Positions 1 to 64,000 of a DNA stretch of 64,000 bases are shown here, piece after piece. A program made the translations under genes and the position numbers. The DNA comes from a virus, in IMG/VR virus record IMGVR_UViG_3300042934_001067, positions 1 through 64,000 of that record; one strand, given 5' to 3'. Positions within the stretch are counted from its first letter, which is position 1, and each line of letters begins with the position of its first letter. The notes under the pieces are model-generated. The model saw only the letters and a list, made by a program, of their open reading frames with translations. It ran no database searches and was not told the origin of the DNA.

Positions 1-1493
1 TCAACCGCCCCGGTTGAGGACGCCGCGTACATCACGCCGAGGGAGAACCGGAGCCAGCGCTGCTTCGCCTGGTGGACCTTCGCATCGATCCCGACCAGCC
101 GCCACCGGTTGACCGCGTCCTGGACCGAGGCAGGGACCTCGTTGTACGTGTAGTCGCCCGCGTTGCCCACCGCCAGCGGCGAGCCGTCGGCAGGCAGGTA
201 GGTGCGGTGCCACTCCAGACCGAACCGGCTCGTCGGCGTCCAGCCCTCGACCGTGTCCTCGTGGACGATCTCGTAGGCGTACGTCACCCCGTTGGCGACC
301 GTCCCCAGCGGGTGGTCCTTCGTCGCCAGCCCGTACGTTGTGGCCCCGACCACCAGCGTGGTCGGCACCGTCAGGATCGGTCCGAACGGCAGCGGCACGA
401 AGACGTTGTTCGCGGTCGGCCGCGTCTGGTCCGCGCGCAGCCAGTCCCCGGTGTACAGGTCCAGCGTGGACACCGTCTGGAACTTTTTCTCCGTCTGGAA
501 CACCAGGCTCGCCTGCGCGCCCTGGGCCCGGACGCCGCCGGTGAAGATGTCGATCCGGTTGGTGATGTTCAGGGCCGGGTCGTTCCGGCTCACCACCGGC
601 AGGTACTGGTAGCCGACCGTGAGCAGCTCACCGGCCGCCGGGAACGAGGACGACAGGCCACGGACCTGCGGCGGGTTCGCCGGGATCCACTCGTAGTCGT
701 AGTCCTTGATCAGCGGGACGCCGTCCGCCTTCGTCACCTGCACCGGCGACGAGTAGACATACCGGGCATCCTCGATCTCGCAGACCACGTCACCGCTGAC
801 CGGAACCTGGAGGATCTCCGACCGGGTCCGTGACGAGCCGACCACGGACACCGCGTAGCAGTCCGTGTCGTCCAGGGCCACACCCCGGTACATCTGCTCG
901 GTCCCGGCCAGCGACCGGAACACCGTCGACTTCCACCGGGTCCGCAGCTCGGTGTCCGTCTCCCGCGAGGTACCCCCGGTGAAGGCGGCCGTGTTGACCA
1001 CCGAGTTGACCCCCTGGATCGGCGACGTGATCAGCGTCGCCGTCCCCGCCCCCAGGTTGCCCTCCGGCCCGGCCGTGACCGCCTGGACCGGCACCGTGAC
1101 CGACGTGACCCCAGGCATGAGCGTGCCGCCAGTGACTGTGGTGACCACGATCGCCGAGTCCGCCGCCGAGGAGATCTCCGTGCCCACCGGGATGAACACC
1201 GTGGCGGTCAGGTCACCGGTACGGGAGAACGTCACCGTGCCGACCGCACGCCGCGCCGCGAGCCGCGCGATGCCGAACAGCTGGCAGAACGAGTCCAGGT
1301 CCTGGTCCACCTTGCTGTCGATGTCGTAGGCGTACGACAGCAGGTGGTTCTCGACGTAGGCGTCCGCCAGACTGGCCGCGACCGCGTCCAGGATCTTCCG
1401 CGCCGGAGTACCGATGGACGTGTCCAGCTCCGGATCGGAGACCAGCAGCGCGTCACGCATCTGCGTGACGATGTCCTCCCGTGAAACACCCAT
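1..1493 (-). CDS. Baseplate J-like wedge protein (3' end outside window)
   Basis: Reads open from an ATG at 1493 to the window edge (497 codons), so the C-terminus is missing. The N-terminus (MGVSREDIVTQMRDALLVSD) is followed by the helical segment, then a beta-rich stretch with FIPVGTEISS, a Gly/Thr-rich repeat and TAAFTGGTSRETDTELRTRW. This is the layout of baseplate J/gp6/gp47-like proteins, in which an 'ETDTELR.R' motif follows a GNLGAGT segment. The protein would form the baseplate wedge with gp25, which lies just upstream on the same strand. A late promoter-like element (1514-1549) ends 20 bases before the start. Confidence is high for the family; the total length is unknown. Confidence 0.85.
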   Translation of the reverse strand, partial: MGVSREDIVTQMRDALLVSDPELDTSIGTPARKILDAVAASLADAYVENHLLSYAYDIDSKVDQDLDSFCQLFGIARLAARRAVGTVTFSRTGDLTATVFIPVGTEISSAADSAIVVTTVTGGTLMPGVTSVTVPVQAVTAGPEGNLGAGTATLITSPIQGVNSVVNTAAFTGGTSRETDTELRTRWKSTVFRSLAGTEQMYRGVALDDTDCYAVSVVGSSRTRSEILQVPVSGDVVCEIEDARYVYSSPVQVTKADGVPLIKDYDYEWIPANPPQVRGLSSSFPAAGELLTVGYQYLPVVSRNDPALNITNRIDIFTGGVRAQGAQASLVFQTEKKFQTVSTLDLYTGDWLRADQTRPTANNVFVPLPFGPILTVPTTLVVGATTYGLATKDHPLGTVANGVTYAYEIVHEDTVEGWTPTSRFGLEWHRTYLPADGSPLAVGNAGDYTYNEVPASVQDAVNRWRLVGIDAKVHQAKQRWLRFSLGVMYAASSTGAV

Positions 1494-1513
1494 GCGCGGC
1501 GCCCTCCCTCTCG

Positions 1514-1549
1514 TCACCCCTTGAGGACGAGCGGGAGGTTCCTCACAGC
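1514..1549 (-). promoter_or_regulatory. Late promoter-like element of baseplate J
   Basis: Minus strand reads CTGTGA, 20 bases, AAGGGGTGA, ending 20 bases before the baseplate J start. Member of the 20-copy family in this window. Confidence 0.5.
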
Positions 1550-1651
1550 AAGTTCGTGACCACGCGACCGATGCCGAGTACGTTGATCGTGGGTCGCCTG
1601 CGGGTCGCCACCGTGGGGTCTGGAGATACGGGCGATGGCATCAAACCAAGC

Positions 1652-1679
1652 TGGGGTTCGAGTCCCCGCCGACCCCCTC
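1652..1679 (+). other. tRNA T-arm/acceptor-like sequence
   Basis: GGGG-TTCGAGT-CCCC forms a T-stem/loop with the invariant TTCRA, followed by a CCGACCC acceptor-like strand that could pair with a GGGTCG copy at 1602-1607 (another copy lies at 1591). A CCGT...ACGG pair (1611-1614/1628-1631) sits where a D-arm would be. No anticodon arm with T33 can be drawn, so this is at most a degenerate tRNA, or a tRNA 3' end of the kind often used as an attachment core. It lies between the J and gp25 genes, next to a partition-site palindrome. Confidence 0.25.
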
Positions 1680-1684
1680 AAAAG

Positions 1685-1703
1685 TGAGACCCACTGGGTC
1701 TCA
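1685..1703. repeat. parS-like palindrome, copy 1
   Basis: TGAGACCCACTGGGTCTCA, a perfect 19-bp inverted repeat with a single central base, identical to the two copies downstream of parB. It lies about 545 bases upstream of parA and overlaps the stop codon of the gp25 gene. Probable ParB binding site, inferred from position and symmetry. Confidence 0.75.
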
Positions 1704-2129
1704 GGTCGTGACCGTCCGGAGCACCTTGACCGTCGCGCCGGACTGGGTCTTGAGCGCGATCGTCACCTTGAGCGTGTCGTACTGCAGCTCCGTCTCGATC
1801 GACGTCACCTCCTTGACCACGTCCTGGTAGCTGAACCGGGACCGTGACCGTGACAGGGCGTCGGCCGCGATCTGCGCCTGCTGCGCGTCCACGTACTGCT
1901 GGATGACCCGCACGATCTCCGACCGCACGAGCAGCTCCAGCTCGGCCGTCAGCGGCTCCCCGATGTGCGAGGCCAGCACTGAGCCGAACTCCGGGTGATA
2001 CGGGTCGTGCCCGAACGGCTCGGCGAGCGCCAGCCCCAGATCCTGCCGGATCCGAGGCGCACCGGTGACCGTCCGGTAGCCGCCCTCACCGAGGGCCAGA
2101 TCCCCGCCAACGAGCGCCAGCGTCTTCAT
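1701..2129 (-). CDS. Baseplate wedge protein, gp25-like
   Basis: 142 residues from the ATG at 2129, which has an SD (GAGGTGG) directly upstream. A longer in-frame start is not needed. Sequence such as ...GAPRIRQDLGLALAEPFGHD.. and the following IGEPLTAELELLVRSEI, RVIQQYVDAQQAQIAAD and a beta-strand C-terminus fit the small T4 gp25/phage W family (about 110-150 residues), which nucleates sheath assembly at the baseplate. It lies directly before baseplate J in transcription order, as is usual. Its last codons overlap a parS-like palindrome, so partition sequences intrude into this operon. Confidence is good. Confidence 0.8.
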   Translation of the reverse strand: MKTLALVGGDLALGEGGYRTVTGAPRIRQDLGLALAEPFGHDPYHPEFGSVLASHIGEPLTAELELLVRSEIVRVIQQYVDAQQAQIAADALSRSRSRFSYQDVVKEVTSIETELQYDTLKVTIALKTQSGATVKVLRTVTT

Positions 2130-2140
2130 GGGCCACCTCC

Positions 2141-2176
2141 TCACCCCTTTCTGGCGCCGATCGGGTCGGAAACACG
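2141..2176 (-). promoter_or_regulatory. Late promoter-like element of gp25
   Basis: Minus strand GTGTTT, 20 bases, AAGGGGTGAGG; ends 11 bases before the gp25 start. The first box is a weaker match (GTGTTT for CTGTCC). Confidence 0.4.
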
Positions 2177-2247
2177 GCCTCCTGGGCAACACAGGGGCGA
2201 CCTTGCGGCAAGATGTGGTCCGACATCCCGCCGAAGGAAGGACTGGA

Positions 2248-3057
2248 GTGAAGACCTCGACACTCCCCAGGCAGCAACTGAGGCGCCTGCTCGCCTCTCA
2301 CGACGAGATCCGGGTCTGGATCAATCAGAACGGCTGCCTCGTCATCGGCGTCGGCATGCTCAAGGGCGGCACCGGCAAGACCACGATGACCATCTTCCTT
2401 GCCCTGTACCTTGCCGTGATGCTGGGCCTCAAGGTCCTCGTCATCGACACCGACGACAACAGCCAGACGGTGGACGAGTGGTACAAGATTCGCGAGAACC
2501 GCGAGGACCTGGAAGGAAACCCGGCCCCGGAGAAGGTCCCCTTCGACCTCGTCACCTACGACGCCAAGAACAAGGCCGAGGACGCACCCGAGCTGGACGA
2601 CGTCATCGACAGCTTCCGAGACCAGTTCGACGTCATCATCGTGGACTCGGGCGGCGCCGGGAAGGAGGCGTACTGGGAGCTGTGCCAGAAGGCCCACATG
2701 GTTCTCCTGCCGTTCGCGCCGTCCGGGTTCGAGTGGAACCGCATCGCGCCGACAGCCAAGACGGCCGCGCGAGGAGGCAAGGCCAACGACAACCGGCTGA
2801 AGGTCTTCGTGTGCATGGTGAAGTGCACCGGCCGGAACACCTTGGCGGCCGACGCCCGTCCCGTGGTTGAGGCCCTCATGGCGACGAAGATCGACGACGA
2901 AATCCGGAAGAAGATCGACGTCGCCTTCATGGACAAGGAGTTCGAGATCAGCGACTCGCCGGACTACCCCCGCGCTTGGGACGAGACTCCGAAGCGCACC
3001 CACCTGGAGGAGATGGGGCTCCTGTTCCGCCACGCCATGAAGGAGGTCATCGGCTGA
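2248..3057 (+). CDS. parA: ParA-type partition ATPase
   Basis: 269 residues from the GTG at 2248 (SD AAGGAAGG). A deviant Walker A box GMLKGGTGKTT lies near residue 50, followed by LKVLVIDTDDNSQTVDEW (the A' region), a Walker B-like FDVIIVDSGGAGKEA, and a conserved C-terminal alpha/beta fold. This is the P-loop ParA/MinD superfamily that positions plasmid copies on the nucleoid. The lysine directly after MLKGG is typical of the family. The last base overlaps the parB start (TGATG), so the two are co-translated. The operon runs opposite to the surrounding baseplate genes and is flanked by parS-like palindromes (1685, 4042, 4079). It is the main evidence that the prophage replicates as a plasmid. 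Confidence 0.9.
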   Translation: MKTSTLPRQQLRRLLASHDEIRVWINQNGCLVIGVGMLKGGTGKTTMTIFLALYLAVMLGLKVLVIDTDDNSQTVDEWYKIRENREDLEGNPAPEKVPFDLVTYDAKNKAEDAPELDDVIDSFRDQFDVIIVDSGGAGKEAYWELCQKAHMVLLPFAPSGFEWNRIAPTAKTAARGGKANDNRLKVFVCMVKCTGRNTLAADARPVVEALMATKIDDEIRKKIDVAFMDKEFEISDSPDYPRAWDETPKRTHLEEMGLLFRHAMKEVIG

Positions 3058-4034
3058 TGGCACGCCTGGAAGCTCCTGCCACGAAGCAGGCGGCCCCGAA
3101 GAAGATGACCGCGCGAGAGAAGCGGGTGGCGCAGGCGACACGGTCGGTCTCTGCCACCGGCGTCGCACCAGCCCGTCGGGGCGAAGCGGACGACACCCTG
3201 GCCACAGCGAGCGCACCGGCCGAAGAACCGACGCAGCCCGCCGAGGCTGTCGTCCCCCGCCCGGCCGACGAGGGCGAAGTTCACGTTCCTCCCTCGGACG
3301 CCGTAGTGAAGGCATCGGAGGAGAACAACCCCTTCGAGTTCGTCAAGCCCCCCGAGGACGCCGACCCGTTCGAGCAGATCGGCATGGCCCGGCGTGGAAT
3401 CGCGCAGGCCAACCGGGGGCTGGCCAACGGCCTCGGCAAGCTGCAGAGGGACTACGTCGCCTCGGCAGGCGAGTACCTCTGGTGGGCCACCCAGGGCACC
3501 CGGCTGAAGGACGCGGGCTTCAAGTCCATCGAGAAGTTCGCCGAGCCGCTCGGCCTCACCAAGCAGGACGTCTACCGGCTGCGTCGCGCCGTCCCTGTCT
3601 ACCGGATCATCGGGGACATGGTGGAGGAGCCGCTGAACGAGCGCACCATCCGTGAGCTGTTCTCGACGATCGTGGACGAGAAGGGCGAGATCGGCGTCAC
3701 CCCGGACGGCGAGCCGGATGTCTCCCCGGAGCGCCAGAAGAACCTTCGGGACCAGTTCACCGAGATGAAGAAGATGGGCCGGGTCAACTCCGGCGGCGCT
3801 GTGGCGGCCCGCCGACTCCTCATGCTCGGCGAGGCAACCGACGTCATCACGCCCGAGCCTGGCTCGTCAGTGACCTCGAAGGCGGTCGAGCAGCTCGCCA
3901 AGGCCCGCCGCACGAACCGCATCATCGACCTGGAAGTTCTCCGTGAAGCCAAGGAGGAGGACCCGGACGAGGCCAAGCAGTACGTTGAGGACCTGCGGCG
4001 CCGGTATGAGGCTGCAGCTGAGATCGTCGGCTGA
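3057..4034 (+). CDS. ParB-like centromere-binding protein (atypical)
   Basis: 325 residues. The N-terminal ~85 residues are basic and Ala/Pro-rich and probably disordered, starting with KKMTAREKRVAQATRSVSAT. A helical core follows with a clear helix-turn-helix (KSIEKFAEPLGLTKQDVYRLRR, about residues 155-178) and a charged helical C-terminus. I do not see the N-terminal GERRWR/CTPase motif of canonical ParB, so it resembles plasmid-type partners more than chromosomal ParB. Role inferred from overlap with parA and from two palindromes directly after its stop codon. Probably autoregulated through those sites. Confidence 0.7.
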   Translation: MARLEAPATKQAAPKKMTAREKRVAQATRSVSATGVAPARRGEADDTLATASAPAEEPTQPAEAVVPRPADEGEVHVPPSDAVVKASEENNPFEFVKPPEDADPFEQIGMARRGIAQANRGLANGLGKLQRDYVASAGEYLWWATQGTRLKDAGFKSIEKFAEPLGLTKQDVYRLRRAVPVYRIIGDMVEEPLNERTIRELFSTIVDEKGEIGVTPDGEPDVSPERQKNLRDQFTEMKKMGRVNSGGAVAARRLLMLGEATDVITPEPGSSVTSKAVEQLAKARRTNRIIDLEVLREAKEEDPDEAKQYVEDLRRRYEAAAEIVG

Positions 4035-4041
4035 GCAAAAG

Positions 4042-4060
4042 TGAGACCCACTGGGTCTCA
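4042..4060. repeat. parS-like palindrome, copy 2
   Basis: Identical to the copy at 1685-1703 (19 bp); it starts seven bases after the parB stop codon. Confidence 0.8.
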
Positions 4061-4072
4061 CTCTGGTACCAG

Positions 4073-4103
4073 AAAAAGTGAGACCCACTGGGTCTCACTT
4101 TTT
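4073..4103. repeat. parS-like palindrome, copy 3, with A/T arms (possible bidirectional terminator)
   Basis: The same 19-bp palindrome (4079-4097), extended on both sides by A-run/T-run arms, giving a near-perfect hairpin ending in a T-tract. Copy 2 and copy 3 are 37 bases apart (about 3.5 helical turns). Besides ParB binding it could end transcription of both parB and the 82-residue baseplate gene whose stop codon it touches. Confidence 0.7.
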
Positions 4104-4351
4104 CATGTCCCGAAGTCGAGCCGGGCGGCGAAGGACCAGATCCCGTAGGTCCGGTCGACGACCCAGGTCTGGCCCACCTCCAGCTCGATGCCGGTGCGGT
4201 GGATGGCCGTGGTGGCCTCCAGGTACTGGCCCTCCGTGTCGATGCAGATAGCCATCCGCTTCTCGGTGAGGATCTCCTTCACCTTGACCTGCTTGATGGT
4301 CCAGCCCAGGCCGTAGGAGGCCGCGTTGCCGGGGCCGCGCATCGGCATCAT
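4103..4351 (-). CDS. Small baseplate protein, unknown (OB-fold-like)
   Basis: 82 residues, TGATG overlap with the upstream hub gene, so translationally coupled to it. The sequence alternates short beta strands (KVKEILTEKRMAICIDTEGQ, TWVVDRTYGIWSFAARLDFG) without signal peptide or membrane segment. Its size and position right after a hub protein are those of small OB-like baseplate components, but I cannot assign a family. It is the last gene of this transcription unit before the inserted parAB cassette. Confidence 0.7.
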   Translation of the reverse strand: MMPMRGPGNAASYGLGWTIKQVKVKEILTEKRMAICIDTEGQYLEATTAIHRTGIELEVGQTWVVDRTYGIWSFAARLDFGT

Positions 4352-6831
4352 CAGCTGCCTCCCGCCATCGGCAGGCCCAGGAGCTTCTTGTCACCCGTGA
4401 GCCGGGCCGGAGCGGCCACCTGGACCGAGGTGTTGAAGTAGCCGCCCTCACCGAACTTGAAGGAGTGCGTCACCGTCGTCACGTACGCCTGGAAGTTGAA
4501 GGCGGGGAACTGCAGCAGCATCCCCGGCCACACCTCCGGCATCCACGTCAGCGGGATCGACGCGCTGTACTGGTAGGCGAACTGGCGCAGGAACAGGAAG
4601 ATGGCGGAGAAGAACTGGGCCTTCGGCCCGACCAGCCCAGGCAGCTGCTGGTAGTCCGGCCGGGCGCCGAACCGCTGCTTGATCCAGTTCGCGTACTCCT
4701 CGGCCTCCTTCTCGGACATGTCCATCCCGAACAACGCCTTCCACACGCCGGGGAAGTCGATCGTCACCACGCCGCTGGTGAGGATGGCGGCCTGGGCCAG
4801 GTAGCTCTCTCCGACGGAACTCTGCACGGTGCCGGTCGCCGGATCGAAGAGGTTGCCGCCCAGCGGGGCCGTCACGGCGAACTGGTGCGTGACCATGTAG
4901 TCGTCCGACCAGGACACCTCGAAGTCCTGCACCTCGATCGGCTCGATCACCATCTTCGCGGCCGTGCCCCACATCCCGTAGTAGTCCGGGTACCAGGCGA
5001 TCAGGTCGCCGTTCGGGGCGGAGCAGAACGACCGCATCGTCGAGTTGAAAAGGTTCTTCAGGTACGGCAGCAGCGGCTGGTCGTTGAGGAGCGCGCGCGG
5101 GCCGACGAGGGCCTGCGCGATGAAGTAGTTCGGGTCGTTCTCTGCCGTCGAGATCGGCAGCCACGCGTTGTCGCCGAACATCTTGTCGAAGGGGTCGTCC
5201 GGGTTGTAGCCGGGTGCGTCCGCACCGGTGACCAGCTCGACGCCCGGGTCGGTCGGCTCCGGGATCTCGGTGCCGCCGTCGTTCTCGCCGACGATGACCC
5301 CGCCCGCGCCCGTGGTGTAGGCGATGCGCGGGAGGAAGCCGCCGTAGTCCCAGTACGAGGCGGGCAGCGTTGGCCCGACACCGACGTTGGGGTTCGCCCG
5401 CCTGCTGTGCGCGCCGATCGTGTCCTTGCCGTTGCCCAGGCTCATCTCGACGTGGTGGATCCCGCTCGGGCTGGAGCCCTTGAAGAGGAGCGCGCCCGGC
5501 GTCTCCAGAGCCGTCTTGACCGACACCTTCTTGCAGAAGCCGTACTGGGCGGAGGCGACGCGCGGAACGTTGTACAGCGCCCCCAGCCCGCGCAGGTACA
5601 TGGCCTGCACGAAGCTGGAGCAGTCCAGGCCGGGCGGCGGCTCGGCCTTCAGGACGCCGAGCTGGGTGCCGCCGTACTGCTGGGTGTACGGGATGTTCGG
5701 GTGCTTCTTGCAGAAGTTGACCGCGAGCTGCGCGAGGGCCAGGCCGCTGATGGTGCCCTGAGGCTTCGAGTTGAGCGCGTCGGACGAGCCGCCGCCCTTC
5801 TCCAGGTCGCGGACCATCGCGGTCGCGGGCTTCTCGTGCTTCTCATACGCGCGCGGGTAGGCGGAGCGCTGGACCTTCTGGCAGACCTCCCACATCTCCA
5901 GCCGGTCCCGGCCCTTGAGCTTGAAGAGCGTCTCGTAGAACTTCCCGGCCGCGTACTCAGGGTTCATGATCTGCTCGCGGGTGCCCCAGCCCTGGCTCGG
6001 GCGCTGCTGGAACAGGCCGACGGAGTCCCGGTCGCCGTGGGTGAGGTTGTTCAGGCCCGACTCCTGCATCGCCGTCATGATCGCGATGATGCAGTCCCGG
6101 GTGGACGCTCCCCGCTGCTTGCCGACGGAATAGATCGTCGCCGCATTCGCTTTCTGCTCGGAGCTGTTGAACCCGCCGTACGTCCCCGTCAGGGCGGACG
6201 CGTCGGCACCGCCCGCGCCCACGGACGCGGTGCCCAGCGATTCGAGGAGCGTCCGTGCGACCTCGTCGGCCTCGTCCAGCTCGGCGTTGATCTGCTTGGC
6301 CAGGGCCTCGATGACCGAGTACCAGTTCCCCGGGATCCGGGCGATGTGGACCTTCGACTCCGGCCAGCCGACGACCTTCTTCAGGATCGTCAGGACGACG
6401 TTGGTCATGCCGCCGTCAGAGATGGTGCTGTCCTTGGCCGCGTCCGAGAGAGCTTGGCGGACCATGGCCTGTGAGGCCTCGGCGTGGGAGTCCCAGAACC
6501 AGTACTGCAGACGCTTGAGGCTGCACGAGGCGGTTACGTGGACGACGCGCGGCCACGCGGTCACCAGCGGGACCTTGTTGAGGTAGCCGGTGAACACCTG
6601 GACCCACTTCAGGCGCTTCATCTGCACGCTGATGCGGTCGTTCGGGGTGAGCACCCCGTCGTACTTCCGCCGCGCGTTCTGCAGGGCGAACCGGAACGTG
6701 GAGACGCCGTCGGAGCGGCGGACCAGTTCGCCGTCGACCAGGTCATCGGAGACGTCGATGATCCCGTGCTTCTCCGTCGCGATGTAGACCTTCACGCCCG
6801 GCGCACTCACGAAGTTCGGAATCAGGACCAC
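4351..6831 (-). CDS. Baseplate hub protein with lysozyme-like and NlpC/P60 domains
   Basis: 826 residues from a GTG. The N-terminal ~200 residues are gp27/hub-like (VQVFTGYLNKVPLV, HVTASCSLKRLQYWFW). A transglycosylase-like segment (about 225-330) follows with AIMTAMQESGLNN (E257 as likely acid) and VGLFQQRPSQGWGT. An NlpC/P60 cysteine peptidase segment (about 365-500) has LDCSSF (C404), GIHHVEMSLGNG (H459/460) and AHSRRAN (H475). The C-terminus (560-826) returns to hub-like beta structure ending in TTVTHSFKFGEGGYFNTSVQ. It would punch through and cut peptidoglycan at infection. The start GTG lies next to a promoter-like element whose AAGGGG could itself be the SD. Confidence 0.88.
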   Translation of the reverse strand: MVLIPNFVSAPGVKVYIATEKHGIIDVSDDLVDGELVRRSDGVSTFRFALQNARRKYDGVLTPNDRISVQMKRLKWVQVFTGYLNKVPLVTAWPRVVHVTASCSLKRLQYWFWDSHAEASQAMVRQALSDAAKDSTISDGGMTNVVLTILKKVVGWPESKVHIARIPGNWYSVIEALAKQINAELDEADEVARTLLESLGTASVGAGGADASALTGTYGGFNSSEQKANAATIYSVGKQRGASTRDCIIAIMTAMQESGLNNLTHGDRDSVGLFQQRPSQGWGTREQIMNPEYAAGKFYETLFKLKGRDRLEMWEVCQKVQRSAYPRAYEKHEKPATAMVRDLEKGGGSSDALNSKPQGTISGLALAQLAVNFCKKHPNIPYTQQYGGTQLGVLKAEPPPGLDCSSFVQAMYLRGLGALYNVPRVASAQYGFCKKVSVKTALETPGALLFKGSSPSGIHHVEMSLGNGKDTIGAHSRRANPNVGVGPTLPASYWDYGGFLPRIAYTTGAGGVIVGENDGGTEIPEPTDPGVELVTGADAPGYNPDDPFDKMFGDNAWLPISTAENDPNYFIAQALVGPRALLNDQPLLPYLKNLFNSTMRSFCSAPNGDLIAWYPDYYGMWGTAAKMVIEPIEVQDFEVSWSDDYMVTHQFAVTAPLGGNLFDPATGTVQSSVGESYLAQAAILTSGVVTIDFPGVWKALFGMDMSEKEAEEYANWIKQRFGARPDYQQLPGLVGPKAQFFSAIFLFLRQFAYQYSASIPLTWMPEVWPGMLLQFPAFNFQAYVTTVTHSFKFGEGGYFNTSVQVAAPARLTGDKKLLGLPMAGGS

Positions 6832-6833
6832 CT

Positions 6834-6868
6834 CCGCCCCTTGGGGCGAATGACGGACAAGGAGACAC
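6834..6868 (-). promoter_or_regulatory. Late promoter-like element of the hub gene
   Basis: Minus strand GTGTCT, 20 bases, AAGGGGCGG. It abuts the GTG start of the hub gene, leaving almost no leader. Confidence 0.4.
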
Positions 6869-6933
6869 GAGCCCCGCTACGCTGGGGCTGCTTCCCCTCT
6901 GCTGACGGGGTGGTCGGCCATTCATCCGGCTGA

Positions 6934-6970
6934 GCGGCCCGCCCGTGCCGAAGATCGTAGGGCGGGCCGC
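6934..6970. terminator. Hairpin terminator in 6832-7123 spacer
   Basis: An 11-bp perfect stem GCGGCCCGCCC/GGGCGGGCCGC with a 15-base loop. One of three strong hairpins between the 216-residue baseplate gene and the hub gene; I see no gene in this 290-base spacer. Confidence 0.5.
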
Positions 6971-7012
6971 TATCATGAGAGCAGAGGCAGTTGCCGTGGG
7001 CGGCTGCAAGTG

Positions 7013-7049
7013 GGGCCAGGTGACCCGGGGCAGACCGGGAGCCTGGCCC
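7013..7049. terminator. Second hairpin in 6832-7123 spacer
   Basis: Outer stem GGGCCAGG/CCTGGCCC with an inner CCCGG/CCGGG stem. Terminator or part of a structured leader. Confidence 0.4.
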
Positions 7050-7079
7050 GGCGTCGTTTGGTGCGCGTACGATGGAGCT

Positions 7080-7120
7080 GGCCCTGGCGGCTGGATCTCA
7101 TCGAGGGTCGCGCCAGGGCC
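7080..7120 (-). terminator. Terminator after the 216-residue baseplate gene
   Basis: 10-bp stem GGCCCTGGCG/CGCCAGGGCC beginning four bases past the stop codon of the minus-strand gene. Confidence 0.55.
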
Positions 7121-7123
7121 TCT

Positions 7124-7774
7124 TCAATCCCCGTAGTCGTACCGCTCGCTCGGCAGGGTGCCCTCGTTCATCCCGAGGTTGGGCGGTGTCTGGCCCGGGT
7201 CCGAGCCGCCGTCGCTGCCGTCGATGATGTTCTGGTAGTTCCCGGACGGCACCGCGTTGCCGCCGAGCTGGGTGCCCATCGGCCAGAAGTACCTCATGTC
7301 GGGGTCCTCGGCCGCGACGAAGGAGCTGGCGCCCCACCGCTCGGTGTCCTGCGGCTCCCTGGTCGTCTCGAAGGTGATGGTGGGCGTCCAGAGCATCGCG
7401 CCGACCTGGTCGCCCCACTCGAAGCCCGTCAGCGGCACTCCCTCACGGTCGAAGTTCCGTGAGGGGATCAGGACCCGCATGTCGGGGAACCGCTCGCCTG
7501 CAGGCAGGCCGGGGTCCATGACGTAGTCGGCGTAGCGCTGCATCCAGTCGGCGAAGGCCTTCCGCTCGCTGTATCCCTTGAGCAGAACCCGCAGGTAGAA
7601 GCGGGAGGGGGTCGCGCGGTGAGGGTAGTAGGCGCGGGAGTTGCGGGCGCTGGAGGTGTCGGCGACCATCACCATGCCGTGGCCGACAGCGTCGACCCGG
7701 GCCCGGAAGACCTGGTTGGCGCCGCCCCGGGGGTAGGTGAGGGTGCAGTTCAGGCCCCTGCGTCCGTCTGCCAC
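7124..7774 (-). CDS. Baseplate/tail protein, unknown
   Basis: 216 residues from a GTG at 7774, preceded by the strong SD GAGGAGGAG; it overlaps the upstream 82-residue gene by 25 bases. Central sequence FYLRVLLKGYSERKAFADWM and a following MRVLIPSRNFDREGVPLTGF resemble a beta-rich tail component, and the last 40 residues are Gly/Ser/Asp-rich and probably disordered. Position between tape measure and hub is where T4-like phages encode hub or gp53-like proteins. No catalytic motif seen. Family not recognised. Confidence 0.75.
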   Translation of the reverse strand: MADGRRGLNCTLTYPRGGANQVFRARVDAVGHGMVMVADTSSARNSRAYYPHRATPSRFYLRVLLKGYSERKAFADWMQRYADYVMDPGLPAGERFPDMRVLIPSRNFDREGVPLTGFEWGDQVGAMLWTPTITFETTREPQDTERWGASSFVAAEDPDMRYFWPMGTQLGGNAVPSGNYQNIIDGSDGGSDPGQTPPNLGMNEGTLPSERYDYGD

Positions 7775-7998
7775 GACTCCTCCTCCTCGGGGTCGGGAAC
7801 GGTCTCCACACGCCTGTCCAGCGGGTTGAAGGGCGCGTAGGTGGGCGTGGCCAGCCGCTCGTGGTCGGCGGCCGACAGGTCCGGGAAGAGGCCGTCCAGG
7901 GTCATGGTGAAGCCGCCCATGTTCACGATGCCTTCCAGGTCGCCCGGGAGCGGCTGCGGCATGGACACGGGCACGTCGGAGCCCCACTGGTTCGCCAT
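7750..7998 (-). CDS. Small baseplate-region protein, unknown
   Basis: 82 residues, ATG start with SD AGGAGTAG just upstream, directly behind the 217-residue gene. The sequence is acidic at the C-terminus (VPDPEEEES) with a short hydrophobic centre GIVNMGGFTMTLDGLF. It has no signal peptide and no recognisable motif. Tight packing between two baseplate genes supports expression and a structural or assembly role. Confidence 0.65.
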   Translation of the reverse strand: MANQWGSDVPVSMPQPLPGDLEGIVNMGGFTMTLDGLFPDLSAADHERLATPTYAPFNPLDRRVETVPDPEEEESWQTDAGA

Positions 7999-8652
7999 CT
8001 ACTCCTCCTGGCCCTTGTCGGTCTCCTCGCCGGGCTTCCCGTCGATGAGGCCGCCGTTGTACTCGGTCTGCTTCCAGCCGATGCCCTCGCTGATGCGGGC
8101 GATGTACGACGAGATCGCCTTCTCCTGCGCGGCGTCGACCGCGTTGTTCGACGAGCCCGCCTTGACCAGCGAGTCGCTCCCCGCCTGCACGATGAACAGC
8201 TGGAGGCGGTAGCCGTGAGAGAACTTGCCGGTGCGGTGCTCGATGCTGGCCTGGCCGTCGAGGTCGGCGACCTCGGTGAGGTAGACCTTCCAGCGCCAGT
8301 TGTGCGGCGGGTAGTTGAAGACGGCCGGGGCGTGCATCTTCCCCGGGGTCCGTGAGTCCCGCGACTGGTGGTCCATGATGGCCCGGCACTTGGCGACGAA
8401 CGCCTCGTGCAGGCGCCAGCTGGCCCCCGCGTGGTCCGCGTTGCGGTCCGGAGACGGCCCGGCCCTGCGGTTCTCGCCGAGATGGCCCGCCACCGTGATG
8501 TCCCGCAGCGTGGCGCCGGTGACGTGCACGACCCGGCCGCCGACCGTCTGCGTGACGGTGGTGTGGATGTCGAAGCCCCAGTCGATCGAGTCGGGGTTGA
8601 TCCGGAAGGTGACCTGCGGTCCTCCAGTGAAGCCCAGGGACGCCAGAGCCAT
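7999..8652 (-). CDS. Baseplate/tail-tip protein following the tape measure
   Basis: 217 residues. The N-terminus (VTFRINPDSIDWGFDIHTT) and a following TQTVGGRVVHVTGATLRDIT segment match the beta-rich proteins placed after the tape measure in contractile tails, which often carry a LysM or hub-adaptor role. The middle (AVFNYPPHNWRWKVYLTEV) resembles the same class. The C-terminus is Lys/Glu-rich. It starts three bases after the tape measure stop codon. The exact family is uncertain. Confidence 0.7.
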   Translation of the reverse strand: MALASLGFTGGPQVTFRINPDSIDWGFDIHTTVTQTVGGRVVHVTGATLRDITVAGHLGENRRAGPSPDRNADHAGASWRLHEAFVAKCRAIMDHQSRDSRTPGKMHAPAVFNYPPHNWRWKVYLTEVADLDGQASIEHRTGKFSHGYRLQLFIVQAGSDSLVKAGSSNNAVDAAQEKAISSYIARISEGIGWKQTEYNGGLIDGKPGEETDKGQEE

Positions 8653-8655
8653 GTC

Positions 8656-10899
8656 CTACTCCTGGTAGCTGGGGTTCGACGGCCACGGGCTCAGCGGGGG
8701 CTGGGCGGTCGCGGCCGAGCCGCTGACACCGGTGGAGTCCATGACGGTCAGCAGACGCCGGGCCTCGGCCGACAGCGTGATCTCCAGCTTCTCCCGGCCC
8801 TTCTTGTCCTTCTCCGTGTGCTTCTTCTCCCACTGGGCGTACGACTCGCCCTCCTTCTCGGTGGCCTTGGCCTCCTTGGAGAAGTCCCGCAGCGGGTCGA
8901 CCTTGTCCTTGCCGACGATCTCCTCGACGGTCTTGCCCGCCTGGTCGCCTTCGACGACGACGGCCTTGCCGGACGCCAGCTCGTTGCGGTGCCGCTTGAT
9001 CGCGTCGGCCAGCGAGACGACCTTCTTGCCGTCCTTTGTCGACACAGCGACCTTCGAGTCGTTGTCGCCCTTGATCTTGTTGAGCAGGTGGTAGACCACC
9101 GGGTCCTCCTGCCCGCCCTCCTTGTCGTGCCAGGCCTGGTAGGCGTTGTAGGCGTCGGAGTTGTGGCCGCCGAAGCCGAGGAAGCCGCCCTCGTGCTCGC
9201 GGTCCAGGTCTCCGCCGAGCGCGCTCTTGCCCGCGCCCGGGCCCCGGTCGTTCTGCGGCGCGCGCATCAGCTCGCCGACACCGGTGACGACCTGGTTCTT
9301 CTTGCTGGTCTCCTTCTGCTTCTTCTTGTCCTCGGCCGACGTCTTCTCCGACTGCGCGGCGGCGCCCTTCTCGTTGTACTGCTGGACCAGCCACATGGCG
9401 GCCTTCACCGGGTCACTTCCCAGGTCCGGGAGGCCGGAGAGGGTCGCGACGGCCTGCGCGAGCGCCGGAGAGTCGTTCGGGTAGAACCTCCGGATCATCT
9501 CCTCGGCGATCTGCTGGACGACGTCCTCAGAGAGTTCGCCCGCGCCGCCTGCCTTGGAGATCTCCTCCTTGATCCACGCCTCGACGCCCGCCTTCAGCAC
9601 GGTCCGGGCGATCGTCTGGTCCAGCTTCGCGTCGGCCGCGAGCTTCCCCGTGACCCCGGCCGTCAGGTAGTCGGACACGCTCATCCCGGTCGTGGACGAG
9701 GCCATGTAGGCCCGGTTCAGGCCCAGGCGCTGGGAGACGTCCACGTCCTGGAAGGACCGGCCGTACCCGATCTTGATCTGCTGCTCGGCCGAGGCGACGT
9801 CTGTCGCGGAGGAGCCGTAGCCGTTCTTGATGGCCGTGTTCATCAGCTGGGTGAACTCGGCGCGCTGCATCTGGGCGTTGATCCCGGCCTTGCCCGCGCT
9901 GTCGGAGACGGCGTTCAGGGCGTCGTTGAGATCGTTGAGGCTGCCCAGGGCGTTCTTCGAGTTCACCTGGAGCTGCTGCAGGCCCTCGTCCACGCTCTGT
10001 CCGCGCCGGGTCTTGCCGTGGTACAGGAAGTTCAGCGCCTCCTGGCGGCCGATGCCGTCCTCGACCTTGGAGTTGTAGCCGAGCTTGGTCACGCCCTTGA
10101 AGGCCTTCCGGGCCTCCTCCGACGAGAACACCATCGGCGTCGACCAGCGGTACACCTCCTCGCTGAACCGCTCACCGAAGCCCGAGACGTTGTCGCCGCC
10201 CTCGATGGACTGGTAGTAGGCGTTCTTGTCCCGCTGGGAGCGGATTTCGGCCGGAATCTGGGTCGCGGCTGACAGAGCGGTGCCCGCCACGGCGCCCCAA
10301 GGGCCGAACGCCAGCCTGCCGACGGCGGGCAGCATGGCCCGCGTCCACGAGCCTGCGCCGGTCGACGAGCCACCACCGCCGCCGCCCGGGTGTGAGGGCG
10401 CGACGACCGGGCCCGGGTACGGGCCGGGCTGGGGCCCGTTGTACGGCGTCGGCCCGTAGGGAGTGCCGTACGGAGACCCATACGGCATGCCGTACGGGTA
10501 CGGGTACGGCATGCCTGGGACGTGCGGAGGGGCAGTTGTGGGCGCCGGGGTCGGTGCAGGAGTCGTCGGCCCAGCAGGGGCTGGAGGCTGAGGCGACGGG
10601 TTGCCGCTCCTGTGCTGGGGCTGGCCGAGGATGACCTGGCTCAGGAAGGACGCCGCCTGCTGCTGTAGCCACTGTCCTGTCGGCGCCACCGCAGGAGGCA
10701 CCTGGCCGCCCAGCAGCGCCTGCGGACTCAGGATGTTCTGGCGGGCCTGGCGCAGCGCACCGGTCGCGCTCGACGGCAGGTTCTGCTGGGTCTGGTTCTG
10801 GTGCATGAGCGCCTGCAGCTGCATGACCAGCCGCTGCAGCGAGCCCGTGAGCCCCTGCGGTGCGCTGCCGCCCCCAGGGGGCGGAGGAGGCGTCGCCAT
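8656..10899 (-). CDS. Tail tape measure protein
   Basis: 747 residues from the ATG at 10899, which overlaps the stop codon of the frameshifted chaperone (TAATG). Residues 1-60 are Gln-rich helix (RLVMQLQALMHQNQTQQN), then ~130 residues of Pro/Tyr/Gly repeats (PYGMPYGSPYGTPYGPTPYN), a hydrophobic stretch near 190-225 (LPAVGRLAFGPWGAVAGTALSA), and a long alpha-helical, Lys/Glu-rich remainder. Position right after the G/GT chaperones and before baseplate genes fixes the role. By the usual rule of about 1.5 Angstrom per residue the tail would be about 110 nm. Confidence 0.88.
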   Translation of the reverse strand: MATPPPPPGGGSAPQGLTGSLQRLVMQLQALMHQNQTQQNLPSSATGALRQARQNILSPQALLGGQVPPAVAPTGQWLQQQAASFLSQVILGQPQHRSGNPSPQPPAPAGPTTPAPTPAPTTAPPHVPGMPYPYPYGMPYGSPYGTPYGPTPYNGPQPGPYPGPVVAPSHPGGGGGGSSTGAGSWTRAMLPAVGRLAFGPWGAVAGTALSAATQIPAEIRSQRDKNAYYQSIEGGDNVSGFGERFSEEVYRWSTPMVFSSEEARKAFKGVTKLGYNSKVEDGIGRQEALNFLYHGKTRRGQSVDEGLQQLQVNSKNALGSLNDLNDALNAVSDSAGKAGINAQMQRAEFTQLMNTAIKNGYGSSATDVASAEQQIKIGYGRSFQDVDVSQRLGLNRAYMASSTTGMSVSDYLTAGVTGKLAADAKLDQTIARTVLKAGVEAWIKEEISKAGGAGELSEDVVQQIAEEMIRRFYPNDSPALAQAVATLSGLPDLGSDPVKAAMWLVQQYNEKGAAAQSEKTSAEDKKKQKETSKKNQVVTGVGELMRAPQNDRGPGAGKSALGGDLDREHEGGFLGFGGHNSDAYNAYQAWHDKEGGQEDPVVYHLLNKIKGDNDSKVAVSTKDGKKVVSLADAIKRHRNELASGKAVVVEGDQAGKTVEEIVGKDKVDPLRDFSKEAKATEKEGESYAQWEKKHTEKDKKGREKLEITLSAEARRLLTVMDSTGVSGSAATAQPPLSPWPSNPSYQE

Positions 10900-11836
10900 T
10901 ACTGCCACTCCCGATCGAATCCGTCGGCCATGTCCGGCACCGGTGGAACATCCGCGCTCGCGCGCTCCTGGCCGGACACCGTGACCCGCGAGGAGGACAG
11001 GACCTCCTGCATGCGCTCCCAGTCGTCCGCCGACGCATCGTTCTGCCAGTCGACGGCGGAGTAGTCGAAGTCCCTGTCGTCGTCCGCCGCCGGGTCGAAG
11101 TCGTCGTCGGAGTCCGGCTCCCGCTCGATGACCTCCTGCGGATCGCGACCGGCCGCCAGGAGAGCCAGCTTCAGCCGCTCTTCCTGCTCGTCACCGGCAG
11201 CCCAGCCGTCCGCGAGGATGAGCAGCTCCAGGCCGAACTGCTGCACCCTGGACAGGCGCCGTCCCGAGAGCAGGCCCCGCCGCTCAGCGATCCGCAGATG
11301 GCGTTCCAGCCACGGGTCTACGCGGCCGGGCCGAAGGCTTTTCCCATGGCCTCGACGACCTCGGCCACCTTGTCCTCCAGCTCCAGGTACTCCTGCCAGA
11401 CTCGGTTGATGGTCGGCTGGTACCAGTTGGCCTTGACGTACCCGAACCGCCGGTGCGCCCACTCGGCCAGGTCCTGGTCCTCGCCGTACGGAGACGGCAG
11501 CGCCTCGCCGTCGACCGAGTCCACGCACATCGCGACGACCGCCGTGGTGTACGCGAGCTGCTCGCCGCCGTCCTTGTACTTCGCCGCGACCTGGGCCACG
11601 GCGAGCTGGTCGTCTACGCCCAGGGTGCGGATGACGAAGGTGTGGCCGAGCCAGGAGAACTCCTTGGCCAGGGCGCCCAGGTAGGTGAGCCCCTTGAAGG
11701 GCTCGGCGTACTGCTGGTCGAAGGACGGCAGGTCCGAGCCGTCCGCGCCCTTCAGTGGTGCCGACGGCTCCGGCGTGGTGGCCTTGCGGCCCGGCCGGTC
11801 GGCGGGGTCGTAGGTGCCGTAGGTGGTGTCCGTCAT
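10899..11836 (-). CDS. Tail assembly chaperone GT (product of -1 frameshift)
   Basis: Fusion made by reading the 172-residue gene from 11836 and slipping back one base at the GGGAAAA heptamer (11339-11345). After ATG-GGA-AAA the -1 frame continues AGC CTT CGG... and gives SLRPGRVDPWLERHL, then GLLSGRRLSRVQQFGLELL and an acidic tail, ending at 10899. The extension has no start codon or SD of its own that would suggest independent translation, and in its own frame the part upstream of the slip site is Arg/Gly-rich noise. This is the classical lambda G/GT arrangement directly before the tape measure. Total length about 312 residues. Confidence 0.82.
11318..11836 (-). CDS. Tail assembly chaperone G (unshifted product)
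   Basis: 172 residues from ATG 11836. N-terminus is Pro/Thr-rich; the core has the compact helical pattern of tail chaperones (LAKEFSWLGHTFVIRTLGVD, DLAEWAHRRFGYVKANWYQ). It ends EAMGKAFGPAA seven codons past the slippery site. It binds the tape measure during tail assembly. It starts five bases after the tube gene ends, so it is probably expressed with it. Confidence comes from gene order plus the slippery site. Confidence 0.82.
   Translation of the reverse strand: MTDTTYGTYDPADRPGRKATTPEPSAPLKGADGSDLPSFDQQYAEPFKGLTYLGALAKEFSWLGHTFVIRTLGVDDQLAVAQVAAKYKDGGEQLAYTTAVVAMCVDSVDGEALPSPYGEDQDLAEWAHRRFGYVKANWYQPTINRVWQEYLELEDKVAEVVEAMGKAFGPAA
11339..11345 (-). other. Programmed -1 frameshift site GGGAAAA
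   Basis: On the minus strand the zero-frame codons are ATG GGA AAA, giving X XXY YYZ = G GGA AAA. Slipping by -1 joins chaperone G to the extension ending at 10899. A zero-frame stop lies seven codons downstream. Confidence 0.82.
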
Positions 11837-11841
11837 CCCGG

Positions 11842-12345
11842 TCACCGCAGCCGGGTGGAGTGGGTGTACGCGCAGACCACGGGCTTGGCGACGTCCAGGC
11901 CGCCGACCGTCAGGGTGTCGCCGTCCATGATGTCGACGATCGTGACGTTGTGGTAGATCTTGCCGCGCCAGCGCGAGGGGTTGGACTCGGTGCCCGGCGG
12001 CTTGATGATCGTCTGCGCGGTGACGTAGTTCGCGGTCCGGGCCAGACGGTCGAAGATCTCGACGATGTTGTTCGTCCCGGCCATCCCGGCCATCTGCTCC
12101 CAGTGCGCCTGGTTCCACAGCTCCTGGATCGTGAGCTGCAGCGTGGCGCCGCCCAGGACCCGGGACGTCGCGATCTCCACCGGCGTCCGGGCACCGAGGG
12201 GCTGGATGAAGGCGTACGGCTGGCCCTTGTCCGACCAGGCGCGCTGCCCGGCGTCCTCCACCGAGTTGAGGAACGCGATCGGCTTACCGGCATAGACGAA
12301 AGTGGAGTATCCACTTCCCGTTACGCGGACCTTTCCTGCAGGCAC
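11842..12345 (-). CDS. Tail tube protein
   Basis: About 167 residues. Several in-frame GTG codons (12372, 12354, 12351, 12345) compete; 12345 has the best-spaced upstream purine run, so the N-terminus is uncertain by nine residues. Beta-rich sequence with VRVTGSGYSTFVYAGKPIAF, TLQLTIQELWNQAHWEQMAG and a final DTLTVGGLDVAKPVVCAYTH fits the gp19-like tube family (~140-190 residues). It lies between sheath and tail chaperones in transcription order, the standard place. A promoter-like element (12369-12404) stands directly upstream. Confidence 0.82.
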   Translation of the reverse strand: MPAGKVRVTGSGYSTFVYAGKPIAFLNSVEDAGQRAWSDKGQPYAFIQPLGARTPVEIATSRVLGGATLQLTIQELWNQAHWEQMAGMAGTNNIVEIFDRLARTANYVTAQTIIKPPGTESNPSRWRGKIYHNVTIVDIMDGDTLTVGGLDVAKPVVCAYTHSTRLR

Positions 12346-12368
12346 GCTCACCACCCCATCCGTAGGTC

Positions 12369-12404
12369 TCACCCACTGGGGCGGGATGGGCGGCGACGGA
12401 CAGG
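12369..12404 (-). promoter_or_regulatory. Late promoter-like element of the tube gene
   Basis: Minus strand CTGTCC, 20 bases, AGTGGGTGAG; a slightly diverged second box. It explains why CCCACTGGG, which recalls the partition palindrome, occurs here. Confidence 0.4.
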
Positions 12405-12433
12405 AAGCTGCGGTGCGGGGACACTGCGGGCGC

Positions 12434-12439
12434 TAGATT
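12434..12439 (+). promoter_or_regulatory. -10 box of a leaderless plus-strand gene
   Basis: TAGATT ends six bases before the ATG at 12446, so transcription would begin at or next to the start codon. No SD precedes the gene. Confidence 0.4.
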
Positions 12440-12445
12440 GCGGGC

Positions 12446-12760
12446 ATGGACCAGGAATGGCAGGCAAGGGCCGTCGCTCACAACGTCACCTTCCCGAGCG
12501 GTGAGCAGTACAAGGCCCTGCACAAGCGCCTCGGAGGGGTCGTCAAGCACGAGGCCGACGACCGTCTGAGGTTGGTGTGGCGAGTCAAGGCACCGACCTT
12601 CGAACAGGCCGTCGAGATCGCCAGGGAGCAGGCGAGCTGCGCTGTGTCACTCGACCTCGGCAACCACGGAACTCTCAGGCAGCTGCACGTGATTCACGCC
12701 GACGACATCGCGGCCGACCGCAAGGAGATCCTCGCCGCTCTCGGCATCGAGGAGAGCTGA
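12446..12760 (+). CDS. Plus-strand accessory protein, unknown
   Basis: 104 residues, probably leaderless. Sequence MDQEWQARAVAHNVTFPSGE, then KALHKRLGGVVKHEADDRL and an alpha/beta-like remainder ending DRKEILAALGIEES. Soluble, no signal peptide or known motif. It sits alone, opposite to the surrounding tail genes, between tube and sheath, and ends at a strong bidirectional terminator. Such single inserted genes (morons) are typically expressed in the lysogen; that is inference from orientation and private promoter. Confidence 0.7.
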   Translation: MDQEWQARAVAHNVTFPSGEQYKALHKRLGGVVKHEADDRLRLVWRVKAPTFEQAVEIAREQASCAVSLDLGNHGTLRQLHVIHADDIAADRKEILAALGIEES

Positions 12761-12765
12761 CAGCA

Positions 12766-12799
12766 GAGGACCCCCGGCGCCCTCACACCGGGGGTCCTC
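12766..12799. terminator. Bidirectional terminator
   Basis: Perfect 12-bp stem GAGGACCCCCGG/CCGGGGGTCCTC, ten-base loop, between convergent gene ends (plus gene at 12760, sheath at 12844). Confidence 0.7.
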
Positions 12800-12843
12800 C
12801 ATAAAGCGCGGCAGGGGCCCGTCACGACGCCTGCCACGCGGGC

Positions 12844-14373
12844 TCAGGCCGTCTCCTCCGTGACCTCCGTGGTCGTGTCGCCCGTCGACAGGTCGACCGC
12901 GAACTTGATCACGATGTAGTTCATCGGGATCGGCGGCTTGTACGAGAACGTCCCCTCGATCACCGACGGGTCCGCCGACAGCTGCCGCACCTGCACGTTG
13001 GCGTACGAGACGATCACCTCGTCTGACACCGCCTGCTCCAGCAGACCGATTAGCGACGACTTCACGCTGATCGTCATCTCCGTCGTGATCGGCTCACCGA
13101 TCAGCCCCGAGTTCTGCATCCCCGTCTGCAGCATCTGCAGCAGGGTGTCGCCGACCCGGGTCATCGAGATCTCCTGCGTGAGCACCGACGTCATCAGCGT
13201 CGACACCCCGTGCCGCACGATCAGCTGCGACGCCTGGTTGATCTCCGCCACCGCCACGCCGGACTTCGACAGGTTGTTCTTGAACGTCCTGGTCATGGCC
13301 TGCGCGATCGTCGCGGGCAGGCCCGTGAACGAGGTCAGCGACTGGTTCGTCAGCCCCCGCGCCACCGGGTTGCGCGCCAGGCGCCCCGCCATTGCGGCCG
13401 CCAGGTAGAACCCGTCGACCTCCGTGGAGGCGTTGACCGCCGAGTTGAACGCCAGCAGCCGGTTCGGATAGGCCAGCACCAGCCGCTTGCTGCCCTGCTG
13501 AATCGCCAGCTGGTCGTGCCCGGTCGTGTTGTCGTACGTCGTCGCCACACCCGTGAACGCGATCCGACCGTAGCCGTCCTCCGCCGCCGTCTCGCAGTGG
13601 TTCTTCACGTCGGCCAGCAGGTTCGCCACGTTCGTCGGCGTGTGCGCGTCGTAGGCGCCGTCCACCAGCAGCGGCACCAGCATCTGGGCCCGGTAGTCCG
13701 TCTCCAGCTTCTTGTACGCCGCCTGCAGCTGCGCCCGGTAGTCCCCGGCCGTCGGGTTCGTCGCCACACACAGTACGCTCGACGCGCCGTTCTCCAGCGC
13801 GATCTTCGCCGCCAGCGTCAGCGGCGAGGCCACCTGCGAGGCCGTCGGATCCGTCGGCGCGACTGACACCAGCGACGGACCGTACGCGGCCACCACCTGG
13901 TCGAAGTCCTCGAAAAGCGTCGGCTCGTAGTACGTCGCCGACGTGAACGCGTACGTGACCCGGACCTGATCGCCGTCCTTCAGCCCGTTCGGGCTGGGCT
14001 GCGTCAGGTCGCCCTCGTCCGCCGACAGCCGTCGGATCTTCGTGATCGCGGTAGGCGCACCACCGGACCCGGCCACGACCTCGAAGGTGTAGTCGGTGTT
14101 GTACTCCATCACCACGCCCGCCAGGGACGTCACCACCGGCGCAGCAATCGCAGGCGGACCGACGACCGCCGTGATGTAGACGCCCTTCTGCGTCAGCGCG
14201 GTGGCCGAGCCGGAGTAGACCGTCACCACCTCGGAGAACGTCTCGTAGCCCAGCGCGGGCCCGATCAGCGTCACGGTCGAGGTCGACACCGAACGCGGGG
14301 TGACCGTAGGAGTCGATTCGTCGGAGACGTAGACGCCAGGCGGCGTGTACGTCGCAGAAGAGATGTCGGGCAT
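12844..14373 (-). CDS. Tail sheath protein
   Basis: 509 residues from ATG 14373 (a GTG three codons earlier is also possible). The N-terminus YTPPGVYVSDESTPTVTPRS followed by STSTVTLIGPALGY is the sheath signature (xxxPGVYvxE). The C-terminal third has RTFKNNLSKSGVAVAEINQ and a final VIEGTFSYKPPIPMNYIVIK, as in sheath subunits that contract on infection. It establishes that the particle is a contractile-tailed virus. A promoter-like element and a ~300-base structured non-coding segment lie upstream. Confidence 0.93.
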   Translation of the reverse strand: MPDISSATYTPPGVYVSDESTPTVTPRSVSTSTVTLIGPALGYETFSEVVTVYSGSATALTQKGVYITAVVGPPAIAAPVVTSLAGVVMEYNTDYTFEVVAGSGGAPTAITKIRRLSADEGDLTQPSPNGLKDGDQVRVTYAFTSATYYEPTLFEDFDQVVAAYGPSLVSVAPTDPTASQVASPLTLAAKIALENGASSVLCVATNPTAGDYRAQLQAAYKKLETDYRAQMLVPLLVDGAYDAHTPTNVANLLADVKNHCETAAEDGYGRIAFTGVATTYDNTTGHDQLAIQQGSKRLVLAYPNRLLAFNSAVNASTEVDGFYLAAAMAGRLARNPVARGLTNQSLTSFTGLPATIAQAMTRTFKNNLSKSGVAVAEINQASQLIVRHGVSTLMTSVLTQEISMTRVGDTLLQMLQTGMQNSGLIGEPITTEMTISVKSSLIGLLEQAVSDEVIVSYANVQVRQLSADPSVIEGTFSYKPPIPMNYIVIKFAVDLSTGDTTTEVTEETA

Positions 14374-14401
14374 GCCACCCACCAGTCGCGTCGGTCATCT
14401 G

Positions 14402-14437
14402 TCACCTCTTGAGGGCGAATCAGCCGCCACGGACAGC
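14402..14437 (-). promoter_or_regulatory. Late promoter-like element of the sheath gene
   Basis: Minus strand CTGTCC, 20 bases, AAGAGGTGA; ends 28 bases before the sheath ATG. Confidence 0.5.
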
Positions 14438-14439
14438 AG

Positions 14440-14715
14440 GAGCTGTTAAGGTCGCGAGCGAAGGTGGTGGGGAGCCAACGGCCTCCAGAGCAGAAGGACC
14501 CCCACGATTCCGGGCTACAGGCCGTGCAGGAGCCAGGGCAGGAACTCCCGAAGAGCGGCTGCAACCGCTACTTCGCAGACGGGACGAATGCCCCCACCTC
14601 TGCACGGCCGTAGTTTCCTTGTGAATCGCTGGAGCCCCTTGGTGGGCTGCCGGGATCAGGTCGGAGCCAGGCAACTGGATCCCTCCACCCCAAGAGGTGG
14701 TTGCGGCCCCCGGAG
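14440..14715 (-). ncRNA. Structured non-coding spacer, candidate RNA
   Basis: About 280 bases without a convincing gene. On the minus strand a 10-bp helix pairs 14600-14609 with 14520-14529 (GGCCGTGCAG/CTGCACGGCC) and encloses an AGCGG/CCGCT hairpin (14554-14569). The segment lies upstream of the sheath promoter element and downstream of the 211-residue gene. It may be a small RNA or an RNA element; no known family recognised. Confidence 0.3.
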
Positions 14716-14735
14716 CCCTCCAGGGGGCTCCATCA
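14716..14735 (-). terminator. Hairpin at the end of the tail-completion gene
   Basis: GGAGCCC/GGGCTCC stem that includes the stop codon of the 211-residue gene. Confidence 0.4.
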
Positions 14736-15368
14736 GTGCCAGACATCGAAGCCCTCGCCGCGCGCCTCGTTGTCCAGGGTCAGGTCGACCGTCGGCGTGA
14801 TCTGGATCTTCGACAGCGGCACGATGACGCCGGTCTCCGGGTCGGCCGCGAAGTCCCCGATCAGGTCCACGGCCAGCGTCCGCTCGTACAGCACCTCGTC
14901 CGTGCCCCACGGCGTCCCCGGCTCGGCCGACTCACCCGTCGACTCGATCTCGTCCGTGCGCAGCGTCAGGTCGATCAGGTCGTTGGCCTCCAAGTAGGCC
15001 CGGAACCGGCTGCGCGCTGTGTCGAACCCCGAGAACGCGACCGTCGCGATCAGCTCGTCGTAAACCCGGTCCCGCTCCACGCTCGTCAGCGCGACGATGA
15101 CGAACTCCCAGGACCCCTCGAACTTGAAGCGCGTGTACGGATGCGTCCGGCCGCCGGTCACCGGGTCGACGTCCTCGGTGTGCTTCACACCGGCCTGCTT
15201 CAGCGGCCCCGTGTCTGAGTAGCGCACCCACACCTGCGGCAGCCGGATCTGCTTGACCGGGTACTCCAGCGAGCACCGCAGCCCCCGGAACTCTGCTACC
15301 GGGTACTGCTCGTCGAACACCGCCTGCAGCGCCTCGACCGCGAGCGCCTTGACCTTGGTGATGTACAC
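14733..15368 (-). CDS. Neck/tail completion-like protein
   Basis: 211 residues from a GTG with SD GGAGGAGGGG. The start YITKVKALAVEALQAVFDEQ, middle TRFKFEGSWEFVIVALTSVE and end recall small tail-terminator proteins that cap the tube and sheath, with a helix followed by mixed beta strands. It is the last gene before the sheath, where tail-completion proteins are encoded. Family assignment is by position and overall pattern only. Confidence 0.65.
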   Translation of the reverse strand: MYITKVKALAVEALQAVFDEQYPVAEFRGLRCSLEYPVKQIRLPQVWVRYSDTGPLKQAGVKHTEDVDPVTGGRTHPYTRFKFEGSWEFVIVALTSVERDRVYDELIATVAFSGFDTARSRFRAYLEANDLIDLTLRTDEIESTGESAEPGTPWGTDEVLYERTLAVDLIGDFAADPETGVIVPLSKIQITPTVDLTLDNEARGEGFDVWH

Positions 15369-15384
15369 GTACGCCCCTCCTCCG

Positions 15385-15420
15385 TCACCCCTTGAGGGCG
15401 CGATGGGAGGGGCGAACAGG
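15385..15420 (-). promoter_or_regulatory. Late promoter-like element
   Basis: Minus strand CTGTTC, 20 bases, AAGGGGTGA; ends 16 bases before the GTG of the 211-residue gene. Confidence 0.5.
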
Positions 15421-15426
15421 CATGGG

Positions 15427-16134
15427 TCAGTAGTGGTCGTCCTCGTCGTGGTGACCGAGGTCCTCTTCGCCGATCACGGTGAAACCGTGCTTGGACCGGA
15501 CGTCGTCGTCGTTGTTGCCCCGGTGGTTTCCGTTGCCGTCATACTGCGGGTCCTTCTCGACCGGCCCGTTGGGATGGACCTCGTAGACGCGAGCCTGGCC
15601 GCCGTGGGTCATCGCGGCCTGGTCGGCGTAGTGCTCCGCGCTCGACCGGCTGGTGGCGTAGGCGTAGCCAGGCTCGTGGACGCCGAGGTTGTTGCCGAAG
15701 TTTCCCTTGGTCCCGTGGTTGGGGTGCACCTGCTCCAGGTCCTTGACTGTGGTGCCGTGCCAGTACCTCGGCGCGGGTTCGCCCTCGGGGTCGGATGCCT
15801 GGTCGTGGAGATGTACCGGCACCGGTCCGTGGCCCATGTTCTGCAACGCCTTCAGCAGGTGCGCATGGTGCAGGTGGTCCTCTGGATGTGTCTCCGAGCC
15901 GTCGGCGTGGTGGTAGATGTTCTCGCCGTGGTCGGTGATGTTCAGCCCGAGCTGGCCGTGCCGCTCCGGACTGTAGCCGTGCTGGCTGATCGAGTCGCTT
16001 AGCCTGCGGACGTGCTTGTCGTCCAGACGGTCGTACGCATGTCCCACATCCAGTTCCGAGGGGTCGATGTGCTCCTCGGAATCGATCGGCGCCCACTTAC
16101 CCAACTTGTTGATCTCCGACCAGACCAGCGTCAT
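15427..16134 (-). CDS. ParB-nuclease-like plus Arr-like ADP-ribosyltransferase protein
   Basis: 235 residues. The C-terminal half aligns by eye with rifampin ADP-ribosyltransferase (Arr): RYWHGTTVKDL (H126) for the NAD-binding His, GYAYATS (Y157/Y159) for the Tyr, ARVYEVHPNGPVEKDP (D195) for the GPVEDDP loop, then FTVIGEE. The first ~110 residues resemble a ParB/sulfiredoxin-like fold (HVRRLSDSISQHGYSP, then HLLKALQNMGHGPVPVHLHD). Small Arr enzymes are ~140 residues, so this is a two-domain form. It overlaps the next upstream gene (ATGA) in a structural operon, so it may be packaged and injected. Substrate unknown; rifamycin resistance is only one option. Confidence 0.7.
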   Translation of the reverse strand: MTLVWSEINKLGKWAPIDSEEHIDPSELDVGHAYDRLDDKHVRRLSDSISQHGYSPERHGQLGLNITDHGENIYHHADGSETHPEDHLHHAHLLKALQNMGHGPVPVHLHDQASDPEGEPAPRYWHGTTVKDLEQVHPNHGTKGNFGNNLGVHEPGYAYATSRSSAEHYADQAAMTHGGQARVYEVHPNGPVEKDPQYDGNGNHRGNNDDDVRSKHGFTVIGEEDLGHHDEDDHY

Positions 16135-16856
16135 CTGAACTCCTCACCGTGCAAGCGTACGTAGTTTCTCCACCCCTTGTCCGCCACGTAGACCCTCCCG
16201 GCCAGCAGGCCGTGCTTCTGCGCCGCCAGGGTCATGGACGTGTTCAGGAAGCTGCGCGGCTTCAGGCCGGGGTGCCGCCACCAGACACCGACGTTCCCCG
16301 GGTGGATGGCGCCAGGGCGCTTCCCAGGCCGCGTCCACGGCTGCTTCGCCTCACGCCACCCGATCCGGCCCGGAGCGCCCGGGTAGTGTGCCGGAGTGTC
16401 CGAGACGACGAGCTTCAGCCCGGTCTTCGGATCCCGTCGGTAGACCTTCTTCCGCTGCCCGATCTTCGCCGCGCGCCGGAAGATCAGCACCTGCACCTTG
16501 CCGGACTCCGTGACCCGGGTCTTCGCCTTCGGGTTGTCCCGCCGCTCCTGGCCCGTGGGGTCGTCGATCCACATCGGGATGGTCTTGCCAGCCAGGTTCT
16601 TCATGGTGAAGGCCTTCGTGCCGTGGTCCTGGTACCAGACCACCTGCGTCGCCCACGAGATCCCGAAGTAGCCCTTGCCGTAGAGCGGCTGCATTCCGCG
16701 CGCCGCCGCGCCGCTCATCTTCGGCATCCGTCGCCGGGCCTGCCGTACAGCCTCCCGGGCGGCGGCCTGGGCCCGCTTCGGGGACAGACCCTTCTCGATC
16801 ATGATCATCCGGTCGGGGGTGGCGACCAGGTGGACCTCGGGGACCTCGGCCTGCAC
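16131..16856 (-). CDS. Minor head-tail/neck protein, unknown
   Basis: 241 residues, very basic. Segments SPKRAQAAAREAVRQARRRM, then GYFGISWATQVVWYQDHGTK and MWIDDPTGQERRDNPKAKTR and a C-terminal HPGLKPRSFLNTSMTLAAQK recall gp10/neck-type completion proteins (HK97 gp10 group). It shares an ATGA overlap with the Arr-like gene. A promoter-like element precedes it. No catalytic motif. Confidence 0.65.
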   Translation of the reverse strand: MQAEVPEVHLVATPDRMIMIEKGLSPKRAQAAAREAVRQARRRMPKMSGAAARGMQPLYGKGYFGISWATQVVWYQDHGTKAFTMKNLAGKTIPMWIDDPTGQERRDNPKAKTRVTESGKVQVLIFRRAAKIGQRKKVYRRDPKTGLKLVVSDTPAHYPGAPGRIGWREAKQPWTRPGKRPGAIHPGNVGVWWRHPGLKPRSFLNTSMTLAAQKHGLLAGRVYVADKGWRNYVRLHGEEFR

Positions 16857-16871
16857 GCGCGCCTCCTCTGC

Positions 16872-16908
16872 TCACCCCTTGGAGGGCGACGGAGGAGGCG
16901 CGGACAGC
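16872..16908 (-). promoter_or_regulatory. Late promoter-like element
   Basis: Minus strand CTGTCC, 21 bases, AAGGGGTGA; 15 bases before the 241-residue neck gene. Confidence 0.5.
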
Positions 16909-16909
16909 G

Positions 16910-17635
16910 CTACGGCGCCACCCGACCGTTCATGTTGAAGGCGCCCCACGTGAGCGGCATCTGCTCCGCCCACAACTCCTCCATCTTCTCGCCGACCATC
17001 TCAATTTCCCGCTGCGGGAAGGAGGGCACCTTCGCCAGCTCGTGCTGAGTGCGCAGACCCAGGAAGTGCATCAGCGAGCGGGCGTTGCAGGTGGCGTACA
17101 TCGACGAGTAGATGTTCAGCGGCAGAGCCGCCCGCGCGACCTCCCGAGCCACCCCGGCGTCCAGGAGCGTCTTGTACATCCAGTAGCACTCGTTGGAGTT
17201 CTCCATGAGCAGGTCGCGGACTTCGGTCGCCTGCTCCTTCGTTCCCTCGACGAAGGTGTAGGCGCCAGGCTTGCCCTGCTGGACCAGCTTGCGGTCCGGG
17301 CCGGGGATGTAGAACACGGGGTCCAGCTCCTTGTACCGGCCGGACTCCTCGTTGTAGGACCAGCCGACGCGGTGCCGCATGAACTCGCGGAAGACGAAGA
17401 TCGGAGCGCTGATGAAGAAGGTCATCGAGGTGTGCTCGAAGGGGCTGCCATGACGGTCCCTCATCAGGTAGCCGATGAGGCCCGCATCCTTCGCGGTGGC
17501 CTCATTGAAGCGGGTCTCGCCGCCCAAGGTGGAAACCCGGGCGGCGAAGGTGACGTCGGTGTCCTCGGCGGCGTGCTTGACCAGCTCGACGGTGACGTCC
17601 GAGCGGTAGGTGGGCTGTACGAGTTCCTCGGGCAT
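16910..17635 (-). CDS. thyX: Flavin-dependent thymidylate synthase ThyX
   Basis: 241 residues. The ThyX signature RHRVGWSYNEESGRY (RHR-x3-S-x-NE-x-S-x-RY type) is intact, preceded by HGSPFEHTSMTFFISAPIFV and followed by AREVARAALPLNIYSSMYAT and NARSLMHFLGLR. It makes dTMP from dUMP with FAD, NADPH and methylene-tetrahydrofolate. The enzyme is full length with all conserved blocks. It lies inside a head-neck gene run, unlike most nucleotide genes, and pairs with the dCTP deaminase at 48427 to feed dTTP synthesis during replication. Confidence 0.95.
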   Translation of the reverse strand: MPEELVQPTYRSDVTVELVKHAAEDTDVTFAARVSTLGGETRFNEATAKDAGLIGYLMRDRHGSPFEHTSMTFFISAPIFVFREFMRHRVGWSYNEESGRYKELDPVFYIPGPDRKLVQQGKPGAYTFVEGTKEQATEVRDLLMENSNECYWMYKTLLDAGVAREVARAALPLNIYSSMYATCNARSLMHFLGLRTQHELAKVPSFPQREIEMVGEKMEELWAEQMPLTWGAFNMNGRVAP

Positions 17636-17670
17636 GGCGGTACCCCTTGGTGGTGGTCTTGGCGGGCAGC

Positions 17671-18336
17671 TCAGTCTTGCTCGTACAGCGGGATCAGCGG
17701 AGCGCGAATTACTTCAATGTCGTCGAACGACGGCGGCGTGTGCCCGGCCCGGGACAGGATCTCGATCAGCGGATCCGTGGCCGGGGGGATCAGGTACGCC
17801 ACCGAGTCTTCGTCCTCGACGGCCGCGCGCGCCAGGTTGTACGCCGTACCGGTCTCGCGCTGGTACGGCGTGCCGAAGCCGGTGCGCAGCGTGGTGCGCT
17901 GCGGCACGCGCAACTGCAGGCGCTCGCCGGTGGCGCGCATGGCGTAGTCGCCGCTGTGCACCCGGAAGTCGCTGGTGGTTTCCAGGTGGACTTCCTGTGG
18001 AGTGACGACGCCGCGCGCGGTGAAGCTCTGGCTGTCGTCGGCGTCGGTGAAGATGGCCGGGCGCACGATCAGGGCCCGGTAGCCGCCCTCGAAGCGGGTG
18101 CCGAAGCAGGAGGGGCACTTGTTCCGTGATGCCTGCCCGTAAGCCTTCGAGATGCGGTCGCTGGCGCACACCGTGCACAGGCCGACCAGCTGGTTCTCGT
18201 AGTCCTTCGCCGTCCAGAGCAGGCAGAACATGACGTTCTCGCCGAGCATGTGCAGCGCCTGGCTGTGCCTGAGCCGCTCCTGGTCGACGGCCCACGCCTG
18301 CTTCGAGCGGACGTACTCGCCCCGGACGGTGCTCAC
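17671..18336 (-). CDS. Head-tail connector-type protein with zinc ribbon
   Basis: 221 residues. Two CxxC pairs (LCTVCASD, then KCPSCFGTRFEGG) define a zinc ribbon at about residues 53-80; the rest is beta-rich (PAIFTDADDSQSFTARGVVT). Zinc-ribbon neck or connector proteins of this size occur after the capsid gene in several actinophages, but I cannot name a family. Its ATG overlaps the stop of the fibre gene upstream. Confidence 0.65.
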   Translation of the reverse strand: MSTVRGEYVRSKQAWAVDQERLRHSQALHMLGENVMFCLLWTAKDYENQLVGLCTVCASDRISKAYGQASRNKCPSCFGTRFEGGYRALIVRPAIFTDADDSQSFTARGVVTPQEVHLETTSDFRVHSGDYAMRATGERLQLRVPQRTTLRTGFGTPYQRETGTAYNLARAAVEDEDSVAYLIPPATDPLIEILSRAGHTPPSFDDIEVIRAPLIPLYEQD

Positions 18337-18893
18337 GGCGTCAGGTACCCGGCGGTGCGCAGGGAGGCCAGCAGCGTGTTGACGCCGGTCACGATCGCCG
18401 CTGCGTCGGCGTCGGCGGCGAGATCCGCGACGGCAGCCGCCTTCGGCAGCCGGTCGGCTGCGAAGGTGCCCGAGCCGACCTGCGAGGCTGGGAGGGAGGG
18501 GATCCGCGCGACGGCGAGCGTTCCTGAGCCGATCTGCGAGGCGGGCAGCGAGGGGATCCGTGCCGCCGCGAAGGTGCCCGAGGTGACGTCACCGGCCGCG
18601 TGCGTGTGCGTCGCCGCAGCGGCCCCCACGGCGGCGGCCGTGTGCGTGTGTCCCTCCGGCGCTGCATCGACATCCTCGGCGTCCAGGATGACGACGCCCG
18701 TCTGGGCGTTGACCGACTCCACTCCACCGCCGCCAGTCGGCGTCACCGAGGAGAAGAAGGCCACCAGGTTCGCCGACGGGATGACGGCGAACTGCTCGTC
18801 GGAGAGCGTGACTTCGTCACCGCCGTCGTAGATACCCCCGTTGGGCAGGGCGATCTGGGAGAGGCCCACCTTGAGGACCACTTTGTACGGCAT
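18333..18893 (-). CDS. Head-fibre/tail-fibre-like protein
   Basis: 186 residues. A beta-rich N-terminus, then the linker VESVNAQTGVVILDAEDVDA with GHTHTAAAVGAA, and three near-repeats of the type SGTFAAARIPSLPASQIGSG, ending in a short C-terminal helical cap. NAQTG-V-LD-DV and GHTH linkers are common in phage fibre proteins joining an attachment domain to a trimeric shaft. It lies among head and neck genes, so it could be a head fibre. Translationally coupled to the zinc-ribbon gene. Confidence 0.7.
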   Translation of the reverse strand: MPYKVVLKVGLSQIALPNGGIYDGGDEVTLSDEQFAVIPSANLVAFFSSVTPTGGGGVESVNAQTGVVILDAEDVDAAPEGHTHTAAAVGAAAATHTHAAGDVTSGTFAAARIPSLPASQIGSGTLAVARIPSLPASQVGSGTFAADRLPKAAAVADLAADADAAAIVTGVNTLLASLRTAGYLTP

Positions 18894-18903
18894 AAGTTAC
18901 CTC

Positions 18904-19779
18904 TTAGTAGAATCGGGTCAACCAGCGCGGCCGGGCCGCCTCGGACAGCGGCAGCCGCGTCGGGCCCCAGCGGCCGTACGCGCCGCCGGACACCAGCACC
19001 CGCGCGGTCCCGAGACCCATGTGCGAGATCTTGAAGACGTCGAGCTGCTGCTTCAGCACCGGCTCCTCGACCGCCAGAACCTCCTCCCACCGGTCCTTGT
19101 AGTCCCGGCGGTCCAGCCGCGAGACCCCCGAGCCGGACTGCACCTCCGGCTGCTCGACGTACGAGCGGACCAGGTGCCGCAGGCACTCCACGTACAGCGC
19201 CGACTCCAGCAGCGACCCCCACTTGGCCACCGGGAACGAGGCCCCGCCGTCACCGTCGATCGTGTAGGTCTGGTACGGCTGCGCCATCGTGTTCAGACGG
19301 CCCACAGCGATCCTGAGCAGCTGCGCGAGCCGGTTCCGGCCGAAGTTCGACTGGATGTAGGTCTGTAGGTGAGGGCCCTCGGTGGCGTAGTCGAACAGGT
19401 CGCTGAAGCGGTTCCAGGTGGTCTCGATGATCCCCTTCATCGGATCCGCCAGGACGTCGTACTCCGGCGCGGTCTTGCCGACCTCCAGCCAGACCCGCCA
19501 CTCCTCGTCCGACCCGCCCACCGCGTACGTCCACACCAGCACGTACGGGCCCGGAGTGGCCGTCTCCTTCGACGTCAGCCGCACCGAGTACTTCCCGGCC
19601 CCCGGATGGTCCGCAGCCCGCGAGAACACCTCTGTGGCCGCGTCGTCGTCATGCAGCAGCGCCACCATGACCGGCCCGTCCGCGTCCCCCGGCAGCCCCT
19701 GCCGCATGACCTGCAGCCCGAACTCCGCAGCCCCGTACCGTGAGACGTACGCCCGGTCCGTGTACTCGTCGGCCGCCAT
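18904..19779 (-). CDS. Virion protein, unknown (neck region)
   Basis: 291 residues from ATG 19779; the start overlaps the stop of the upstream gene by one base (TGATG). The first ~110 residues are beta-rich (GPVMVALLHDDDAATEVFSR, PYVLVWTYAVGGSDEEWRVW), the rest is helical (FGRNRLAQLLRIAVGRLNTM, SALYVECLRHLVRSYV). No signal peptide, membrane segment or enzyme motif. Probably a neck or adaptor component. Confidence 0.65.
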   Translation of the reverse strand: MAADEYTDRAYVSRYGAAEFGLQVMRQGLPGDADGPVMVALLHDDDAATEVFSRAADHPGAGKYSVRLTSKETATPGPYVLVWTYAVGGSDEEWRVWLEVGKTAPEYDVLADPMKGIIETTWNRFSDLFDYATEGPHLQTYIQSNFGRNRLAQLLRIAVGRLNTMAQPYQTYTIDGDGGASFPVAKWGSLLESALYVECLRHLVRSYVEQPEVQSGSGVSRLDRRDYKDRWEEVLAVEEPVLKQQLDVFKISHMGLGTARVLVSGGAYGRWGPTRLPLSEAARPRWLTRFY

Positions 19780-20438
19780 CAGGTGTCCGTCGAGTTCACG
19801 AGCTGCGCCGTACCACGCGCCGTCACCAGGCGGGCCGAGCCCGTCTTCGTCGTCGACCCCAGCTGGGTCCACATGTGGATGCCGAAGTTGTGACTGCCCG
19901 CGCTGACCGAGCGCATGCCCATCACCGGCACCATGTACGTCCGCTGCCAGCCGGATCCGGACGTGTGCACCTGCTCCACGCGGATGTAGGAGCCGCCGTC
20001 GCCCAGCAGCGCGTCCGCGCCGTCGATCTGCGTCCGGAAGTAGATGTTCATCGTGTACAGCGACTGGACCGCGACCTCGACCGCCAGGTTCACCAGCAGC
20101 GACCCCGGCCGGTTCAGGCTGAACGTGCCCAGCTTGTAGTAGACGTGGGAGTCCAGGCCCAGCGTGATGTTCGGCCGCGCGTACCCGGAGAACACCGGCG
20201 GCGCCGTCAGCACCTCACGCCACTGCGTCCCCCGCCACTCCAGCTCCCGCCGCGTGTCCGTCTCGTAGATCCGCATCCCGGACTGCGCCGGGCCCCACGC
20301 GGGCCGCGACTGCGACGTGCAGATGAAGGCCCCCGGGTAGGCGTCCAGGCGCGCGCTGTTGTCGTTGAAGTCGCCACGCAGGAAGGGGTCGGACTGGTCG
20401 AACGTCTTCAGCCCCAGCCGTGGTGTCGTACCGCTCAT
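19779..20438 (-). CDS. Minor structural protein (receptor/appendage type), unknown
   Basis: 219 residues. N-terminus PRLGLKTFDQSDPFLRGDFN and NSARLDAY resemble phage fibre anchor segments ('F...D...W...N-N-LD'), the remainder alternates beta strands (RPGSLLVNLAVEVAVQSLYT, SGWQRTYMVPVMG) like a jelly-roll domain. It may be a virion surface appendage. Own promoter-like element and an upstream terminator mark it as the first gene of a transcription unit. Confidence 0.65.
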   Translation of the reverse strand: MSGTTPRLGLKTFDQSDPFLRGDFNDNSARLDAYPGAFICTSQSRPAWGPAQSGMRIYETDTRRELEWRGTQWREVLTAPPVFSGYARPNITLGLDSHVYYKLGTFSLNRPGSLLVNLAVEVAVQSLYTMNIYFRTQIDGADALLGDGGSYIRVEQVHTSGSGWQRTYMVPVMGMRSVSAGSHNFGIHMWTQLGSTTKTGSARLVTARGTAQLVNSTDT

Positions 20439-20462
20439 CGGATGCCCTCTCCTCGGTCGCCT

Positions 20463-20498
20463 TCGCCCCTTGGCGGCCGATGACCGGGCACGAACAGC
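20463..20498 (-). promoter_or_regulatory. Late promoter-like element
   Basis: Minus strand CTGTTC, 20 bases, AAGGGGCGA; directly downstream of a terminator and 24 bases before the 219-residue gene. Confidence 0.5.
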
Positions 20499-20500
20499 AA

Positions 20501-20534
20501 GCAGCCCCGTCCCACAGTCGCGGGACGGGGCTGC
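20501..20534 (-). terminator. Terminator after the FN3 protein gene
   Basis: 13-bp perfect stem GCAGCCCCGTCCC/GGGACGGGGCTGC. Confidence 0.7.
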
Positions 20535-20548
20535 TGGACCAGCTGAAC

Positions 20549-21559
20549 TCAGACCACGGTGTACGCGTCAGACGCGGACGAAGTGGCGTTCTGCAGCTGG
20601 CCGATCGCGGTGACCGTGAACGTGACCTCGTCGTCCACCGTCAGACCGGCCACGTTGGCCGTCAGCACCGCCGGGCCGACGTGCACGGTCTGGCCTGAGG
20701 ATGCCTTCACGTCGTAGCCGCCCGACGGCTGGCCGCTGGAGGGAGCCGTCCACGTCACCGTGGCCGTCCCCGCCGTCCCCTGCGCGGTCACGGTCGGCTT
20801 GCCCGGCGCCGACGGCGCACCGTACGAGCCCGGCACGATCGTCCCGTCCTGCCGGTAGATCGGGTTCACCGCGTTGTCCGGGGCCAGCGACGTCGGACGG
20901 ATCAGGTCCTCGTTCGACGGTGCCACCGAAGCCGCCGACCAGGCCGAGTACGGGCCCGTGCCGTTGCGGTTGCCCGCACGCACACGGAACTTCTGCGCCC
21001 GGCCGCCGGTGACGTTCTCGAACCGCAGCGTCGTCTTGTCAGCACCCGCGTAGAAGTGCCCGCCGGAGTCCGACTCCACGACGTACTGCAGCACCGGCGC
21101 GTCGGCGGCCGGGTCGGCCACGGCTGCCCACGACACCTGCACGTAGCGGTCGCCGGAGACAGCCGACGGCGCGTTCGGCGCCACCGGGACGGCCGTCGAA
21201 CCCACCGGCACCGCGCCGAGGTTCGACGTGTCCAGCGTGCCGTCCATCCACAGGTCTGGGTTGATCAGCTCTTCCAGGCCGTTGCCGACCGGAGAGTCCG
21301 TCAGCGTCGTGTCTTTGTTGCTCGCCGGAGGCGGCCCCGACGGCGGCTTGTACGCGGGGTACACGTCGTTGACGGTGCCCGCCAGCGTGTCCCTCGTCCC
21401 CAGGATCGGCGTCGGTGTCGGCTCCCACCCCTGAGCGTCCACCAGGCCCGCACCGCTGGTGTCGGGCTGCGTGACCGCCACGGGTCCCGAACCCGGCTCA
21501 CCCTTGGTGCCGACCGCCGCGTCGGTCTCGTACGTGCCGGTCACATCCGTAGCGGCCAT
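20549..21559 (-). CDS. Virion protein with two fibronectin type III domains
   Basis: 336 residues. Two FN3-like domains: about 125-215 (PNAPSAVSGDRYVQVSWAAV, FRVRAGNRNGTGPYSAW) and about 245-335 (APGKPTVTAQGTAGTATVTW, LTVDDEVTFTVTAIG). FN3 and Ig-like domains on capsids and tails bind surface carbohydrate weakly and help adsorption. The N-terminus contains DGTLDTSNLG, similar to TGTLDTSGVGG in the 93-residue protein upstream, so both may bind the same partner. Confidence 0.8.
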   Translation of the reverse strand: MAATDVTGTYETDAAVGTKGEPGSGPVAVTQPDTSGAGLVDAQGWEPTPTPILGTRDTLAGTVNDVYPAYKPPSGPPPASNKDTTLTDSPVGNGLEELINPDLWMDGTLDTSNLGAVPVGSTAVPVAPNAPSAVSGDRYVQVSWAAVADPAADAPVLQYVVESDSGGHFYAGADKTTLRFENVTGGRAQKFRVRAGNRNGTGPYSAWSAASVAPSNEDLIRPTSLAPDNAVNPIYRQDGTIVPGSYGAPSAPGKPTVTAQGTAGTATVTWTAPSSGQPSGGYDVKASSGQTVHVGPAVLTANVAGLTVDDEVTFTVTAIGQLQNATSSASDAYTVV

Positions 21560-21573
21560 CGCAGCCCGTCTCC

Positions 21574-21855
21574 CTACTTCTCGGCAGGCGCGGACGCCTG
21601 CGTCTTCTTCGCCACGCGCTTACGCGGGGCTGCCTTCTCCTCGGCCGCCTGTTCGGCCACCGAGGGAACGGTTTCGGCCACCTTCTCCGGCTCCGGCTCG
21701 GGCTCGGGCTCCGGCTCGGGCTCGGGCTCGACGGCCTCCGTCACCGGCGCCCCGAAGGCCACCGCCACGTTGTGGAGGCTCTCGTACGGACTCCCGCCGA
21801 CACCCGAGGTGTCGAGAGTCCCGGTGAGCAGCAGACGCCGCTCGTGCTCGCTCAT
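21574..21855 (-). CDS. Small structural-region protein with Glu-Pro repeat
   Basis: 93 residues from ATG 21855. N-terminus LLLTGTLDTSGVGGSPYES, then a run of EP repeats (about eight) and a Lys/Ala-rich tail. A flexible EP spacer suggests a periplasm-spanning or linker-type role, or a virion accessory. No enzyme motif. Located between the FN3 protein and the 127-residue gene. Confidence 0.65.
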   Translation of the reverse strand: MSEHERRLLLTGTLDTSGVGGSPYESLHNVAVAFGAPVTEAVEPEPEPEPEPEPEPEKVAETVPSVAEQAAEEKAAPRKRVAKKTQASAPAEK

Positions 21856-21868
21856 GGACACGGAAGAA

Positions 21869-22252
21869 TCAGCCCTTCTGCAGCGGGTCGATGACCACGC
21901 GCACGTCGCGGTCCACCTTGTTGTAGGAGTTCGACTCCTCGTCGTACACGTAGTCCACACGCACCGCCGTCAGCGGCTTGTTGCCCACCGGCTCGCGCGG
22001 CTGTACAGCACCCAGGACCCGCTGCAGCTCCTCGTCACCCGAGATGTTGTCGTCGACCACCAGCACGCCGCGCTTGACCGCCTTGACCAGCGGAGCCTGG
22101 AACGCGGTGTCCCGAGAGACGATCTTGACGTCCTCGCCGGACGGGTCGCCCTTCGCCTCGAAGCGCAGGTACGACTTCGGACGGTCGGCGTCCGGGGTCA
22201 CGACCACGACACCGTTCGACGGGTTGGAGATCTGGAGCTGCTGGACCGGCAT
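21869..22252 (-). CDS. Capsid-proximal virion protein, unknown
   Basis: 127 residues, first gene after the major capsid protein in transcription order. Beta-rich: LQISNPSNGVVVVTPDAD, GEDVKIVSRDTAFQAPLVKA, AVRVDYVYDEESNSYNKVDR. Ends VIDPLQKG. Two promoter-like elements (22285, 22402) with a hairpin between them lie upstream. Could be a neck or capsid accessory. Confidence 0.7.
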   Translation of the reverse strand: MPVQQLQISNPSNGVVVVTPDADRPKSYLRFEAKGDPSGEDVKIVSRDTAFQAPLVKAVKRGVLVVDDNISGDEELQRVLGAVQPREPVGNKPLTAVRVDYVYDEESNSYNKVDRDVRVVIDPLQKG

Positions 22253-22284
22253 GGTGCCTCCTCAGACAAGGGACGGAGCTTCCG

Positions 22285-22320
22285 TCACCCCTTGAGGAGG
22301 CCAGGTGCACCCCAGACAGC
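22285..22320 (-). promoter_or_regulatory. Late promoter-like element (proximal of a tandem pair)
   Basis: Minus strand CTGTCT, 20 bases, AAGGGGTGA; 32 bases before the 127-residue gene. Confidence 0.5.
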
Positions 22321-22321
22321 A

Positions 22322-22356
22322 CTCGACCCCCGGGAAGGGGGAACCCGGGGGTCGAG
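22322..22356. terminator. Hairpin between tandem promoter-like elements
   Basis: 13-bp perfect stem CTCGACCCCCGGG/CCCGGGGGTCGAG. A transcript from the element at 22402 would end here after about 60 bases. Confidence 0.55.
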
Positions 22357-22401
22357 CTGGCGGCCGGAGAACGGAGCCGCACGAGGGCCCACCACAAACC
22401 C

Positions 22402-22437
22402 TCACCCCCTACAGGCGGGTGGGAGGCAGGGGACAGC
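22402..22437 (-). promoter_or_regulatory. Late promoter-like element (distal of a tandem pair)
   Basis: Minus strand CTGTCC, 20 bases, AGGGGGTGA preceded by CTGT. No gene start follows; a strong hairpin does. Confidence 0.4.
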
Positions 22438-22755
22438 ACCGGTGGCTGAATTTACTCTCCGCACTCAGAAAATCACCGAACCGGCTTCACAGCGGGCTGA
22501 GACTCTGCCAAGGTGAGAATATGTCACCCGCCAAGATGACCCGAGACCGCCAGCGGTGACCCTCACTCCCCTTCGGGGGTGAGGGCTCACGGGGCCCCGG
22601 TCGCCAGCCCACGCGACCGCGCGAGGCCATGAGCACACCGTGGCGGCGGCCGACCCCTGAAGCGTGGGCAACGCGAAGGCCCTCCCCAGACGACATGGGG
22701 AGGGCCTTCGACGATCATGCCAGAAGGGAAGAGCTGGGGATTCCCCAGCCGCGCC
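22438..22755. other. Non-coding spacer after the major capsid gene
   Basis: No supported gene. Contains hairpins at 22560-22585 (CCCTCAC/GTGAGGG) and 22674-22710. A relatively AT-rich patch lies near 22445-22525. Confidence 0.5.
22674..22710 (-). terminator. Terminator after the major capsid gene
   Basis: 14-bp perfect stem CGAAGGCCCTCCCC/GGGGAGGGCCTTCG. Confidence 0.7.
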
Positions 22756-23745
22756 CTACGACTTGTCGATCCGCGCGAGCCCGCGCGGGTTGAGGATGAG
22801 CATCGAGATCATCTCGTCGAAGACCCAGCCCTTCCAGAAGCTCTCGACCCGGTGGTTCTCTTCCACGTCGAGGCTGTACAGGACGGGGAAGACGCCCAGG
22901 AACTGCGGGTCCGGCGTCAGGAACGTCTGCCCCTGCGGGATGACGATGGACCGCTGGATCTGGAACTCGCCGAACGAGGTGATCGTCTCGCCCGCGACGA
23001 CCCTGTCCTTGAACGCCCAACCGGTCTGGTTGATGTCCCACCGGTACATGTCCCGGTAGTCCATCGGGTTGATGAGGATCCGGCTGGACTGCAGCTCGTG
23101 CATGTCGGTCATGGAGACCGCGCTGTAGAGCGAGCCCGGGGTCAGGTAGCCGGAGGCCTCGGTGATGACGTGGTTCGGGGTGACCGTGTGGTCGGCCCGG
23201 CCCGCGTAGTCGGAGATGGCGGCCTGCAGGATGGTGACGAGGCGGCTGTCCTCCTGCTTGAGGATGGCCTGCTTGGTCTCGTCCTGGGCCTGCTCGACGG
23301 CGTTGATCCGCAGGTAGAGCAGGTCTTCCTTGCGGATGGCCGGGCGGGAGGCGATGCGGAAGAACCGCACCTGGATCCGCTTGCCCTCGAAGGGGGTGAT
23401 GCGGACCTCGCCGTCGGTCCCGGACATGATGTACGCCTGCCCGAGGTCGTCCCAGACGTCGTACTCGACCGGCGTACCGGGAGTGCAGGGGTCCTCGACG
23501 AGGACGTTGCGGGTGATGCCCTGGTAGCGCAGCTTGAGCTGGATCGGGCCGATCATGCCGACGCCGAGGCGCTTGATGCCGTTGACCTGGTCGGAGGCGA
23601 CGGCCTGGAGGCGCTGCTGCTTGGCTTCGAAGGTCAGCGGCTGGCCGCCTCGGGCCTCGCGGCGGGCGAGGATCTCGGAGACGTAGTCGTCCGACTTCTT
23701 CGCGGTGACGCCGCCCTTGTGCCCGGTGGTGAGCGTTGCGGTCAT
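22756..23745 (-). CDS. Major capsid protein
   Basis: 329 residues. Helical N-terminus, then beta-rich body with KLRYQGITRNVLVEDPCTPG, PFEGKRIQVRFFRIASRPAI, and a C-terminal segment FGEFQIQRSIVIPQGQTFL and FPVLYSLDVEENHRVESF. This fits the HK97-fold capsid proteins of SPO1-like and actinobacterial myoviruses. Its own strong terminator, and the decoration-like gene 40 bases upstream, fit a highly expressed capsid unit. No N-terminal delta domain is obvious, consistent with the separate scaffold-like gene at 25242. Confidence 0.88.
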   Translation of the reverse strand: MTATLTTGHKGGVTAKKSDDYVSEILARREARGGQPLTFEAKQQRLQAVASDQVNGIKRLGVGMIGPIQLKLRYQGITRNVLVEDPCTPGTPVEYDVWDDLGQAYIMSGTDGEVRITPFEGKRIQVRFFRIASRPAIRKEDLLYLRINAVEQAQDETKQAILKQEDSRLVTILQAAISDYAGRADHTVTPNHVITEASGYLTPGSLYSAVSMTDMHELQSSRILINPMDYRDMYRWDINQTGWAFKDRVVAGETITSFGEFQIQRSIVIPQGQTFLTPDPQFLGVFPVLYSLDVEENHRVESFWKGWVFDEMISMLILNPRGLARIDKS

Positions 23746-23784
23746 GGTGTGTGTCCTTGTTCCTCTCGCTCGGCTCGGGCGCGG

Positions 23785-24297
23785 TTAGCGCAGGCCGCCG
23801 ACGGTGATCTTGGAGGCGCTGTTGACCTTGAGCAGGCGGCCGACAGCCTGGGCGGAGATGGCGGTGGCGACAGAGCCGTTGGTGGCGAGGGCGAGCTTGC
23901 CCCGGCCGGTCCCGGCGGTGATCGCGTAGACGAGCTTCTCGGTGCCGTCGGCGGGGTCGACCCAGGCCTGGGTGTCGTCGAAGGCCGGGGCGAGGACCTC
24001 GAACTCAGCGTCGGCGCCGGGGACCCAGACGGCGGTGGCGTTGACGCCGACGTCCAGGAGCGGGTCGAAGCCGTCTCCGCCGACGTAGTCGGCCGCGAAA
24101 CCGTAGGGGACCTGGTTCGGGCCGATGAGGGTGACCAGCTCGCCGCTGGTGCGGGCGAGGACCATGCCCGGGTAGATCGGGACGCTGCGGTTCCAGGCCG
24201 GGTCGAGGAAGACGGACTTGGGAGTCGCCTGCGTCCACGCGTACAGCGGTCGCAGGGTCCTCTTGATGTGGGCAAGGTTGGCCCTCACGCGGATCAT
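23785..24297 (-). CDS. Capsid decoration-like protein
   Basis: 170 residues, beta-rich, small and just upstream of the major capsid gene. Segments SVPIYPGMVLARTSGELVTL, DVGVNATAVWVPGADAEFEV and LKVNSASKITVGGLR fit a beta-tulip type head-stabilising protein. The SD (AGAGAGGAC) lies in the gap it shares with the divergent endonuclease gene 17 bases away. Its main promoter is probably the element at 25125, reading through the endonuclease gene antisense. Confidence 0.6.
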   Translation of the reverse strand: MIRVRANLAHIKRTLRPLYAWTQATPKSVFLDPAWNRSVPIYPGMVLARTSGELVTLIGPNQVPYGFAADYVGGDGFDPLLDVGVNATAVWVPGADAEFEVLAPAFDDTQAWVDPADGTEKLVYAITAGTGRGKLALATNGSVATAISAQAVGRLLKVNSASKITVGGLR

Positions 24298-24307
24298 GAC
24301 GTACAGT
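24278..24307 (+). promoter_or_regulatory. Promoter of the leaderless endonuclease gene
   Basis: TTGGCC, 18 bases, TACAGT; the -10 box ends seven bases before the ATG at 24315, predicting a leaderless mRNA. It overlaps the 5' end of the decoration gene on the other strand. Confidence 0.5.
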
Positions 24308-24314
24308 CCTCTCT

Positions 24315-25112
24315 ATGAATGGACGGTGTCGCTGTTCCCCGGACTGCACGGTTGAGTTCGGGAAGTGTCATTGCGGGTGCGGTAGATCCACCCGCATCGC
24401 TCCTCAAACGGCCACCGACAGAGGGTGGGTAAAAGGGGAGCCGATTCCCTTCTGCAAGGGGCATTCGGGGCGCGTACTCCGAAAGAAGCACGTGCTCAGC
24501 GAAATCGACCTGAGAAGCAGAGTCGCTACCTGTGAGGTGTGTGGCCCCACCGCGATCAAGAAGAACGGAACTGACCCGACCACTGGCGAGCAGCGATGGA
24601 AGTGCCACGGGGGGCTTTCCTCCATGCACCGCCTCTCCGAAGTCGACGAGGCCAACAGAACTGCTTGGTGCAGTGCGTGTCGAACCCGAGTCGCCTTCAA
24701 CAGGAGCGGGGCCCGAATCCTCTGCAACGTGGCTGCCAGGCGGCGTGACAGTGCCTACCGAGAGGCCAACAAGCAGAGAATCAAGGACGTCAGTGATGTG
24801 TGGCGCGAGGCCAACCGGGAGCGTCTCAGGGAGCAGTACCGGAAGCGCAAGTACGGACTCACCAATGCCGAGTTCGCGGCCCTCGTTGAAGAACAGGGCG
24901 GAGTCTGCGCAATCTGCGGCAGGCCGCCCTCCGGTGAGGGGCGCGAAAAGGAACTCCACATCGACCACTGCCACAGCAGCGGCGCTGTCAGAGGTCTTCT
25001 CTGCGAGCACTGCAACCGAGGCATAGGACTGTTCCGAGACGACCCGGAGATCCTGAAGAAGGCTGCCATCTACGTTGGTCGAGACCATCCTGTGGTGGCA
25101 CCTCCTTCCTGA
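24315..25112 (+). CDS. Endonuclease VII-type HNH nuclease
   Basis: 265 residues. The C-terminus carries the endonuclease VII pattern: CAICGRPP ... LHIDHCHSSGAVRGLLCEHC, then NRGIGLFRDDPEILKKAAIY, i.e. two CxxC zinc ligands around DHCH. N-terminal Cys pairs (CRCSPDC, CHCGCG, CEVCG, CSAC) form further zinc knuckles. T4 Endo VII resolves branched DNA; freestanding copies also act as homing endonucleases. It is inserted on the opposite strand between capsid genes, with its own leaderless promoter, which fits a mobile gene. Confidence 0.88.
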   Translation: MNGRCRCSPDCTVEFGKCHCGCGRSTRIAPQTATDRGWVKGEPIPFCKGHSGRVLRKKHVLSEIDLRSRVATCEVCGPTAIKKNGTDPTTGEQRWKCHGGLSSMHRLSEVDEANRTAWCSACRTRVAFNRSGARILCNVAARRRDSAYREANKQRIKDVSDVWREANRERLREQYRKRKYGLTNAEFAALVEEQGGVCAICGRPPSGEGREKELHIDHCHSSGAVRGLLCEHCNRGIGLFRDDPEILKKAAIYVGRDHPVVAPPS

Positions 25113-25124
25113 ATCTGCGGGTCT

Positions 25125-25161
25125 TCACCCCCTAGGGGCGGGCAACTGCTAGTGGGACAGG
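25125..25161 (-). promoter_or_regulatory. Late promoter-like element upstream of the capsid unit
   Basis: Minus strand CTGTCC, 20 bases, TAGGGGGTGA, followed by a perfect SD (GGAAGGAGGTG) and an ATG at 25088. It starts 13 bases past the endonuclease stop codon, so late transcription would be antisense to that gene. Confidence 0.5.
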
Positions 25162-25193
25162 GACTGGTGGCAAGGAATTTTTGGGGCGGGTAT

Positions 25194-25229
25194 GACGAAG
25201 GGCCCGGGCTCCCCGCCGGGCCCTTCGTC
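25194..25229 (-). terminator. Terminator after the scaffold-like gene
   Basis: 14-15 bp stem GACGAAGGGCCCGG/CCGGGCCCTTCGTC, followed by an A/T-rich patch. Confidence 0.65.
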
Positions 25230-25241
25230 TGCAGGGGTGTG

Positions 25242-26141
25242 TCAGTCGACGAACAGGTCGGTCAGTTCCTGCTCGCTGCCTGCCGGTGCGGCGGAGGCGG
25301 CTGAGGCGGTGACCTGGGAGGCCAGGGACGGCGCGACGCGCTCGGTGCCGCGCGAGGCGACGCGGGCGCTGCCGGTGGGGGTGGTGGCGCGGGAGGCGGT
25401 CTTGACGCGCTCCAGGACACCGATCTCGTAGTTGATCATGGTGTCGCTGAGGTTGGTGTTGGCCTCCAGGCTGGCCGCGACAGTGAGGTCGTCGCCCTTG
25501 GCCAGTCCGGCCTGGACCTGGAGGCGGGCCAGACGCAGGCAGGCGTGGGTGCGGCTGGGGCTGGGAGCGGAGCCGCCGCCGGTCTGGGACATCTCGCCGT
25601 CCTTCGGCGGGGCCGAGTTGGACTGGTTCTCGCTGATGGTCCAGGGGAAGGCGACCTCGGGCTGCATCGGGTCGCCGACGCGGACGTCGGTCTCGATGCG
25701 GAGGGACTCCGGCGGGGTGTGGGCCTCGTCGAGGTGGCCGGAGACCGGCGCGGTGACGTCGGCGAGGTTGTTGTAGGGCGGGGTGGGGATGGTGGCGCCC
25801 GGGGTGAGGGCGGTGTCGGTGGCGGCGGCCGGGACTCCGGCGGTGGAGTTGCCGGTCTGGCCCGGGGCGCGGGGGTCGTCGTTGGTCTCGGGGGTGGCGG
25901 CCTGCTCGGTCGTCTCGGACGGGGCCTGCGGGGCGGGGTCCGGGATGGGCTGGGCCGGGTTGGCGATGTCGGCGGTCTTGGCGAGGGCGTCGACCTCGTC
26001 GGTGACTCCGGCCAGGCGGGCGATGAGGGCGATCTGCTCGCCCTGCACCTTCAGCAGGGTGGCCTGCTTGGCGAGCTGCTGGCGCTGGTCGTTGATGACG
26101 GCCTGCTGCGCGGTCACGGCGGTCATGAGCGGTCGGCTCAT
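25242..26141 (-). CDS. Scaffold-like protein
   Basis: 299 residues. The N-terminal ~60 residues are a coiled coil (AVINDQRQQLAKQATLLKVQ), then ~130 residues of Pro/Thr/Ala-rich linker and a C-terminal helical part with RTHACLRLARLQVQAGLAKG. Coiled coil plus disordered linker, between protease and capsid genes, fits an assembly scaffold. It shares a VAFPW motif with the 734-residue protein at 44304, suggesting contact with the same partner or a processing signal. Role is inferred. Confidence 0.6.
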   Translation of the reverse strand: MSRPLMTAVTAQQAVINDQRQQLAKQATLLKVQGEQIALIARLAGVTDEVDALAKTADIANPAQPIPDPAPQAPSETTEQAATPETNDDPRAPGQTGNSTAGVPAAATDTALTPGATIPTPPYNNLADVTAPVSGHLDEAHTPPESLRIETDVRVGDPMQPEVAFPWTISENQSNSAPPKDGEMSQTGGGSAPSPSRTHACLRLARLQVQAGLAKGDDLTVAASLEANTNLSDTMINYEIGVLERVKTASRATTPTGSARVASRGTERVAPSLASQVTASAASAAPAGSEQELTDLFVD

Positions 26142-26204
26142 ACTGGGTGCTCCTTCAAAGCCTCGGTGCTCACGACGGTTGCCGTGGGCGGTCTTCGTCT
26201 CTTG

Positions 26205-29200
26205 TCAGCTCCAGGCGGGCTTTTCGACAGCAGGTGCCTTGGAGTAGTTCGAGTTGATCTCGCCCGGGGTGAGGAGCTGGGCGCGCTGGCAGCTGGGGCA
26301 GACGTCGCCGGAGACGATGCCGTCGCTGGCGCCGCCTGGGTTGCCCATGTCCTGGGTCTGGGGCGGGGTGGCGTCGGCGCCGAAGCCGCAGCTCGGGCAG
26401 AACAGGTCGGGGAGGCCGTCGCCGGGCTGGCCCTGCATGGGGGCGGGGGCCATGCCGTAGGGGGAGTCGGCGTCGTCCTGGTCGAGCTTCTCGTCGGGGT
26501 TGCCCGGCTCGTCCGGCCGGTAGGGCATGTCGGGGCCGGGGGTGAACGGGTCGCCGGTACGGTCCTTGCCCCAGCCGGGCAGCTCGCGGGGGCCGACCTG
26601 GCCTCCCTGCTCCGGGTCGGCCATGTCCTGCTGCTGGACGGGGACGTTGCCCTCGGGGTCGATCTCGTTGGGCTGGATCATGCCGTCGCCGTTGCGGTCG
26701 GACACGGCGGGGCCGTCGGTCTGGGTGCCGTCGAGGGCCTGGTCGCCGTACGGGGACGGTGGGAGGCCGTTGTCGTCGAGCTGGTCGGGGTCGATCATCT
26801 GCTGCGACGGGTCCTGCGGGGCGTTCGGGTCCTGCGCCGGGTCGCCGGGCTGGCCGTCCTGCGGCATGGCGGTGCCGTCCCGGTCGACGCGCTGGAGTTC
26901 GCCGTTGTTGTCGACGAGGGCGGGGTCGACGATCTGCTTGCGCAGGTCGTTGGTCTTGGCCTTGTCGAGGTCGGGGTCTCGGAACTGCTCGGGCGGGGAG
27001 ATGAAGCCGCAGACCTGGCAGGCGAGTCCGTCGAAGGTGTCCATGTCGCCGCAGACGGGGCAGTTGGGCTCGCGCAGGGTGTCGACGTCGGCCGGGGCCT
27101 TGATCTCCCCGTATGCCACGGCGCTGATCGTGCCGTCGGCGTTGATGGACGCGGCGTCGGCGAGGCGGGCGACGTGGGAGTTGTTGTCGTCCTTCAGGTG
27201 GGGGGTGTGCTCGCCTGCGAGGTCCCTCCACTGGGTGCGCTGGTTGCGCTGTACGGTCTGGCGGCCCTTGCCGCCCGGCGACTGCTCGTCCTCGGCGGCG
27301 TTCAGGCGCTGGCGGGTCAGCCAGGTGACGGCCTGGACCTCGTGGGGCGGCACGGTGCGGCCTTCCCGGTCGGAGATGACGGCGGCGGCAGTGCGGAAGT
27401 GCTGGGCGGCGTGCTCGTAGTAGTGCCGGTTGCCGGAGGGAAAGCCCCTGGAGGCGTCGGCGTTCAGGCGGCGCCCGGCCGCGACGGACAGTGCGTGCCG
27501 GTCGATGACGACCTTGTCGGAGTGCTCGGGGGGCTTCCCGGCCTGGACGTCCTCGTCGGACTGCGGCTTGTAGCCTGCGTGTTCGATCAGGTGGGCGAAG
27601 TCGGCGGTCTTGGGGCCCTTGAGGACCGTCTGGTGGTCCTCTCCGTTGAGGATGCGCTGGGCGGCGCTGGCGTGGCTGCCCATGACCATCAGGCCCTCGC
27701 CCTTGCCGACGGCCTTCTTCTGGAGGAAGCTCCGGGCCGCGTTGTGCTGGTTGGCCCACCAGTTCTGCTGGGGGCTGTAGGCGGACAGGACACCGGCGCC
27801 CTTGTGCGCGGCCTCCTTGTCGTCCTTGATGTCGGGGTTCAGCTTGGCGATTGCCTTGGCGACGTGGTGCGCGTCCGGGTACCAGCGGGCTCCCTGGGCC
27901 TTCTCCTCCGGCGTGGCCTGGTTCCAGTGGCTCACGATGTGCTCGTGGGACAGCCCGGCCTCTTTGAACCACGGGTGGTCGCCCGGGTTCTCGTACTGCG
28001 GCTTGGCCGCTTCGGCCTGCAGGGCAGCCGCGCGCGGGGGCTGCGCGGTGCTGGGCGTCGGGTACTGAGGCGTCCACATGGCCGCCTCGTCCTGGCGGTG
28101 GGCCTCCTGGTTGAAGGTGCGGCCGTCGTGCGGGACGGGCTCGTGGCCGGTGACGGTGCCGCCCGCGTGCTGCCAGGCCGCGCTGTGGCCGTTGCGGACC
28201 AGCTCCAGGTCCTGGTTGCAGGTACGGCAGAACGGGCTGCCCACGGGCAGGCTGGCGGTCGTGCGGCTGCCGGTTGACTCGATCTTGTCCACTACGGACT
28301 GCGGGATCTTCTCCGGGGTGTCGTAGGAGCCGGAGCGGGCCCGGTGGGTGGTGACGTACCAGCCGTCGTCGTCCTGCTTCAGGCCGACGCCCTCGAAGCG
28401 GGGGTCCTTGCCCGCCGTCTTGTCCTCGTGCTCGTACGACGTTGAGGCCGTCGCCTGGCGGGCGTTGAGGCTGGGCTTGAGCGGCGTGTAGGGCTTGGTC
28501 TTGGTGACGGCGTCCTGGCGGCGCTGGCGGTCGGCGGGGGCGCCGTCCTTGGGGACGGCGGGCGCGGCCGGGGCCGGGTGCTGTGCGGGCTCGGCGAGCT
28601 TGGGGGCGGAGGTGTCCTTGCCGTCCTCGTCGTCGTCCGTCTCCGGGTCGTCGGAGTCGAAGTCGGCCGGGTTGAACTCGGCGGTCTTCGCGGCGGCCAC
28701 GTTCAGGAGGTCGCTGGCGCTGGGGGTGAGGTCGACGGTCACCCTCTGCTGGGCGGCGGCCTTGCCGATGCCGGAGGCGTCCACGCCGAGGAAGTGGGCA
28801 GTCGGGTCGGCCGGGGGTTCGACGAGGACGCTGTTCTCGAAGAAGGACAGGCCGTAGCAGGTCTCGCGGACCAGCTCGCCGATCTTCTTCCCGGAGGCGG
28901 TGCGCCGGTAGATGCGCTTGCCCTTGAGGGCGGGGATGTGGGCGCAGTACTCGGCGGGGGTGCGGGCCTCGTTGCCGCAGGCGGAGCAGACGGAGCGCTC
29001 GACGTCGCAGCCCATGGAGGTCCGGTCGACTTCGCCTGCGAGGATGGCCTTGGCCAGCTTCGGGAAGCGGACGGCGTCGATCTCCATGAGGACCTCGGCC
29101 CAGGTGTCCGGGGTGCCGTCGGGGTTCTTGTCCTGGTGGAGCGCGGCGTCGATGATGACGCCGCGCGCGCGCCGGTGGTTGTCGTTGACGTGGTTCACGA

Positions 29201-29423
29201 AGACGGGCTTGCCGATGAAGGTCCGGTAGGCGGCGGCGATCTCGTCGGCGGGGAATTCGTCGTGGTTGTCGTTCGTGCGTGAACTGATGGCCCTGCTGCG
29301 TACGTACAGGTATCCGGGGCGCGCGTCGTACTGGAAGACCGCGCGGTGGGCCGCCTTGGAGAAGCGCTGCTGCTGGTCGCCGAGCGACGCGGCGATGATC
29401 TGGGCCGTGGCGAACTTCAGCAC
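26205..29423 (-). CDS. Prohead protease-like polyvalent protein (1072 residues)
   Basis: The first ~200 residues look like a herpes/T4-type prohead protease: VFVNHVNDNHRRARGVIIDA (His) and AILAGEVDRTSMGCDV (Ser), then a CSACG...CAH zinc knuckle and ETCYGLSFFENSVLVEPPAD. Such proteases are usually 200-300 residues. The extra ~800 residues hold an all-helical domain (AYSPQQNWWANQHNAARSF, then DKVVIDRHALSVAAGRRLN and HEVQAVTWLTRQRLNAAE), two zinc ribbons (CPVCGDMDTFDGLACQVCG; FCPSCGFGAD...VCPSCQR) and acidic linkers. Probably cleaved during assembly, with the remainder packaged. GTG start with SD AGGAGG. Confidence 0.75.
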   Translation of the reverse strand: MLKFATAQIIAASLGDQQQRFSKAAHRAVFQYDARPGYLYVRSRAISSRTNDNHDEFPADEIAAAYRTFIGKPVFVNHVNDNHRRARGVIIDAALHQDKNPDGTPDTWAEVLMEIDAVRFPKLAKAILAGEVDRTSMGCDVERSVCSACGNEARTPAEYCAHIPALKGKRIYRRTASGKKIGELVRETCYGLSFFENSVLVEPPADPTAHFLGVDASGIGKAAAQQRVTVDLTPSASDLLNVAAAKTAEFNPADFDSDDPETDDDEDGKDTSAPKLAEPAQHPAPAAPAVPKDGAPADRQRRQDAVTKTKPYTPLKPSLNARQATASTSYEHEDKTAGKDPRFEGVGLKQDDDGWYVTTHRARSGSYDTPEKIPQSVVDKIESTGSRTTASLPVGSPFCRTCNQDLELVRNGHSAAWQHAGGTVTGHEPVPHDGRTFNQEAHRQDEAAMWTPQYPTPSTAQPPRAAALQAEAAKPQYENPGDHPWFKEAGLSHEHIVSHWNQATPEEKAQGARWYPDAHHVAKAIAKLNPDIKDDKEAAHKGAGVLSAYSPQQNWWANQHNAARSFLQKKAVGKGEGLMVMGSHASAAQRILNGEDHQTVLKGPKTADFAHLIEHAGYKPQSDEDVQAGKPPEHSDKVVIDRHALSVAAGRRLNADASRGFPSGNRHYYEHAAQHFRTAAAVISDREGRTVPPHEVQAVTWLTRQRLNAAEDEQSPGGKGRQTVQRNQRTQWRDLAGEHTPHLKDDNNSHVARLADAASINADGTISAVAYGEIKAPADVDTLREPNCPVCGDMDTFDGLACQVCGFISPPEQFRDPDLDKAKTNDLRKQIVDPALVDNNGELQRVDRDGTAMPQDGQPGDPAQDPNAPQDPSQQMIDPDQLDDNGLPPSPYGDQALDGTQTDGPAVSDRNGDGMIQPNEIDPEGNVPVQQQDMADPEQGGQVGPRELPGWGKDRTGDPFTPGPDMPYRPDEPGNPDEKLDQDDADSPYGMAPAPMQGQPGDGLPDLFCPSCGFGADATPPQTQDMGNPGGASDGIVSGDVCPSCQRAQLLTPGEINSNYSKAPAVEKPAWS

Positions 29424-29462
29424 ACCGGGTCCTCCTGTCGGGCGGCGGCGCGTGGTGCGCCC

Positions 29463-29498
29463 TCGCCTCTTGAGGCAGGAAGGGAAGCGGGGAACAGG
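29463..29498 (-). promoter_or_regulatory. Late promoter-like element of the protease gene
   Basis: Minus strand CTGTTC, 20 bases, AAGAGGCGA; 39 bases before the GTG start. Confidence 0.45.
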
Positions 29499-29742
29499 AA
29501 GGGTGGCCGGGCGGCAACCTTTCAGGGGGCGGCGGCAACAGTTGGGTGTCTGGGAGGTGTGGAGCTGATGAAGGAGGGCAGCAGGGTGGCGAAGGTAAGG
29601 CAGAATCCCGGCAGCGGTGGCACTGCAAACCGGAGTGCCTTTCTCCCTTTGCCGACAAATAGACTTGAAAAGATTTTGCCGCTACCGTTCAGGCAGAACG
29701 TCGTTGTAGGGGCGGGGGCGTTCCTGAGACCGCATAACACAG
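29499..29742. other. Non-coding spacer
   Basis: No supported gene. A GGCACT/AGTGCC hairpin (29619-29639) and an AT-rich patch (29655-29685) are present; the patch could hold a promoter but no pair of boxes is convincing. Confidence 0.45.
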
Positions 29743-29791
29743 AGACCCCGGCCGACCTTCCTGTGGTAGGGAAGTGGGTCGGCCGGGGTCT
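29743..29791 (-). terminator. Terminator after the holin gene
   Basis: 15-bp perfect stem AGACCCCGGCCGACC/GGTCGGCCGGGGTCT with a 19-base loop. Confidence 0.7.
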
Positions 29792-29822
29792 GCTCCGGTC
29801 TACGTCAGCTGCAGTTGGCGGC

Positions 29823-30125
29823 CTACAGCCGGTCCTCCGGAGGAGAGTCCGACGTGGCGGTCGTCGGACCGGGGATGGCCTTCTTGCGATGCCGACCTTC
29901 GTAGGTCGGGACGGCGGTGGAACCGAGGAGGACTCCTGCCAGCGGCCAGCGCGACTGCACGGCCGTGACGGTGATGTAGTACGCACCACCGAGGATGCCG
30001 GTGAGGCCAGCGGTCAGAAGATTCTCTGCCGTGCCGTCCACCTGGACGCCGTGCGACGCGAGCGTCGCGAGGATGTAACCGACGACGGCCGGGACGACCG
30101 TACGGGGAAGAGCGGGACTGGGCAC
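29823..30125 (-). CDS. Holin
   Basis: 100 residues from a GTG at 30125 with SD AGGAG, a start supported by the promoter-like element just upstream. Hydrophobic segments PAVVGYILATLAS and LLTAGLTGILGGAYYITVTA, then VQSRWPLAGVLLGSTAVPTY, the pattern common to actinophage holins (..YY..V...E..WP..G.LLG...P.Y). Basic C-terminal tail. It would let the endolysin at 36487 reach the wall at lysis; the two genes are unusually far apart. Confidence 0.75.
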   Translation of the reverse strand: MPSPALPRTVVPAVVGYILATLASHGVQVDGTAENLLTAGLTGILGGAYYITVTAVQSRWPLAGVLLGSTAVPTYEGRHRKKAIPGPTTATSDSPPEDRL

Positions 30126-30150
30126 CTGGACTCCTAGGGCCGGGGACTTC

Positions 30151-30186
30151 TCGTCCCTTGCCGCCGGAACCCCGAGCCCAGACAGC
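30151..30186 (-). promoter_or_regulatory. Late promoter-like element of the holin gene
   Basis: Minus strand CTGTCT, 20 bases, AAGGGACGA; 25 bases before the GTG at 30125. Confidence 0.45.
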
Positions 30187-30282
30187 GACTTTGCGCGGGC
30201 CGACAGTGTCACGGCCGTCTGGGCTGCAGTCATGTCGGTCACCTCCCGTCGTCGCCCTGGTTACGTTGCTACGCCGATCGTA

Positions 30283-30373
30283 TGACGCTCAGTACCCATG
30301 GTGTCAACTTAATCGACGCTTGAGACCGATTTAAGGTTCCGGGCGTCCACAATGTCGACGCTCGCGTTAGGAT
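30283..30373 (+). promoter_or_regulatory. Control region of the regulator cassette
   Basis: Holds an imperfect inverted repeat CTTAATCG...CGATTTAAG (30308-30334), spaced half-sites TGACGC/GTGTCA (30283-30306), and a -10-like TAGGAT (30368-30373). TAGGAT ends seven bases before an ATG at 30381, which would give a leaderless start. A repressor binding here would control both the cassette and, on the other side, the holin unit. Confidence 0.4.
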
Positions 30374-30425
30374 GCCCTGCATGAGTGAAGATTTTTCAAC
30401 ATCACGCCCAAGAGGAGGTGACCCC

Positions 30426-30941
30426 ATGCCGCTCGCCACCAAGATCCGGCGGCTGATCGACCTGAAGCGCCAGCCCGACGGGAGTGAGTACCCCCTAGCT
30501 GAGATCGCTCGGGAGGCCTCAAGGTTGTACCGGACCAAGAAGAATCTTCTGGTGAACGATGAGGGCGGCGAGGAGGAGAAGGACGTCCTCAACCGCCAGT
30601 TCCTCAGCGAGCTGCTGAGCGGGAAGAGGGCGAACCCTCCCTTCGACAAGATCGAGGCGCTGAGTCTCTTCTTCGAGGTGAGCCCCGCGTACTTCGCCAT
30701 CGGCGCCGAGGTGACGGAAGAGACCCGTGCGGCGGAGAACGAAGTCCAACTCATCGCTGATTTGCGGGAGTTGAAGGAAAAACTAGACACAGAGGGTGAC
30801 GAAGCAAGCGAGGAGGGTACCGAGCTGCTCGCCGCCATCTTTCGAGGGGCGAAGGAGGAAGACCCCCAGGCAGTGATGGGTGTGTTCCGTATGACCCTGG
30901 CCGCGATGAAGATGAACTCCAGGAAAGACCGGTCCTCGTAG
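30426..30941 (+). CDS. HTH regulator of the XRE type
   Basis: 171 residues from ATG 30426, which has a very strong SD (GAGGAGGTGA); a leaderless start at 30381 would add 15 residues. An N-terminal helical bundle contains YPLAEIAREASRLYRTKKNL, an insert, then FLSELLSGKRANPPFDKIEA and LSLFFEVSPAYF, the pattern of an XRE domain in which the recognition helix is followed by 'L...FGV...YF'. The C-terminus is acidic coiled coil. It leads a plus-strand cassette with a HELGH peptidase, the arrangement of ImmR/ImmA-type regulator pairs. Probable lysogeny or cassette repressor. Confidence 0.75.
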   Translation: MPLATKIRRLIDLKRQPDGSEYPLAEIAREASRLYRTKKNLLVNDEGGEEEKDVLNRQFLSELLSGKRANPPFDKIEALSLFFEVSPAYFAIGAEVTEETRAAENEVQLIADLRELKEKLDTEGDEASEEGTELLAAIFRGAKEEDPQAVMGVFRMTLAAMKMNSRKDRSS

Positions 30942-31012
30942 TCCGGTTGTCAGCCCCTTGCATTACGCTGAGTGGCGTACTTGACCAGGTTAGTGATCAC
31001 AGGGGGCAGTAG

Positions 31013-31552
31013 ATGAGAATGAGGCTGCGCCAGGGCGGTCTGAAGGACGTGTGGAGTCAGGCCCTGTCGGCCCTGGTGCTCCCCGTGTCCCCTTGGACCG
31101 GGGAAGCGCTGCTGCGGGCCTACGTGGAGCAGGTCAGGGGAAATGAACTCGTCCTGAGCCGGGAGTCCTTCATGGCCTCACCGGAGGGACCGAGCGGAGC
31201 ATGGATCCCCCTCGACAGTCTCAAAACGGACATCGTCTGGGCTCATCCCGCCGCGACGGGTGTCCAGCTCGACCACGTTCTGAGGCATGAACTCGGGCAC
31301 ATGGTGAACGGAGACGTGCCCGAGAAGCGCAACCTCCGCGACGCTGTGCGCCTCCTTCAGCTGAGCCACACGTCCGGCCTCGCCCGGGCCGCTCTCGGTG
31401 GCTGGAGGTGCCGTGCCGACAGCACCAGCACCGACAAGCGCGAGCAGAAGGCCGAGGACTTCGGCTACTTCACCGAACGCTGGGTAGCCCGCCACAGCCC
31501 GCGCGGAGCCACGCTGCTCGTATCGAACATGAGGCAGAGCCTCGAACCCTGA
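31013..31552 (+). CDS. ImmA/IrrE-like zinc metallopeptidase
   Basis: 179 residues, start preceded by a GGGGGC purine run. The zinc motif DHVLRHELGHMVNGD (HExxH, about residues 90-95) lies in the central helix; a distal acidic ligand may be KAEDFGYF (Glu/Asp near 150). ImmA-like peptidases cut a partner HTH repressor upon damage or signal. Just downstream of an HTH gene, which is the usual pairing. It could inactivate that repressor. Confidence 0.72.
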   Translation: MRMRLRQGGLKDVWSQALSALVLPVSPWTGEALLRAYVEQVRGNELVLSRESFMASPEGPSGAWIPLDSLKTDIVWAHPAATGVQLDHVLRHELGHMVNGDVPEKRNLRDAVRLLQLSHTSGLARAALGGWRCRADSTSTDKREQKAEDFGYFTERWVARHSPRGATLLVSNMRQSLEP

Positions 31553-31564
31553 CCTGGAGTACCG

Positions 31565-32848
31565 GTGACCGCCACACCTGATCTGTTCGCCTGGGCCATC
31601 GTGACAGCCCTCACGCTGGAGGTCCTGCGAAGGACCCCCGCCGCGATCCGCAACCCGCGCGGGCGGACCCTGTGGCTGGTCTTCTTCGCCCTCGACGTGT
31701 CCATGGCCCAGAAGATCCAGGGGGTCGGCGACTTCCTCCACCACCTCACCGGCTGGAACGACATCGCCACCCTCGTCAAGCACCTCCTCGGCGTGGCCGC
31801 CGTCGCCGGACTCCTGCACTGGGTCACCAGCGTCGTTCCCGGCCGCGAGGACGGAAGACGCGAACCCCGCTACCGGCGCGCCATCAGCAGCAGGCCACGG
31901 CGCATCGTCACCTGGGCAGCCGTCGCCGTCATCTTCTTCACCTTCTGGCAGTCCCAGCGCCGCCAGGGCAGCGCAGAGGACGGCGACTTCATCTTCGTCC
32001 AGGCGGGCCACTTCTGGGGAAGCCTCCACCTGCTTCTCTTCTACGCTTACTTGATCTTCGGCCTGCTCTGCGCCTCCATGATGTGCGCGGCGGCCTCCCG
32101 CGAGCCCTCCTCCCACGGCGCCTTCAAGTACGGCATGCAGGTCCTGTCCCTCGGATGCATCGTCGGCTCGATGTACGGCTTCGTCCGCTCTGGCTACCTG
32201 ATCGCCCGCCTCTTCAAGAAGCCCTTCCTCGGCGGCGAAGTCTTCGTGGACACCGCGTCCAACTTCTGCCTCGCCGGATGCATCCTCCTCGTCCTGGCAG
32301 GCGCGAACGCACCGAAGTGGGAACGCATGGACCAGCGGGTGAGAGCCCACGGTGCCGTCAACGACCTCTGGCCCATGTGGAACCGGCTGACCACCGCCGT
32401 CCCCTCGGTCATCTACGAGGACGCCGACGCAAAGCCCCGCCAGCGCACGCTCCCCGCACCCCTCGTCCCTCTGGCCGGGCGCCTGCACGACTTCTGGAAC
32501 TGGAAGCGCCTCGACGTCCGCCTCAGCAGGCGGATCACCGAAATCTGCGACGTCTCCATGCACCTGAGCCCGTACGTCCCTCCGCACCTTTACGAGCGCG
32601 TCGGGACAGTCGTCCAGGACCTCGGCCTGCCCCGGCACACGGTGCCCGCCTACCTCCTGCGGACCGCCATGAAGCGCAAGGCGGCCGGAGAGCCGCCGTT
32701 CGCCGAGCGACCGGACGCGGCCATCCTCGTGGCCGACACGGAACTCCTCGGCACCACGGCGAAGTTCCTCCCCGTCGGCAAGGCCATGAGCGACAACGAC
32801 CTGATGGACCGACTGGACCGCAGCATCAAGGCCGGAGTGAACGCGTGA
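31565..32848 (+). CDS. Multi-pass membrane protein with C-terminal cytosolic domain (MAB_1171c/DUF6545-like)
   Basis: 427 residues from a GTG. About seven membrane segments in the first ~250 residues (e.g. WAIVTALTLEVLRR, WAAVAVIFFTFW, HLLLFYAYLIFGLLCASMMC, FCLAGCILLVLAGA), then a soluble helical domain (RLSRRITEICDVSMHLSPYV, AYLLRTAMKRKAAGEPPF). This matches my recollection of actinomycete proteins called MAB_1171c family putative transporters with a DUF6545 tail, often beside an XRE/ImmA pair. Function unknown. Confidence 0.65.
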   Translation: MTATPDLFAWAIVTALTLEVLRRTPAAIRNPRGRTLWLVFFALDVSMAQKIQGVGDFLHHLTGWNDIATLVKHLLGVAAVAGLLHWVTSVVPGREDGRREPRYRRAISSRPRRIVTWAAVAVIFFTFWQSQRRQGSAEDGDFIFVQAGHFWGSLHLLLFYAYLIFGLLCASMMCAAASREPSSHGAFKYGMQVLSLGCIVGSMYGFVRSGYLIARLFKKPFLGGEVFVDTASNFCLAGCILLVLAGANAPKWERMDQRVRAHGAVNDLWPMWNRLTTAVPSVIYEDADAKPRQRTLPAPLVPLAGRLHDFWNWKRLDVRLSRRITEICDVSMHLSPYVPPHLYERVGTVVQDLGLPRHTVPAYLLRTAMKRKAAGEPPFAERPDAAILVADTELLGTTAKFLPVGKAMSDNDLMDRLDRSIKAGVNA

Positions 32849-33417
32849 CCCGCATCAAGGCCGCACGACTCCTCACGGACCTCGTCGACCCCAAGAACGT
32901 CATCATCGTCCTGTGCCTGCTCATAGGCGCGCACTACGGCTGGAGCGGCATCGGCTGGAGCACGGCCGCAATCTTCTTCTGCGCGGTCGTCCCGATCGTT
33001 TTCATCGTCCTCACCAGTGACACCCGGACCTTCGCCGACCGGCACGTCCCCGAGCGTGCCCGCCGGATGGTCGTCATCCCTGTCATCGTGCTGTCGGTGC
33101 TGACCTGCCTGACCCTCATGGTCGTCGGCGGCGCCCCGGCGCCGATCCTGTCCATGGTCGGCGCCATGCTGGCCACGCTGGCCGTCCTGTGGCCCGTCAC
33201 CAAGTACACCAAGATCAGCTTCCACACGGCCGTCCTCACCGGCGCCCTGGCTATGCTCGGACTGCTCTACGGCCCCTGGTGGATACTCTCCGCAGCCCTC
33301 GTGCCGCTGGTCGCCTGGTCCCGCGCCCAGCTCCAGGACCACACCCCGGTCCAGACCGTAGCCGGAGCAGTCCTCGGCGCCGTCGTCGCCGGACCCGTCT
33401 TCCTCCTCGGCCTGTAA
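32845..33417 (+). CDS. PAP2-like membrane phosphatase
   Basis: 190 residues from a GTG overlapping the previous stop by four bases (GTGA). About five membrane segments. The motifs SFHTAVLTGALAML and RAQLQDHTPVQTVAGAVLG resemble the second and third PAP2 signatures (SxH...; Rx5HxxxD-like), with the first Lys/Arg block less clear (VTKYTKI). PAP2 enzymes remove phosphate from lipid pyrophosphates or phosphatidic acid. Ends four bases before a bidirectional terminator, closing the four-gene operon. Confidence 0.62.
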   Translation: MTRIKAARLLTDLVDPKNVIIVLCLLIGAHYGWSGIGWSTAAIFFCAVVPIVFIVLTSDTRTFADRHVPERARRMVVIPVIVLSVLTCLTLMVVGGAPAPILSMVGAMLATLAVLWPVTKYTKISFHTAVLTGALAMLGLLYGPWWILSAALVPLVAWSRAQLQDHTPVQTVAGAVLGAVVAGPVFLLGL

Positions 33418-33421
33418 CGAC

Positions 33422-33448
33422 GCCGGGCCCCTCAAAAAGGGGCCCGGC
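33422..33448. terminator. Bidirectional terminator between convergent units
   Basis: 10-bp stem GCCGGGCCCC/GGGGCCCGGC with an A-rich loop, between the plus-strand cassette and the minus-strand gene ending at 33471. Confidence 0.7.
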
Positions 33449-33470
33449 ACTTCAACAGTTCGATGCTTTT

Positions 33471-33896
33471 TCAGACGACCAGCATACGCAGCGCCATCTG
33501 CATCTCGCCCGGCGTCAGCTCACCGCCCGCCGCGATCTTCTCCCGCAACTGCGCCTGCTCCCGCTCCTCGTCCGTCATCCCGTAGTACGGGTCCGGCCGG
33601 TGCTCGGCCAGCACCCGGCGCACCGCCGCCAGGTCGACCGACGACGGCGTGACGTAGAAGATGACCGGGTCCTGCGCGCTCACCGGCCCCGGCAGGCCGT
33701 CCTCGTCGATGGGAATGACAGCAGCCACCTGGACGGACGGACCGAGCGCCTCGGTCACCTCCACCTGCAGCTGGCCGACCGCGACCTCGCGGTTCCAGGT
33801 GAAACGGTGGCTGTCCCCCCGGAAGGGGTCCACCGGGTCGCCGCTGCCGTTCTCCTCCGGCGTCGGCTCCACGTCGTGCTTGTTCAGGCCAGCCAT
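33471..33896 (-). CDS. Acidic accessory protein, unknown
   Basis: 141 residues, overlapping the 706-residue gene by 13 bases. Beta-rich middle (HRFTWNREVAVGQLQVEVTE, SAQDPVIFYVTPSSVDLAAV), then a helical C-terminus (DPYYGMTDEEREQAQLREKI, LTPGEMQMALRML). No signal peptide or enzyme motif. May be a partner or inhibitor of the preceding ADP-ribosyltransferase-like protein; inferred only from coupling. Confidence 0.6.
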   Translation of the reverse strand: MAGLNKHDVEPTPEENGSGDPVDPFRGDSHRFTWNREVAVGQLQVEVTEALGPSVQVAAVIPIDEDGLPGPVSAQDPVIFYVTPSSVDLAAVRRVLAEHRPDPYYGMTDEEREQAQLREKIAAGGELTPGEMQMALRMLVV

Positions 33897-36004
33897 GTGA
33901 TGTCGTCCTCCTGCCCTGCCAGAACCTGCTCCAGGTCGGCGTAGTGAGTCCCCTTGATGTCCAGACGGTCCAGGTTGGCCGCCCGCACCCCCTCACCCTC
34001 ATTGATCAGCGCCTGCTGCTCCGCGAGGGTGAAGTCCTTCAGCGCCTGCCTGCGCAGGCCCGCCGTCATGTACGTCGGCGACAGATCCGCGTCCGCCGAC
34101 GGCACCTGCACCCCGTCCGTGGACGGCAAGGCGGCCTCCGGCTCGTCGTGCAGCAGCGCCTCCGTCCCGCCGGGCTCGAACAGCGAGTGCTCCGCCGCTG
34201 CCGTGTACGACTGCAGCGGCAGCTGCCGGTTCCAGCCCACCGGGTCGGCGCCCGCGAGGGGCCCGGCCGACGCGGGGTTCTCCCACGGCCGCTTCGGCGA
34301 CGTCGACCCCGGCGCCTTCGGCAGCTGGTACGAGGTCCCCGACGGCTCACCGAACGGCGCGTTGGCGTTCGCGGTGTGCTGCAGCGGCTTCTCGAAGTCG
34401 TGCCGCGTCCACTCGTGCTTGTGCGGCTCTTTCCACGACACACCGGCGATGTGCACCGGCTCACCCTCGGAGACCGGCACCTCCGCGTCTTCGTGGTGGT
34501 CGTAGCCGATGACCTCACGGTCGCGCAGGGTGTCGTCGTCGGTTTCGATCGACGCCCGGTCTGGGGTCTTGGCGTGCAGGATCACGTGCGTACCCGTGCG
34601 ACCCGAATCGCTGCTCGTGGGCGTGGGGTGGGAGATGTGTGCGTAGTGGTTGGCCTGCTCCGGGCTGCCCGACCAGTGCATGCCGAGGCCCCTGTCGCCG
34701 CCGGTGACCTCCTTTACCAGGGCGTGCGCACGCTCGGCCGTCGGCTTGGCGGGGTCGTGGACGTGGGAGTGGACATCGTCCGGCAGCGCAACGTTCATAC
34801 CCCGGTGCACGCCGTTGAGGTGCGGGTAGACGCGGTCCCAGTCCGTGCGGTGGGTGTCGTCCTCTTCCTCGTCGTCCCCCAAGGAGTCCCAGGATGCGTT
34901 GACCGTGCGGAGCGCCAGCACGACCTCGGCGCGGTCCTCACCGGCGGCCACGGCCGCGCGAGCGACGATGGAGAGCGGGGAGCTGGGGCTGGTCTGTCGA
35001 GCGGCGGCGGTCGCCGGTGCGAGCCGGTGCTGGTCGGCGTCGATGTCGTAGCGGACGACGACCTTGCGCGGCACCCAGGAGGGCTTGTGCTCGTCCACGT
35101 GGACGTCGCGGCCGAACATGCCCCGGGACTGGGCCTCGTACTGCAGGGCCAGCGCGTGTGAGCACATGCGCCCGGCGAACCGGCTGAAGTCGTCGCTGGC
35201 GCCCCAGTGGTAGGCGCCCCACTTGCAGCCGCAGGACCAGGCGTGTGCGGCCATCTTGCCGGGCATGCGCTGCAGACCGGTCTCGTAGACCTCGTGGTCG
35301 CCCTTGACCTCGGCGTAGACCAGGCCGTCGGAGGCCATGGTGACGCGCAGGCGGCCCTCGGTGCGGATCCGCTTCGCCTTGGCGACGACGTCGCGCCAGG
35401 CGGCCGTGACGTGGAAGCGGAAGTCAGCGTTGGTCGCGGCCGTCACGACCAGGTCGGAGAACAGCTTCGAGGCGTTCTTGGCCCACGGCGGCGCGTCGTC
35501 GTCGCTGTCCGAGTCGTCGTCGCTGTCGTCGGAGTCTGTGGAGTCGTCCCCGTCGTCATGAGAGTCGTCGTCCTCGTCATGCGAGTCGTCAGGGGCGTCG
35601 TCTTGCGAGTCGTCCTCGTCGTCGTTGTCGGCGAAGGGGTTGTCCTTCTTCGCCGCGAACACCTGCTGCATCGCCGGGTCGGGCCGGTCGACGAGGACCT
35701 GGGCCAGCTCGGGGTAGTCGGCCGCCGCCGTCTGCTCCATGGCCTCGGTGGTGATCGGCGCCGGGCGGAGCTGGGACGCCGTGTACCGGCCGCCGCCCAT
35801 GCCCCGGTCCAGGACGACGTGGTACTCCTCGGAGCCCGGGAAGGGGCCGTCCTCGACGTGGCTGACCACGCCGGGCAGGCCGTCCGTGGTGTGCACACGC
35901 TGCTCGGGCTTGTACTCCCAGTAGTCCTCGGAGCGCACGGCCAGCTTCTGCGCGCCCAGTGTCTGGTGCTCCAGGCGCTCGACGCGCTCAAACCTGCCGC
36001 TCAC
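33884..36004 (-). CDS. SWIM zinc finger plus ADP-ribosyltransferase-like protein
   Basis: 706 residues from GTG 36004 (SD GGGAGG). In order: small beta domain (GLPGVVSHVEDGPFPGSEEY), an acidic linker rich in Asp/Ser (about 125-175), a beta domain, a SWIM finger HAWSCGCKWG...MCSHALALQ (CxC and CxH, ~245-275), and a region ~390-520 resembling toxin ADP-ribosyltransferases: NGVHRGMNVALPDD (Arg), GLGMHWSGSPEQANHYAHI (Ser), HHEDAEVPVSEGEPVHIAGV (Glu-rich strand). A helical tail follows. The multi-domain build suggests a polyvalent protein injected with DNA. Confidence 0.7.
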   Translation of the reverse strand: MSGRFERVERLEHQTLGAQKLAVRSEDYWEYKPEQRVHTTDGLPGVVSHVEDGPFPGSEEYHVVLDRGMGGGRYTASQLRPAPITTEAMEQTAAADYPELAQVLVDRPDPAMQQVFAAKKDNPFADNDDEDDSQDDAPDDSHDEDDDSHDDGDDSTDSDDSDDDSDSDDDAPPWAKNASKLFSDLVVTAATNADFRFHVTAAWRDVVAKAKRIRTEGRLRVTMASDGLVYAEVKGDHEVYETGLQRMPGKMAAHAWSCGCKWGAYHWGASDDFSRFAGRMCSHALALQYEAQSRGMFGRDVHVDEHKPSWVPRKVVVRYDIDADQHRLAPATAAARQTSPSSPLSIVARAAVAAGEDRAEVVLALRTVNASWDSLGDDEEEDDTHRTDWDRVYPHLNGVHRGMNVALPDDVHSHVHDPAKPTAERAHALVKEVTGGDRGLGMHWSGSPEQANHYAHISHPTPTSSDSGRTGTHVILHAKTPDRASIETDDDTLRDREVIGYDHHEDAEVPVSEGEPVHIAGVSWKEPHKHEWTRHDFEKPLQHTANANAPFGEPSGTSYQLPKAPGSTSPKRPWENPASAGPLAGADPVGWNRQLPLQSYTAAAEHSLFEPGGTEALLHDEPEAALPSTDGVQVPSADADLSPTYMTAGLRRQALKDFTLAEQQALINEGEGVRAANLDRLDIKGTHYADLEQVLAGQEDDITWLA

Positions 36005-36032
36005 CGGCGCCTCCCTCAACGACCGTGCCTTC

Positions 36033-36068
36033 TCAGCCCTTGGGGGTGACCGCCGGTGCGGCGACAGC
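36033..36068 (-). promoter_or_regulatory. Late promoter-like element
   Basis: Minus strand CTGTCG, 20 bases, AAGGGCTGA; 28 bases before the GTG of the SWIM/ART gene. Confidence 0.4.
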
Positions 36069-36075
36069 AAGGGGG

Positions 36076-36372
36076 TCAGCGGGAGGCGAGGAAGATGGAC
36101 GCCACGGCGACGATCAGGGCGAGGGTCGGGATGATGCCCTTGTAGATGAACTCGCGCAGACCCTGGGCCCGGGAGGAACGATCCTCCCGGGCTGCGCGGC
36201 CCAGTTCGTCCAGCTTCTCCTCGGCCGTACGGATCCGGGCCTCCAGGAGACGCTTCTCCGCGTCGAACTGGTCCTTGGTGACGTAGCTGTCGAGGCGGCT
36301 CTTCACGTCGGTGAGTTCGCGCTCAATCAGGCGCCACAGCTGCCCGACGTTCTCGGGGCTCTCACTGGCCAT
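36076..36372 (-). CDS. XhlA-like membrane protein (lysis accessory)
   Basis: 98 residues. Coiled coil RELTDVKSRLDSYVTKDQFD and following EARIRTAEEKLDELGRAA, then one C-terminal membrane segment IIPTLALIVAVASIFLA and a short Arg end. This layout (helical cytosolic part plus a C-terminal anchor) is that of haemolysin XhlA-type proteins that work with a holin. It lies next to the endolysin gene and so is likely a lysis component. Confidence 0.7.
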   Translation of the reverse strand: MASESPENVGQLWRLIERELTDVKSRLDSYVTKDQFDAEKRLLEARIRTAEEKLDELGRAAREDRSSRAQGLREFIYKGIIPTLALIVAVASIFLASR

Positions 36373-36400
36373 GCGCGTAACTCCTAGGTGGGGGTGGTCT

Positions 36401-36437
36401 TCACCCCTTGGCGGTGGCCGCGCACATGCCAGACAGG
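36401..36437 (-). promoter_or_regulatory. Late promoter-like element
   Basis: Minus strand CTGTCT, 21 bases, AAGGGGTGA; 28 bases before the XhlA-like gene and directly past the endolysin terminator. Confidence 0.5.
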
Positions 36438-36439
36438 GC

Positions 36440-36476
36440 GAGGGCCCGGATCGTGGAGATCACAATCCGGGCCCTC
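36440..36476 (-). terminator. Terminator after the endolysin gene
   Basis: 12-bp perfect stem GAGGGCCCGGAT/ATCCGGGCCCTC. Confidence 0.7.
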
Positions 36477-36486
36477 ACTGAGGGTG

Positions 36487-37596
36487 CTACTTCTTGCGCA
36501 GACCGTTGGCGACCTCGAAGGCGTACTGCCAGGTCTTCGGGCCGGTGAGGCCGTCGGCCGGGCCGAGCGCCGAGAGGTAGTGCTTCTGCAGGGCCTTGAC
36601 CTTGTCGAGGTCCTTCTGCGTCATGGTGTTGGACGGGCCGACGGTGTACTTCGGGCCCCAGTCGCCCTCGTCGAGCCAGGTCTGCAGCTGGCGGGCGTGG
36701 GTGTTCTTCGCACCGAGCTTGAAGTACTGGCGGCCGGGGAACGCCGGGCACTTCGGCTTGGCCTTGGAGGGGAGCGAGCCCAGCAGGTTCTTCAGGCTAC
36801 CCTCGCCGGGCACGCCGTCGGCGGCCTTGCCGGTGTGGCCGAGGCTCTTCTGGTAGTCGGCGTAGTTCAGGGTGTCGGCGTCGGACCACTCGGGGCCGGG
36901 GCCCTCCTGGTAGTGCTTGCCGAAGCCGCGCTTGACGAGGGCCTTGCCGACGGCCGTGACGTGCGCGCCCTCGGCGCCGTAGCCGTACTCCAGGCCGCTG
37001 ATGGTGACCCGGTAACGGGCGGGCGTGGACGGCTTGCCGCCGTCGGTGGACGGCTTGTCCGTCGAGGGCTTCTCGGCGTCCTTGCCCGGCTCCTTCCAGC
37101 CCGGGTCGGCGGAGTCCATGGCGTGGTCGTACTTCGGGTAGCCGTAGCCGTACACGTACGAGTTGTCCCGGCGGTACGACTTCTCGTACACCCCGTCGCC
37201 CTCGGCCGACCCGGAGGTGTTCGTGTTGCCCTCGATTGTCCATATGTGAGTGGAGTTGTACCGGGTGACGAGGCCGGTGTGCGAGCCGCCGTTCTTCCCG
37301 AAGAAGACCTGCGCGCCGACGGCCGGGTACCAGGAGAACCGGCCCCACTGGCGGTAGGTGTTGACGGCGTTGATGCAGCTCGCCGTGACGGGGACGCGCT
37401 TGCGGTCGCCGTTCTTGTGGAAGCCCCAGACGACGAAGGTGCAGCACCACGCCATCCAGTCCGACCACTCCAGGGTCGGCGTCTCGTCGCTGTACTTCTG
37501 GTCGTTGTTCCAGTGGCCGCCTGACCGGCCCTCGTGGTAGCCCTTCTCACCGACGAGCGTCGCTATGACCTTGCTCGCCTTGACCTCGACAGGCAT
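36487..37596 (-). CDS. Endolysin: CHAP domain plus peptidoglycan-binding domains
   Basis: 369 residues from ATG 37596 (SD GGGAGGG). The first ~155 residues are CHAP-like: EWSDWMAWCCTFVVWGFHKN (catalytic Cys) and GKNGGSHTGLVTRYNSTHIW (His). A Lys/Pro/Ser/Thr linker follows (~170-195), then SGLEYGYGAEGAHVTAVGKA and a second unit FKLGAKNTHARQLQTWLDEG with LKALQ..HYLSALGPADGLTG-like ends, typical of peptidoglycan-binding helices. CHAP enzymes cut the peptide part of peptidoglycan. No signal peptide, so it depends on the holin. Confidence 0.85.
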   Translation of the reverse strand: MPVEVKASKVIATLVGEKGYHEGRSGGHWNNDQKYSDETPTLEWSDWMAWCCTFVVWGFHKNGDRKRVPVTASCINAVNTYRQWGRFSWYPAVGAQVFFGKNGGSHTGLVTRYNSTHIWTIEGNTNTSGSAEGDGVYEKSYRRDNSYVYGYGYPKYDHAMDSADPGWKEPGKDAEKPSTDKPSTDGGKPSTPARYRVTISGLEYGYGAEGAHVTAVGKALVKRGFGKHYQEGPGPEWSDADTLNYADYQKSLGHTGKAADGVPGEGSLKNLLGSLPSKAKPKCPAFPGRQYFKLGAKNTHARQLQTWLDEGDWGPKYTVGPSNTMTQKDLDKVKALQKHYLSALGPADGLTGPKTWQYAFEVANGLRKK

Positions 37597-37622
37597 CTGG
37601 CCCTCCCCAGGGATCGGTTTTC

Positions 37623-37659
37623 TCACCCCTTGGGGAGGGCCCAGACGCTGTGCAACAGG
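37623..37659 (-). promoter_or_regulatory. Late promoter-like element of endolysin
   Basis: Minus strand CTGTTG, 21 bases, AAGGGGTGA; 26 bases before the endolysin ATG. Confidence 0.45.
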
Positions 37660-37664
37660 AGAGG

Positions 37665-39506
37665 TCAGGCCGCCAGCTGGGTGACCGGGGCATACGCGCG
37701 CACCGGCGCCGTGGTGTCGCCGGTCGCCACCATCACGTTGGTCCCCACGCTCAGCGCGCCGCCGCCGTCGTCGTTGATGCCCGCCTGTGCGGCGTGCAGG
37801 TAGCAGTCGCCGATCTGGACCACGGAGGCCCCGGCGACGGAGACCCCGTACTGCGGAGAAGAGACACCAACGCCGTCGTCGTCCACGCCCGGGTAGCAGC
37901 TGACGGCAGAGGCGATGACGGGCATGGTGGCGCCCGCGACGGCCAAGCCCGCGTAGCCGCCGCCGCCGGAGCCACCGTTGCGGCCGTCACGGCGCGTCAT
38001 GAGGTTGGTGATGGTGATCGGCGCGTTGCCGGTGGCGTCGATGAGGACGCCGTGGCCGCCGTTGCGGTCGGTCGAACAGGCCGCCATCTGCAGGCCGCCG
38101 GAGCCGGTGCCGTTGCCCCAGGCGCCCGTCAGGGTGTAGCCGTGGCTGCCGTTCCACTCGGACCGGCAGGCCACGATCTGGCTGTTGGCGATGTTGCTGA
38201 GGACGTAACCCTGCCCCCAGCAGCCGATGACCTGGCAGTCGAGCATCGTCAGGTCCGTCATCCGGGTCAGCAGCGCGCCGTTGGCCCGGCAGTTGTCGAT
38301 CATGACGTTGGTCATGCGCCACGAGTACGGGAAGACGTTGTCCCGGCCGCCGGTGACGATGCCGTTGTTCGACATGCGGCGGATCGTCACGTCGGACATC
38401 CGGACGTTCTGAATGTTGCCCTCGGCGTAGATCCCGTCGACCGGCTTGGTGCCGTCCAGCACAGAGCCGTCCAGCATCAGGCTCTCGATACGGTGCTCGG
38501 CGGACAGCGCCGGGTAGCCCCCGGTCACCTGGTCCCGCAGGATCATCAGCGCGTTGCCCGTGAAGGACGGCAGCGGCACGATGCGGCACTGAGGGTCGGT
38601 CAGGTCCTCCGCGCTCATCATGTCCGCGCGAGGCCCGCGCACCGTGATCCCCGGCTTGGGCGTGATGGTGGCGGAGACGGCGTACACGCCCTCGGGGAGG
38701 TACACCGTGCCGCCGACCGGGCACGCCTCGATCGCCTCGGTGATGGCGAAGTAGTCGTCCGTGACGCCGTCCGCCTTCGCCCCGTACAGGGGGTCCTGGA
38801 CGTTGAGCCAGCCGAACACGGACTGGCTGAGCTGGCCCACGGTCGCTGCGTCCGTCGGCTGCACGCCCGGGGCGAGGTTGACGAAGCGCTGGGCGCCTGC
38901 GTCCACAGCGGCCGTCGGCTTGAACAGCTGATGCAGCGCGGGCATGGCGTGCACGTGCCGGGCGTCGGCCGCCTTGCCGCTGGCACCGGCCGCCCGGGTG
39001 CCCAGCGCCTGGATGTCCGTGTCATCGCCGCTGATCGGCGTGGTGCCCCCACCGCCACCCGAGCCGATGTCGGCAGGCAGATGCTCGTAGGGGACACGGC
39101 CGGAGCCGTCCAGGCCCGCGTAGCCGTTGGGCAGGTTCCGCTGATTGACCGGCTGGAAGAACACGCCGGGCGCGACCGCCTCGGCCAGCCGGGGCACGGT
39201 GGCCAGATCGACCGGACCGGCATCGAAGGGCACCGCGATGAAGTACGTCTCGGTCGCCAGGCCCGACAGGGTCTCCGTCACCTCGTACGTGCCGCCTCCC
39301 ACGGGCAGCGTGTCCGGGTCGTTGGTGGCGGGGACGGTCAGCGAGATCGCCCCTTGGGCGTCCAGCGTCGCGGTGTACGGCTTGCGGTCGGCCGTCTCGC
39401 CGCCGTTGAACAGCACACCGACGAGCTGCAGACGGACCGTCCCGGTACGGGGCAGGTCCGCGTCGTCGAGGTAGGTCCGCGTGACCGGGACCAGGGTGAA
39501 CGTCAT
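37665..39506 (-). CDS. Tail spike/receptor-binding protein with right-handed beta-helix
   Basis: 613 residues. The first ~130 residues are a beta-sandwich (VRLQLVGVLFNGGETADRKP), then a fibre-like linker GYAGLDGSGRVPYEHLPADI and an HVHAM segment. From ~235 the pectate-lyase type start appears: VFGWLNVQDPLYGAKADGVT and FAITEAIEACPVGGTVYLP, followed by parallel beta-helix rungs (NNGIVTGG, SHGYTLTG, GHGVLIDA). Such spikes bind or cut surface glycans. It overlaps the portal gene by four bases, an unusual place for a receptor protein. Confidence 0.82.
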   Translation of the reverse strand: MTFTLVPVTRTYLDDADLPRTGTVRLQLVGVLFNGGETADRKPYTATLDAQGAISLTVPATNDPDTLPVGGGTYEVTETLSGLATETYFIAVPFDAGPVDLATVPRLAEAVAPGVFFQPVNQRNLPNGYAGLDGSGRVPYEHLPADIGSGGGGGTTPISGDDTDIQALGTRAAGASGKAADARHVHAMPALHQLFKPTAAVDAGAQRFVNLAPGVQPTDAATVGQLSQSVFGWLNVQDPLYGAKADGVTDDYFAITEAIEACPVGGTVYLPEGVYAVSATITPKPGITVRGPRADMMSAEDLTDPQCRIVPLPSFTGNALMILRDQVTGGYPALSAEHRIESLMLDGSVLDGTKPVDGIYAEGNIQNVRMSDVTIRRMSNNGIVTGGRDNVFPYSWRMTNVMIDNCRANGALLTRMTDLTMLDCQVIGCWGQGYVLSNIANSQIVACRSEWNGSHGYTLTGAWGNGTGSGGLQMAACSTDRNGGHGVLIDATGNAPITITNLMTRRDGRNGGSGGGGYAGLAVAGATMPVIASAVSCYPGVDDDGVGVSSPQYGVSVAGASVVQIGDCYLHAAQAGINDDGGGALSVGTNVMVATGDTTAPVRAYAPVTQLAA

Positions 39507-41662
39507 ACCTGCAGCTCCTCGTTGATCGTGTCCTCCTTGAGGTGACGGCGCATGCCGAGGTGACGCGGCCCCTGGTAGAGGCCGACGGCCTCCTTGCGCT
39601 GGATCGCCACCGGGATCTCCTCGACGTCGGTCGCGGCAGGCACCAGGACCTTCGGCTTGTGCACGTTGGCCAGCGACCGGATCCGCTCGTGGTTCTGGAA
39701 CAGCTGCGTCGGCTCGTTCGGCGCGGGCCGCTGGGCGTACGGCGACAGCGAGGACTGCTTGGGCATGTCCCCGCGCTGCTCGTCGGACTCCGGCGGCCGG
39801 GAGCCCTGGTCGGCGTCGACCGGCTCCGGCACGCTGCCCGGCTCGACGACACCGCCGTCGGCCGGGGTGGTCTGCAGGTCCTGCATCGTCGGCGCGATCG
39901 TCGGCTGAGAGGTGACCGGGTCCATGCCCAGCAGCGGAATCCGCAGCGGCGCGGTCGGCACCTGGTTCGGGTCCTGGGCCTCCGGCAGCGCGCGCGCCTC
40001 GAAGTCCTTCTTCAGGTCGTCCGGGATCGGCAGGCCCTTGTCCCTGAGGGCGACGTAGATGGCCTTGCGTGTCTCCTGCTCCTGGACCGCCAGTTCGACG
40101 GCCTCCTCGCGCGACTTCTCGATCTCGTCGTCGAAGTCGATCGACACGTTGTGCAGCCGCGTCTTCATCGAGATCGGCACCCCGGCCTCGCGCAGCGCCT
40201 CGAAGAACTCGTTCTGCGCGGCCTCGTCCTGCAGCGACATGGTCCGGAACTTCAGGTCCGGAATGAGCAGCTTGGGCTGCTCGACGATCCGGCCCTCGCC
40301 CGACTCTTCGTCGATCTCGTAGACCTCCTCCATCTTCACGTACCGCTTGCCGCCGCGCTCCTCGTAGTCGAAGTGCTCCTGCGCCTCGGCGACGACCAGC
40401 GCCCGCTCCCGGTAGTGGGCGGCCACCATGTCCTGGTAGTTCGTCAGCATCTGCGTGACCAGGTCGCGGTTGAGGGCGTCGGCCGCGTACGTCTCACCCG
40501 AGGACGCACCGGCGAGCATCGTCTTGGACAGGCCGAACGTCTGCAGGACCCGGCCCTCGATCCGTTCGAAGTCGGGGCTGAGGTCGGGGATGTCCTCCTT
40601 GCCCAGCACGGACTCCATCTCGACCGCGAAGTGCGTCATGATGATCCGGAAGTCACCCGCGAGGGCCGCGTCCACCGCCTCCTCGAAGTCCGCGAGGTCG
40701 TCCAGCGTCGGAATCCACGGCACCTGCGTGCCCAGGTCCGACGCCGACGCGCCGAGCTTGGCGTGGATCAGCGGCGTGTACAGGCGGTCCGCAATCGAGT
40801 CGACGGCCGCATTCAACATTTCTTCCTGCATGAGCGAACGCATCGCCCTATACAGGAGCGGAACGCCCCGCTTGTTGAATGTGTCGGCCTCGAATTTCAT
40901 CTGCCGCAACAGAATGTTCGACACCGGCATCAGCGCATTGTCGTCGGCGTAATACGTCAGCTCCGGGTACGCCTCGACGAGCTTCTCGTACTCCCAGGCG
41001 GGCTGCCGGGTGCGGATCAGCTCCCGCATCGTCTGCGGCAGCCGGATCAGGAACCGGGGCTCGCGCAGGAACGGCGACGGCTGCACCTCGACGTCGTCGG
41101 GATTCAGCAGCTCCTCGTCGTCCCATACGCCCAGGTCCTCGTTGAACGTGCCCAGTGGCCACGCCTCGCCGACCGTCCAGTACTCCCGGCCCAGGTCGAT
41201 GAGGAACTTCCGGTAGTCCAGGCCGTCCTTCGAGAGGAAATGGTCGGTGTAGAACTCCGTGAGCCGCTCGTCCTTGCATGACATCTTGAGCCCGAGCAGC
41301 GGGTATTTCGAGTAAATGTCGACGCATGATCCGACGATCGGATGGCTGATGTACAGCAGGCGGCAGTACGCCCGCATCTTCGCCATCTGCGCCGGGTCGT
41401 CGAACTGAAACGGGAGATTGTTCTGCCTCCAATAAAAAAGCGGATCCCGGGGCCGCACCGTCGCGAACGACACCGACGGATTCGAGCCCACCCCGCCCCC
41501 GCCACCGGCCGCCACCTTCCGGGTGACCCGGCGGTTCTTCCGCATCTCGGACTCCTCGCCCGACTCCCCGGGGCTGGAGGAGAAGCGCCGGAACAACCGG
41601 TCGATCCGGGACTGCTCGGCGTCGAAGTTCTTCGGCTGCTCCGGGCGGGGCTTCTGGGCCAT
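39503..41662 (-). CDS. Portal protein
   Basis: 719 residues from ATG 41662 with SD AGGAGG. The core includes PLFYWRQNNLPFQFDDPAQM, RAYCRLLYISHPIVGSCVDI, DYRKFLIDLGREYWTVGEAW and ILLRQMKFEADTFNKRGVPL, then LYRAMRSLMQEEMLNAAVDS and FERIEGRVLQTFGLSKTMLA, the pattern of portals in SPO1-like and mycobacterial myoviruses. The C-terminus (~560-719) is Pro-rich and variable. It forms the dodecameric DNA entry ring. Terminase is not seen next to it, which is unusual. Confidence 0.88.
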   Translation of the reverse strand: MAQKPRPEQPKNFDAEQSRIDRLFRRFSSSPGESGEESEMRKNRRVTRKVAAGGGGGVGSNPSVSFATVRPRDPLFYWRQNNLPFQFDDPAQMAKMRAYCRLLYISHPIVGSCVDIYSKYPLLGLKMSCKDERLTEFYTDHFLSKDGLDYRKFLIDLGREYWTVGEAWPLGTFNEDLGVWDDEELLNPDDVEVQPSPFLREPRFLIRLPQTMRELIRTRQPAWEYEKLVEAYPELTYYADDNALMPVSNILLRQMKFEADTFNKRGVPLLYRAMRSLMQEEMLNAAVDSIADRLYTPLIHAKLGASASDLGTQVPWIPTLDDLADFEEAVDAALAGDFRIIMTHFAVEMESVLGKEDIPDLSPDFERIEGRVLQTFGLSKTMLAGASSGETYAADALNRDLVTQMLTNYQDMVAAHYRERALVVAEAQEHFDYEERGGKRYVKMEEVYEIDEESGEGRIVEQPKLLIPDLKFRTMSLQDEAAQNEFFEALREAGVPISMKTRLHNVSIDFDDEIEKSREEAVELAVQEQETRKAIYVALRDKGLPIPDDLKKDFEARALPEAQDPNQVPTAPLRIPLLGMDPVTSQPTIAPTMQDLQTTPADGGVVEPGSVPEPVDADQGSRPPESDEQRGDMPKQSSLSPYAQRPAPNEPTQLFQNHERIRSLANVHKPKVLVPAATDVEEIPVAIQRKEAVGLYQGPRHLGMRRHLKEDTINEELQV

Positions 41663-41680
41663 GGATCCTCCTGTGGTGGC

Positions 41681-41716
41681 TCACCCCTTGGGCCCGGGGA
41701 AGCCGCCACAGACAGG
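41681..41716 (-). promoter_or_regulatory. Late promoter-like element of portal
   Basis: Minus strand CTGTCT, 20 bases, AAGGGGTGA; 18 bases before the portal ATG. Confidence 0.5.
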
Positions 41717-41740
41717 GCGCGGACGTGGAACGATGCGCCC

Positions 41741-42115
41741 ATGAGCGAACCCACACACGAGCAGATCGTCCAGGCGCTGCGGGACGGAGCCCGGGGCCAC
41801 ATGCCGCAGGAGGCCGCCGTGGAACTCCTGATCGAGGAGGAGTGGTGGCTGCGGCGCCTGACGGCGGAGGGCCTGGTCGAGTACACGGACGACCCGGACA
41901 TGCTGGCGGCGGACGGGAAGCCCATGGCGTTCATCGACTGGGTCAAGGCGGCCAAGCACCCCTGGCGAGCGTCCGGCGGTGAACGCGCCCTCCTGCAGGC
42001 CGCCTGCTCCATCGGATCCAGTCAGGTGGAGCTGAGCCTGTCCGACGTCTTCACCAGCATGGACAAGCACAACGCCGGACTGGTCCTCAAGTGGCTCCCC
42101 TGGATCAAGAGGTAG
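41741..42115 (+). CDS. Plus-strand accessory protein, unknown
   Basis: 124 residues, no SD; possible -10 (AACGAT, weak) seven bases upstream of the ATG would make it leaderless. Sequence THEQIVQALRDGARGHMPQE with AVELLIEEEWWLRRLTAEGL, FIDWVKAAKHPWRASGGERA, then LQAACSIGSSQVELSLSDVF and SMDKHNAGLVLKWLPWIKR: all helical, soluble. It lies alone between portal and a convergent 62-residue gene with an 11-base overlap. It resembles a moron with its own promoter; the family is unknown. Confidence 0.7.
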   Translation: MSEPTHEQIVQALRDGARGHMPQEAAVELLIEEEWWLRRLTAEGLVEYTDDPDMLAADGKPMAFIDWVKAAKHPWRASGGERALLQAACSIGSSQVELSLSDVFTSMDKHNAGLVLKWLPWIKR

Positions 42116-42293
42116 AGCCCTTGCGCCGCCGAGGAGCCTTCACCGGCGCGGCCGGGGCCTCCTCGGCCATTCCGTAGGCGACCAGCGTCCGCGCCCGCTC
42201 CCGCTGCCCGTCGGGCAGCGTCACCCACTCACCCGGCTGGTGCGTCTTCCCGTCCAGCGACAGCTGCACGAGCGCCTTCACGGAGCAGCTCAC
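42105..42293 (-). CDS. Small protein, unknown
   Basis: 62 residues with an ATGA overlap to the zinc-ribbon gene upstream. Sequence VKALVQLSLDGKTHQPGEWV and TLPDGQRERARTLVAYGMAE is beta-then-helix, ending in a basic tail (KAPRRRKGSTS). Similar small proteins near portal genes are head components, but no family is certain. Confidence 0.6.
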   Translation of the reverse strand: MSCSVKALVQLSLDGKTHQPGEWVTLPDGQRERARTLVAYGMAEEAPAAPVKAPRRRKGSTS

Positions 42294-42793
42294 CGCGCAC
42301 CTCCCAGGAGCCCGGCCAGGTAGTCGACGTACGCGTCCCGGGCCAGCTGTCGGCCGCCCGCGCGGTAGGAGGACTCCTTCTTCCCGAACGGCGGCCCACC
42401 GCCGGAGTCGTCGTCACCCCCGCCGGAGTCCGGCGGGCCGTCCCCGGAACCCGAGTCGCTTGAGTCGCTGTCCTGGCCGAACGGCGGCGCCCCGCCGTCC
42501 TCCTGGCTCTCCGCGCCGGGCGGCATCGCGTTCGGGTCGTTCGGGTCACCGCCGGGCGGCATACCCGGCATCGACGGGGGCGGCATCCCGGGGATCTGCA
42601 CCGGCATCCCGTCGACCGACTGCGGGAACGCCGAGAACATCGGCTGCACCCGCACGAGGAACGCCTGATTGCAGAACGAGCACTCCGTGTTGCCGTCCGA
42701 GCGGCCGATGACCTGCCCCGAGCCGCAGAACGGGCAGTGCGCGATGGTGACCCCATCGCCGGACTGATGCGCCACCACGGGCCGCAGCGTCAT
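42290..42793 (-). CDS. Zinc-ribbon protein with Pro/Gly linker
   Basis: 167 residues from ATG 42793 (SD GGAGGTGA, eight bases). CPFCGSG...CSFCNQAFLVRVQP gives a four-Cys zinc ribbon (~20-45). Then a PxMPGMPP repeat linker and an acidic Gly/Ser part (~80-140), ending in a short helix. A zinc ribbon plus disordered linker resembles those in the 1072-residue protein. Own promoter-like element. Possibly a minor internal head protein. Confidence 0.6.
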   Translation of the reverse strand: MTLRPVVAHQSGDGVTIAHCPFCGSGQVIGRSDGNTECSFCNQAFLVRVQPMFSAFPQSVDGMPVQIPGMPPPSMPGMPPGGDPNDPNAMPPGAESQEDGGAPPFGQDSDSSDSGSGDGPPDSGGGDDDSGGGPPFGKKESSYRAGGRQLARDAYVDYLAGLLGGAR

Positions 42794-42804
42794 ACCGCTC
42801 ACCT

Positions 42805-42840
42805 CCACCCCCTACAGGCGAAGGACCGGCCTCGGACAGC
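42805..42840 (-). promoter_or_regulatory. Late promoter-like element
   Basis: Minus strand CTGTCC, 20 bases, AGGGGGTGG preceded by CTGT; 11 bases before the zinc-ribbon gene, directly after a terminator. Confidence 0.4.
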
Positions 42841-42843
42841 ACA

Positions 42844-42876
42844 ACGCCCCTCCCATATAGCCGATGGGAGGGGCGT
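42844..42876 (-). terminator. Terminator after the 71-residue membrane protein gene
   Basis: 13-bp perfect stem ACGCCCCTCCCAT/ATGGGAGGGGCGT. Confidence 0.7.
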
Positions 42877-42903
42877 CGCGGTGCAATGCAGGGGCCCAGT
42901 CTA

Positions 42904-43119
42904 TCAGCCGCCGTTGATGATGTGGGGGATGAACCAGGCCGTCAGTCCGAGCCAGGCCGCCGTGAAGACGACCTTGCCCGGTGTGGACTTCGTGCGGAAC
43001 CAGTCCCGGGTGCGCTCGGAGAGGGTGTCGCCCTCGACCTTGTTGAACACCCCGTACATCTCGTAGGCGAACGCGGCGCCCAGGATGGCGCCCCAGCCGA
43101 CGTTCGGGTCCAGGTCCAT
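42904..43119 (-). CDS. Small membrane protein, unknown
   Basis: 71 residues from ATG 43119. Two hydrophobic stretches, VGWGAILGAAFAYEMYGVF and KVVFTAAWLGLTAWFIPHII, separated by an acidic/basic hinge (NKVEGDTLSERTRDWFRTKS). Size and layout would suit a holin or anti-holin, but the better holin candidate is at 29823. Last gene of its unit. Confidence 0.65.
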   Translation of the reverse strand: MDLDPNVGWGAILGAAFAYEMYGVFNKVEGDTLSERTRDWFRTKSTPGKVVFTAAWLGLTAWFIPHIINGG

Positions 43120-43127
43120 GACTGCTC

Positions 43128-44300
43128 CTACTCGAACAGGCTCGCGCCGTGCTGGAAGTGGGTCGGGATGTTCCAGTCCCGCCGCTCGGGCGAGGTGTGG
43201 GCGGGCTCGGCGTGGGAGAAGCCGTGCCCGGCCGGGTCGGTCGGCAGCGGCGCCTGGCCGGTGCCGTGGCCGGTGTCGGCGTGGGAGAACCCGGAGGGCA
43301 CCGGCGGCCGGTAGTGCTCGGAGGCGCCCGGCCCGGCCAGGTTCGCGTCCCACTTCTCGCTCATCTCGCCCCTTGCCTTGTCGAAGCCGGACAGCAGGTC
43401 GTCCGACGCGTGCTGGGTGGTGTACTCGGGGGACGCGCCCGGAGCGGCGGCGTTCGCGTCCCACTTCTTGTCCATCTCGTGCTTCGCGTCGTCGAAGCCG
43501 TGGAGCAGCTCGTGCGACGCTGCCGGGGGCTCCGGGTGCGTCGCGGGCGCGAAGGTGCTCGGGGCCGCGTCGGGTCCGTGCCGCCACCAGTCCTTCAGGC
43601 GCTGGTAGAAGCCCGCCACGGTGGGCTCCAGCGACGCCGTGGCGGTCGTGGCCGCCGCCGGGTTCGTCCGCCCCTCCAGGTCGTCCAGACGCCGGTTGAC
43701 CTCGTCGAAGGTGCCCGTGCCACCAGCGGCGCCCGGGTCAGCCGCCGGACGTCCTGCACTCTCGGGAAGCGCCTTCGGCATCCCGCCCGGCCTCCAGTGC
43801 TTGGCCCGGTCCGTGATCGGGCCGTCGGCCGCGCCGCCCCACGACTCGTACGCCAGCGGATAGGCATCCGCGTGCTTGCGCACGGCCTCGGTGGCCAGCT
43901 TCAGGCAGGTGGCCATCGGCACGCTGGGGTTCTCCCGGGCGGCCGTCGCCGCCAGATGCGCCACGGCCGCGTCCATGCCCCGCTCCTGAGCGGCCGTCAC
44001 CGCCCGTCGCGCGGCCGTCTTCTGCGCGGCCTCCTTCTTCGCGGTGGACAGCAGCTGCCAGCGGCGGGTCAGGTCGGCGGTCAGCTCGGCGACCGGGTAG
44101 CCACGCAGGCTGGCCACCGCCTGCAGCTGGGACTCGGCCAGCGCCAGACGGTTGGCCAGGTCGATGTCGTTGGCCGCCAGGTAGACGAACTGGCCTACCA
44201 GGCGCTCGGTGTCGGCCAGCGCGGCCGTACGGGCCAGCTCGCGCCGTTCCGCGTTGAGGTCGGCGCTTGCGCCGTCCCACATCAGGTCGGAAGTGTCCAT
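43128..44300 (-). CDS. Internal-repeat virion-associated protein, unknown
   Basis: 390 residues. N-terminal ~170 residues helical (RRELARTAALADTERLVGQF, AKKEAAQKTAARRAVTAAQE). The C-terminal half holds two copies of a ~30-residue repeat (LLHGFDDAKHEMDKKWDAN / LLSGFDKARGEMSEKWDAN with PGAS) and two GFSHA segments. No enzyme motif. It sits between membrane and 734-residue genes in the head region and could be packaged; the repeat may be a binding or processing unit. Confidence 0.65.
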   Translation of the reverse strand: MDTSDLMWDGASADLNAERRELARTAALADTERLVGQFVYLAANDIDLANRLALAESQLQAVASLRGYPVAELTADLTRRWQLLSTAKKEAAQKTAARRAVTAAQERGMDAAVAHLAATAARENPSVPMATCLKLATEAVRKHADAYPLAYESWGGAADGPITDRAKHWRPGGMPKALPESAGRPAADPGAAGGTGTFDEVNRRLDDLEGRTNPAAATTATASLEPTVAGFYQRLKDWWRHGPDAAPSTFAPATHPEPPAASHELLHGFDDAKHEMDKKWDANAAAPGASPEYTTQHASDDLLSGFDKARGEMSEKWDANLAGPGASEHYRPPVPSGFSHADTGHGTGQAPLPTDPAGHGFSHAEPAHTSPERRDWNIPTHFQHGASLFE

Positions 44301-44303
44301 GGG

Positions 44304-46508
44304 TCAGGCGCCCTTCTTCTCTTCGAGCAGGCCCGCCTGCACGCGGCGGCGGAACGCGGACGCCGTCGGCGAGAGGCCGGAGCCGGTGTTGGTCGCGGAC
44401 GCCATGCCGGTGTCGGGGATGGTCACCGGCGTGCCCTGCGGGACGGACGGCGCGGGCGGCACGACCGGCTGCCCGAACGGCTCGGCCCCGTTGTAGGGGG
44501 CGGCACCGGCGGGGGCCGCCGCGTTCTGCTGGCCGTCGAGCGGGCCGGGACGGCCGGGGCCGTTGATCGGGGTGTCACCGGTCGGCGACGGCGACGTGGA
44601 CGGGTTCGTCGTGTCCAGGTCGATGCCGGTGGCGGCCTCGACGCGCAGGTACGTCCCGTCCGTCGGCAGGACCTGGGCGGCGGCGACCTTGTGGGTCAGC
44701 TCCCGGTGCCGGGTGATCCGCTCGCCCAGGCCCGGCTCCACTTCAGCCAGCGAGGCGTGCACGGACAGCCACGCCAGCCGCTGGCTGGGCAGGTCGGTGA
44801 GCGCCGCGTAGATCCCGGCCTCCAGCTCCGGCGAGCCCGGCCGCACGACCGGCACGCCCGGCTTCCAGCGGGCCGCGTACTTGTAGCCGCGCTGGAAGTC
44901 CGGGTGGGCCATCTCCTGCTTCGAGGCGACCTTCCGGGACGCGAACGCCGGGTGCATCCGGCCGGTGCCGTTGTCGCCGCCCATCGACACCGGCACGTTC
45001 TGCGCGGGCGCGGACGGCGCCGCGTTGGTGTAGGACTGGGTGTAGGCGGGAGCGGCGTGGGCGTCACCGAAGGACGGCGCAGCGTCCGGGTTGGCGGCAT
45101 CCGCCGCGCCGCTCCCGGCCTCCTGGACGTTGCGCGGCGGCGTGGTCGCCGGGGAGTTCGCGATGTTCGGCTGCGGGAACTGGTGGGGCTGGGTCCACTG
45201 GTCGGCCTGCACCCGCCGCGAGGCGTGCGCCTGGTGGCCGCCGGAGACCTCCCCGCCCTGGTCGTAGTGGGCCTGGCCGGTCATGCCGTCGGCCTGCTCG
45301 CCCTCGTCGAGGAGCCACGGGAACGCCACGGTGGTCGGAAGCGGCGTCGTGTGCGCCTGGTTGTTGACGTCGGTGGTCTGCTGGACCTGCTGCAGCCCGG
45401 ACGCGGCCTCCTTCTTCCGGCCGGGGAACGCCGGGCCCGCCTGCTGGGTCTGCTCGGTCTCCTCCTGCGCGGGCTCGGCCTCCGGCTGCTGGGCAGGACC
45501 GCCCTGGACCGGGATGTCGGCGTAGTCGGAGTGCCCGCCCGCCCGTTCCGGCGTGGAGTTCCCCCCGGCCGGGCCCTCACCGGCGAGCGAGGAGCCGCCC
45601 TCACCCCCGCCGCCGCTTCCGCCCAGCGACGGCTCCGCGCCCGGGCCGGTCATGTTCCCGGTCTCCGAGTGCCCGCCGGGCACCTCGGGGCTGGAGTTCC
45701 CGCCGCCGTTGACGGCCTGCTGGATCGCCGGGGCCCGGCTGGAGGTCTCCGTCCCGACGACGCCCTCGTTCATGTCGTTGACCGGCGGCGCGAAGTTGTC
45801 GAAGACGTCCGGAGGCAGCGGCGTCGCCTTCTCCGTCACCCCGTCCGGGGCCGTGGTCTGCTGGATCTGGTCCAGCCCGGACGCCGCCTCGTGCACGACC
45901 GCCCGGGACCGCAGGAACGCCGCGTAGTCCACGAACACCGACTCCGCCGTGGCAGCCTGCGTGCCCAGGCTCGCCGCGACGTGCCGCGCCATGCCCTTGG
46001 CCTGCTCGGTGAACTCCTGCTCGTCCCGCACGACGTTCTCCGGCACGTTGCCGTACCACAGGGCGGCCTGCGCGACCATGCGGCCGTGGTCGAACTCGTC
46101 GTCGGCGACCTCGCTCCCCAGCCAGTCCGACTCGGTCGTCCCGCGCGCGGTCCGGGAGATGACCGGCGTCATCGCCTCCCGGATCGCGGTGTCGGCCAGG
46201 TCCGCCTCACGGTCCAGGGCGGCGGTCCGCTGGGCAGCCCGGTCGAGGTCGTCGAGCTGCTTGACGAGCTGCAGCTGCTCGTCGAACGTGGCGGCGCTCT
46301 CGATCCGCTTCAGCAGCTCGGAGCGTTGGGTGCTGGGCGACATGCTGTTCTCCTCCTGCGCGCCCGCGCGGCGCATCCGGCGGCGTACGGACTTGTCTTC
46401 GCGGGAGGGGTTGCGGCGCGCACCACGCACAGCAGGACGCATCGGCTCACGAACGGACTCGTCATCGGTCCACAGGTCGTCCAGCGCATCCCGGTCTGTG
46501 TCGTACAC
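44304..46508 (-). CDS. Large low-complexity head-region protein with repeats
   Basis: 734 residues from GTG 46508 (better SD spacing than a GTG three codons earlier). N-terminal helical domain (~60-215), a long Gly/Pro/Ser/Gln-rich central part with duplicated motifs AASGLDQIQQTT / AASGLQQVQQTT each followed by TPLP, and GNSSPEVPGGHS / GNSTPERAGGHS, then a compact C-terminal domain (~530-640: HPDFQRGYKYAARWKPG, DLPSQRLAWLSVHASLAEVE). The VAFPW motif also occurs in the scaffold-like protein. Possibly an internal head or injected protein; function unknown. Confidence 0.65.
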   Translation of the reverse strand: MYDTDRDALDDLWTDDESVREPMRPAVRGARRNPSREDKSVRRRMRRAGAQEENSMSPSTQRSELLKRIESAATFDEQLQLVKQLDDLDRAAQRTAALDREADLADTAIREAMTPVISRTARGTTESDWLGSEVADDEFDHGRMVAQAALWYGNVPENVVRDEQEFTEQAKGMARHVAASLGTQAATAESVFVDYAAFLRSRAVVHEAASGLDQIQQTTAPDGVTEKATPLPPDVFDNFAPPVNDMNEGVVGTETSSRAPAIQQAVNGGGNSSPEVPGGHSETGNMTGPGAEPSLGGSGGGGEGGSSLAGEGPAGGNSTPERAGGHSDYADIPVQGGPAQQPEAEPAQEETEQTQQAGPAFPGRKKEAASGLQQVQQTTDVNNQAHTTPLPTTVAFPWLLDEGEQADGMTGQAHYDQGGEVSGGHQAHASRRVQADQWTQPHQFPQPNIANSPATTPPRNVQEAGSGAADAANPDAAPSFGDAHAAPAYTQSYTNAAPSAPAQNVPVSMGGDNGTGRMHPAFASRKVASKQEMAHPDFQRGYKYAARWKPGVPVVRPGSPELEAGIYAALTDLPSQRLAWLSVHASLAEVEPGLGERITRHRELTHKVAAAQVLPTDGTYLRVEAATGIDLDTTNPSTSPSPTGDTPINGPGRPGPLDGQQNAAAPAGAAPYNGAEPFGQPVVPPAPSVPQGTPVTIPDTGMASATNTGSGLSPTASAFRRRVQAGLLEEKKGA

Positions 46509-46525
46509 GCGAATCACCCCTCCTT

Positions 46526-46561
46526 CCGCCCCTTGGAGGGCCGAAGGAGGGGTGAGACAGG
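46526..46561 (-). promoter_or_regulatory. Late promoter-like element
   Basis: Minus strand CTGTCT, 20 bases, AAGGGGCGG; 17 bases before the 734-residue gene. Confidence 0.45.
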
Positions 46562-46580
46562 AAGAGGGAGAGGGAGGCTG

Positions 46581-48353
46581 TCAGCGACCGCCCTTGTTCG
46601 GCAGGTGCGGTCCGATGTACCCGATCTGCACCCTGCCCGTGGGACCGGCCGTGTCGTCGTAGAAGTGCAGGCGCGGCGCCGGAGGGCCGCCGAGCCCGAT
46701 CCGCATGTGCGCGTCCATGCACACCTCGCCCAGCCCGGGCACCGCGAACATCCGCGTCCTGCGCACCCGGTGGTCGGACCCGCCGTTCTTCACCGACGTG
46801 TCCGACGCCTCATGCATCGTCTTCGGGATCAGCGCCGTGGCCTGCGGCCACTCCAGGTACGCCGTGAAGTGCGGGAGTACATCCGGCCCGTGCTCGGCCT
46901 TCGCCTGCCCGTACGCCTCCAGCGCCTCCAGCGCCTCCCATGTCCGCCGCAGCCACGTCCGGGTCTTCGTGTGCCCGTACAGCTTCTGCAGCGGCCCGTG
47001 CACGCTGTCGAGGACGACCACATGCTGCAGCAGCCCGCTGGCCAGCTCCAGCAGCTCCTGCCAGCTCTTCGGCCCCTCCGGCCGATCCGGCGCCGGATCG
47101 GCGTACGACTGGCCCGGCACCTGGGCCCGCTCCCGCCGCAGCCACGCCACCTCGCTGGTCAGCCGCTCCACCTCGGCCTCGGCTGCCTCGTGCGCAGCCC
47201 ACGCCTCCTCGGCCTGCTCCATGGCCCGCCGGGTCTCACTGGACTGCGCCTCCTCCAGGAGCCGCTTCACGGCACTCTCAGCCGCCTCCTTGAGCTGCAG
47301 CAGCTTCTGGCCGTGCTGCTGCTCGGCCGTCAGCTCACCCCGCAGCTCGGTGAGCATCAGGTTCAGCCGCTCGTTCTCCTCTTCCGCGCGCCGCTTTTCC
47401 TCCAGCAGCCGCGAGGGTGCCGGGGCGATCTGGGGCAGCGCCCAGTTCTCGTGGAAGTCCTCGATCTCGGAGCGGACCTCCCGTTCGTAGTGCACCGGCA
47501 GCCGGGAGTACCGGACGACCGCCTCGGCGATCTCCTTCCGCAGCTGCTCCACCCCGCCGCCCGGCGGCCGACGGATACTGCAGTCGGCGACCGACCATCC
47601 CTCGGGACGGGGCCGGTTCGGCACGATCACCGCGCCACCCCACGGCACCTGGACCTTCAGGTCTCCCAGCTCCGTGTTGGCCTCCTGGTCCTGGTCGCCC
47701 CACAGCAGCGTTTCCACGACCCTTCCGGTCAGGCTCGGCGGCAGCAGCTTCGCCAGCCCCGGACTGTCCTCCTCCCTGACGTCGTCGATGTGCCGCCAGT
47801 CGTGCGTCAGCACCGTGATGTACGGCGCGTACGCCGTCAGCTCGGTCAGAACGCTCTGGGTCGGAACGTTCGCGCCGAAGCTGGTGGAGTCGAGGAGCGT
47901 CATCTGCCCGGAGGCCCAGTCGCAGGTCAGAAAGGGGTCCTTCGACAGGTCGAAGAACATCTCCAGGGGCGAGGGCCACTGTTCCTGCCACGGCTGGTCG
48001 GCCTCGGCCGTCAGCATCCATTCCATGCCGATACGCACGGCGCCGGGCTGGGAGAGGGCCTTCCTCGTCAGGCTCCTGTCCGTGGCCTCGCTCTTGCTGG
48101 GACGGATCTGCAGCCGGGCCCGGATGCAGGCGCCGTCACCAGTCCTCCAGGCAGCGTCGAATCCCCACCACCAGTCGCGGCACGCTCCAGCATCGTCAGG
48201 GTTGAACTCACGCAATTGCAGGATCCGCGACTGCTGGTGCAGGTCCTCGGTCCGTGCCTGGATGGACCGGAGGAAGTTCGGAACCCGGGAGTACCCCCGG
48301 GTCGACCACACCGTGTCCGGGCGGGGCAGAAACTGGTCCTTGCGCTTCGCCAT
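46581..48353 (-). CDS. Large soluble protein of unknown function with coiled coil
   Basis: 590 residues. About 1-290 mixed alpha/beta (FDAAWRTGDGACIRARLQIR, DSTSFGANVPTQSVLTELTA), 310-400 a long coiled coil (RRAEEENERLNLMLTELRGE, HEAAEAEVERLTSEVAWLRR), and a beta-rich end: RTRMFAVPGLGEVCMDAHMR and PRLHFYDDTAGPTGRVQIGY then IGPHLPN. A similar '..MxAHxRI....PRLHFYDD....VGYIGxHLPN' end is what I recall in many unnamed actinomycete proteins. No Walker or nuclease motif, so not a terminase. It may be a host-derived cargo gene. Confidence 0.7.
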   Translation of the reverse strand: MAKRKDQFLPRPDTVWSTRGYSRVPNFLRSIQARTEDLHQQSRILQLREFNPDDAGACRDWWWGFDAAWRTGDGACIRARLQIRPSKSEATDRSLTRKALSQPGAVRIGMEWMLTAEADQPWQEQWPSPLEMFFDLSKDPFLTCDWASGQMTLLDSTSFGANVPTQSVLTELTAYAPYITVLTHDWRHIDDVREEDSPGLAKLLPPSLTGRVVETLLWGDQDQEANTELGDLKVQVPWGGAVIVPNRPRPEGWSVADCSIRRPPGGGVEQLRKEIAEAVVRYSRLPVHYEREVRSEIEDFHENWALPQIAPAPSRLLEEKRRAEEENERLNLMLTELRGELTAEQQHGQKLLQLKEAAESAVKRLLEEAQSSETRRAMEQAEEAWAAHEAAEAEVERLTSEVAWLRRERAQVPGQSYADPAPDRPEGPKSWQELLELASGLLQHVVVLDSVHGPLQKLYGHTKTRTWLRRTWEALEALEAYGQAKAEHGPDVLPHFTAYLEWPQATALIPKTMHEASDTSVKNGGSDHRVRRTRMFAVPGLGEVCMDAHMRIGLGGPPAPRLHFYDDTAGPTGRVQIGYIGPHLPNKGGR

Positions 48354-48426
48354 GGCGATCTCCCTTTGCTGTGGCGGTAGTCAGATTGTGTCGAGAGGCA
48401 CCGACAACCACCGCCAAAGCACAGAA

Positions 48427-48972
48427 TCAGCGCATCTGGTAGCGAGATTCCGTCGGGCCGTACTGGCCCTGATAGTGGTTGCCCGCGCTCCCGTACGGCC
48501 GCTCGGGGGCGGCCGACATCGGGATCAGGCACAGCTGGGCGATCGGCATCATGCGGCGCAGCCGGATCGGGCGGCCCGACAGGTTGGCGATCTCCAGCGT
48601 GATCTGTCCGGTGAACCCGGGGTCGATGAAGCCCGCCGTCACGTGCACGGTCAGGCCCAACCGGCCCAGGGAACTCTTGCCTTCGACCCTGGCCGCCAGG
48701 TCCGGCGGCAGGGTCACGCGCTCGACGGTGCAGGCCAGGAGGAAGTCCCCCGGGTCCAGCAGCCAGCCGTCCTCGCCGATCTGGTCGAGTGCGGTGTGCC
48801 GGGGCTGGATGTCCGCGACGTCGATCTCGGCCCACTTCGGTCCGGCGAGGGTGCGCACGTACTGGTCGAGGAGCAGGTCGACCGAGGCGGGCTGTACCCG
48901 CTCGGGGTCGAACGGAGAGACGTCCAGGTCCCCTTGGGTGATGCGGTCGGTGATCTGCCAGTCGGCGAGCAT
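48427..48972 (-). CDS. dcd: dCTP deaminase
   Basis: 181 residues. Signature ARVEGKSSLGRLGLTVHVTA with the catalytic region AGFIDPGFTGQITLEIANLS, typical of Dcd, plus SVDLLLDQYV near residue 30 and the C-terminal GNHYQGQYGPTESRYQ loop. It converts dCTP to dUTP (some actinobacterial homologues go on to dUMP), feeding ThyX at 16910. Trimeric cytosolic enzyme. Preceded by the rightmost late promoter-like element, so it marks the border of that promoter class. Confidence 0.93.
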   Translation of the reverse strand: MLADWQITDRITQGDLDVSPFDPERVQPASVDLLLDQYVRTLAGPKWAEIDVADIQPRHTALDQIGEDGWLLDPGDFLLACTVERVTLPPDLAARVEGKSSLGRLGLTVHVTAGFIDPGFTGQITLEIANLSGRPIRLRRMMPIAQLCLIPMSAAPERPYGSAGNHYQGQYGPTESRYQMR

Positions 48973-48988
48973 GTGGTGGCCCCTTTCT

Positions 48989-49024
48989 CCACCCCATAGG
49001 CCCGCCGACCGGCGGAGCGACAGC
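48989..49024 (-). promoter_or_regulatory. Late promoter-like element of dcd
   Basis: Minus strand CTGTCG, 20 bases, ATGGGGTGG; 16 bases before the dcd start. No copy is found at higher coordinates. Confidence 0.4.
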
Positions 49025-49034
49025 TACCCCCGCT

Positions 49035-49517
49035 TCACGCCGCACTCCGCAGCGGCCGGGCGTGGCCGGACGCCTTCTGGTCTGCGACACCGAGGACGAC
49101 GGCGGAAGCGCACGGCCACCTCACCGTGCTGATGCCTGTCATCGTCCACAGGTCACCATCGAGGCTGATTGTGGTGCTGCGGTGCACGATCTGGCACCGC
49201 CTGCAGATCAGGCCGATGGCCCGCCCGTCGATGAACCCGGACACCGGCCGGTGTCCGAAGTCGGCGGCCGACGCGAACGGCACACCCCGGCCCGGCAGGC
49301 ACGCCAGACACGGCCGCTTCCCGGACAGGTAGTACGCGTAGTGCTCAGGCGCCCGCCGGACGGCGTAGCCGCCGAACCACGGCGCGCCGAGCGGGTAGTC
49401 GTCGGGACTGTCGCCGTCCCACAGGGCCTGCGCCGACTCCAGCGCGTGGCAGTCCTGTGTTCCGTGGTACTTCCTGCCGCCCTGCGAGTAGAACACCATG
49501 GTCAGCTCGTCAGCCAC
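49035..49517 (-). CDS. Cys/His-rich protein, unknown
   Basis: 160 residues. Two ligand-like clusters: KYHGTQDCHALESAQ with CLACLPG, and GLICRRCQIVHRS, suggesting one or two zinc sites. The first pattern (YHxxxxCHAL...C) recalls small zinc-binding domains of unknown role. Beta-rich C-terminus. It overlaps the following 58-residue membrane gene by eight bases. Confidence 0.65.
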   Translation of the reverse strand: MADELTMVFYSQGGRKYHGTQDCHALESAQALWDGDSPDDYPLGAPWFGGYAVRRAPEHYAYYLSGKRPCLACLPGRGVPFASAADFGHRPVSGFIDGRAIGLICRRCQIVHRSTTISLDGDLWTMTGISTVRWPCASAVVLGVADQKASGHARPLRSAA

Positions 49518-49686
49518 GGCGCTCTCCCGCCTGCGCGAGGCGCGCAGGCAGCCCCCACGGCCAGAACCACACGGTGATGGCGACGAGCCAGCCGACGAAG
49601 ATCGCCACGTCGAGGAATCCCGTGAACCAGTCTGCGGCGGCGCCAGCGGCGACTCCGGCCGCCGCGCCCCCTACAGTGCGCCACAT
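49510..49686 (-). CDS. Small membrane protein, unknown
   Basis: 58 residues from ATG 49686. A Gly/Ala-rich helix (TVGGAAAGVAAGAAADWF) and a membrane segment DVAIFVGWLVAITVWFWPW, then a basic tail. Its start overlaps the stop of the next gene upstream. It forms a pair with the 65-residue membrane gene; a role in the membrane (exclusion or lysis control) is possible but unproven. Confidence 0.62.
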   Translation of the reverse strand: MWRTVGGAAAGVAAGAAADWFTGFLDVAIFVGWLVAITVWFWPWGLPARLAQAGERRG

Positions 49687-49883
49687 CAGTCGGACCTCCC
49701 GCCGTTCATCAGCCAGATCATGGCCGCACCCAGGCCGTAGGCGATGACGTCGAAGAGCCGGGCCCATACCGCGAGCACCACTGCGGCGCCGACGAGGACG
49801 GCAACCTCGGTGCTGTCCGTGGCGGCCTGGGCGATGCCTCCACAGGCGGCACCGGCGACGAGACCTATCGGGAACCGCTTCAT
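49686..49883 (-). CDS. Small membrane protein, unknown
   Basis: 65 residues from ATG 49883. Two hydrophobic stretches: GLVAGAACGGIAQAATDS and VAVLVGAAVVLAVWARLFDV with VIAYGLGAAMIWLMNGG. Overlaps the next gene by four bases. Companion of the 58-residue membrane gene. Confidence 0.62.
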   Translation of the reverse strand: MKRFPIGLVAGAACGGIAQAATDSTEVAVLVGAAVVLAVWARLFDVIAYGLGAAMIWLMNGGRSD

Positions 49884-50467
49884 GCCACGGTCTCCTTCAC
49901 CAGCGCGACGACCGGGTGCTCGGGGCAGTGCGGGACGTCCTCGACACCCACGGTCCAGCCCTCGGGCAGCGGCTCGCCGAGGAGCACGGCCGCCGTGCAC
50001 GTCGAGGTAGGAGTACCACCGCAGCGGACCCGGGGCCCGTTCTCCGGCGCCGAGCGGACCCGCCGCGAGACGAGCGGAGCACCCCCGCTGGCACGGGCGG
50101 CCTCACCGTGCAGAGCGACCAACTCGTCGGTCCACACGGTCGTGAGGTCACGAAGGTAGTCCATCTGCGCCTGCACAATCCGCACCCGGACCCGCATCGG
50201 CAGCAGCCGCCGCCAGCCACCGAGCCCGTCGTACAGGGCCTCGATCATCCGGTCGGCGTACCAGGCGATCTGACCCTGCCGGGTCTTCTTCAGCTGCTGC
50301 AGGTCCTGGCGCTGCCGGGTACGCATCCGGCGGGCGTACAGTCCCGCGATGAGGAACGCCAGATCGTCGTCGGTCATCGCGTCGAAGACCCGCTCCTGCG
50401 GGAAGAACTGCCCGTGCGGGTAGTAGACGAGCGACACGCGCCCCACGTTCTCGTTGCTGCTGTTCAT
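49880..50467 (-). CDS. Early-region protein, unknown
   Basis: 195 residues from ATG 50467. Helical basic middle (FLIAGLYARRMRTRQRQDLQ, WRRLLPMRVRVRIVQAQMDY), then a C-terminus with Cys (TCTAAVLLGEPLPEGWTVG, VEDVPHCPEHPVVALVKETV). Fully overlapped at both ends by neighbours (ATGA type), so part of one translational unit. No motif recognised. Confidence 0.62.
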   Translation of the reverse strand: MNSSNENVGRVSLVYYPHGQFFPQERVFDAMTDDDLAFLIAGLYARRMRTRQRQDLQQLKKTRQGQIAWYADRMIEALYDGLGGWRRLLPMRVRVRIVQAQMDYLRDLTTVWTDELVALHGEAARASGGAPLVSRRVRSAPENGPRVRCGGTPTSTCTAAVLLGEPLPEGWTVGVEDVPHCPEHPVVALVKETVA

Positions 50468-50988
50468 GCGACCTTCTCCTCGGTCACGGCGGTGGGGGCC
50501 TGCGCGCGCAGCTGCCGCTGGTAGGTGTTGACGACGGTCTCCCAGGGCATCCCGCACGCGCGGCTGAGGAGCTTCTCAGCCGCTGCGGCGGTGTCCGGGT
50601 CGACGCGGATCTTGCGGTGGAGGGCCTCCCGCAGGACGGCGCCCATCTGCTCGGTGCGGTCCCCACTGGTGTTCAGGTTCAGCAGGTCCAGCGGCATGTT
50701 GTCCTCGAACAGGAACAACTGGGCTCCCTGCGCGCCCCACACGCGGATCCCGCGTGCGGACAGACCGATGGCGCGCTGAGAGCGCCGGTAGTCGAGGTAG
50801 TTCGTCACCAGCGCCGTGAACGCGGGCGCCACGCCGAGCGTCCTGGCCACCTTCTGGTGGGTCCACTGCAGGCGGGTGTGACGACGGCTGGAGAAGTCGT
50901 CCAGGGCCAGACATGCCACGAACCGGTGGGCCTCCATGTCGCGGAGGCCGACGTTGTCGCGTACGGCGTGAAGGTCCGGGTGGGGCAT
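50464..50988 (-). CDS. Early-region protein, possibly DNA-related
   Basis: 174 residues. Helical and basic: SSRRHTRLQWTHQKVARTLG, VTNYLDYRRSQRAIGLSARG, VLREALHRKIRVDPDTAAA. It has no clear catalytic motif. Its high Arg content and helix pattern are compatible with nucleic-acid binding but this is only a guess. It is read just after the 84-residue regulator-like gene. Confidence 0.6.
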   Translation of the reverse strand: MPHPDLHAVRDNVGLRDMEAHRFVACLALDDFSSRRHTRLQWTHQKVARTLGVAPAFTALVTNYLDYRRSQRAIGLSARGIRVWGAQGAQLFLFEDNMPLDLLNLNTSGDRTEQMGAVLREALHRKIRVDPDTAAAAEKLLSRACGMPWETVVNTYQRQLRAQAPTAVTEEKVA

Positions 50989-51013
50989 GGCGGGTTGCCC
51001 CCCTTTCGTTCAG

Positions 51014-51268
51014 TCAGAGGGTGGAGGCCGTCAGACGGCGGCGGTAGGCGAACAGCGACGTCAGGGTGATGTTCGGCGTCCCGGGAATCAGCTCCAGCGG
51101 GCCGTCGATGCCGCGTGCGGCGTTCTTCCGGGACTTCTCCACCAGGTCGTCCATCTTCTCGGTGCTCCATCCCAGCCACTGCGCTGCCTGGTCGGGCAGC
51201 ATCGTGAAGGTTCCGATGTCGACTCCGGATGCGGAGGCGCGCTCGGAAGCAGGGCGTGGTCCAGACAT
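51014..51268 (-). CDS. Small regulator-like protein, unknown
   Basis: 84 residues. A helical region LPDQAAQWLGWSTEKMDDLV followed by EKSRKNAARGIDGPLELI and a beta turn, with a helix-turn-helix-like AAQWLGWSTEKMDDLV. Merlin or AlpA-type small DNA-binding proteins have similar layouts. It is the first gene after the promoter/operator at 51344-51402, a common place for an early regulator. A short YCGCCA-M-GRGGAG leader (51276-51290) carries its SD. Confidence 0.6.
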   Translation of the reverse strand: MSGPRPASERASASGVDIGTFTMLPDQAAQWLGWSTEKMDDLVEKSRKNAARGIDGPLELIPGTPNITLTSLFAYRRRLTASTL

Positions 51269-51343
51269 GGTGGATCTCCTGGCGGGTGGAGACAGACGTA
51301 ACTGATGAGCAGATGCACAGACTTGGCGGGATCTGTTCGCCTC

Positions 51344-51371
51344 ACTCTACACGCGCCGAACACCTGGTTGA
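51344..51371 (-). promoter_or_regulatory. Probable early promoter
   Basis: Minus strand TCAACC, 16 bases, TAGAGT. The only region in 49-53 kb with recognisable -35 and -10 boxes and a long leader, reading towards the 84-residue gene. It is relatively AT-rich. Confidence 0.45.
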
Positions 51372-51387
51372 GGCATATGCAAAAAAC

Positions 51388-51402
51388 TGACACGGCGTGT
51401 CA
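51388..51402. promoter_or_regulatory. Operator-like palindrome
   Basis: TGACACG-G-CGTGTCA, a perfect 15-bp inverted repeat just upstream of the probable early promoter. The half-site GTGTCA is also present in the control region of the regulator cassette (30301-30306) with a near-match TGACGC at 30283. Possible repressor target. Confidence 0.5.
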
Positions 51403-51427
51403 TCCGCTGGCCAGAGGGCTGCGTGAC

Positions 51428-51458
51428 GACGCCCCGCCCCAGAACGGGACGGGGCGTC
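51428..51458 (-). terminator. Terminator before the early promoter
   Basis: 9-bp stem GACGCCCCG/CGGGGCGTC following the gene ending at 51471. Confidence 0.6.
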
Positions 51459-51470
51459 AGCGGCATCGGA

Positions 51471-51875
51471 CTACGACGGCGCGTGCACCAGCAAGGGGGG
51501 CCCGACGCTGTCGATCCGCGCTCCGGTCCCGGTCAGGTCCGCGTCGGCCAGCAGGTCCCGCACCGTCACCGACGCATGCTGGCCGTTCGTCGGGCCCACG
51601 TCCCTCCGCCACGCCGTCAGGTCAATGAGCACCACCACGATCGTTGTCCAACCGGTGTAGTGCGAGCCGGACGGCGGCAGCATGCTCTCCACCTGATGGA
51701 CCACCGCACTCCCCGCCTCACCCGGGTACGACTCCGCCACGGCGCGCCGCAGGGGCGCCTCCAGGGCCTCGGCCGCCGCCGGAATCTGGTCCGGCCTGTC
51801 CACCTCCACCCTCACGTGGTACGCCGCCGACAACTTCCCTGTCGTCTCCTCCATGGGAGACACGCCCTTCGCCAT
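51471..51875 (-). CDS. Early-region protein, unknown
   Basis: 134 residues from ATG 51875 (SD GAGAGG, nine bases). Alternating helix and strand: YHVRVEVDRPDQIPAAAEAL, GWTTIVVVLIDLTAWRRDVG, ASVTVRDLLADADLTGTG. Ferredoxin-like in pattern. No catalytic residues apparent. Last gene before a terminator. Confidence 0.6.
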   Translation of the reverse strand: MAKGVSPMEETTGKLSAAYHVRVEVDRPDQIPAAAEALEAPLRRAVAESYPGEAGSAVVHQVESMLPPSGSHYTGWTTIVVVLIDLTAWRRDVGPTNGQHASVTVRDLLADADLTGTGARIDSVGPPLLVHAPS

Positions 51876-51888
51876 GCCGGTCATCCTC

Positions 51889-52326
51889 TCAGGCCGCCGT
51901 CGCCATGTCGGCGGCCGTCAGCGGCTTGTACTGGTTGCGGATCCGGCCGCCGTACAGGTGGGCGATCTCCCCGAGCCGGGTGACATGGAACGTCCCGGGC
52001 TGGCGCCGGAGCAGGACCTGCAGCGCCTTGCCCTCCATGTGCGGCTGCTCGTGGAACTTCTGGCCGTTGCCCGGCGCCGTCCAGTGCTTGTACGAGTCGG
52101 CCAGCTGCCGCAGGTCCTGCTCCGGGGCCAGCGGCGTGTACTGGATGACGGTCCAGTCGTCGGCGGTGACAACGAACCCGCCGCCGGGCTGCTGCCGGAC
52201 CTGCTGGTCCTCGTAGACCTCGGTGAGGACGAAGTTCACCTGGGCGCCGTGGACGACCTCGGCGTGCTTGGTGCGGTGGTTGACGCGAAGGTAGGCGGAG
52301 GCCTTCGCGAGGGGGTACGTGGACAT
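51889..52326 (-). CDS. Early-region protein, unknown
   Basis: 145 residues, strong SD in a conserved CGACCGCCAACGAGGAG leader (52334-52353). Beta-rich start AYLRVNHRTKHAEVVHGAQV, a WTVIQYTPLAPEQDL segment and a helical basic end (ALQVLLRRQPGTFHVTRLGE). Soluble. No assignment. Confidence 0.62.
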   Translation of the reverse strand: MSTYPLAKASAYLRVNHRTKHAEVVHGAQVNFVLTEVYEDQQVRQQPGGGFVVTADDWTVIQYTPLAPEQDLRQLADSYKHWTAPGNGQKFHEQPHMEGKALQVLLRRQPGTFHVTRLGEIAHLYGGRIRNQYKPLTAADMATAA

Positions 52327-52395
52327 GGGTGTTCTCCTCGTTGGCGGTCGAGGTGATGGATGTGGTGGCGGCCGGTTGGCGGTCCGGCCGGTGAA

Positions 52396-52809
52396 TCAGG
52401 ATTCCACGGGCTCGTAGCGGACGGTCTGGCGGCGGCCGTCAATGAGGACCATGGTGCCGCTGGCCAGGTACCAGAGGTGCGCCCAGCCCCGGCTGACCTG
52501 CCGGGCGCAGAAGCGACCAGCAGCGCTGGAGGACACGATGCCGATGCTCTCCCAGACCAGCCCGTCTGCGTCGTTCTGGGCGTACAGCTCGCGGAACCTC
52601 GCACTTGCGGACGGCTCCGTGACGACCGGCTCGTACCGGCGGGTGCGGCCGTCCTCGGTGGACGTCAGCTCGAAGGAGCCCCCGTCGAGGTCGCGACGGG
52701 TGGAGAACCCACGCGAGACGCTGAACGAGGTCTGCTCCTCGACGTCGGCTCCGTCCTGCACGACCGTGTGGCCGTTGGCGTAGGTGATCAGGTAGGCGAC
52801 GGGACTCAC
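52396..52809 (-). CDS. Early-region protein, unknown
   Basis: 137 residues from GTG 52809 (SD AAGGAGAG). Beta-rich throughout: YLITYANGHTVVQDGADVEE, RWAHLWYLASGTMVLIDG-type strands, TVRYEPVES at the end. Duplicated R-YEPV segments (RYEPVVTEP and RYEPVES) suggest two similar beta units. Overlaps the next gene by four bases. Confidence 0.6.
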   Translation of the reverse strand: MSPVAYLITYANGHTVVQDGADVEEQTSFSVSRGFSTRRDLDGGSFELTSTEDGRTRRYEPVVTEPSASARFRELYAQNDADGLVWESIGIVSSSAAGRFCARQVSRGWAHLWYLASGTMVLIDGRRQTVRYEPVES

Positions 52810-53192
52810 AGCTCTCCTTGACGGGACAACGAACCTGCGAGCACCCCACGGAACTCCAGCGCGGCCAGGACGGCCTTGTCCGACGCCCTGGTGCGCTGAG
52901 TGATCTCCTGGATGCTCTTGCCGCTCAGGTACAGCTCGGTGATGTGGTCGATCACCCGGAACGGCAGGCCCTCGACGATGACCTCCCGGCGCGCGGCGAG
53001 TATACGGTTGCGCACCCGGCGGCCGGTGCTGGTGAGGTAGTAGCCCGAGCCCTTCCGGGTCACGTACTTCCTGGACACCATCGCGGGGAACTGGGCGCTC
53101 GTGCCGCTGACCAGTCCGGAGACCGGGTCGGCGTGGATCAGCATCTGGCGGATCGGAGCGGGCACGGACGGGGGTGCGGTGCGAGTGGCCAT
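52806..53192 (-). CDS. Helix-turn-helix protein
   Basis: 128 residues. Winged-helix-like middle (GSGYYLTSTGRRVRNRILAA) and a C-terminal HTH-like segment LYLSGKSIQEITQRTRASDK. Two DNA-binding-like helices and the basic surface suggest a transcription regulator of early genes. GTG-coupled to the 137-residue gene. Leader with YCGCCAAGGAGG motif (53202-53216). Confidence 0.62.
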   Translation of the reverse strand: MATRTAPPSVPAPIRQMLIHADPVSGLVSGTSAQFPAMVSRKYVTRKGSGYYLTSTGRRVRNRILAARREVIVEGLPFRVIDHITELYLSGKSIQEITQRTRASDKAVLAALEFRGVLAGSLSRQGEL

Positions 53193-53241
53193 GAGCGGCG
53201 GCCTCCTTGGCGGCGAGGCGGACTGGCGGAACGTTCTGAGG

Positions 53242-53520
53242 CTAGCGCGCGGACGCCTCGGTGAGGCCCTTTCGGGCGATGTCGAGTGCCGCCCGCGTAA
53301 CGGCGACCGCCTCCGGCTCGGGCCCGGCCAGCGGCCAGGAACGAACGGAGGCGGAGACGAGACGGCCGTCGGCGTCGGTGACGGCCCGGGTCGTGCTGCC
53401 CCGCTCCGCCCCCTCGGTCAGGGAGATCTCGACGGTGCAGCCGTCGCTGCGCCGGGCGGTCAGGCGGATCGTGCCGCCCAGCGTGACGAGCTTCAGGTCG
53501 TGCGCGGTCATCTCCGGCAT
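53242..53520 (-). CDS. Small protein, unknown
   Basis: 92 residues. LVTLGGTIRLTARRSDGCTV with a following EISLTEGAERGSTTRAVTDA (beta strands), then a helix VAVTRAALDIARKGLTEASA. Leader motif GACCGCCACGGGAGG (53526-53542). No assignment. Confidence 0.6.
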   Translation of the reverse strand: MPEMTAHDLKLVTLGGTIRLTARRSDGCTVEISLTEGAERGSTTRAVTDADGRLVSASVRSWPLAGPEPEAVAVTRAALDIARKGLTEASAR

Positions 53521-53646
53521 GGCGTCCTCCCGTGGCGGTCAAGAGGTGAACGAGAAAAGCCGCGTCCTGTTGGCGGTCAGGAAGGTGCGGCCACACCGGA
53601 GATCATGCCAGAAGGAATGACACCGCTTCAGCATTTCGATTCTTTT

Positions 53647-53988
53647 TTACTCTTGCTTTGCTTTCTCGGGCTGCTCGTGCTCGAACGCACGGGGCTGGTC
53701 TTCCTCGTGCAGCAGCCGGTAGCAGCGCCCGCACAGCTGGCCATCATGGAAGCGGTCCGTGAACCGGTGCTTCGTCTCCCCGGCCGGGTACGTGCGCTGT
53801 CCGCACAGCACCACCACCGGCGTCTCCAAGAGCGCCTGGAGGACCCGCCCGGTGCCGTCGCCCATCCTGATCGTCTCTGCAGGCTCCGGCCTGGCCCACA
53901 CGGGCACCCGCACCTCAATGTGCACGGTGCCCGAGTAGAGCGTCTCCACGAAGTACAGCTCGGCGTGCTCCGGCAGCCGCTCAGGCAC
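53647..53988 (-). CDS. Zinc-binding-like protein, unknown
   Basis: 113 residues from GTG. Three Cys residues (VVVLCGQRTYPAGETKHRF and LCGRCYRLL) may bind zinc together with His. Acidic, Lys-rich tail. The stop (53647) is followed by the lowest-GC patch of this region; the next gene downstream is 53520. Confidence 0.6.
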   Translation of the reverse strand: MPERLPEHAELYFVETLYSGTVHIEVRVPVWARPEPAETIRMGDGTGRVLQALLETPVVVLCGQRTYPAGETKHRFTDRFHDGQLCGRCYRLLHEEDQPRAFEHEQPEKAKQE

Positions 53989-54334
53989 CGGGCACCTCCC
54001 CGTACCCGGGCTTGCCTCGGTCGACGATGTCCGTGGGGATCACTCGGTCGCGGAGGAGCGCGGCCCGGCCGAGCAGCTCATCGACCGACGGCCGGACGTA
54101 CGCGGGCTGCGTCATGTACGACGCCCACTGCGTCCGGCGGTCCATCGGATTGTCCGGCCCCGGCCGCCGCGAGAACTCCTGACAGGCGTCCACCACGTAC
54201 TCGTACGCGCCGTCGCGGTACGGACCGGCCACCTCCACGATGACCGCCGTGCCACCGTCCAGCCCCCTGGCCCACAACTGGCCCACGTGGTAGACCCGCG
54301 CGCCGACCGGCAGCGGGTGGACCGACTCAGCCAT
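53981..54334 (-). CDS. Early-region protein, unknown
   Basis: 117 residues from ATG 54334. SH3-like N-terminal beta part (LPVGARVYHVGQLWARGLDG, TAVIVEVAGPYRDGAYEYVV), then a helical C-terminus (PAYVRPSVDELLGRAALLRD). Overlaps both neighbours by 8 bases. Probably a small binding protein. Confidence 0.6.
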   Translation of the reverse strand: MAESVHPLPVGARVYHVGQLWARGLDGGTAVIVEVAGPYRDGAYEYVVDACQEFSRRPGPDNPMDRRTQWASYMTQPAYVRPSVDELLGRAALLRDRVIPTDIVDRGKPGYGEVPGA

Positions 54335-55061
54335 GGTCGGGCTCCTCCGCCTCGGCGCCGCAGCGACGGCACTCGTTGCCCTCGCCCTGCGGCGGGTAGT
54401 CGTGCTCGGGGTACTCGTTGCCGTCGGCGTCGAGGCATGCGTCCTCGGCGGGCTCATCGCCCGTGCCCCCGACGATGCCGTCCACGGTCTCCTGGTAGCC
54501 CGACAGCAAGTGCTCCAGCGCATCGTCGGTGACCCCGTCCGGGTGGTCCGGTCCGCCCAGCGCGTCGACCAGCTCGTGCTTGCGCACGACGACGTCGGCG
54601 TACAGCGCGTAGGCGTCGTCCCACACGTCGAGCCGGACCGGCTCCCCGGTGTTCTCGTCCCGGGAGACGTACAGCACCGGGCTGTCACTCGGGCCGTCCA
54701 GCAGCTTCTTCAGATCAGCGATGGTCACGTTCAGCATGTCCTCGAACTCCTCTTCCAGTACGTCCCACGTGGTCCCGTCCACATCCTCGTGGCTGCCGCT
54801 CCGGTGCGGAGGGCGAACGCAGAACACTTCCTGCGCATCCATGACGATGTCCATGCTGTTGCACAGCGGCCCGCCGGGAATCCGGGCCTCGATCCACGCC
54901 TCGGCCCGCTGCAGCTCCTCCAGCCGGGCCCTGCGCGTCTCGGCGGCCTTCGCCGACCGGGCGGAGCGGGCGGCCTTCGCCTCCGGCGAGTTGTAGCGCC
55001 GGTTCTTCTCGGCCGTGTCGAGGATGGCCCTCAGGAGCCCGTCCAGCCTGATCTCAGCCAT
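54327..55061 (-). CDS. Acidic early-region protein, unknown
   Basis: 244 residues. N-terminal helical, Ala/Arg-rich part (EAKAARSARSAKAAETRRAR), an acidic alpha/beta middle (DVLEEEFEDMLNVTIADLKK, LYADVVVRKHELVDALGG), and a C-terminal Cys pair (ECRRCGAEAEEPDHG) with His. No signal peptide. DNA-mimic-like acidity is noted but unproven. Confidence 0.6.
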   Translation of the reverse strand: MAEIRLDGLLRAILDTAEKNRRYNSPEAKAARSARSAKAAETRRARLEELQRAEAWIEARIPGGPLCNSMDIVMDAQEVFCVRPPHRSGSHEDVDGTTWDVLEEEFEDMLNVTIADLKKLLDGPSDSPVLYVSRDENTGEPVRLDVWDDAYALYADVVVRKHELVDALGGPDHPDGVTDDALEHLLSGYQETVDGIVGGTGDEPAEDACLDADGNEYPEHDYPPQGEGNECRRCGAEAEEPDHG

Positions 55062-55368
55062 GACGCATCGCCTCGTAGACCTCGCTGGCAGGGTCGATGA
55101 CGATGTCGCCGTACAGATCAGGGTGCGCGGCCAACGGCACGTTCACCAGCTCGCTCATGGTCCACTGCGAGCCGATCGCCAACGGCCGCCCCTCGGAGTC
55201 CTGACGCAGAGGGATGCCGTCCTCGCAGACGACGTGCCACACCCATGCGCCCTGCGTGCGGTTGTCGCCTCGGTACGATCCCGCCGACCGCTCCAGCCGG
55301 GCGCCCTCCGGGATGTCCAGCTCCAGCTCGCTGCGCAGGCGCTGCAGGAGCTTCTCGGAGGTCTTCAC
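55054..55368 (-). CDS. Early-region protein, unknown
   Basis: 104 residues from GTG. KTSEKLLQRLRSELELDIPE (helix), then beta strands GAWVWHVVCEDGIPLRQDSE and a helical end. Overlapped at both ends by neighbours. No motif. Confidence 0.58.
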   Translation of the reverse strand: MKTSEKLLQRLRSELELDIPEGARLERSAGSYRGDNRTQGAWVWHVVCEDGIPLRQDSEGRPLAIGSQWTMSELVNVPLAAHPDLYGDIVIDPASEVYEAMRHG

Positions 55369-55781
55369 GATCCCTCCGGCCCGTACATGACGTCGTCCGC
55401 CCGGGGCCGCAGTTCCTTCGGGTCCTCGCCCTTCACGACGGTCAGGAGCTGGCGGAGCTGCTCGGTGGTGATGTCACTGCGGAACTCGTGTCGGACGTCG
55501 ATCCCGGCCTCGCGCAGGGAGTGGAACAGGGCGCGGCGCTGCGCCGCCTCGTCGTACTGCTCCTGGGTCTGCAGCGCGTCCTTGGCCCCGGTGGAGGTGT
55601 CCTCCAAGCCGGTCTCCCTGGAGAACCGGGCGTTCTTCTCGGTACCCCGGTCGTTCATGACGTACAGCCACTTCCGGCCGACACGACACACGGTGACGCG
55701 TTCGTCGGACTGGTAGCGGCTCGACGTGACCAGGATCAGCGGGTCGCCGACCTTGACGGCGGGGAACGTGCTCCAGCTCAT
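55365..55781 (-). CDS. Early-region protein, unknown
   Basis: 138 residues. The N-terminal 45 residues form a beta barrel-like unit (PAVKVGDPLILVTSSRYQSD, VTVCRVGRKWLYVMNDRGTE), followed by helices (QTQEQYDEAAQRRALFHSLR, DITTEQLRQLLTVVKGE). No assignment; the SH3-like start recalls actinophage accessory proteins. Confidence 0.6.
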   Translation of the reverse strand: MSWSTFPAVKVGDPLILVTSSRYQSDERVTVCRVGRKWLYVMNDRGTEKNARFSRETGLEDTSTGAKDALQTQEQYDEAAQRRALFHSLREAGIDVRHEFRSDITTEQLRQLLTVVKGEDPKELRPRADDVMYGPEGS

Positions 55782-55783
55782 GA

Positions 55784-56455
55784 TCAGTTCCCCTCGGGTG
55801 CGGACTTGCCGTGCTTGTTCACCCAGGCGCGGGCGGCGTCGCTGTCGGCGAACTCGGTCTCGACCTCGACCTTGCCGACGGTGTCGTACACCGTGCCGCC
55901 GTTGATGCGGTACCGGCGTGCCCGGTACATCTCGGCGCCCTTCCCGGCGTCCATCTGCCGGACGGCCTCGATCACACCCCAGGGGTCCTCGACGTTGCGG
56001 TCGTACTCCTCCAGGTGTCCGTCGATGATGCCCGCGACAATCTTGGCCACCCTGCGCGGCATCTGCACGGTGACGAGGTCCTCGTCGTCCTGGTCACACA
56101 GGTCAGCGAGGACGCAGGCCGTCCCCCAGGTCACCTGGGCCTTCTCGTATCCGTGCTGGGCGCTGAACCGGGTCCACAGGTCCGGGAACGGCGCTTCGCA
56201 TCCCTGCACGGGGTCGTCCATCAGGCCGATCAGGGTGTCGACGCTGGCCGGGACGAGCGGCAGGTGCTCGACGTCCGGGTCGTACTGGCAGATCTCCACG
56301 GCGGCGTCGGCGGCCCCGGCCGTGTGCACCCGCGCCTCGCCGGTGAAGTACCGGTGCATGTCCTCGGCGATGTGCAGGAAGGGGATCGGTCCGATCCGGG
56401 TGACGGACTCGTCGGCCCGGGTCACGGTGATGGCGTACTCGTTTTCGCTGGTCAT
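55784..56455 (-). CDS. Early-region protein, unknown
   Basis: 223 residues from ATG 56455 (SD GGAGC in a CCCGCCAAGGAGC leader). Alpha/beta with EYAITVTRADESVTRIGPIP, TWGTACVLADLCDQDDEDLV and a C-terminal GKVEVETEFADSDAARAW. Acidic. No catalytic motif recognised. Confidence 0.6.
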   Translation of the reverse strand: MTSENEYAITVTRADESVTRIGPIPFLHIAEDMHRYFTGEARVHTAGAADAAVEICQYDPDVEHLPLVPASVDTLIGLMDDPVQGCEAPFPDLWTRFSAQHGYEKAQVTWGTACVLADLCDQDDEDLVTVQMPRRVAKIVAGIIDGHLEEYDRNVEDPWGVIEAVRQMDAGKGAEMYRARRYRINGGTVYDTVGKVEVETEFADSDAARAWVNKHGKSAPEGN

Positions 56456-56486
56456 GCTGCTCCTTGGCGGGATCAGGAAGGAGGGC

Positions 56487-56516
56487 GGCGGCGCCGAGCG
56501 GCCCACAGGCGCCGCC
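56487..56516 (-). terminator. Terminator after the lipoprotein gene
   Basis: 9-bp stem GGCGGCGCC/GGCGCCGCC with a 12-base loop. Confidence 0.6.
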
Positions 56517-56533
56517 ACCGGTTCAGCGACGGG

Positions 56534-56983
56534 TCAGCAGGACTCGTCGAGCTTCACGGAGTTGATCGTGACGCGCAGGACGTCCGTGGCGCCGGGCTGC
56601 GGGTCCTGGCTGCACACGTGCCAGTTGCTGTTGTTGAGGATGAAGGTGTTCCCGGGGCTGACGGACTCCTCGTCGACCAGGAACCCGGCCGTGTGCAGGA
56701 CGGTCATCGCGTCGGCGTGGTTCATGCCGACGACGTCCGGCACCGGCTCCGACGCCTCCTCGGCGGCCGGGGTGTCCTCCTCGACCGGCTCCTCGGCCGG
56801 GGCGGACTCCTCCTCCTCGGCGGGCGTCGCGGGCGTGGCCGGGGCGGCCGTCTCGGTGACGGTGACGGCGGGCTCCGGCTTCGCGTCGGTGCCGCTGCCG
56901 TCCTCGCAGGCGGCTGCCGTCAGCAGGACGGCCGCCACGGCGGCGGCGGGGAACAGAGTGCGGTTGAAACGGGTGACCTTCAC
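56534..56983 (-). CDS. PASTA-domain lipoprotein
   Basis: 149 residues from GTG 56983. A lipoprotein signal peptide (VKVTRFNRTLFPAAAVAAVL, then LTAAAC with Cys about residue 27) precedes an acidic Ala/Glu/Pro spacer (~30-80) and one PASTA domain (VPDVVGMNHADAMTVLHTAG, ...SQDPQPGATDVLRVTINSV). PASTA domains bind peptidoglycan fragments and occur in host Ser/Thr kinases and penicillin-binding proteins. Anchored outside the cell it might block superinfection or sense wall state. It stands alone between terminators, so it may be made in the lysogen. Confidence 0.82.
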   Translation of the reverse strand: MKVTRFNRTLFPAAAVAAVLLTAAACEDGSGTDAKPEPAVTVTETAAPATPATPAEEEESAPAEEPVEEDTPAAEEASEPVPDVVGMNHADAMTVLHTAGFLVDEESVSPGNTFILNNSNWHVCSQDPQPGATDVLRVTINSVKLDESC

Positions 56984-57053
56984 GGTCGTATCCCCCCTGG
57001 GATGAGAGTGGTGTGGCGACTGCGCACAGTAGTCGTGTGCGCATGGTGTCCGC

Positions 57054-57072
57054 CCCCGGTTCGACCCCGGGG
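57054..57072 (-). terminator. Short hairpin after the 168-residue gene
   Basis: CCCCGG/CCGGGG stem (57054-57059/57067-57072) in the spacer leading to the lipoprotein gene. Confidence 0.4.
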
Positions 57073-57104
57073 CCCCAGACAACAGGCAGGGGCGGACGGA
57101 TGGT

Positions 57105-57611
57105 TCAGACCTGGCCGATCCCGTGGCGGTAGATGTCCTGCAGCGCCTCATGGATGTCCTGCAAGACCTCGACGAGGGCTCCCATGTCGGAGGACAGAGG
57201 CCCGGCCTGCGGCAGCGGCCCGTTCTCCCGGACCTTGAGGATCACATCCCGGGCGGAGGCCGCGTCCCGTCCGGTGAGCGCGAAGCCCGTCGGCCTCAGC
57301 CCCCTGAACTGACGGAAGCTGGGAAGCTGGAAGTCCCCGACAAAAAGGTCCACCTTCCCCTCGTCCTCGTCGAAGTCGGCGTGCACGCTGTAGTACTTCT
57401 TCTCCAGGCTGGCCTCGGTCAGCTGCGCCGCGACCACGTTGCCCTTGCCGTCGGTCGTGGCCGGGGTCAGCGGCGTGATCCCCAGCGTGGCCAGGAGGGT
57501 GTTGACCTCGTCCGCAAGGCTGTCGGCGAGGAGATCCGCCTCCATCTCCCTGACGCCCCTCTCCTCCTCGGCCAGCTCCAGCCAGGACTGCGTGGTGGCT
57601 TCCGTGCTCAT
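57105..57611 (-). CDS. Early-region protein, unknown
   Basis: 168 residues from ATG 57611 (SD GGAGGA). Helical acidic start (ELAEEERGVREMEADLLADS), beta middle (KYYSVHADFDEDEGKVDLFV) and a helical end (DMGALVEVLQDIHEALQDI). No motif recognised. Ends a three-gene run before the lipoprotein. Confidence 0.6.
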   Translation of the reverse strand: MSTEATTQSWLELAEEERGVREMEADLLADSLADEVNTLLATLGITPLTPATTDGKGNVVAAQLTEASLEKKYYSVHADFDEDEGKVDLFVGDFQLPSFRQFRGLRPTGFALTGRDAASARDVILKVRENGPLPQAGPLSSDMGALVEVLQDIHEALQDIYRHGIGQV

Positions 57612-57664
57612 GATGTCCTCCGGGACAGCGGGGCGCTGTCGAGCGCCCCGCGCGGTAGGGATGG

Positions 57665-57850
57665 TCAGCCGGACGGCTGCGGCTCCCACGGTGCAGGGCC
57701 GAGCTTCGATTCGGCTTCCTTACAGAAAGTGACGGGGACCAGACGACCGGACTCCAAGTCGCTGCAGCCCAGGCAGATCTCCGACGGCGGTGCGATGTGC
57801 TCCGGGTCGGCCGTGTCGTACACGACTCCCGGCTCGTGCTCTTCAGCCAC
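57665..57850 (-). CDS. Small Cys-containing protein, unknown
   Basis: 61 residues from GTG 57850. EICLGCSDLESGRLVPVTFC contains CLGC and a third Cys, so possibly a partial zinc site. Acidic and Pro-rich ends. Confidence 0.55.
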   Translation of the reverse strand: MAEEHEPGVVYDTADPEHIAPPSEICLGCSDLESGRLVPVTFCKEAESKLGPAPWEPQPSG

Positions 57851-57859
57851 GACGCCCTC

Positions 57860-58201
57860 TCAGAACGGCGGCGGGCAGGACTCGGACGGCACGTGCAGGT
57901 CCCAGCAGCCGCCCTCATGCGCACGCCAGCGCCCGGGCAGGCCGAGGAACTCGAACGTCCGCGCCGGGCCCTGGCACGGCTCCGGCTCGCGCACCCACTC
58001 CGGGTCGGGCTCCTCAGACCAGCCGGGCGGCTCGGTCGGCTCGTCGTCGTACAGGTAGGAGGCGTCGGAGCCCCAGTCCGGCTCGACAGGGCCCGCGTAC
58101 GGCGGCAGCCCACCGGTGCGCTCCAGGAACGCGTACTCCTCGGAGAAGCACTCCGGCGCGCCCATCTCCCGGGCCTCCTGCATGGTGATCGGAGTACTCA
58201 C
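57860..58201 (-). CDS. Acidic small protein, unknown
   Basis: 113 residues from GTG 58201, coupled (GTGA) to the membrane gene upstream. Glu/Pro-rich (DDEPTEPPGWSEEPDPEWVR) with a C-terminal RTFEFLGLPGRWRAHEGGCW. No motif. Confidence 0.58.
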   Translation of the reverse strand: MSTPITMQEAREMGAPECFSEEYAFLERTGGLPPYAGPVEPDWGSDASYLYDDEPTEPPGWSEEPDPEWVREPEPCQGPARTFEFLGLPGRWRAHEGGCWDLHVPSESCPPPF

Positions 58202-58413
58202 CGGCCAGCCCCGTCCTGCGCGCCCCGGGCCGGGACGAAGGTGCTGATCGCCCGGATCACGACGAACGTGCCGAGGAAGTACGCGATGGTGAGCTGGTCG
58301 CGCAGCACGCCGTCCTGCGGGGTGTCCGGCAACAGCCGGTCCAGCAGGTAGTAGACGGCCGGGGTGGCGAGCAACAGGACGAGAATCGCCCACTTGAACA
58401 TACGACGGATCAT
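58198..58413 (-). CDS. Small membrane protein, unknown
   Basis: 71 residues from ATG 58413 (SD GAGGAGC). Two membrane segments: WAILVLLLATPAVYYLLDRL and LTIAYFLGTFVVIRAISTFV. Basic N-terminus inside. May act in exclusion or membrane changes; unproven. Confidence 0.65.
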   Translation of the reverse strand: MIRRMFKWAILVLLLATPAVYYLLDRLLPDTPQDGVLRDQLTIAYFLGTFVVIRAISTFVPARGAQDGAGR

Positions 58414-58518
58414 GAAGTGCTCCTCGTGGCGGGTCGAGGCGGAAAGACGGGGTCCCCGGTCTCCGTGGCGGCCGGAGTGCGTGGGGATCCCCACCCTAAT
58501 GCACATCGATATGCGTGT

Positions 58519-58920
58519 CTAGCCGGTGGCAGCACTCTTCCCGGCCATCACGTCCCACGCCTGGACACCCACCCGCAGACGCACCCGCTGGAACCCCTTC
58601 GCCCCCACCCGGGCCTCGTCCCGCAGCCACGCCGCAGACCGCGCCGTCAACTGAGCCAGCGTCACCACCCCCGACCGCAAAAGGCAGTTCGCCACCCGGT
58701 GCCCCGTCGCGTCGTGCCCCAGCAGGTCATACAGCTCACCCCCGCCGCACCGCCCGCACCAGACCCGCTCCCGCGCCGCAGGCCCGTCAGCCACCAGCGG
58801 CAGCGGACCGGCCGGAAACGCCCGCACCAGAGCAGCGAACGCCTCCACCTCCTCCAGCGGCGCCCCCCGCTCCAGCAGACGGCCCGCCGCCGCCTGCAAC
58901 TCCTCCACCGGCCCGCTCAC
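58519..58920 (-). CDS. Protein with RNA polymerase alpha-CTD-like domain
   Basis: 133 residues from GTG 58920 (GTGA coupled). N-terminal helices, a CxxC pair (VWCGRCGGGEL, C55/C58), then a helix-hairpin-helix-rich end (~72-118): HRVANCLLRSGVVTLAQLTA and RSAAWLRDEARVGAKGFQRV. This aligns by eye with the alpha C-terminal domain (NCL.R..I.TL..L......L....G.KS...V). It could contact promoter UP-like DNA or activators and redirect host polymerase. Assignment needs structure prediction; HhH proteins of other kinds are possible. Confidence 0.6.
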   Translation of the reverse strand: MSGPVEELQAAAGRLLERGAPLEEVEAFAALVRAFPAGPLPLVADGPAARERVWCGRCGGGELYDLLGHDATGHRVANCLLRSGVVTLAQLTARSAAWLRDEARVGAKGFQRVRLRVGVQAWDVMAGKSAATG

Positions 58921-59330
58921 GACCGGCCCTCCGCCGCACGGGCCCGAGCCTCGGCCGCCCAGATCCGGCCCAGCTCCGCCAACTGCTCCTCGTGCGCCAG
59001 AAACATCACGTACGGCAACGGCGGCCGGGTGCGCGGGACGGTGGTGGACAGCCGCATGGACTCCTCGCGGTGCGCGTACACGTCCATGCCGACCCACTCC
59101 TGGTTGCCCGGGATTGCGTAGGCGACACTCCAGTCCGCATGCGGCCGGAACGCGGTCAGCAGCCCTGCGTCCACGGCCGCCAGCACCCACCGGCGAGCTG
59201 TCGCCGGAGACACCCCCCGCTCCTCGGCGATCACGGCCCTCGCCAGGTCGACGGTCACCAGCCGCAGAGGCTTCTCGACGCCCAGCCGCCGGACAGTCTT
59301 GGCGGCCTCGGCCGCCCGCTCGTCGGACAT
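58917..59330 (-). CDS. Winged-helix-like protein, unknown
   Basis: 137 residues. N-terminal HTH-like DLARAVIAEERGVSPATARR with following WVLAAVDAGLLTAFRPHADW, then strands (YAIPGNQEWVGMDVYAHREE). Regulator-like. Overlaps the alpha-CTD-like gene, which suggests joint use. Confidence 0.6.
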   Translation of the reverse strand: MSDERAAEAAKTVRRLGVEKPLRLVTVDLARAVIAEERGVSPATARRWVLAAVDAGLLTAFRPHADWSVAYAIPGNQEWVGMDVYAHREESMRLSTTVPRTRPPLPYVMFLAHEEQLAELGRIWAAEARARAAEGRS

Positions 59331-59767
59331 CAGGACTCCTTCAGGGTCAGGTCGTGGCGGACGCGTTCGATCTTGTCCATGGCGGCGAGGGCCTCGGGCG
59401 ACGGATTGTGGATCTCCCGCATGCCGTGCACGGCGGCCTCGGCACCCGACGCGAACAGCGGCACGGGCGACTCGTAGTGACAGATGTCCCGGGCCGTCTC
59501 CACGGTGATCTCGCCGGAGGCGACCGCGATGCGCACGGCCGTGCTCTCGTCCATGTCGTGACACCCGGCCCACCCCGCGCACACCCGGGCACGCTCATCG
59601 TCACGGTCGTGTAGGTGGCACTGGAACAGCCGGGGTGTCTGCTGCCAGGTCGGCCCGTCGAACCCGGGCAGCTTCGCATAGTCCTCGGGCGACCAGACCC
59701 CCGACGGAACATCCTGACGGTACGGACACGCCCCGCACGGGCGCGGCGCGGGCGGCAGCGTCGTCAC
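59330..59767 (-). CDS. DUF6283-like Cys/His protein
   Basis: 145 residues from GTG. CGACPYRQDVPSGVW near the N-terminus, then PGFDGPTWQQTPRLFQCHLH, ARVCAGWAGCHD and ICHYESPVPLF: this CPYR...CH...CAGW...H set matches my memory of the DUF6283 proteins found in many actinophages. The Cys/His residues probably bind metal. Function unknown. Confidence 0.72.
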   Translation of the reverse strand: MTTLPPAPRPCGACPYRQDVPSGVWSPEDYAKLPGFDGPTWQQTPRLFQCHLHDRDDERARVCAGWAGCHDMDESTAVRIAVASGEITVETARDICHYESPVPLFASGAEAAVHGMREIHNPSPEALAAMDKIERVRHDLTLKES

Positions 59768-60357
59768 GACTGCTCCCCCACTTCGGTGCGGCGCAGAGCG
59801 CACAGGATGCACTCGCAGGTGTCCGGGTCGTGCCCGGCCGCCTCCGTCGCGTCCACGATGGCATCCCAGGCGGCGGCGACCGCCTCGGAGTTGCCAGGGG
59901 CGTCCGGCCGGGCCCGGTGCTCGGTCTGGGCGTCGCGGTAGCGGGCGGCGAGCCGCTGGGGGGCCTGCGGGTAGTCCACCCGCTCGAACAGCCTCCACCG
60001 GCCGTCCTCCCACTGCTCCACCACGGCGGCCACCTCATCGGTGACACCCGCCTCCGCTCCCCGGCGGCCGAGCGTCACGGCCTCGTACGCCGCGCGCTGC
60101 GACCGGAACGCAGTGGTGGGCAGCACACCCCGGGAGGTGTGCTTGGTGACGCACCACGGCTTGGACGGCTTGTTCATCGGCGTGAACTCCTGATCCTGCT
60201 TCGGGCAGTGCCGGGCATCGAAGTAGGCGGCGGCTCCCCGCCAGTCGGTGGGCATGTCGCCGGACGGCTGCGTCTCCCCGGGGAAGCGCTCCTCGGCGGG
60301 AGCCTGCCTGCGGGAGAGGCCCGCGAGCGCGGCGGCCCGCCGGTCGGCGAGCGTCAC
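59764..60357 (-). CDS. Early-region protein, unknown
   Basis: 197 residues from GTG 60357; an internal ATG (60177) with SD AGGAG could start a shorter 137-residue product. The shorter form begins MNKPSKPWCVTKHTSRGVLP. The C-terminus is helical with three Cys (HDPDTCECILCALRRTEVG). Coupled to the previous gene by GTGA. Confidence 0.6.
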   Translation of the reverse strand: MTLADRRAAALAGLSRRQAPAEERFPGETQPSGDMPTDWRGAAAYFDARHCPKQDQEFTPMNKPSKPWCVTKHTSRGVLPTTAFRSQRAAYEAVTLGRRGAEAGVTDEVAAVVEQWEDGRWRLFERVDYPQAPQRLAARYRDAQTEHRARPDAPGNSEAVAAAWDAIVDATEAAGHDPDTCECILCALRRTEVGEQS

Positions 60358-60686
60358 TGCTGCTCCTGGGCGTGGAGGGCGGCGCGGGCGGTGATGAGGC
60401 GCAGCCGCGCGCGGATGGCGGCCTCGCGGGTGTTGTGGCCGGTGGCCTTGCGGCCGAGGTTGACGCAGTCGACGGCGAGGGCGGTGAGCGTTTCCATCAC
60501 GGGCGCGGTGGCGTCGAGGGTGAGGAAGTAGCCGATCCGGCGTTCGGTGCGCCGGGCGCGGTGCAGGGCGGCCCGGACGTCGTCCAGGGACGGGGAGGGG
60601 CCGAGTCCGGCGAGGGTGGCGGAGAGCCAGTCGGCGAAGCTGCCGGGGAGCTTCACGGTCGCGGTGGGCGCGGTCGGGGTGCTCAC
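60354..60686 (-). CDS. Early-region protein, unknown
   Basis: 110 residues from GTG 60686 (GTGA overlap). Helical: FADWLSATLAGLGPSPSLDD, VRAALHRARRTERRIGYFLT, METLTALAVDCVNLGRKATG. Basic. No motif. Confidence 0.58.
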   Translation of the reverse strand: MSTPTAPTATVKLPGSFADWLSATLAGLGPSPSLDDVRAALHRARRTERRIGYFLTLDATAPVMETLTALAVDCVNLGRKATGHNTREAAIRARLRLITARAALHAQEQQ

Positions 60687-60943
60687 TGGTGCTCCCGGGG
60701 CTCGGAGAGAACGACCAGGGTGCGGGTGAGGGCGTAGCCGTCGGTGCGGGGCGTGCCGTCGTCGTGGACGGGGCTGGCGTGGAGGTCGGCGACGAGGACG
60801 ACGCACCCGGCGCCGCTGTCGCGGTCGGCGGCGTCGGCGGTCGCTGCGCCGGGTTCGTACGCGGTGATGCGGATGCGGGCCGGGCCGAGCGGGTAGCGGG
60901 CGCACGTTCGGTAGGTCTGTCCGGCGGCGATGGTGTGGGGCAT
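60683..60943 (-). CDS. Early-region protein, unknown
   Basis: 86 residues from ATG 60943 (SD GAGGAGC). Beta-rich: GQTYRTCARYPLGPARIRIT, DRDSGAGCVVLVADLHASPV, TRTLVVLSEPREHQ. Two Cys. No assignment. Confidence 0.6.
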   Translation of the reverse strand: MPHTIAAGQTYRTCARYPLGPARIRITAYEPGAATADAADRDSGAGCVVLVADLHASPVHDDGTPRTDGYALTRTLVVLSEPREHQ

Positions 60944-60980
60944 CAGGTGCTCCTCTTGTGGTCCTCGTGGCGGGTCGAGG

Positions 60981-61015
60981 GGCCGCACCCCGGCATCGGC
61001 GGGCGGGGCGCGGCC
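60981..61015 (-). terminator. Terminator after the 311-residue gene
   Basis: GGCCGCACCCC/GGGGCGCGGCC stem, one mismatch. Confidence 0.55.
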
Positions 61016-61024
61016 GTGGGCAGG

Positions 61025-61960
61025 CTACTGGTAGGGGGCGGGGCGGTCGGTGGCGGGGGCGTGGCCGTCGTCGAGGATGATGCGCCCGGCGAGGCTGGTG
61101 ACGATCCATGCGGTCTGGTCGGTGGGCCAGCCGTCGGTGCTCCAGCGGCCTGCGCTGTCCTTGTGTGCGGCGGCGGCGATGCCTTCCAGCTCCCGGGCGC
61201 GGCGGCGGGCGGTGGCCTGGTCGAGGCCTGGGCCACGGGCGGGCAGGCTGGCGAGGTACGCGGTGGAGGCACGCTCCTGGGGGTCGGGGTCCGGCTCGGG
61301 GATGTTGGCGGGCATCCGCCGGTACGTGCCGTCAAGGCCGAGCACCAGGGCCTCACCGCCGTGCTCGGCGACCAGGTAGCCGTGCTCGGTGCGCTCCTGC
61401 GGGCCCTCGGCCCATGCGACGTACGTGCCGAGGGGCGTGGCGGGCTGCTCCTGGGCGTCGTCGGTCTCGTCATCGTCGTGGATGCCGGGGGCGTTGTCGG
61501 CCGGAGCGGTGTACCGGGCGGCGGGCGACTCGAAGGGGGGCGGGATGTCGGCGGGGTCGATCGACTCGCCGTAGCCGGGCGAGTCACCGAGCGGGCGGTA
61601 CGGGGCGGGGTCGGTCGCGGGGCGCTCCTGGTCGGCGGTCGAGGGTGGTTCGGCTTCGAACGCGATGCGGTCGAGGGGGTAGACGGTCCATCCGGCGGCG
61701 GTGAGCTGCTCGCGGGCGGTGTCGACTGCGGCGGGGTCGTCGGTGATCTGGACGGTGGAGACGTACAGGCGACCGTGAGAGACCTGGGCGCGCACGGTGG
61801 GGGTGATCTCCAGGTATCGGCCGTCGGCGGTCGGCTGCACGCCGAGGAGGGGCGCGGCGGCGGTGATCAGGGTGCGAGTGCGCTCCTGGCGCTCCTCCTC
61901 GGTGAGGGCGCGCCAGGCGTCGAGGTCGGGCCAGTGGGCGGGGCGGCGAGGGGCGGGCAT
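61025..61960 (-). CDS. Early-region protein, unknown
   Basis: 311 residues. About 1-110 an alpha/beta domain (LTEEERQERTRTLITAAAPL, RAQVSHGRLYVSTVQITDDP, REQLTAAGWTVYPLDRIAFE), a disordered Pro/Asp linker (~110-170), then a small beta/helical end (YVAWAEGPQERTEHGYLVAE, TAWIVTSLAGRIILDDGHA). Largest protein of the early region besides the 244-residue one. Unknown. Confidence 0.6.
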   Translation of the reverse strand: MPAPRRPAHWPDLDAWRALTEEERQERTRTLITAAAPLLGVQPTADGRYLEITPTVRAQVSHGRLYVSTVQITDDPAAVDTAREQLTAAGWTVYPLDRIAFEAEPPSTADQERPATDPAPYRPLGDSPGYGESIDPADIPPPFESPAARYTAPADNAPGIHDDDETDDAQEQPATPLGTYVAWAEGPQERTEHGYLVAEHGGEALVLGLDGTYRRMPANIPEPDPDPQERASTAYLASLPARGPGLDQATARRRARELEGIAAAAHKDSAGRWSTDGWPTDQTAWIVTSLAGRIILDDGHAPATDRPAPYQ

Positions 61961-62001
61961 GTCGGGCTTCTCCTGGGCATGTGGCGAGCTGTCAGGGGCG
62001 G

Positions 62002-62040
62002 GGAGCGCCCGGCGGTCGGCGGGGGACTGCCGGGCGCTCC
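62002..62040 (-). terminator. Terminator after the 139-residue gene
   Basis: 12-bp perfect stem GGAGCGCCCGGC/GCCGGGCGCTCC; the arms contain GGAGC, the SD used across this region. Confidence 0.6.
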
Positions 62041-62048
62041 TGCGGGCG

Positions 62049-62468
62049 TCAGGCGGCCGGGATGGTGTGCTCGGCGAGCCGGGCGACGTACTGCCGTCCG
62101 GTCTCGCGCATGGTGTTGGCGTGCGGGGTGACGGGAACGTCCGCCTTGCAGCCGGGGCAGGGGACGCGCTCGCCCTCGGTGTACGGGCCGGGGTCGGTGA
62201 CGTCGTCGGGGGCGGTGTGCGCCCAGCCGTGCGGGGCGTACCAGCGGGACACGGTGCCGCCGCTCTTGGGGCAGGGTGCGGCGGGCGCGGTGCTGATCAT
62301 GTAACCCTCCAGCGCCCACTGCTGCGCGGCGGCCATGATCGCTTCCGCTGCCGTGTAGGGGTCGGTGGTGTGGTCGTGGGCGTTCAGCAGGTTGTCGATG
62401 ACAACGGCGCGCAGGCGCTCGCGGGATGCGGCGCGGGCGTCGGCCTCGGTGTCGGTGATCGTGCTCAT
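62049..62468 (-). CDS. Zinc-ribbon-like early protein, unknown
   Basis: 139 residues. N-terminal helices (RAVVIDNLLNAHDHTTDPYT, EAIMAAAQQWALEGYMISTA), then CPKSGG...VPCPGCKADVPV with a partial zinc site. No assignment. Confidence 0.6.
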   Translation of the reverse strand: MSTITDTEADARAASRERLRAVVIDNLLNAHDHTTDPYTAAEAIMAAAQQWALEGYMISTAPAAPCPKSGGTVSRWYAPHGWAHTAPDDVTDPGPYTEGERVPCPGCKADVPVTPHANTMRETGRQYVARLAEHTIPAA

Positions 62469-62507
62469 GTCGGGCGCTCCTGGGGTCTGTGACGGATCGG
62501 TGGGCGG

Positions 62508-62873
62508 TCAGTCGTCGGGCCAGCCGTCCCAGGCGGGGCGGTTGAGCTGGACGGAGAAGGTGTACGCGCTCTCGTTGGCGCTGACCTGGCGGACGATCGG
62601 GGCGTATTCCAGGGCGGCGAGGAACTCACAGACGGTGAGGCTGGCGTGCGTGCTGTCGTCGGCGGTGTGGTCCAGGGGCACGAGGGGCTCGCCGGGGTGC
62701 CGGGGCCACTGGAAGGCGCCGAGCACCTCGGCGCGCACCCATGTTCCCGGGCGCTTGGGCATGGTCGGCTGGGCGCGGACGCGGATGACGTCGGCGGTGT
62801 CGGGGGCCAGGGCGCGCAGCGTGTCGACTTCGGGGGTGCGGCGGGGCTGGTCGGGGTGGGCGTGCGGTCCCAT
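62508..62873 (-). CDS. Early-region protein, unknown
   Basis: 121 residues from ATG 62873 (SD GAGGAGC). Middle segments RVRAQPTMPKRPGTWVRAEV and LTVCEFLAALEYAPIVRQVS; beta end TFSVQLNRPAWDG. No assignment. Confidence 0.58.
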   Translation of the reverse strand: MGPHAHPDQPRRTPEVDTLRALAPDTADVIRVRAQPTMPKRPGTWVRAEVLGAFQWPRHPGEPLVPLDHTADDSTHASLTVCEFLAALEYAPIVRQVSANESAYTFSVQLNRPAWDGWPDD

Positions 62874-62915
62874 GGGCGGCTGCTCCTCGGGTCTTTGGCG
62901 GGCGGTGAGGGGGTC

Positions 62916-62955
62916 GGAGCGCCCCGGGGGCCGGGCTGGCCGTGCGGGGCGCTCC
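62916..62955 (-). terminator. Terminator after the 64-residue gene
   Basis: 10-bp perfect stem GGAGCGCCCC/GGGGCGCTCC. Confidence 0.55.
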
Positions 62956-62964
62956 TGGGGGCGT

Positions 62965-63159
62965 CTAGCGGCCGAGGGGGGCGCCGTGGTGGAGGCGGGC
63001 GGCGGCCCCGGCGCGGTGGGCGCCGATGGACTCGCCGTAGGTGCCGACTCCCCCGGCGGGGTACAGGCGGCGCTGGACGGGGCCGACGCGGCGGGGGTCG
63101 TATCCGGCGGCGTAGGGGCGGAGGGTGTGTGCGCGGGCGGCCTTGATGGTCTGTCGCAT
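62965..63159 (-). CDS. Small basic protein, unknown
   Basis: 64 residues from ATG 63159 (SD CAGGAGC). Arg/Ala/Tyr-rich (TIKAARAHTLRPYAAGYDPR). No motif; support is its SD and spacing. Confidence 0.5.
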   Translation of the reverse strand: MRQTIKAARAHTLRPYAAGYDPRRVGPVQRRLYPAGGVGTYGESIGAHRAGAAARLHHGAPLGR

Positions 63160-63197
63160 GGCGGTGTGCTCCTGGGGTGTGGTCGGTGGGTGGGTGT

Positions 63198-63545
63198 TCA
63201 GGCGCTGTCGCGCCACTCGTGGACGGTGACGACGTTGACGGGGCGGCCGGTGTAGCCGAGCCAGTTAGCGGCGAGTCGCGCGGCCATGGCTTCGGTGGAG
63301 CGGGTGATCGTGTGGGTGTCGGCGGTGTCGTAGTCGTTGACCGCGTCGAGGGTGGCGCGGCGGGTGCCGCCGGTGATGTGCCACTGGGGCTCGCGGTCGC
63401 GGGCGGGGGCGCGGTCGGCCGGGGTGATGACGTTCATGAGTCCGGTGAGGCGGGTGCCGTCGCGGCGGGTCCAGACGATCTCGACGCGGACGGGCGCGGG
63501 GGTGGTGTCGGTGGCAGGGGCGGGCTGGCCGAACGTGACGGTCAC
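63198..63545 (-). CDS. Early-region protein, unknown
   Basis: 115 residues from GTG (SD GGAG). RVEIVWTRRDGTRLTGLMNV, QWHITGGTRRATLDAVNDYD, AMAARLAANWLGYTGRPVNV: alpha/beta. Similar layout to the truncated gene at 63941 (Gly-Tyr-Thr-Gly near the end of both), so these may be paralogues. Confidence 0.58.
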   Translation of the reverse strand: MTVTFGQPAPATDTTPAPVRVEIVWTRRDGTRLTGLMNVITPADRAPARDREPQWHITGGTRRATLDAVNDYDTADTHTITRSTEAMAARLAANWLGYTGRPVNVVTVHEWRDSA

Positions 63546-63592
63546 CGGGGCTCCAGTGGGTCTAGGGCGGGCTGGCGGGCGGTCGGTGGGCA

Positions 63593-63619
63593 GCCGGGGC
63601 CGGTGGGGTCGGCCCCGGC
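63593..63619 (-). terminator. Terminator after the 71-residue gene
   Basis: 9-bp stem GCCGGGGCC/GGCCCCGGC. Confidence 0.55.
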
Positions 63620-63633
63620 GCTCCTGGGGGTGT

Positions 63634-63849
63634 TCAGGCGGGGGTGGCGGTGGGGCGCTGCTCCTCGTGGTGGTGGCACGGGGTGCGGTCGTCGTTGTGG
63701 TGCCAGGTGCCGGACGCGTGGGGGATGTCGGGGCGGCTGTAGGTGACGTCGCGGGCGGCGCGGCAGATGCCCCGGGCTCCGTTGGCGGGGCGGGCGGGGG
63801 TTTCGGGGAAGCTGCGGGGCTCGGGCATGTGGGTGAGGGGCTGGGCCAT
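63634..63849 (-). CDS. His/Cys-containing small protein, unknown
   Basis: 71 residues from ATG 63849 (SD CAGGAGC). ARPANGARGICRAARDVTYS and GTWHHNDDRTPCHHHEE; two Cys and several His could bind metal. Confidence 0.55.
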   Translation of the reverse strand: MAQPLTHMPEPRSFPETPARPANGARGICRAARDVTYSRPDIPHASGTWHHNDDRTPCHHHEEQRPTATPA

Positions 63850-63895
63850 GGCGGGCGCTCCTGGAGGCTGTGTGCGGGCGTGTGGCGGGTTATGG

Positions 63896-63928
63896 GGGCC
63901 CGGCCGGGGTGACGGTCCGGCCGGGCCC
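63896..63928 (-). terminator. Terminator after the truncated edge gene
   Basis: 12-bp perfect stem GGGCCCGGCCGG/CCGGCCGGGCCC. Confidence 0.6.
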
Positions 63929-63940
63929 GTGCGGGGCGGT

Positions 63941-64000
63941 CTAGCGGAGGGTGAGTCGCTGGCGGCCGGTCTGCTCGATGGTGACGGGGCCGGTGTATCC
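63941..64000 (-). CDS. Truncated gene at window edge (C-terminal 19 residues)
   Basis: Only the end GYTGPVTIEQTGRQRLTLR is inside. GYTG-PV resembles the GYTGRPVNV segment of the gene at 63198, but that gene continues with a different tail. Confidence 0.45.
   Translation of the reverse strand, partial: GYTGPVTIEQTGRQRLTLR

What the first reader, a model, noticed from the sequence alone, without database searches (positions are those of the whole stretch)
15427..16134. Arr-like ADP-ribosyltransferase with a ParB-nuclease-like N-terminal domain in the neck operon
Key Arr residues (His, Tyr, Asp in WHGT, GYAYATS, GPVEKDP) are present and the protein carries an extra N-terminal domain. Small Arr enzymes inactivate rifamycins; here the context is structural, so the target may be a host factor (RNA polymerase or DNA). 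Together with the SWIM protein the phage has two such candidates.
Basis: partly seen in the sequence, partly recalled or inferred. Interest (0 to 1): 0.7.

Follow-up and report, generated by a model that had tools for sequence, protein, structure and literature searches.

The report
Phage Arr-like ADP-ribosyltransferase with ParB-fold domain
A virus of Streptomyces bacteria carries, among the genes for its neck and tail, a small two-part enzyme that should attach ADP-ribose to something; it resembles the rifampicin-inactivating enzyme Arr but lacks Arr's drug-binding part, so it is more likely a host-takeover protein than a drug-resistance gene.

Summary
Window 15427-16134 (-) encodes a 235-residue protein, translationally coupled (ATGA) to the upstream neck gene in a myophage distantly related to Ceeclamvirinae. 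Residues 124-223 pass Pfam's cut-off for Arr-ms; a 12-homologue AlphaFold model (pLDDT 82) matches Arr best. H126, Y159 and D195 align with catalytic H19, Y49 and D84 of Arr and are invariant. Residues 17-115 have the ParB/sulfiredoxin fold but no invariant arginine, so "nuclease" is unsupported.

New here: (1) Arr's rifampicin pocket is missing: the TDKK(F/L)P loop is replaced and the C-terminal helix absent; NCBIfam rifampin-Arr scores 27.6 against a cut-off of 130 (a chromosomal Arr: 159.8). Rifamycin inactivation is unlikely. (2) The gene sits in a variable cargo island. All 12 sampled ART copies and 15 of 17 ParB-like island proteins share an N-terminal M(S/T)L(L/V)W-type leader, disordered in the model. 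(3) In distant phages the same ART is a module of giant "polyvalent" proteins, once together with the SWIM/ART modules of this phage's other candidate.

Best reading: a miniature polyvalent effector, probably packaged and injected; catalysis likely, target unknown, packaging inferred.

The parts
15427..16134 (-). the gene: 235-aa ParB/Srx-fold + Arr-like ART protein
16120..16134 (-). codons of the N-terminal leader MTLVW (residues 1-5), shared by the island's cargo proteins; disordered in the model (pLDDT < 50 for residues 1-11)
15790..16086 (-). N-terminal ParB/sulfiredoxin-fold domain (residues 17-115); His-rich, no invariant Arg
15463..15774 (-). Arr-like ADP-ribosyltransferase domain (residues 121-224); H126 at 15757-15759, Y159 at 15658-15660, D195 at 15550-15552
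15430..15462 (-). acidic/His-rich variable C-terminal tail, in place of Arr's C-terminal helix that carries rifampicin contacts
16131..16856 (-). upstream neck gene (phrog_2819 homologue); its TGA overlaps the ART's ATG (ATGA)
14733..15368 (-). downstream neck/tail-completion gene (phrog_2748 homologue)
12844..14382 (-). tail sheath (phrog_2839)
16910..17635 (-). ThyX, the other non-structural gene inserted in the same island
33884..36070 (-).

Best explanation
It is a miniature 'polyvalent' effector of a Streptomyces myophage: a short N-terminal leader, a ParB/sulfiredoxin-fold binding domain and a catalytically competent Arr-clade ADP-ribosyltransferase. It is made late with the neck and tail proteins, probably packaged in the virion through the leader (as T4's capsid targeting sequence does for internal proteins), and delivered with the DNA. 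There it transfers ADP-ribose from NAD+ to a host component that is not rifampicin, to favour take-over or blunt defence. Shown by sequence or model: gene, fold, catalytic triad, loss of the rifampicin pocket, leader, cargo island, position in the structural operon. Inferred: NAD+ use, late expression, packaging, injection. Unknown: the target.
For: Arr fold and triad: Arr E 2.9e-5; Arr Z 9.4 over 101 residues, above Tpt1 at 7.7. Rifampicin pocket missing: alignment with chromosomal Streptomyces Arr against the contact residues in PMC6092378; NCBIfam rifampin_ARR 27.6 bits, cut-off 130, control Arr 159.8. Cargo island: Myrna and RedWattleHog have neither ThyX nor ART at this place; about 20 distinct relatives carry varied sets of ART and ParB-like genes between the phrog_2806 and phrog_2748 homologues. 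Leader in 12 of 12 ART and 15 of 17 ParB-like proteins (the script's strict pattern counts 14; L067 was cut two codons early), and in 1 of 172 predicted ORFs of this phage; low confidence in the model. Same ART as a module of 588-1910-aa proteins with 2H phosphoesterase, GNAT, ParB-like (DGHHR) and SWIM modules. Precedents: ARTs near morphogenesis genes predicted to be head-packaged (PMC9503650); ART and ParB/Srx domains in polyvalent proteins (PMC5512222); T4 Alt and the capsid targeting sequence (PMC9026906).
Against: No virion proteomics, no activity data. The leader could be a remnant of duplication of an ancestral ParB-like gene rather than a targeting signal. Neck genes are presumably made late, so the enzyme could act late in the producing cell without packaging. 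The N-terminal domain's sequence link to ParB is marginal once the leader is removed (hhalign score 16.7, best of 100 column shuffles 16.5).
Confidence: 0.5

Rival explanations
1. A resistance gene: the phage carries an Arr that ADP-ribosylates rifamycins or similar antibiotics and so protects its lysogenised host from soil competitors, as proposed for the Arr-family ARTs of Gordonia and Microbacterium phages.
For: Pfam Arr-ms match over cut-off; best fold match is Arr with bound rifampicin; literature proposal for other actinophages (PMC9503650); host group Streptomyces is rich in antibiotics.
Against: The rifampicin contacts are gone: no C-terminal helix (M126, L130, L133, A139, I141), the TDKK(F/L)P loop with K91 replaced; far under the NCBIfam cut-off; position in a structural operon rather than a lysogeny module; same domain is a module of polyvalent proteins. 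About 6% of sampled Streptomyces genomes show a match to this family's profile, mostly a normal 139-aa chromosomal Arr.
Confidence: 0.1
2. A late-acting or lysogenic conflict enzyme that is not packaged: made with the neck proteins, it modifies host or rival-phage components in the producing cell (superinfection exclusion, anti-defence like AcrIF11).
For: Same catalytic and island evidence; AcrIF11 shows that a phage ART can act in the cell as a highly specific anti-defence enzyme (PMC12421852); relatives lie in 150-157 kb contigs of Streptomyces genome assemblies, so carriage in the host is possible.
Against: The shared disordered leader, and linkage to polyvalent proteins, fit delivery better. 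No partner antitoxin or defence gene seen in the window's island.
Confidence: 0.25
3. A structural or assembly protein of the neck that has reused a dead ART fold.
For: Its place between neck genes; acidic, His-rich composition.
Against: H, Y and D invariant in 12 homologues; gene absent from the same place in Myrna and RedWattleHog and from several close relatives, so not needed for assembly; found on either side of the phrog_2819 gene.
Confidence: 0.08
4. A nucleic-acid-modifying enzyme related to Tpt1/KptA: the ParB-fold domain binds DNA or RNA and the ART caps or marks ends.
For: Tpt1/KptA structures are the next ART fold matches (Z 7.7, rmsd 1.9 over 72 residues); a ParB-like domain could bind nucleic acid.
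Against: The triad is Arr's H-Y-D; the sequence profile finds Arr, not Tpt1; ParB signature arginine absent.
Confidence: 0.07

Closest known systems
Rifampin ADP-ribosyltransferase Arr (Arr-ms, 2HW2; Pfam PF12120; NCBIfam NF033144)
   Same: ART fold; HGT motif and catalytic H-Y-D; loop -N-F-; RS...V.GE core at the end of the domain
   Different: No rifampicin-binding loop or C-terminal helix; extra ParB-fold domain and leader; in a phage neck operon; 27.6 bits against an equivalog cut-off of 130
Polyvalent proteins of phages (Iyer et al. 2017, PMC5512222)
   Same: ART and ParB/Srx modules in one protein; same ART found inside giant relatives (L085, L086, L087, L089); structural-gene context
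   Different: Only two domains and 235 aa; its ParB-fold domain lacks the superfamily's conserved arginine
Arr-family ARTs of Gordonia/Microbacterium phages (PMC9503650)
   Same: Arr-like ART in actinobacteriophages
   Different: Those were read as antibiotic-modifying; here the pocket is absent and the gene is in the neck island
T4 Alt and T4 internal proteins with the capsid targeting sequence (PMC9026906)
   Same: Phage ART with structural genes; short shared N-terminal leader on otherwise different proteins
   Different: Alt is of the R-S-E clade; the leader sequence is unrelated; packaging is not shown here
AcrIF11 (PMC12421852)
   Same: Phage-encoded ART as specific anti-defence enzyme
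   Different: Not described from a phage structural operon (as far as I read); no homology tested here

Membership tests
ADP-ribosyltransferase superfamily, Arr-like (PF12120) | Profile match above the curated cut-off | tested here: met
   30.1 bits, cut-off 25; the homologues scanned all match at E < 1, of those with printed scores only L055 (21.6 bits) lies below the cut-off
ADP-ribosyltransferase superfamily, Arr-like (PF12120) | Catalytic His, Tyr, Asp (H19/Y49/D84 of Arr-ms) | tested here: met
   H126/Y159/D195 aligned, invariant in 12
ADP-ribosyltransferase superfamily, Arr-like (PF12120) | Arr fold | tested here: met
   Foldseek E 2.9e-5 to 9iaf, VIA Z 9.4, rmsd 5.0, 101 aligned
ADP-ribosyltransferase superfamily, Arr-like (PF12120) | NAD+-dependent transferase activity | not testable with these tools
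   needs purified protein
Rifamycin-inactivating Arr (NCBIfam NF033144 equivalog) | Score over the equivalog cut-off (130 bits) | tested here: not met
   27.6 bits; control chromosomal Streptomyces Arr 159.8
Rifamycin-inactivating Arr (NCBIfam NF033144 equivalog) | Rifampicin pocket: C-terminal helix (M126, L130, L133), A139/I141, K91 loop | tested here: not met
   alignment against residues listed in PMC6092378
ParB/sulfiredoxin superfamily | Fold | tested here: met
   beta-alpha-alpha-beta-beta-alpha-beta in residues 17-111; Foldseek prob 1.00 to Srx; Srx Z 8.7, Noc/ParB Z 7.4-7.0
ParB/sulfiredoxin superfamily | Conserved active-site arginine (PMC5512222) | tested here: not met
   no invariant Arg in residues 13-116 of 12 homologues; H92 near the expected place is invariant
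ParB/sulfiredoxin superfamily | Sequence similarity to ParB-like proteins of the same phages without the leader | tested here: inconclusive
   hhalign score 16.7, best of 100 shuffles 16.5
Polyvalent proteins | Two or more effector-type domains in one polypeptide encoded with structural genes | tested here: met
   larger relatives
Polyvalent proteins | Packaged in the virion and injected | not testable with these tools
   needs proteomics

The most novel reading that the evidence does not exclude
Streptomyces myophages of this group have a modular cargo-loading system in the neck region: a new N-terminal targeting leader (M-S/T-L-L/V-W) loads ParB-fold and Arr-like effectors into the virion. 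The Arr-like effectors form a new ART subfamily that lacks the rifamycin pocket and modifies an unknown host target.
Probability: 0.3. Interest if true: 0.68.

Novelty: new variant of a known kind. Interest (0 to 1): 0.48.

Why it matters
Pfam-based annotation would call such genes 'rifampin ADP-ribosyltransferase' and count them as phage-borne drug resistance; the missing pocket says otherwise. If packaged, the leader would be a second natural system, besides T4's capsid targeting sequence, for loading proteins into a phage head, now in phages of antibiotic-producing actinobacteria, and it would point to many unknown injected effectors that can be listed by their first five residues.

Tried and rejected
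tblastn in annotated phages and plasmids: no match even at E 1. PHROGs: only weak unknown families. PADLOC: no match. Pfam SWIM model in the own genome: no hit. A Tpt1/KptA-like enzyme as first choice was rejected after the second model put Arr clearly first among ARTs. A possible processing motif [RK]TA[ASTGF] is strongest in three large proteins of this phage (26205, 104474, 106414), but I chose it after looking, it is absent from the window's ART itself, and over the whole predicted proteome it is hardly enriched (16 observed, 12.2 expected), so I make no claim. A search for papers on Streptomyces phage-plasmids of this kind gave nothing relevant.

Full report
What is there. Window 15427-16134 (minus strand) encodes 235 residues. 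Its ATG overlaps the TGA of the preceding gene (ATGA, 16131-16134) and is preceded by GAGGAG. The genome is a 156,276-base virus record whose sheath matches those of Bxz1/Myrna-type actinobacterial myophages at about 30% identity and whose neck genes fall in the matching PHROGs. Two relatives lie in whole contigs of about 157 and 153 kb in assemblies of Streptomyces sp. MH60 and A0642, so Streptomyces is the likely host.

Is it an ART? Pfam Arr-ms matches residues 124-223 over its cut-off. A profile of four homologues finds Arr-ms (2HW2, E 0.0026) and aligns H126, Y159 and D195 with H19, Y49 and D84, the residues whose mutation abolishes Arr activity (PMC3138739, numbered one lower there; PMC6092378). 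All three are invariant in 12 homologues that are down to 53% identical to the window protein. An AlphaFold model from these 12 has mean pLDDT 82.4, pTM 0.76; the first, from seven, had 69.7. Foldseek puts Arr first (E 2.9e-5), and VIA-align gives Z 9.4 over 101 residues. Well-known ART toxins appear only far below, as expected from the shared ART fold.

Is it a rifampicin enzyme? Probably not. In Arr the drug sits between residues of a loop (V87, K91, L92, P96) and of the C-terminal helix and what follows it (M126, L130, L133, A139, I141) (PMC6092378). Aligned with seven chromosomal Streptomyces Arr proteins, the phage domain has GNxRGN-like sequence for TDKK(F/L)PGN, and after the last core strand an acidic, His-rich tail of variable length instead of the helix. 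The structural alignment also stops at Arr residue 120-121. NCBIfam's rifampin-Arr model gives 27.6 bits (cut-off 130) against 159.8 for a chromosomal Arr used as control. The NAD+ half of the site is kept, the drug half is not.

The N-terminal domain. Residues 17-115 fold as ParB/sulfiredoxin (Srx Z 8.7, Noc and ParB about 7). Z under 8 can be unspecific, but Foldseek probability is 1.00 for Srx and the topology is right. Its sequence link to ParB-like proteins rests mainly on the leader: with the leader removed the profile comparison barely beats shuffles. No arginine is invariant in the domain, whereas the superfamily's active site has one (PMC5512222). I therefore read it as a binding domain, not as a nuclease. 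The invariant H59, H92, H102, H108 and D111 might bind a metal; that is a guess.

The island. Myrna and RedWattleHog have no gene at this place and no ThyX there. Among 29 IMG/VR loci found with the upstream neck protein, about 20 of them distinct, the stretch between the phrog_2806 and phrog_2748 homologues varies: ThyX, ART, one to three ParB-like (mostly DGHHR) proteins, on either side of the phrog_2819 gene. The ART domain's similarity does not follow that of the neck: L012 and L067 (neck protein about 61% identical) have ART domains 78-79% identical to the window's, L008 and L010 (neck about 87%) only 60-62%, which suggests exchange of the cargo gene between lineages.

The leader. Twelve of 12 ART proteins and 15 of 17 ParB-like island proteins begin M/V-(S/T/A)-(L/T)-(L/V)-(W/Y) (the script's strict pattern counts 14 of 17, L067 having been cut two codons early). 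In the window's phage only the ART has it, of 172 predicted ORFs. Residues 1-11 have pLDDT under 50, so the conservation is not explained by the fold. In two fused multi-domain ParB-like proteins (L064, L066) the leader stands only at the N-terminus, while inner junctions keep 'EAMAW'-like sequence and lack LLW. This fits an N-terminal signal. T4's capsid targeting sequence, ten residues, does this for its internal proteins (PMC9026906). Packaging here is an inference.

Link to polyvalent proteins. A scan with the 12-row alignment finds the ART domain inside giant proteins: L087 (1,295 aa, 46% identical over residues 124-223, with the same GNNDDDVRS stretch, two more Arr-like domains and a DGHHR motif), L085 (1,910 aa), L086 and L089 with 2H phosphoesterase and other modules. 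In L085 the Arr-like domain is in one polypeptide with stretches 34-40% identical to the SWIM/ART protein of this window (33884-36070).

Known or new. Arr-family ARTs in actinobacteriophages, ARTs beside morphogenesis genes and ART + ParB/Srx polyvalent proteins have been described (PMC9503650; PMC5512222). What I did not find described is this two-domain form, its missing drug pocket, the cargo island and the shared leader; my literature search was limited to an open-access library. Hence 'new variant of a known kind'.

Noticed in passing
genome record G000 68.8-69.6 kb, L004:1420-2208 (-), outside the window: A second Arr-like protein (262 aa, Pfam Arr-ms 29.6 bits, partial profile); its D84 loop is shortened in the alignment, so activity is doubtful.
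   Followed up: partly
window 33884-36070 (-); L085:4651-10380: SWIM-type CxC...CSH segment plus an R-S-E-like ART in one 728-aa protein; a 1,910-aa relative fuses these modules with an Arr-like domain and a DGHHR motif.
   Followed up: partly
G000 104474-106417 and 106414-108639, L047:3474-5417 and 5414-7639 (-): Two polyvalent proteins (ParB-like, RelE-like, 2H phosphoesterase; GNAT, ParB-like, nucleotidyltransferase-like) beside what looks like the large terminase, both with an N-terminal SAT(A/S)FFR motif that recurs in relatives L021 and near L089.
   Followed up: partly
window 26205-29423 (-): 1,072-aa protein with DUF7178 in the middle and a start that looks like a prohead protease; three of the phage's 16 [RK]TA[ASTGF] motifs are in it.
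   Followed up: no
window 16910-17635 (-): ThyX gene inserted in the neck operon of these Streptomyces phages, absent from Myrna and RedWattleHog at this place.
   Followed up: partly
L009:6578-7273, L012:4841-5998, L064:3881-5236, L066:2913-4694, L072:4367-7124: A diverse family of ParB-like (DGHHR) proteins, mostly with the MSLLW-type leader, often duplicated or fused, in the same island; mostly without Pfam assignment over cut-off.
   Followed up: partly
VIA-align row 50, PDB 9k3a chain B residues 1422-1610: An ART-like match (Z 3.8) in the cyanophage A4 pre-ejectosome, a virion component; weak, but it would fit ARTs carried in virions.
   Followed up: no

Follow-up and report, generated by a model that had tools for sequence, protein, structure and literature searches.

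What does a four-gene operon, in which an HTH regulator and a zinc peptidase are joined to two membrane proteins, do among the late genes of a virus, and is it an invention of that virus? The locus lies in a 64,000-nt stretch of DNA, the whole of which we call the window and which is part of a 156 kb virus record. The original prediction, made from the sequence of the window, was of a close-packed cassette of HTH regulator, HELGH peptidase, seven-pass membrane protein and PAP2-like phosphatase, possibly a switch activated by proteolysis.

Organization of the cassette

A check of open reading frames and translations confirmed the four genes, all on the plus strand and close-packed between 30426 and 33417. 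The first, G1 (30426..30941), encodes an EspR-like HTH regulator of 171 aa. Its start was put at 30426 because AGGAGGTGA lies directly upstream; the alternative, the first-listed ATG at 30372, sits within a likely -10 box (30368-30373). G2 (31013..31552, starting at 31013 or 31019) encodes the HELGH zinc peptidase, which is ImmA/IrrE-like, and G3 (31565..32848) a MAB_1171c/DUF6545 membrane protein of 427 aa with seven predicted helices and a helical cytosolic domain. The start of G4 (32845..33417), which encodes a PAP2-like membrane protein of 190 aa, overlaps G3 by 4 nt. Gene content thus bears out a single operon that joins an HTH regulator and an ImmA-like peptidase to a pair of integral membrane proteins. 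A copy in Streptomyces sp. MH60, on a contig of 156,949 bp, shares 88-96% amino-acid identity with the cassette, and dN/dS against this copy is 0.12-0.44 across all four genes. By this measure all four are protein genes under purifying selection, and the ratios, together with the repetition of the gene order elsewhere, rule out chance ORFs.

The tight spacing (71-77 nt between G1 and G2, 12 nt between G2 and G3, and -4 nt between G3 and G4), the control region of its own and the closing terminator that had been described for the operon are likewise supported. An alignment of related viral contigs revealed blocks kept in relatives within the control region (30243-30425). On the minus strand, a likely leftward promoter toward the late genes occupies 30277..30307 (TTGACA at 30302-30307, TACGAT at 30277-30282, spacing 19), both of its hexamers being identical, and its spacer variable, in six related viral contigs. 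On the plus strand, the sequence TAGGAT at 30368..30373 is the likely -10 box of the cassette promoter and is conserved in relatives (TAGGAT in the window, L003, L004, L005 and L011; TAGACT in L014). A sigma-70 promoter pattern scan of the cassette region returned no match, so that the promoter calls draw on conservation and on reading by eye. Between G1 and G2, an alignment of six contigs delimited a strongly conserved noncoding element (30948..30978, plus strand), single-copy in the window, which may be an operator or a leader. An RNA structure for this element was considered and dropped, the predicted fold not being significant. The promoter-region motifs have no further copy anywhere in the 64,000-nt window, and therefore no regulon was found there. 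The cassette closes with a hairpin (33422..33448) that has a perfect 11-bp GC stem and a predicted energy of -29 kcal/mol on the plus strand and -32 on the minus strand (z = -6; 0 of 200 shuffles equally stable), and that is probably a terminator for both directions.

Setting in the phage genome

The cassette is antisense to the leftward late genes that surround it. It had been described as an island between holin and head genes, and a head-maturation-protease-like gene does lie beyond its left neighbour; that neighbour, a small membrane-like ORF, matches a PHROG of unknown function, and the holin is not upheld. Small genes without a known function flank the cassette on the right, followed by endolysin, tail and portal genes. 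The cassette, which has a control region and a hairpin of its own, shows the layout of a moron. Across a 15-kb region, DNA similarity to known phages is confined to pieces of the endolysin.

Elsewhere, the record carries a ParA-like gene at 2341, an integrase at 93271, and further HTH genes at 86281, 100847 and 121430. Its relative pRLB1-9.1 is a circular Streptomyces plasmid of 154 kb with ParA, baseplate, helicase and polymerase genes. The features that define a phage-plasmid are therefore all present, namely portal, tail and endolysin genes, ParA, and circular plasmid relatives. The last two make such a lifestyle likely, and the virus, a Streptomyces phage whose record resembles circular Streptomyces phage-plasmids, probably lives as a plasmid; integration may be an alternative lifestyle, an integrase being present.

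Recurrence in phages, plasmids and Streptomyces chromosomes

The identical four-gene order is found in Streptomyces phage Gilgamesh, in which gp98-101 are an HTH protein, an HExxH peptidase, a DUF6545 protein and a PAP2-like protein. This form, which also occurs in three circular plasmids and three more viral contigs, differs from the cassette in its G3 (~26% identity), in its site adjoining ParA, and in the cis-prenyltransferase gene that stands between the unit and ParA in Gilgamesh. A prenyltransferase as part of every phage version was ruled out, there being none in the window record. G4 is absent from pRLB1-9.1 and from some related viral contigs. Among phage and plasmid G3 genes, 11 of 11 have a same-strand peptidase within 3 kb, and 9 of 11 an HTH gene.

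The module is also common in host chromosomes, with DUF6545 found in 81 of 101 sampled Streptomyces genomes. Neighbourhoods were counted in 60 chromosomal stretches, which yielded 53 recognisable G3 genes. Of these, 52 have a peptidase gene on their own strand no more than 3 kb away and 37 an HTH gene, counts that are inflated by close relatives because the genomes belong mostly to one genus. The other 16 of the 53 modules lack a recognised HTH gene, and for this reason the peptidase may have other targets. A phylum-wide sample was made up mostly of small genomes and is little informative on distribution beyond Streptomyces.

The last gene of the chromosomal modules, which frequently overlaps G3 by 4 nt, may encode a PAP2-like protein, a P450, an SDR, an aldo-keto reductase, an amidase, a NUDIX protein, an AMP-ligase or others. 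It varies with the DUF6545 clade: on the G3 tree its label changes 18 times, as against 42.2 times when shuffled (0/200), and the PAP2-type rows all fall within one group of 26 with a support of 93. Distances among the HTH, peptidase and G3 proteins correlate at 0.88-0.93 over 38 triads, falling to just 0.29-0.46 for distant pairs; here too close relatives push the values up. Similar neighbourhoods had been expected in actinomycete chromosomes, and the four-gene order was indeed located in those of Streptomyces. Conservation as a unit, on which the original prediction had been made to depend, is evident from its recurrence in both phage-plasmids and Streptomyces chromosomes. Judged by gene order, then, the phage did not invent the cassette but carries one form of an operon type of its hosts, in which the last gene is exchangeable.

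Properties of the four proteins

A profile of the G1 family matched EspR of Mycobacterium tuberculosis with an E value of 4e-34 over 128 residues, and a phage-only G1 profile did so at 6e-5 over 38 residues; G1 itself gave weak matches to the Pfam profiles HTH_3 and HTH_19. According to these profiles, the G1 family is EspR-like and the phage protein is a divergent member of it. In G2, the HExxH motif and a downstream Glu, which make up the zinc site of ImmA/IrrE (M78), are invariant in an alignment of 43 relatives. Pfam Peptidase_M78 was matched by 22 of the 43 (best 1.2e-5), and the window copy was without a match. A tblastn search of known phages with G2 found nothing, although Gilgamesh carries a homologue, and G2 is on this account the fastest-diverging of the cassette genes.

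G3 scored 108.4 bits against the MAB_1171c model NF042915 (curated cut-off 100) and 61.4 bits against DUF6545 (E 1.6e-16, cut-off 24.4), which places it within both. The NCBI name for the family is 'putative transporter'. An AlphaFold2 model (pLDDT 80) gives G3 its seven membrane helices and helical cytosolic domain, and positive charge is concentrated in loops 3 and 5 and in the C-terminal tail throughout the family; the predicted topology is N-out/C-in, with seven helices as in 7TM receptors. Among the matches listed, the closest PDB folds are GPCRs, at non-significant values (E 0.12 or worse, TM at most 0.54 by target) and partly because GPCR structures are so numerous. The closest viral models are Gordonia phage membrane proteins (E 0.007), and by sequence G3 weakly matches phrog_950. 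Searching PDB sequences with a G3 profile gave no match, and a scan of genome contigs with the window G3 protein alone gave the MH60 copy as its sole match.

G4 is similar to the PAP2 superfamily (PgpB, Aur1, G6PC1) in keeping the SR-x5-H motif and in weak profile and fold matches. Its Pfam PAP2 score of 20.6 bits (E 4e-4) falls under the cut-off of 27.2, a weak match of this kind is seen in 17 of 17 G4 relatives, and the matches of its structural model to PgpB, Aur1 and G6PC1 are mixed with unrelated folds. It differs from that superfamily in the three-part catalytic motif, where an invariant Gln stands in for Asp and the first motif is unrecognised; in one chromosomal subclade of its relatives the second-motif His is replaced by Asp. 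The term phosphatase in the original prediction is thus not sustained, as the sub-cut-off score and the motif substitutions leave an ordinary phosphatase not established. Standalone homologues also exist outside the cassette, so G4 is not tied to the module.

Discussion

What was observed directly is the gene content, the order, the conservation and the clade-matched last gene. From these we infer the steps of a working model, namely ligand sensing, G1 proteolysis, lipid action, prophage expression and output. The model, to which we give an even chance of being correct, holds that a membrane sensor controls the peptidase, that an HTH repressor is inactivated as a result and the last gene induced, and that the phage carries the unit as an accessory moron. 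Its near-constant core is the G2 peptidase and G3, with the EspR-like G1 as usual companion and the last gene set by the G3 clade, and it is because of this core that G3 most likely controls G2. G3 would sense a molecule that is hydrophobic or carried in the membrane, and through DUF6545 it would control the peptidase, which would then cleave G1 or unseat it from the control region. That G1 is the natural target of G2 we infer from ImmR/ImmA; HTH/metalloprotease pairs act as repressor and anti-repressor in ICEs such as TnSmu1 (PMC10233336). Expression of the operon would rise, including that of the PAP2-like G4, which would have a membrane lipid phosphate as its substrate and may produce or remove the signal. 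More generally, the exchangeable last gene would be the likely output, or would act on the ligand. As carried by the phage, the unit would be an independent moron amid the late genes that may also affect the divergent leftward promoter. The proteolysis-activated switch envisaged at the outset fits this anatomy.

The same precedent could be taken further, with the cassette as the phage's own ImmR/ImmA-type lysogeny switch, in which G1 would repress the late genes via the divergent leftward promoter until G3 sensed a host membrane cue and G2 destroyed G1, leading to lysis. The adjacent HTH-peptidase pair, the conserved leftward promoter-like element in the cassette's own intergenic region, the temperate phage-plasmid nature of the carriers, and the example of the phage-plasmid VP882, which times lysis by host quorum signals, are all in keeping with such a role, as is the ImmR/ImmA precedent in mobile elements (PMC10233336). 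We nevertheless consider it doubtful, as the unit sits within late genes, far from the integrase and the three other HTH genes, and the unit itself is frequent in chromosomes, where its last genes are unrelated. A main repressor would be expected near integration or early control genes, and the cassette is not found there; with an integrase and three other HTH genes elsewhere in the record, an accessory unit is likelier than a master switch.

Would an accessory unit then act on the envelope? Its membrane proteins might change the envelope or a lipid carrier and thereby defeat other phages, in lysogenic conversion or superinfection exclusion, and the moron-like site, a separate promoter region and terminator, the presence of two membrane proteins, and the cis-prenyltransferase added in Gilgamesh-type versions would suit this. 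However, PADLOC matched defence families through weak HTH matches only, which leaves the exclusion or defence role raised in the original prediction unsupported, and operons of this type that end in a gene for a metabolic enzyme are widespread in chromosomes; we regard this role as unlikely. The family name, putative transporter, raises a further prospect, that G3 exports a hydrophobic compound as part of a self-resistance unit and is induced by the HTH/peptidase pair. In M. abscessus, a mutant in MAB_1171c formed about half as much biofilm as the control and was listed among mutants with altered drug susceptibility (PMC8707978), but this account is made decidedly improbable by the seven helices and cytosolic domain of G3, whose best fold matches include nothing transporter-like. 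Least probable of all is an addiction (toxin-antitoxin) module that maintains the phage-plasmid. In Brucella abortus, a ZnMP/HTH-Xre pair has been examined as a putative type II toxin-antitoxin system (PMC10538038); against this stand the broad chromosomal conservation with clade-matched last genes and the reported evidence that TnSmu1 immR is not an antitoxin (PMC10233336).

Returning to the sensor-peptidase model, the module is present in ~80% of the sampled Streptomyces species, often in several copies, and apparently has no assigned function. From its conserved core and clade-matched last gene comes a concrete, testable hypothesis, that proteolysis carries signals from membrane to DNA in a genus known for its small-molecule signals. 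The module also seems to matter to phages, since two types of Streptomyces phage carry it, each at a different genomic site. As a bolder and frankly speculative extension, which we think is probably wrong, DUF6545 could be a bacterial class of seven-helix receptors for self-made hydrophobic signals. The last gene specific to each clade (P450, reductase, PAP2-like or others) would produce or modify the signals, the partner peptidase would relay them to the EspR-like regulator, and phage-plasmids would have captured the module to sense or alter host communication in the choice between dormancy and lysis.

A full-text search of open-licence papers, in which earlier work may have been missed, found a single paper that mentions MAB_1171c, the mutant study cited above, and no literature on DUF6545 or on the four-gene combination. 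The parts are of known kinds, and their combination appears to be undescribed. EspR of M. tuberculosis appears to share its HTH and C-terminal architecture with the G1 family profile, whereas the phage G1 is divergent and is paired with a peptidase; we know of no such pairing for EspR. G3 is a member of the MAB_1171c family (NF042915, DUF6545) by curated score, yet its operon context suggests sensing where the family name implies transport. The ImmR/ImmA switch, as in TnSmu1 immRA, likewise has an HTH regulator adjoining a zinc peptidase on a mobile element, but in the cassette the pair is joined by a 7TM protein and by a last gene that varies, the HTH protein is EspR-like, and the unit is common in chromosomes and lies away from the integrase of the record. 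Finally, the phage-plasmid VP882 is likewise temperate and has, in its VqmA receptor, a copy of a component with which the host responds to signals; VqmA is cytosolic and has a known autoinducer, whereas the cassette offers a membrane protein and a peptidase.

The PAP2-like gene is found both with and without the other three genes of the cassette. At three Streptomyces loci (L129, L142 and L146) it stands alone beside small genes of 67 and 108-114 aa, whereas at the other Streptomyces loci with which these were compared (L096, L101, L108 and L110), all four cassette genes are present and have small genes of matching lengths on their flanks. It is as if the HTH, peptidase and DUF6545 genes had been gained or lost next to the PAP2-like gene.

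In Gilgamesh-type phages and plasmids, the PAP2-like gene is directly followed by a gene for a UppS-like cis-prenyltransferase (L002:7825-8544, with equivalents in L017-L019 and L117-L119); a search of the window record for a cis-prenyltransferase found none. Immediately ahead of the cassette on Streptomyces sp. NBC_01220 plasmid 2 lie a PemK/MazF-type toxin gene and a small gene upstream of it (L019:3403-3947), and at both L022 and L080 a member of the C43 regulator cluster is encoded a few genes away from the module, that in L022 being annotated as ScbR-family, i.e., butyrolactone-receptor-like. The related plasmid pRLB1-9.1 (L160) carries tgmA, an ATP-grasp-modified RiPP gene, together with an MvdC/MvdD-like ATP-grasp gene (NZ_CP041653.1, 69862-71032).

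Within the module, a noncoding stretch in the gap between G1 and G2 (window 30948-30978) is near-identical even in relatives with proteins that differ by half. Locus L057 encodes two tandem peptidase-DUF6545 pairs followed by an aldo-keto reductase gene. Among phage membrane proteins in BFVD, those of Gordonia phages Rabbitrun (A0A7G8LIL3) and Bantam (A0A1B3AYD7), at 221-262 aa, lack DUF6545, and their likeness to G3 is confined to its seven-helix half.

Follow-up and report, generated by a model that had tools for sequence, protein, structure and literature searches.

A small phage protein with a predicted double helix-hairpin-helix domain resembling the alpha-CTD of RNA polymerase

The DNA analysed here (the window) was a stretch of 64,000 nucleotides, part of a virus record of 156,276 bases. 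A minus-strand open reading frame (58519-58920), which starts with GTG at 58920 and ends with TAG at 58521-58519, encodes a protein of 133 amino acids. The start of the frame overlaps the stop of the upstream gene (58917-59330, minus strand) in the sequence GTGA; with GTG, TAG and GTGA located, both the reading frame and the overlap described in the initial annotation were real. The closest relative of the protein (83% identical) was found on a 156,949-base contig of Streptomyces sp. MH60, a relative with 46% identity on the circular 154,158-base plasmid pRLB1-9.1, and more distant relatives (34-35% identical) on soil viral contigs.

The N-terminal part of the protein is predicted to form a helical hairpin (residues 4-33; 58822-58911, minus strand), for which AlphaFold gave helices at residues 4-17 and 22-33 with low-to-moderate confidence. 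The same hairpin module was found in pRLB1-9.1 (L003, 6271-7014) and in L012 (1046-1477), and it also opens an unrelated phage protein. It is followed by a CxxC pair (residues 55-58; 58747-58758, minus strand), invariant in the six phage relatives and inferred to bind metal, and by a GHDATGHR motif (residues 68-75; 58696-58719, minus strand), in which G68, H69 and H74 were invariant and R75 nearly so among 13 phage, plasmid and chromosomal relatives. The CxxC reported in front of the alpha-CTD-like part was thus present, and in the phage relatives a CxxC...GHxxxxGHR motif invariably precedes that domain. The alpha-CTD-like double helix-hairpin-helix (HhH) domain covers residues 61-126 (58543-58740, minus strand) in the AlphaFold model and contains an ungapped match to alpha-CTD at residues 75-117 (58570-58698, minus strand) in sequence and profile comparison. 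In the comparison with MH60, the N-terminal part was under strong purifying selection (dN/dS of about 0.12), whereas residues 54-118 (58567-58761) gave a dN/dS of about 0.93 from few substitutions, so that selection there was not clearly purifying; between these sister phages, the alpha-CTD-like domain changes much faster than the hairpin.

In single-sequence searches, the protein matched the Pfam family RNA_pol_A_CTD (PF03118) with 16.6 bits (E 0.0065), short of the family's curated threshold (23.8 bits), and a phmmer search of the PDB returned alpha subunits at E-values from 0.03 to 0.27. These results were marginal and suggestive, and the single-sequence searches (Pfam, PHROGs, NCBIfam and PDB) were set aside as too weak to serve as deciding evidence. 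In profile comparison using hhalign, the alignment of the six phage relatives matched that of 22 actinobacterial alpha-CTDs over 45 ungapped columns with a probability of 92.9% and a score of 37.6, the phage-family profile being shallow (Neff of about 1.8). The same phage profile gave probabilities of at most 1.1% and scores of at most 13.9 against RuvA, UvrC-like, ligase-like, polymerase-type and other HhH groups, which we had labelled ourselves by sequence and ORF length. These groups did not rise above the level of 60 column-shuffled controls (at most 2.3%, score at most 15.6), and the profile similarity was therefore specific to alpha-CTD over other HhH domains. In the reverse direction, a search of 392 Streptomyces genomes with the phage-family HMM picked up rpoA with some of the weaker matches (per-genome E-values from 9e-5 to 8.5e-4; five loci in four Streptomyces genomes, with the rpoA identity read from the sequences).

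The AlphaFold model of the window protein had a pLDDT of about 90 at residues 61-100; past this region the values were in the eighties. Helices were placed at 62-67, 71-82, 88-92, 96-101 and 106-126. When this model was searched using VIA-align, the first 21 rows were all alpha-CTD or alpha chains, with Z 6.9 for the alpha-CTD of B. subtilis, Z 6.5 for that of S. coelicolor and Z 4.9 for the best unrelated chain; these Z values are modest, and values below 8 may reflect a common arrangement. The model of the L014 protein (34% identical) likewise placed alpha-CTDs at the top (Z 6.8), with a SAM domain as the best unrelated match (5.8), and both models were built on shallow alignments. In Foldseek, the row of highest probability (0.96) for the window model was the alpha-CTD of S. 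coelicolor, with 42% identity over 40 columns, but the best E-value (0.24) was to an unrelated chain, and all E-values exceeded 0.1 for both models. NusA, Rad51-type and SAM domains appeared lower down in the fold lists. The structure prediction that had been proposed as a check was passed, in that two predicted models ranked alpha-CTDs first, and at the level of prediction the domain has the alpha-CTD fold. The initial annotation had described a match of the C-terminal 45 residues over two helices and the HhH turn. The match was real and ungapped over 43-45 residues, but it lies at residues 75-117 and not strictly at the C-terminus; the HhH-type fold was also recovered, but the modelled domain spans residues 61-126 with four to five helices. 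With these adjustments, the observation of an alpha-CTD-like domain holds at the level of sequence comparison and modelling.

In alpha-CTD, the residues N268, G296 and K298 serve in binding to the UP element and the minor groove, and D259 and E261 of alpha contact sigma. In the ungapped alignment, R75, N78, G106 and K108 of the window protein correspond to R265, N268, G296 and K298 of alpha; all four UP-element residues are kept, with no variation among the six phage members. An equivalent of C269 was present in the window protein only, and E302 was not kept. When the ungapped alignment was extended, the positions of D259 and E261 fell on H69 and A71, so that the sigma-contacting acidic residues are lost. 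The residues C55, C58, H69 and H74 were invariant in the phage clade and possibly form a putative zinc site, while some plasmid relatives are without the CxxC. The predicted fold and the sequence were thus nearer to alpha-CTD than to other HhH domains, with the minor-groove residues kept. Among these residues, the counterpart of R75 has been described as crucial to the UP-element contact (Arg265; PMC2988021).

Compared with RpoA itself (alpha-CTD, PF03118), the protein shares about 40% identity with the alpha subunit of S. coelicolor over residues 75-117 and the order of helices. It differs in having a CxxC ahead of the domain, in scoring under the Pfam cut-off, and in the replacement of the acidic sigma-contact positions within GHDA, of S299 by G and of E302 by R. 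No match to alpha-NTD was found in Pfam or NCBIfam for the 133-amino-acid protein. With no alpha-NTD and without acidic residues at the sigma-contact positions, the protein cannot join the polymerase as an alpha subunit. Stand-alone proteins of this kind are already annotated in phages: the name alpha-CTD protein is given to phage proteins in BFVD, among them one from Mycobacterium phage Mithril, and genes for alpha-CTD-like proteins turned up by direct search in Bacillus phage Goe8 and in Microbacterium phages. The Goe8 'RNA polymerase subunit alpha', gp26 of the Microbacterium phage Mazun and the Mithril protein are phage proteins of about 140-210 amino acids that have, or are annotated with, an alpha-CTD-like domain; the Goe8 and Mazun proteins resemble host alpha more closely, with 55% identity (E 8e-10) and 38.5% identity (E 1e-7), respectively, across the matched region. 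The window protein, with its CxxC/GHD front, is therefore best regarded as a divergent form of a kind already known.

The alpha-CTD-like family spans Streptomyces phage-plasmids and soil phages, and chromosomal paralogues also exist. The Streptomyces chromosomal proteins (L022-L031), for which no family name was found, share the core CxCEGGELFDxLGHDRxGHRLANxLLRAG, but they carry an additional N-terminal cysteine-rich segment and a generic GIG hairpin and are nearer to UvrC-type HhH. The profile of this chromosomal clade matched UvrC HhH with 72% and alpha-CTD with 47.5%, whereas the phage clade matched UvrC with 0.6%. The Pfam family HHH_5 was matched by four of the 13 relatives (best E 1.3e-6). 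The HHH_5 and UvrC-type double HhH domains belong to one superfamily of double-hairpin DNA-binding domains with the window protein, but the phage clade has no profile affinity to them. Because the chromosomal profile is nearer to UvrC and some relatives match HHH_5, the family occupies a place intermediate between alpha-CTD and generic HhH, and the phage clade, as judged from its profile, falls on the alpha-CTD side. The alpha-CTD resemblance could be partly convergent within the broader HhH family, and by itself it does not show descent from a host alpha gene.

The upstream overlapping gene (58917-59330) appeared HTH-like by eye and had no hit in Pfam, PHROG or NCBIfam. The initial annotation had pointed to it as a winged-helix gene and possible partner. 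This gene was missing next to the homologues carried by the sister phages, and no viral relative of it was found; therefore, the overlap is no evidence of a functional pair, and the neighbour was dropped as a partner. The two genes downstream of 58519-58920 are kept in MH60.

Directly after the gene lies a promoter-like site on the minus strand (58493-58521; TAGACA - C GCATATCGATGTGC AT - TAGGGT), the -35-like box of which overlaps the stop codon, with the 14-base near-palindrome GCATATCGATGTGC (58501-58514, minus strand) inside its spacer. This near-palindrome occurs eight times in the genome, all within 58.5-80 kb (six exact and two with one mismatch; none in the reversed control). The other copies are at genome (G000) positions 65245, 67130, 72110, 73426, 75302, 78430 and 79905, in leftward promoter-like sites. 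Every copy is flanked by a -35-like position and by a TAGnnT box of -10 type, with a leftward gene following some 45-90 bases further on; some are without a good -35 match. The set looks like the repressor operators of early promoters, forming a repressor regulon; it is similar in MH60 and absent in pRLB1-9.1. The near-palindrome was set aside as the alpha-CTD-like protein's own binding site, because pRLB1-9.1 has the gene and not the site. As for the description of the gene as early, its position in the leftward block with operator-like promoters, below the copy at 65,245, agrees with it and is its sole basis.

The late promoter-like elements, to which the protein had also been linked, follow the pattern TGTY-N19/20-YCAAGGGGYG. 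Nine exact copies were found in each of this phage, MH60 and pRLB1-9.1, on one strand only (none in the reversed controls). In the window they are on the minus strand at 6835-6867, 15386-15418, 16873-16906, 20464-20496, 22286-22318, 36402-36435, 37624-37657, 41682-41714 and 46527-46559, mostly just upstream of structural genes and on the structural strand. About half of them fold strongly (z to -5) into a hairpin over the ribosome-binding site and the others do not. Where the hairpin is lacking, both boxes are still there at a distance of 19-20 bases; therefore, a DNA element fits better, and RNA hairpins over the ribosome-binding site were rejected as an explanation. Two other phage proteins are likelier to act at these elements than the alpha-CTD-like protein. 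The best candidate late factor is a sigma-70 region-4 protein of 128 amino acids (L166; G000 114718-115104, minus strand; Pfam Sigma70_r4_2, 28 bits, over the cut-off), which is 80-96% identical across the three phages. The other is a WhiB-family protein (G000 130604-131155, minus strand; L167 6604-7155) encoded by this phage and by pRLB1-9.1, the two versions being 73% identical. The elements themselves were therefore real, while the alpha-CTD-like protein was a weak candidate for the factor acting on them, and a specific role there is possible.

As judged from the sequence comparisons and models, the protein is probably, though by a modest measure, a DNA-binding accessory protein of the early phase, its C-terminal half consisting of an alpha-CTD-type double HhH domain. 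This reading draws on the specificity of the hhalign match, the shuffles, the reverse rpoA search, the two models and the four kept residues, as well as on the presence of the family in several phage lineages and the purifying selection on the N-terminal part. It has to accommodate the missed Pfam cut-off, Foldseek E-values all above 0.1, Z values below 8, an Neff of about 1.8, the chromosomal paralogues that carry the CxxC/GHD motif and are nearer to UvrC HhH than to alpha-CTD, and the fast evolution of the domain between sister phages (dN close to dS, on small counts). The protein would be made early, from leftward repressor-controlled promoters; its CxxC and GHxxxxGH residues would bind zinc and brace the domain; and it would bind the minor groove as an accessory regulator sitting upstream of phage promoters. 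Alternatively, it might compete with the host alpha-CTD for UP-like sites or activators. It would not be an alpha subunit, and assembly into the polymerase is not expected.

A generic HhH DNA-binding protein of replication, recombination or repair that takes no part in transcription is unlikely but is the strongest of the alternatives: the repair HhH superfamily, the HHH_5 matches and the position of the chromosomal clade fit it, but the phage clade has almost no affinity to UvrC and its match is specific to alpha-CTD. Somewhat less likely again is an alpha-CTD mimic acting on the host polymerase, in which the free domain would bind sigma region 4 or activators, or block UP elements, and so redirect transcription. 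Modulation of the polymerase by an alpha-CTD-like protein is a reasonable idea, given the likeness in sequence and predicted fold, the kept equivalents of R265 and N268, the location in the early block and the fact that T4 Alt and ModA target the same residue, Arg265 (PMC2988021); however, the D259 and E261 positions are replaced within GHDA, the alpha-NTD is absent and no co-evolving partner was seen. That the protein activates late genes at TGTY-N19/20-YCAAGGGGYG, alone or with the sigma-70 region-4 protein, appears quite improbable. Three full-size relatives have the elements as well as both genes, and adjacent binding of alpha-CTD and sigma region 4 to UP and -35 DNA is known (PDB 3n97), but these three phages are close relatives, which makes the co-occurrence weak evidence, and soil phage contigs carrying the gene, which are incomplete fragments, had no such elements; the sigma-region-4 protein is also better conserved and WhiB is another candidate. 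Slightly more improbable still is a dismantled promoter-recognition module, in which the separate sigma-70 region-4 and alpha-CTD-like proteins would recruit host polymerase to these elements. A chance likeness of a short helical segment, as the single-sequence Pfam hit under the cut-off might have indicated, is the least probable and is disfavoured by the profile comparison, the shuffles, the reverse search and the two models.

Stand-alone alpha-CTD proteins occur in phages of several bacterial groups, and in the freely accessible literature searched, none with a tested function was found. With a small conserved family, a genome with two defined sets of promoter-like elements and the isolate hosts Streptomyces RLB1-9 and MH60, phage steering of host transcription by free alpha-CTD domains is therefore directly testable.

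A 2020 paper discussed pRLB1-9.1 as a plasmid lacking genes for telomere proteins, and the word phage does not occur there (PMC7205883). Nevertheless, it encodes an HK97-fold capsid, baseplate J, ParA and ParB, and capsid, baseplate, ParA/ParB and replication genes were recognised together on it (L003, L169-L171). It is evidently a phage-plasmid. Because a plasmid of this lineage carries phage structural and Par genes, we infer that this phage, the MH60 contig and pRLB1-9.1 are large Streptomyces phage-plasmids.
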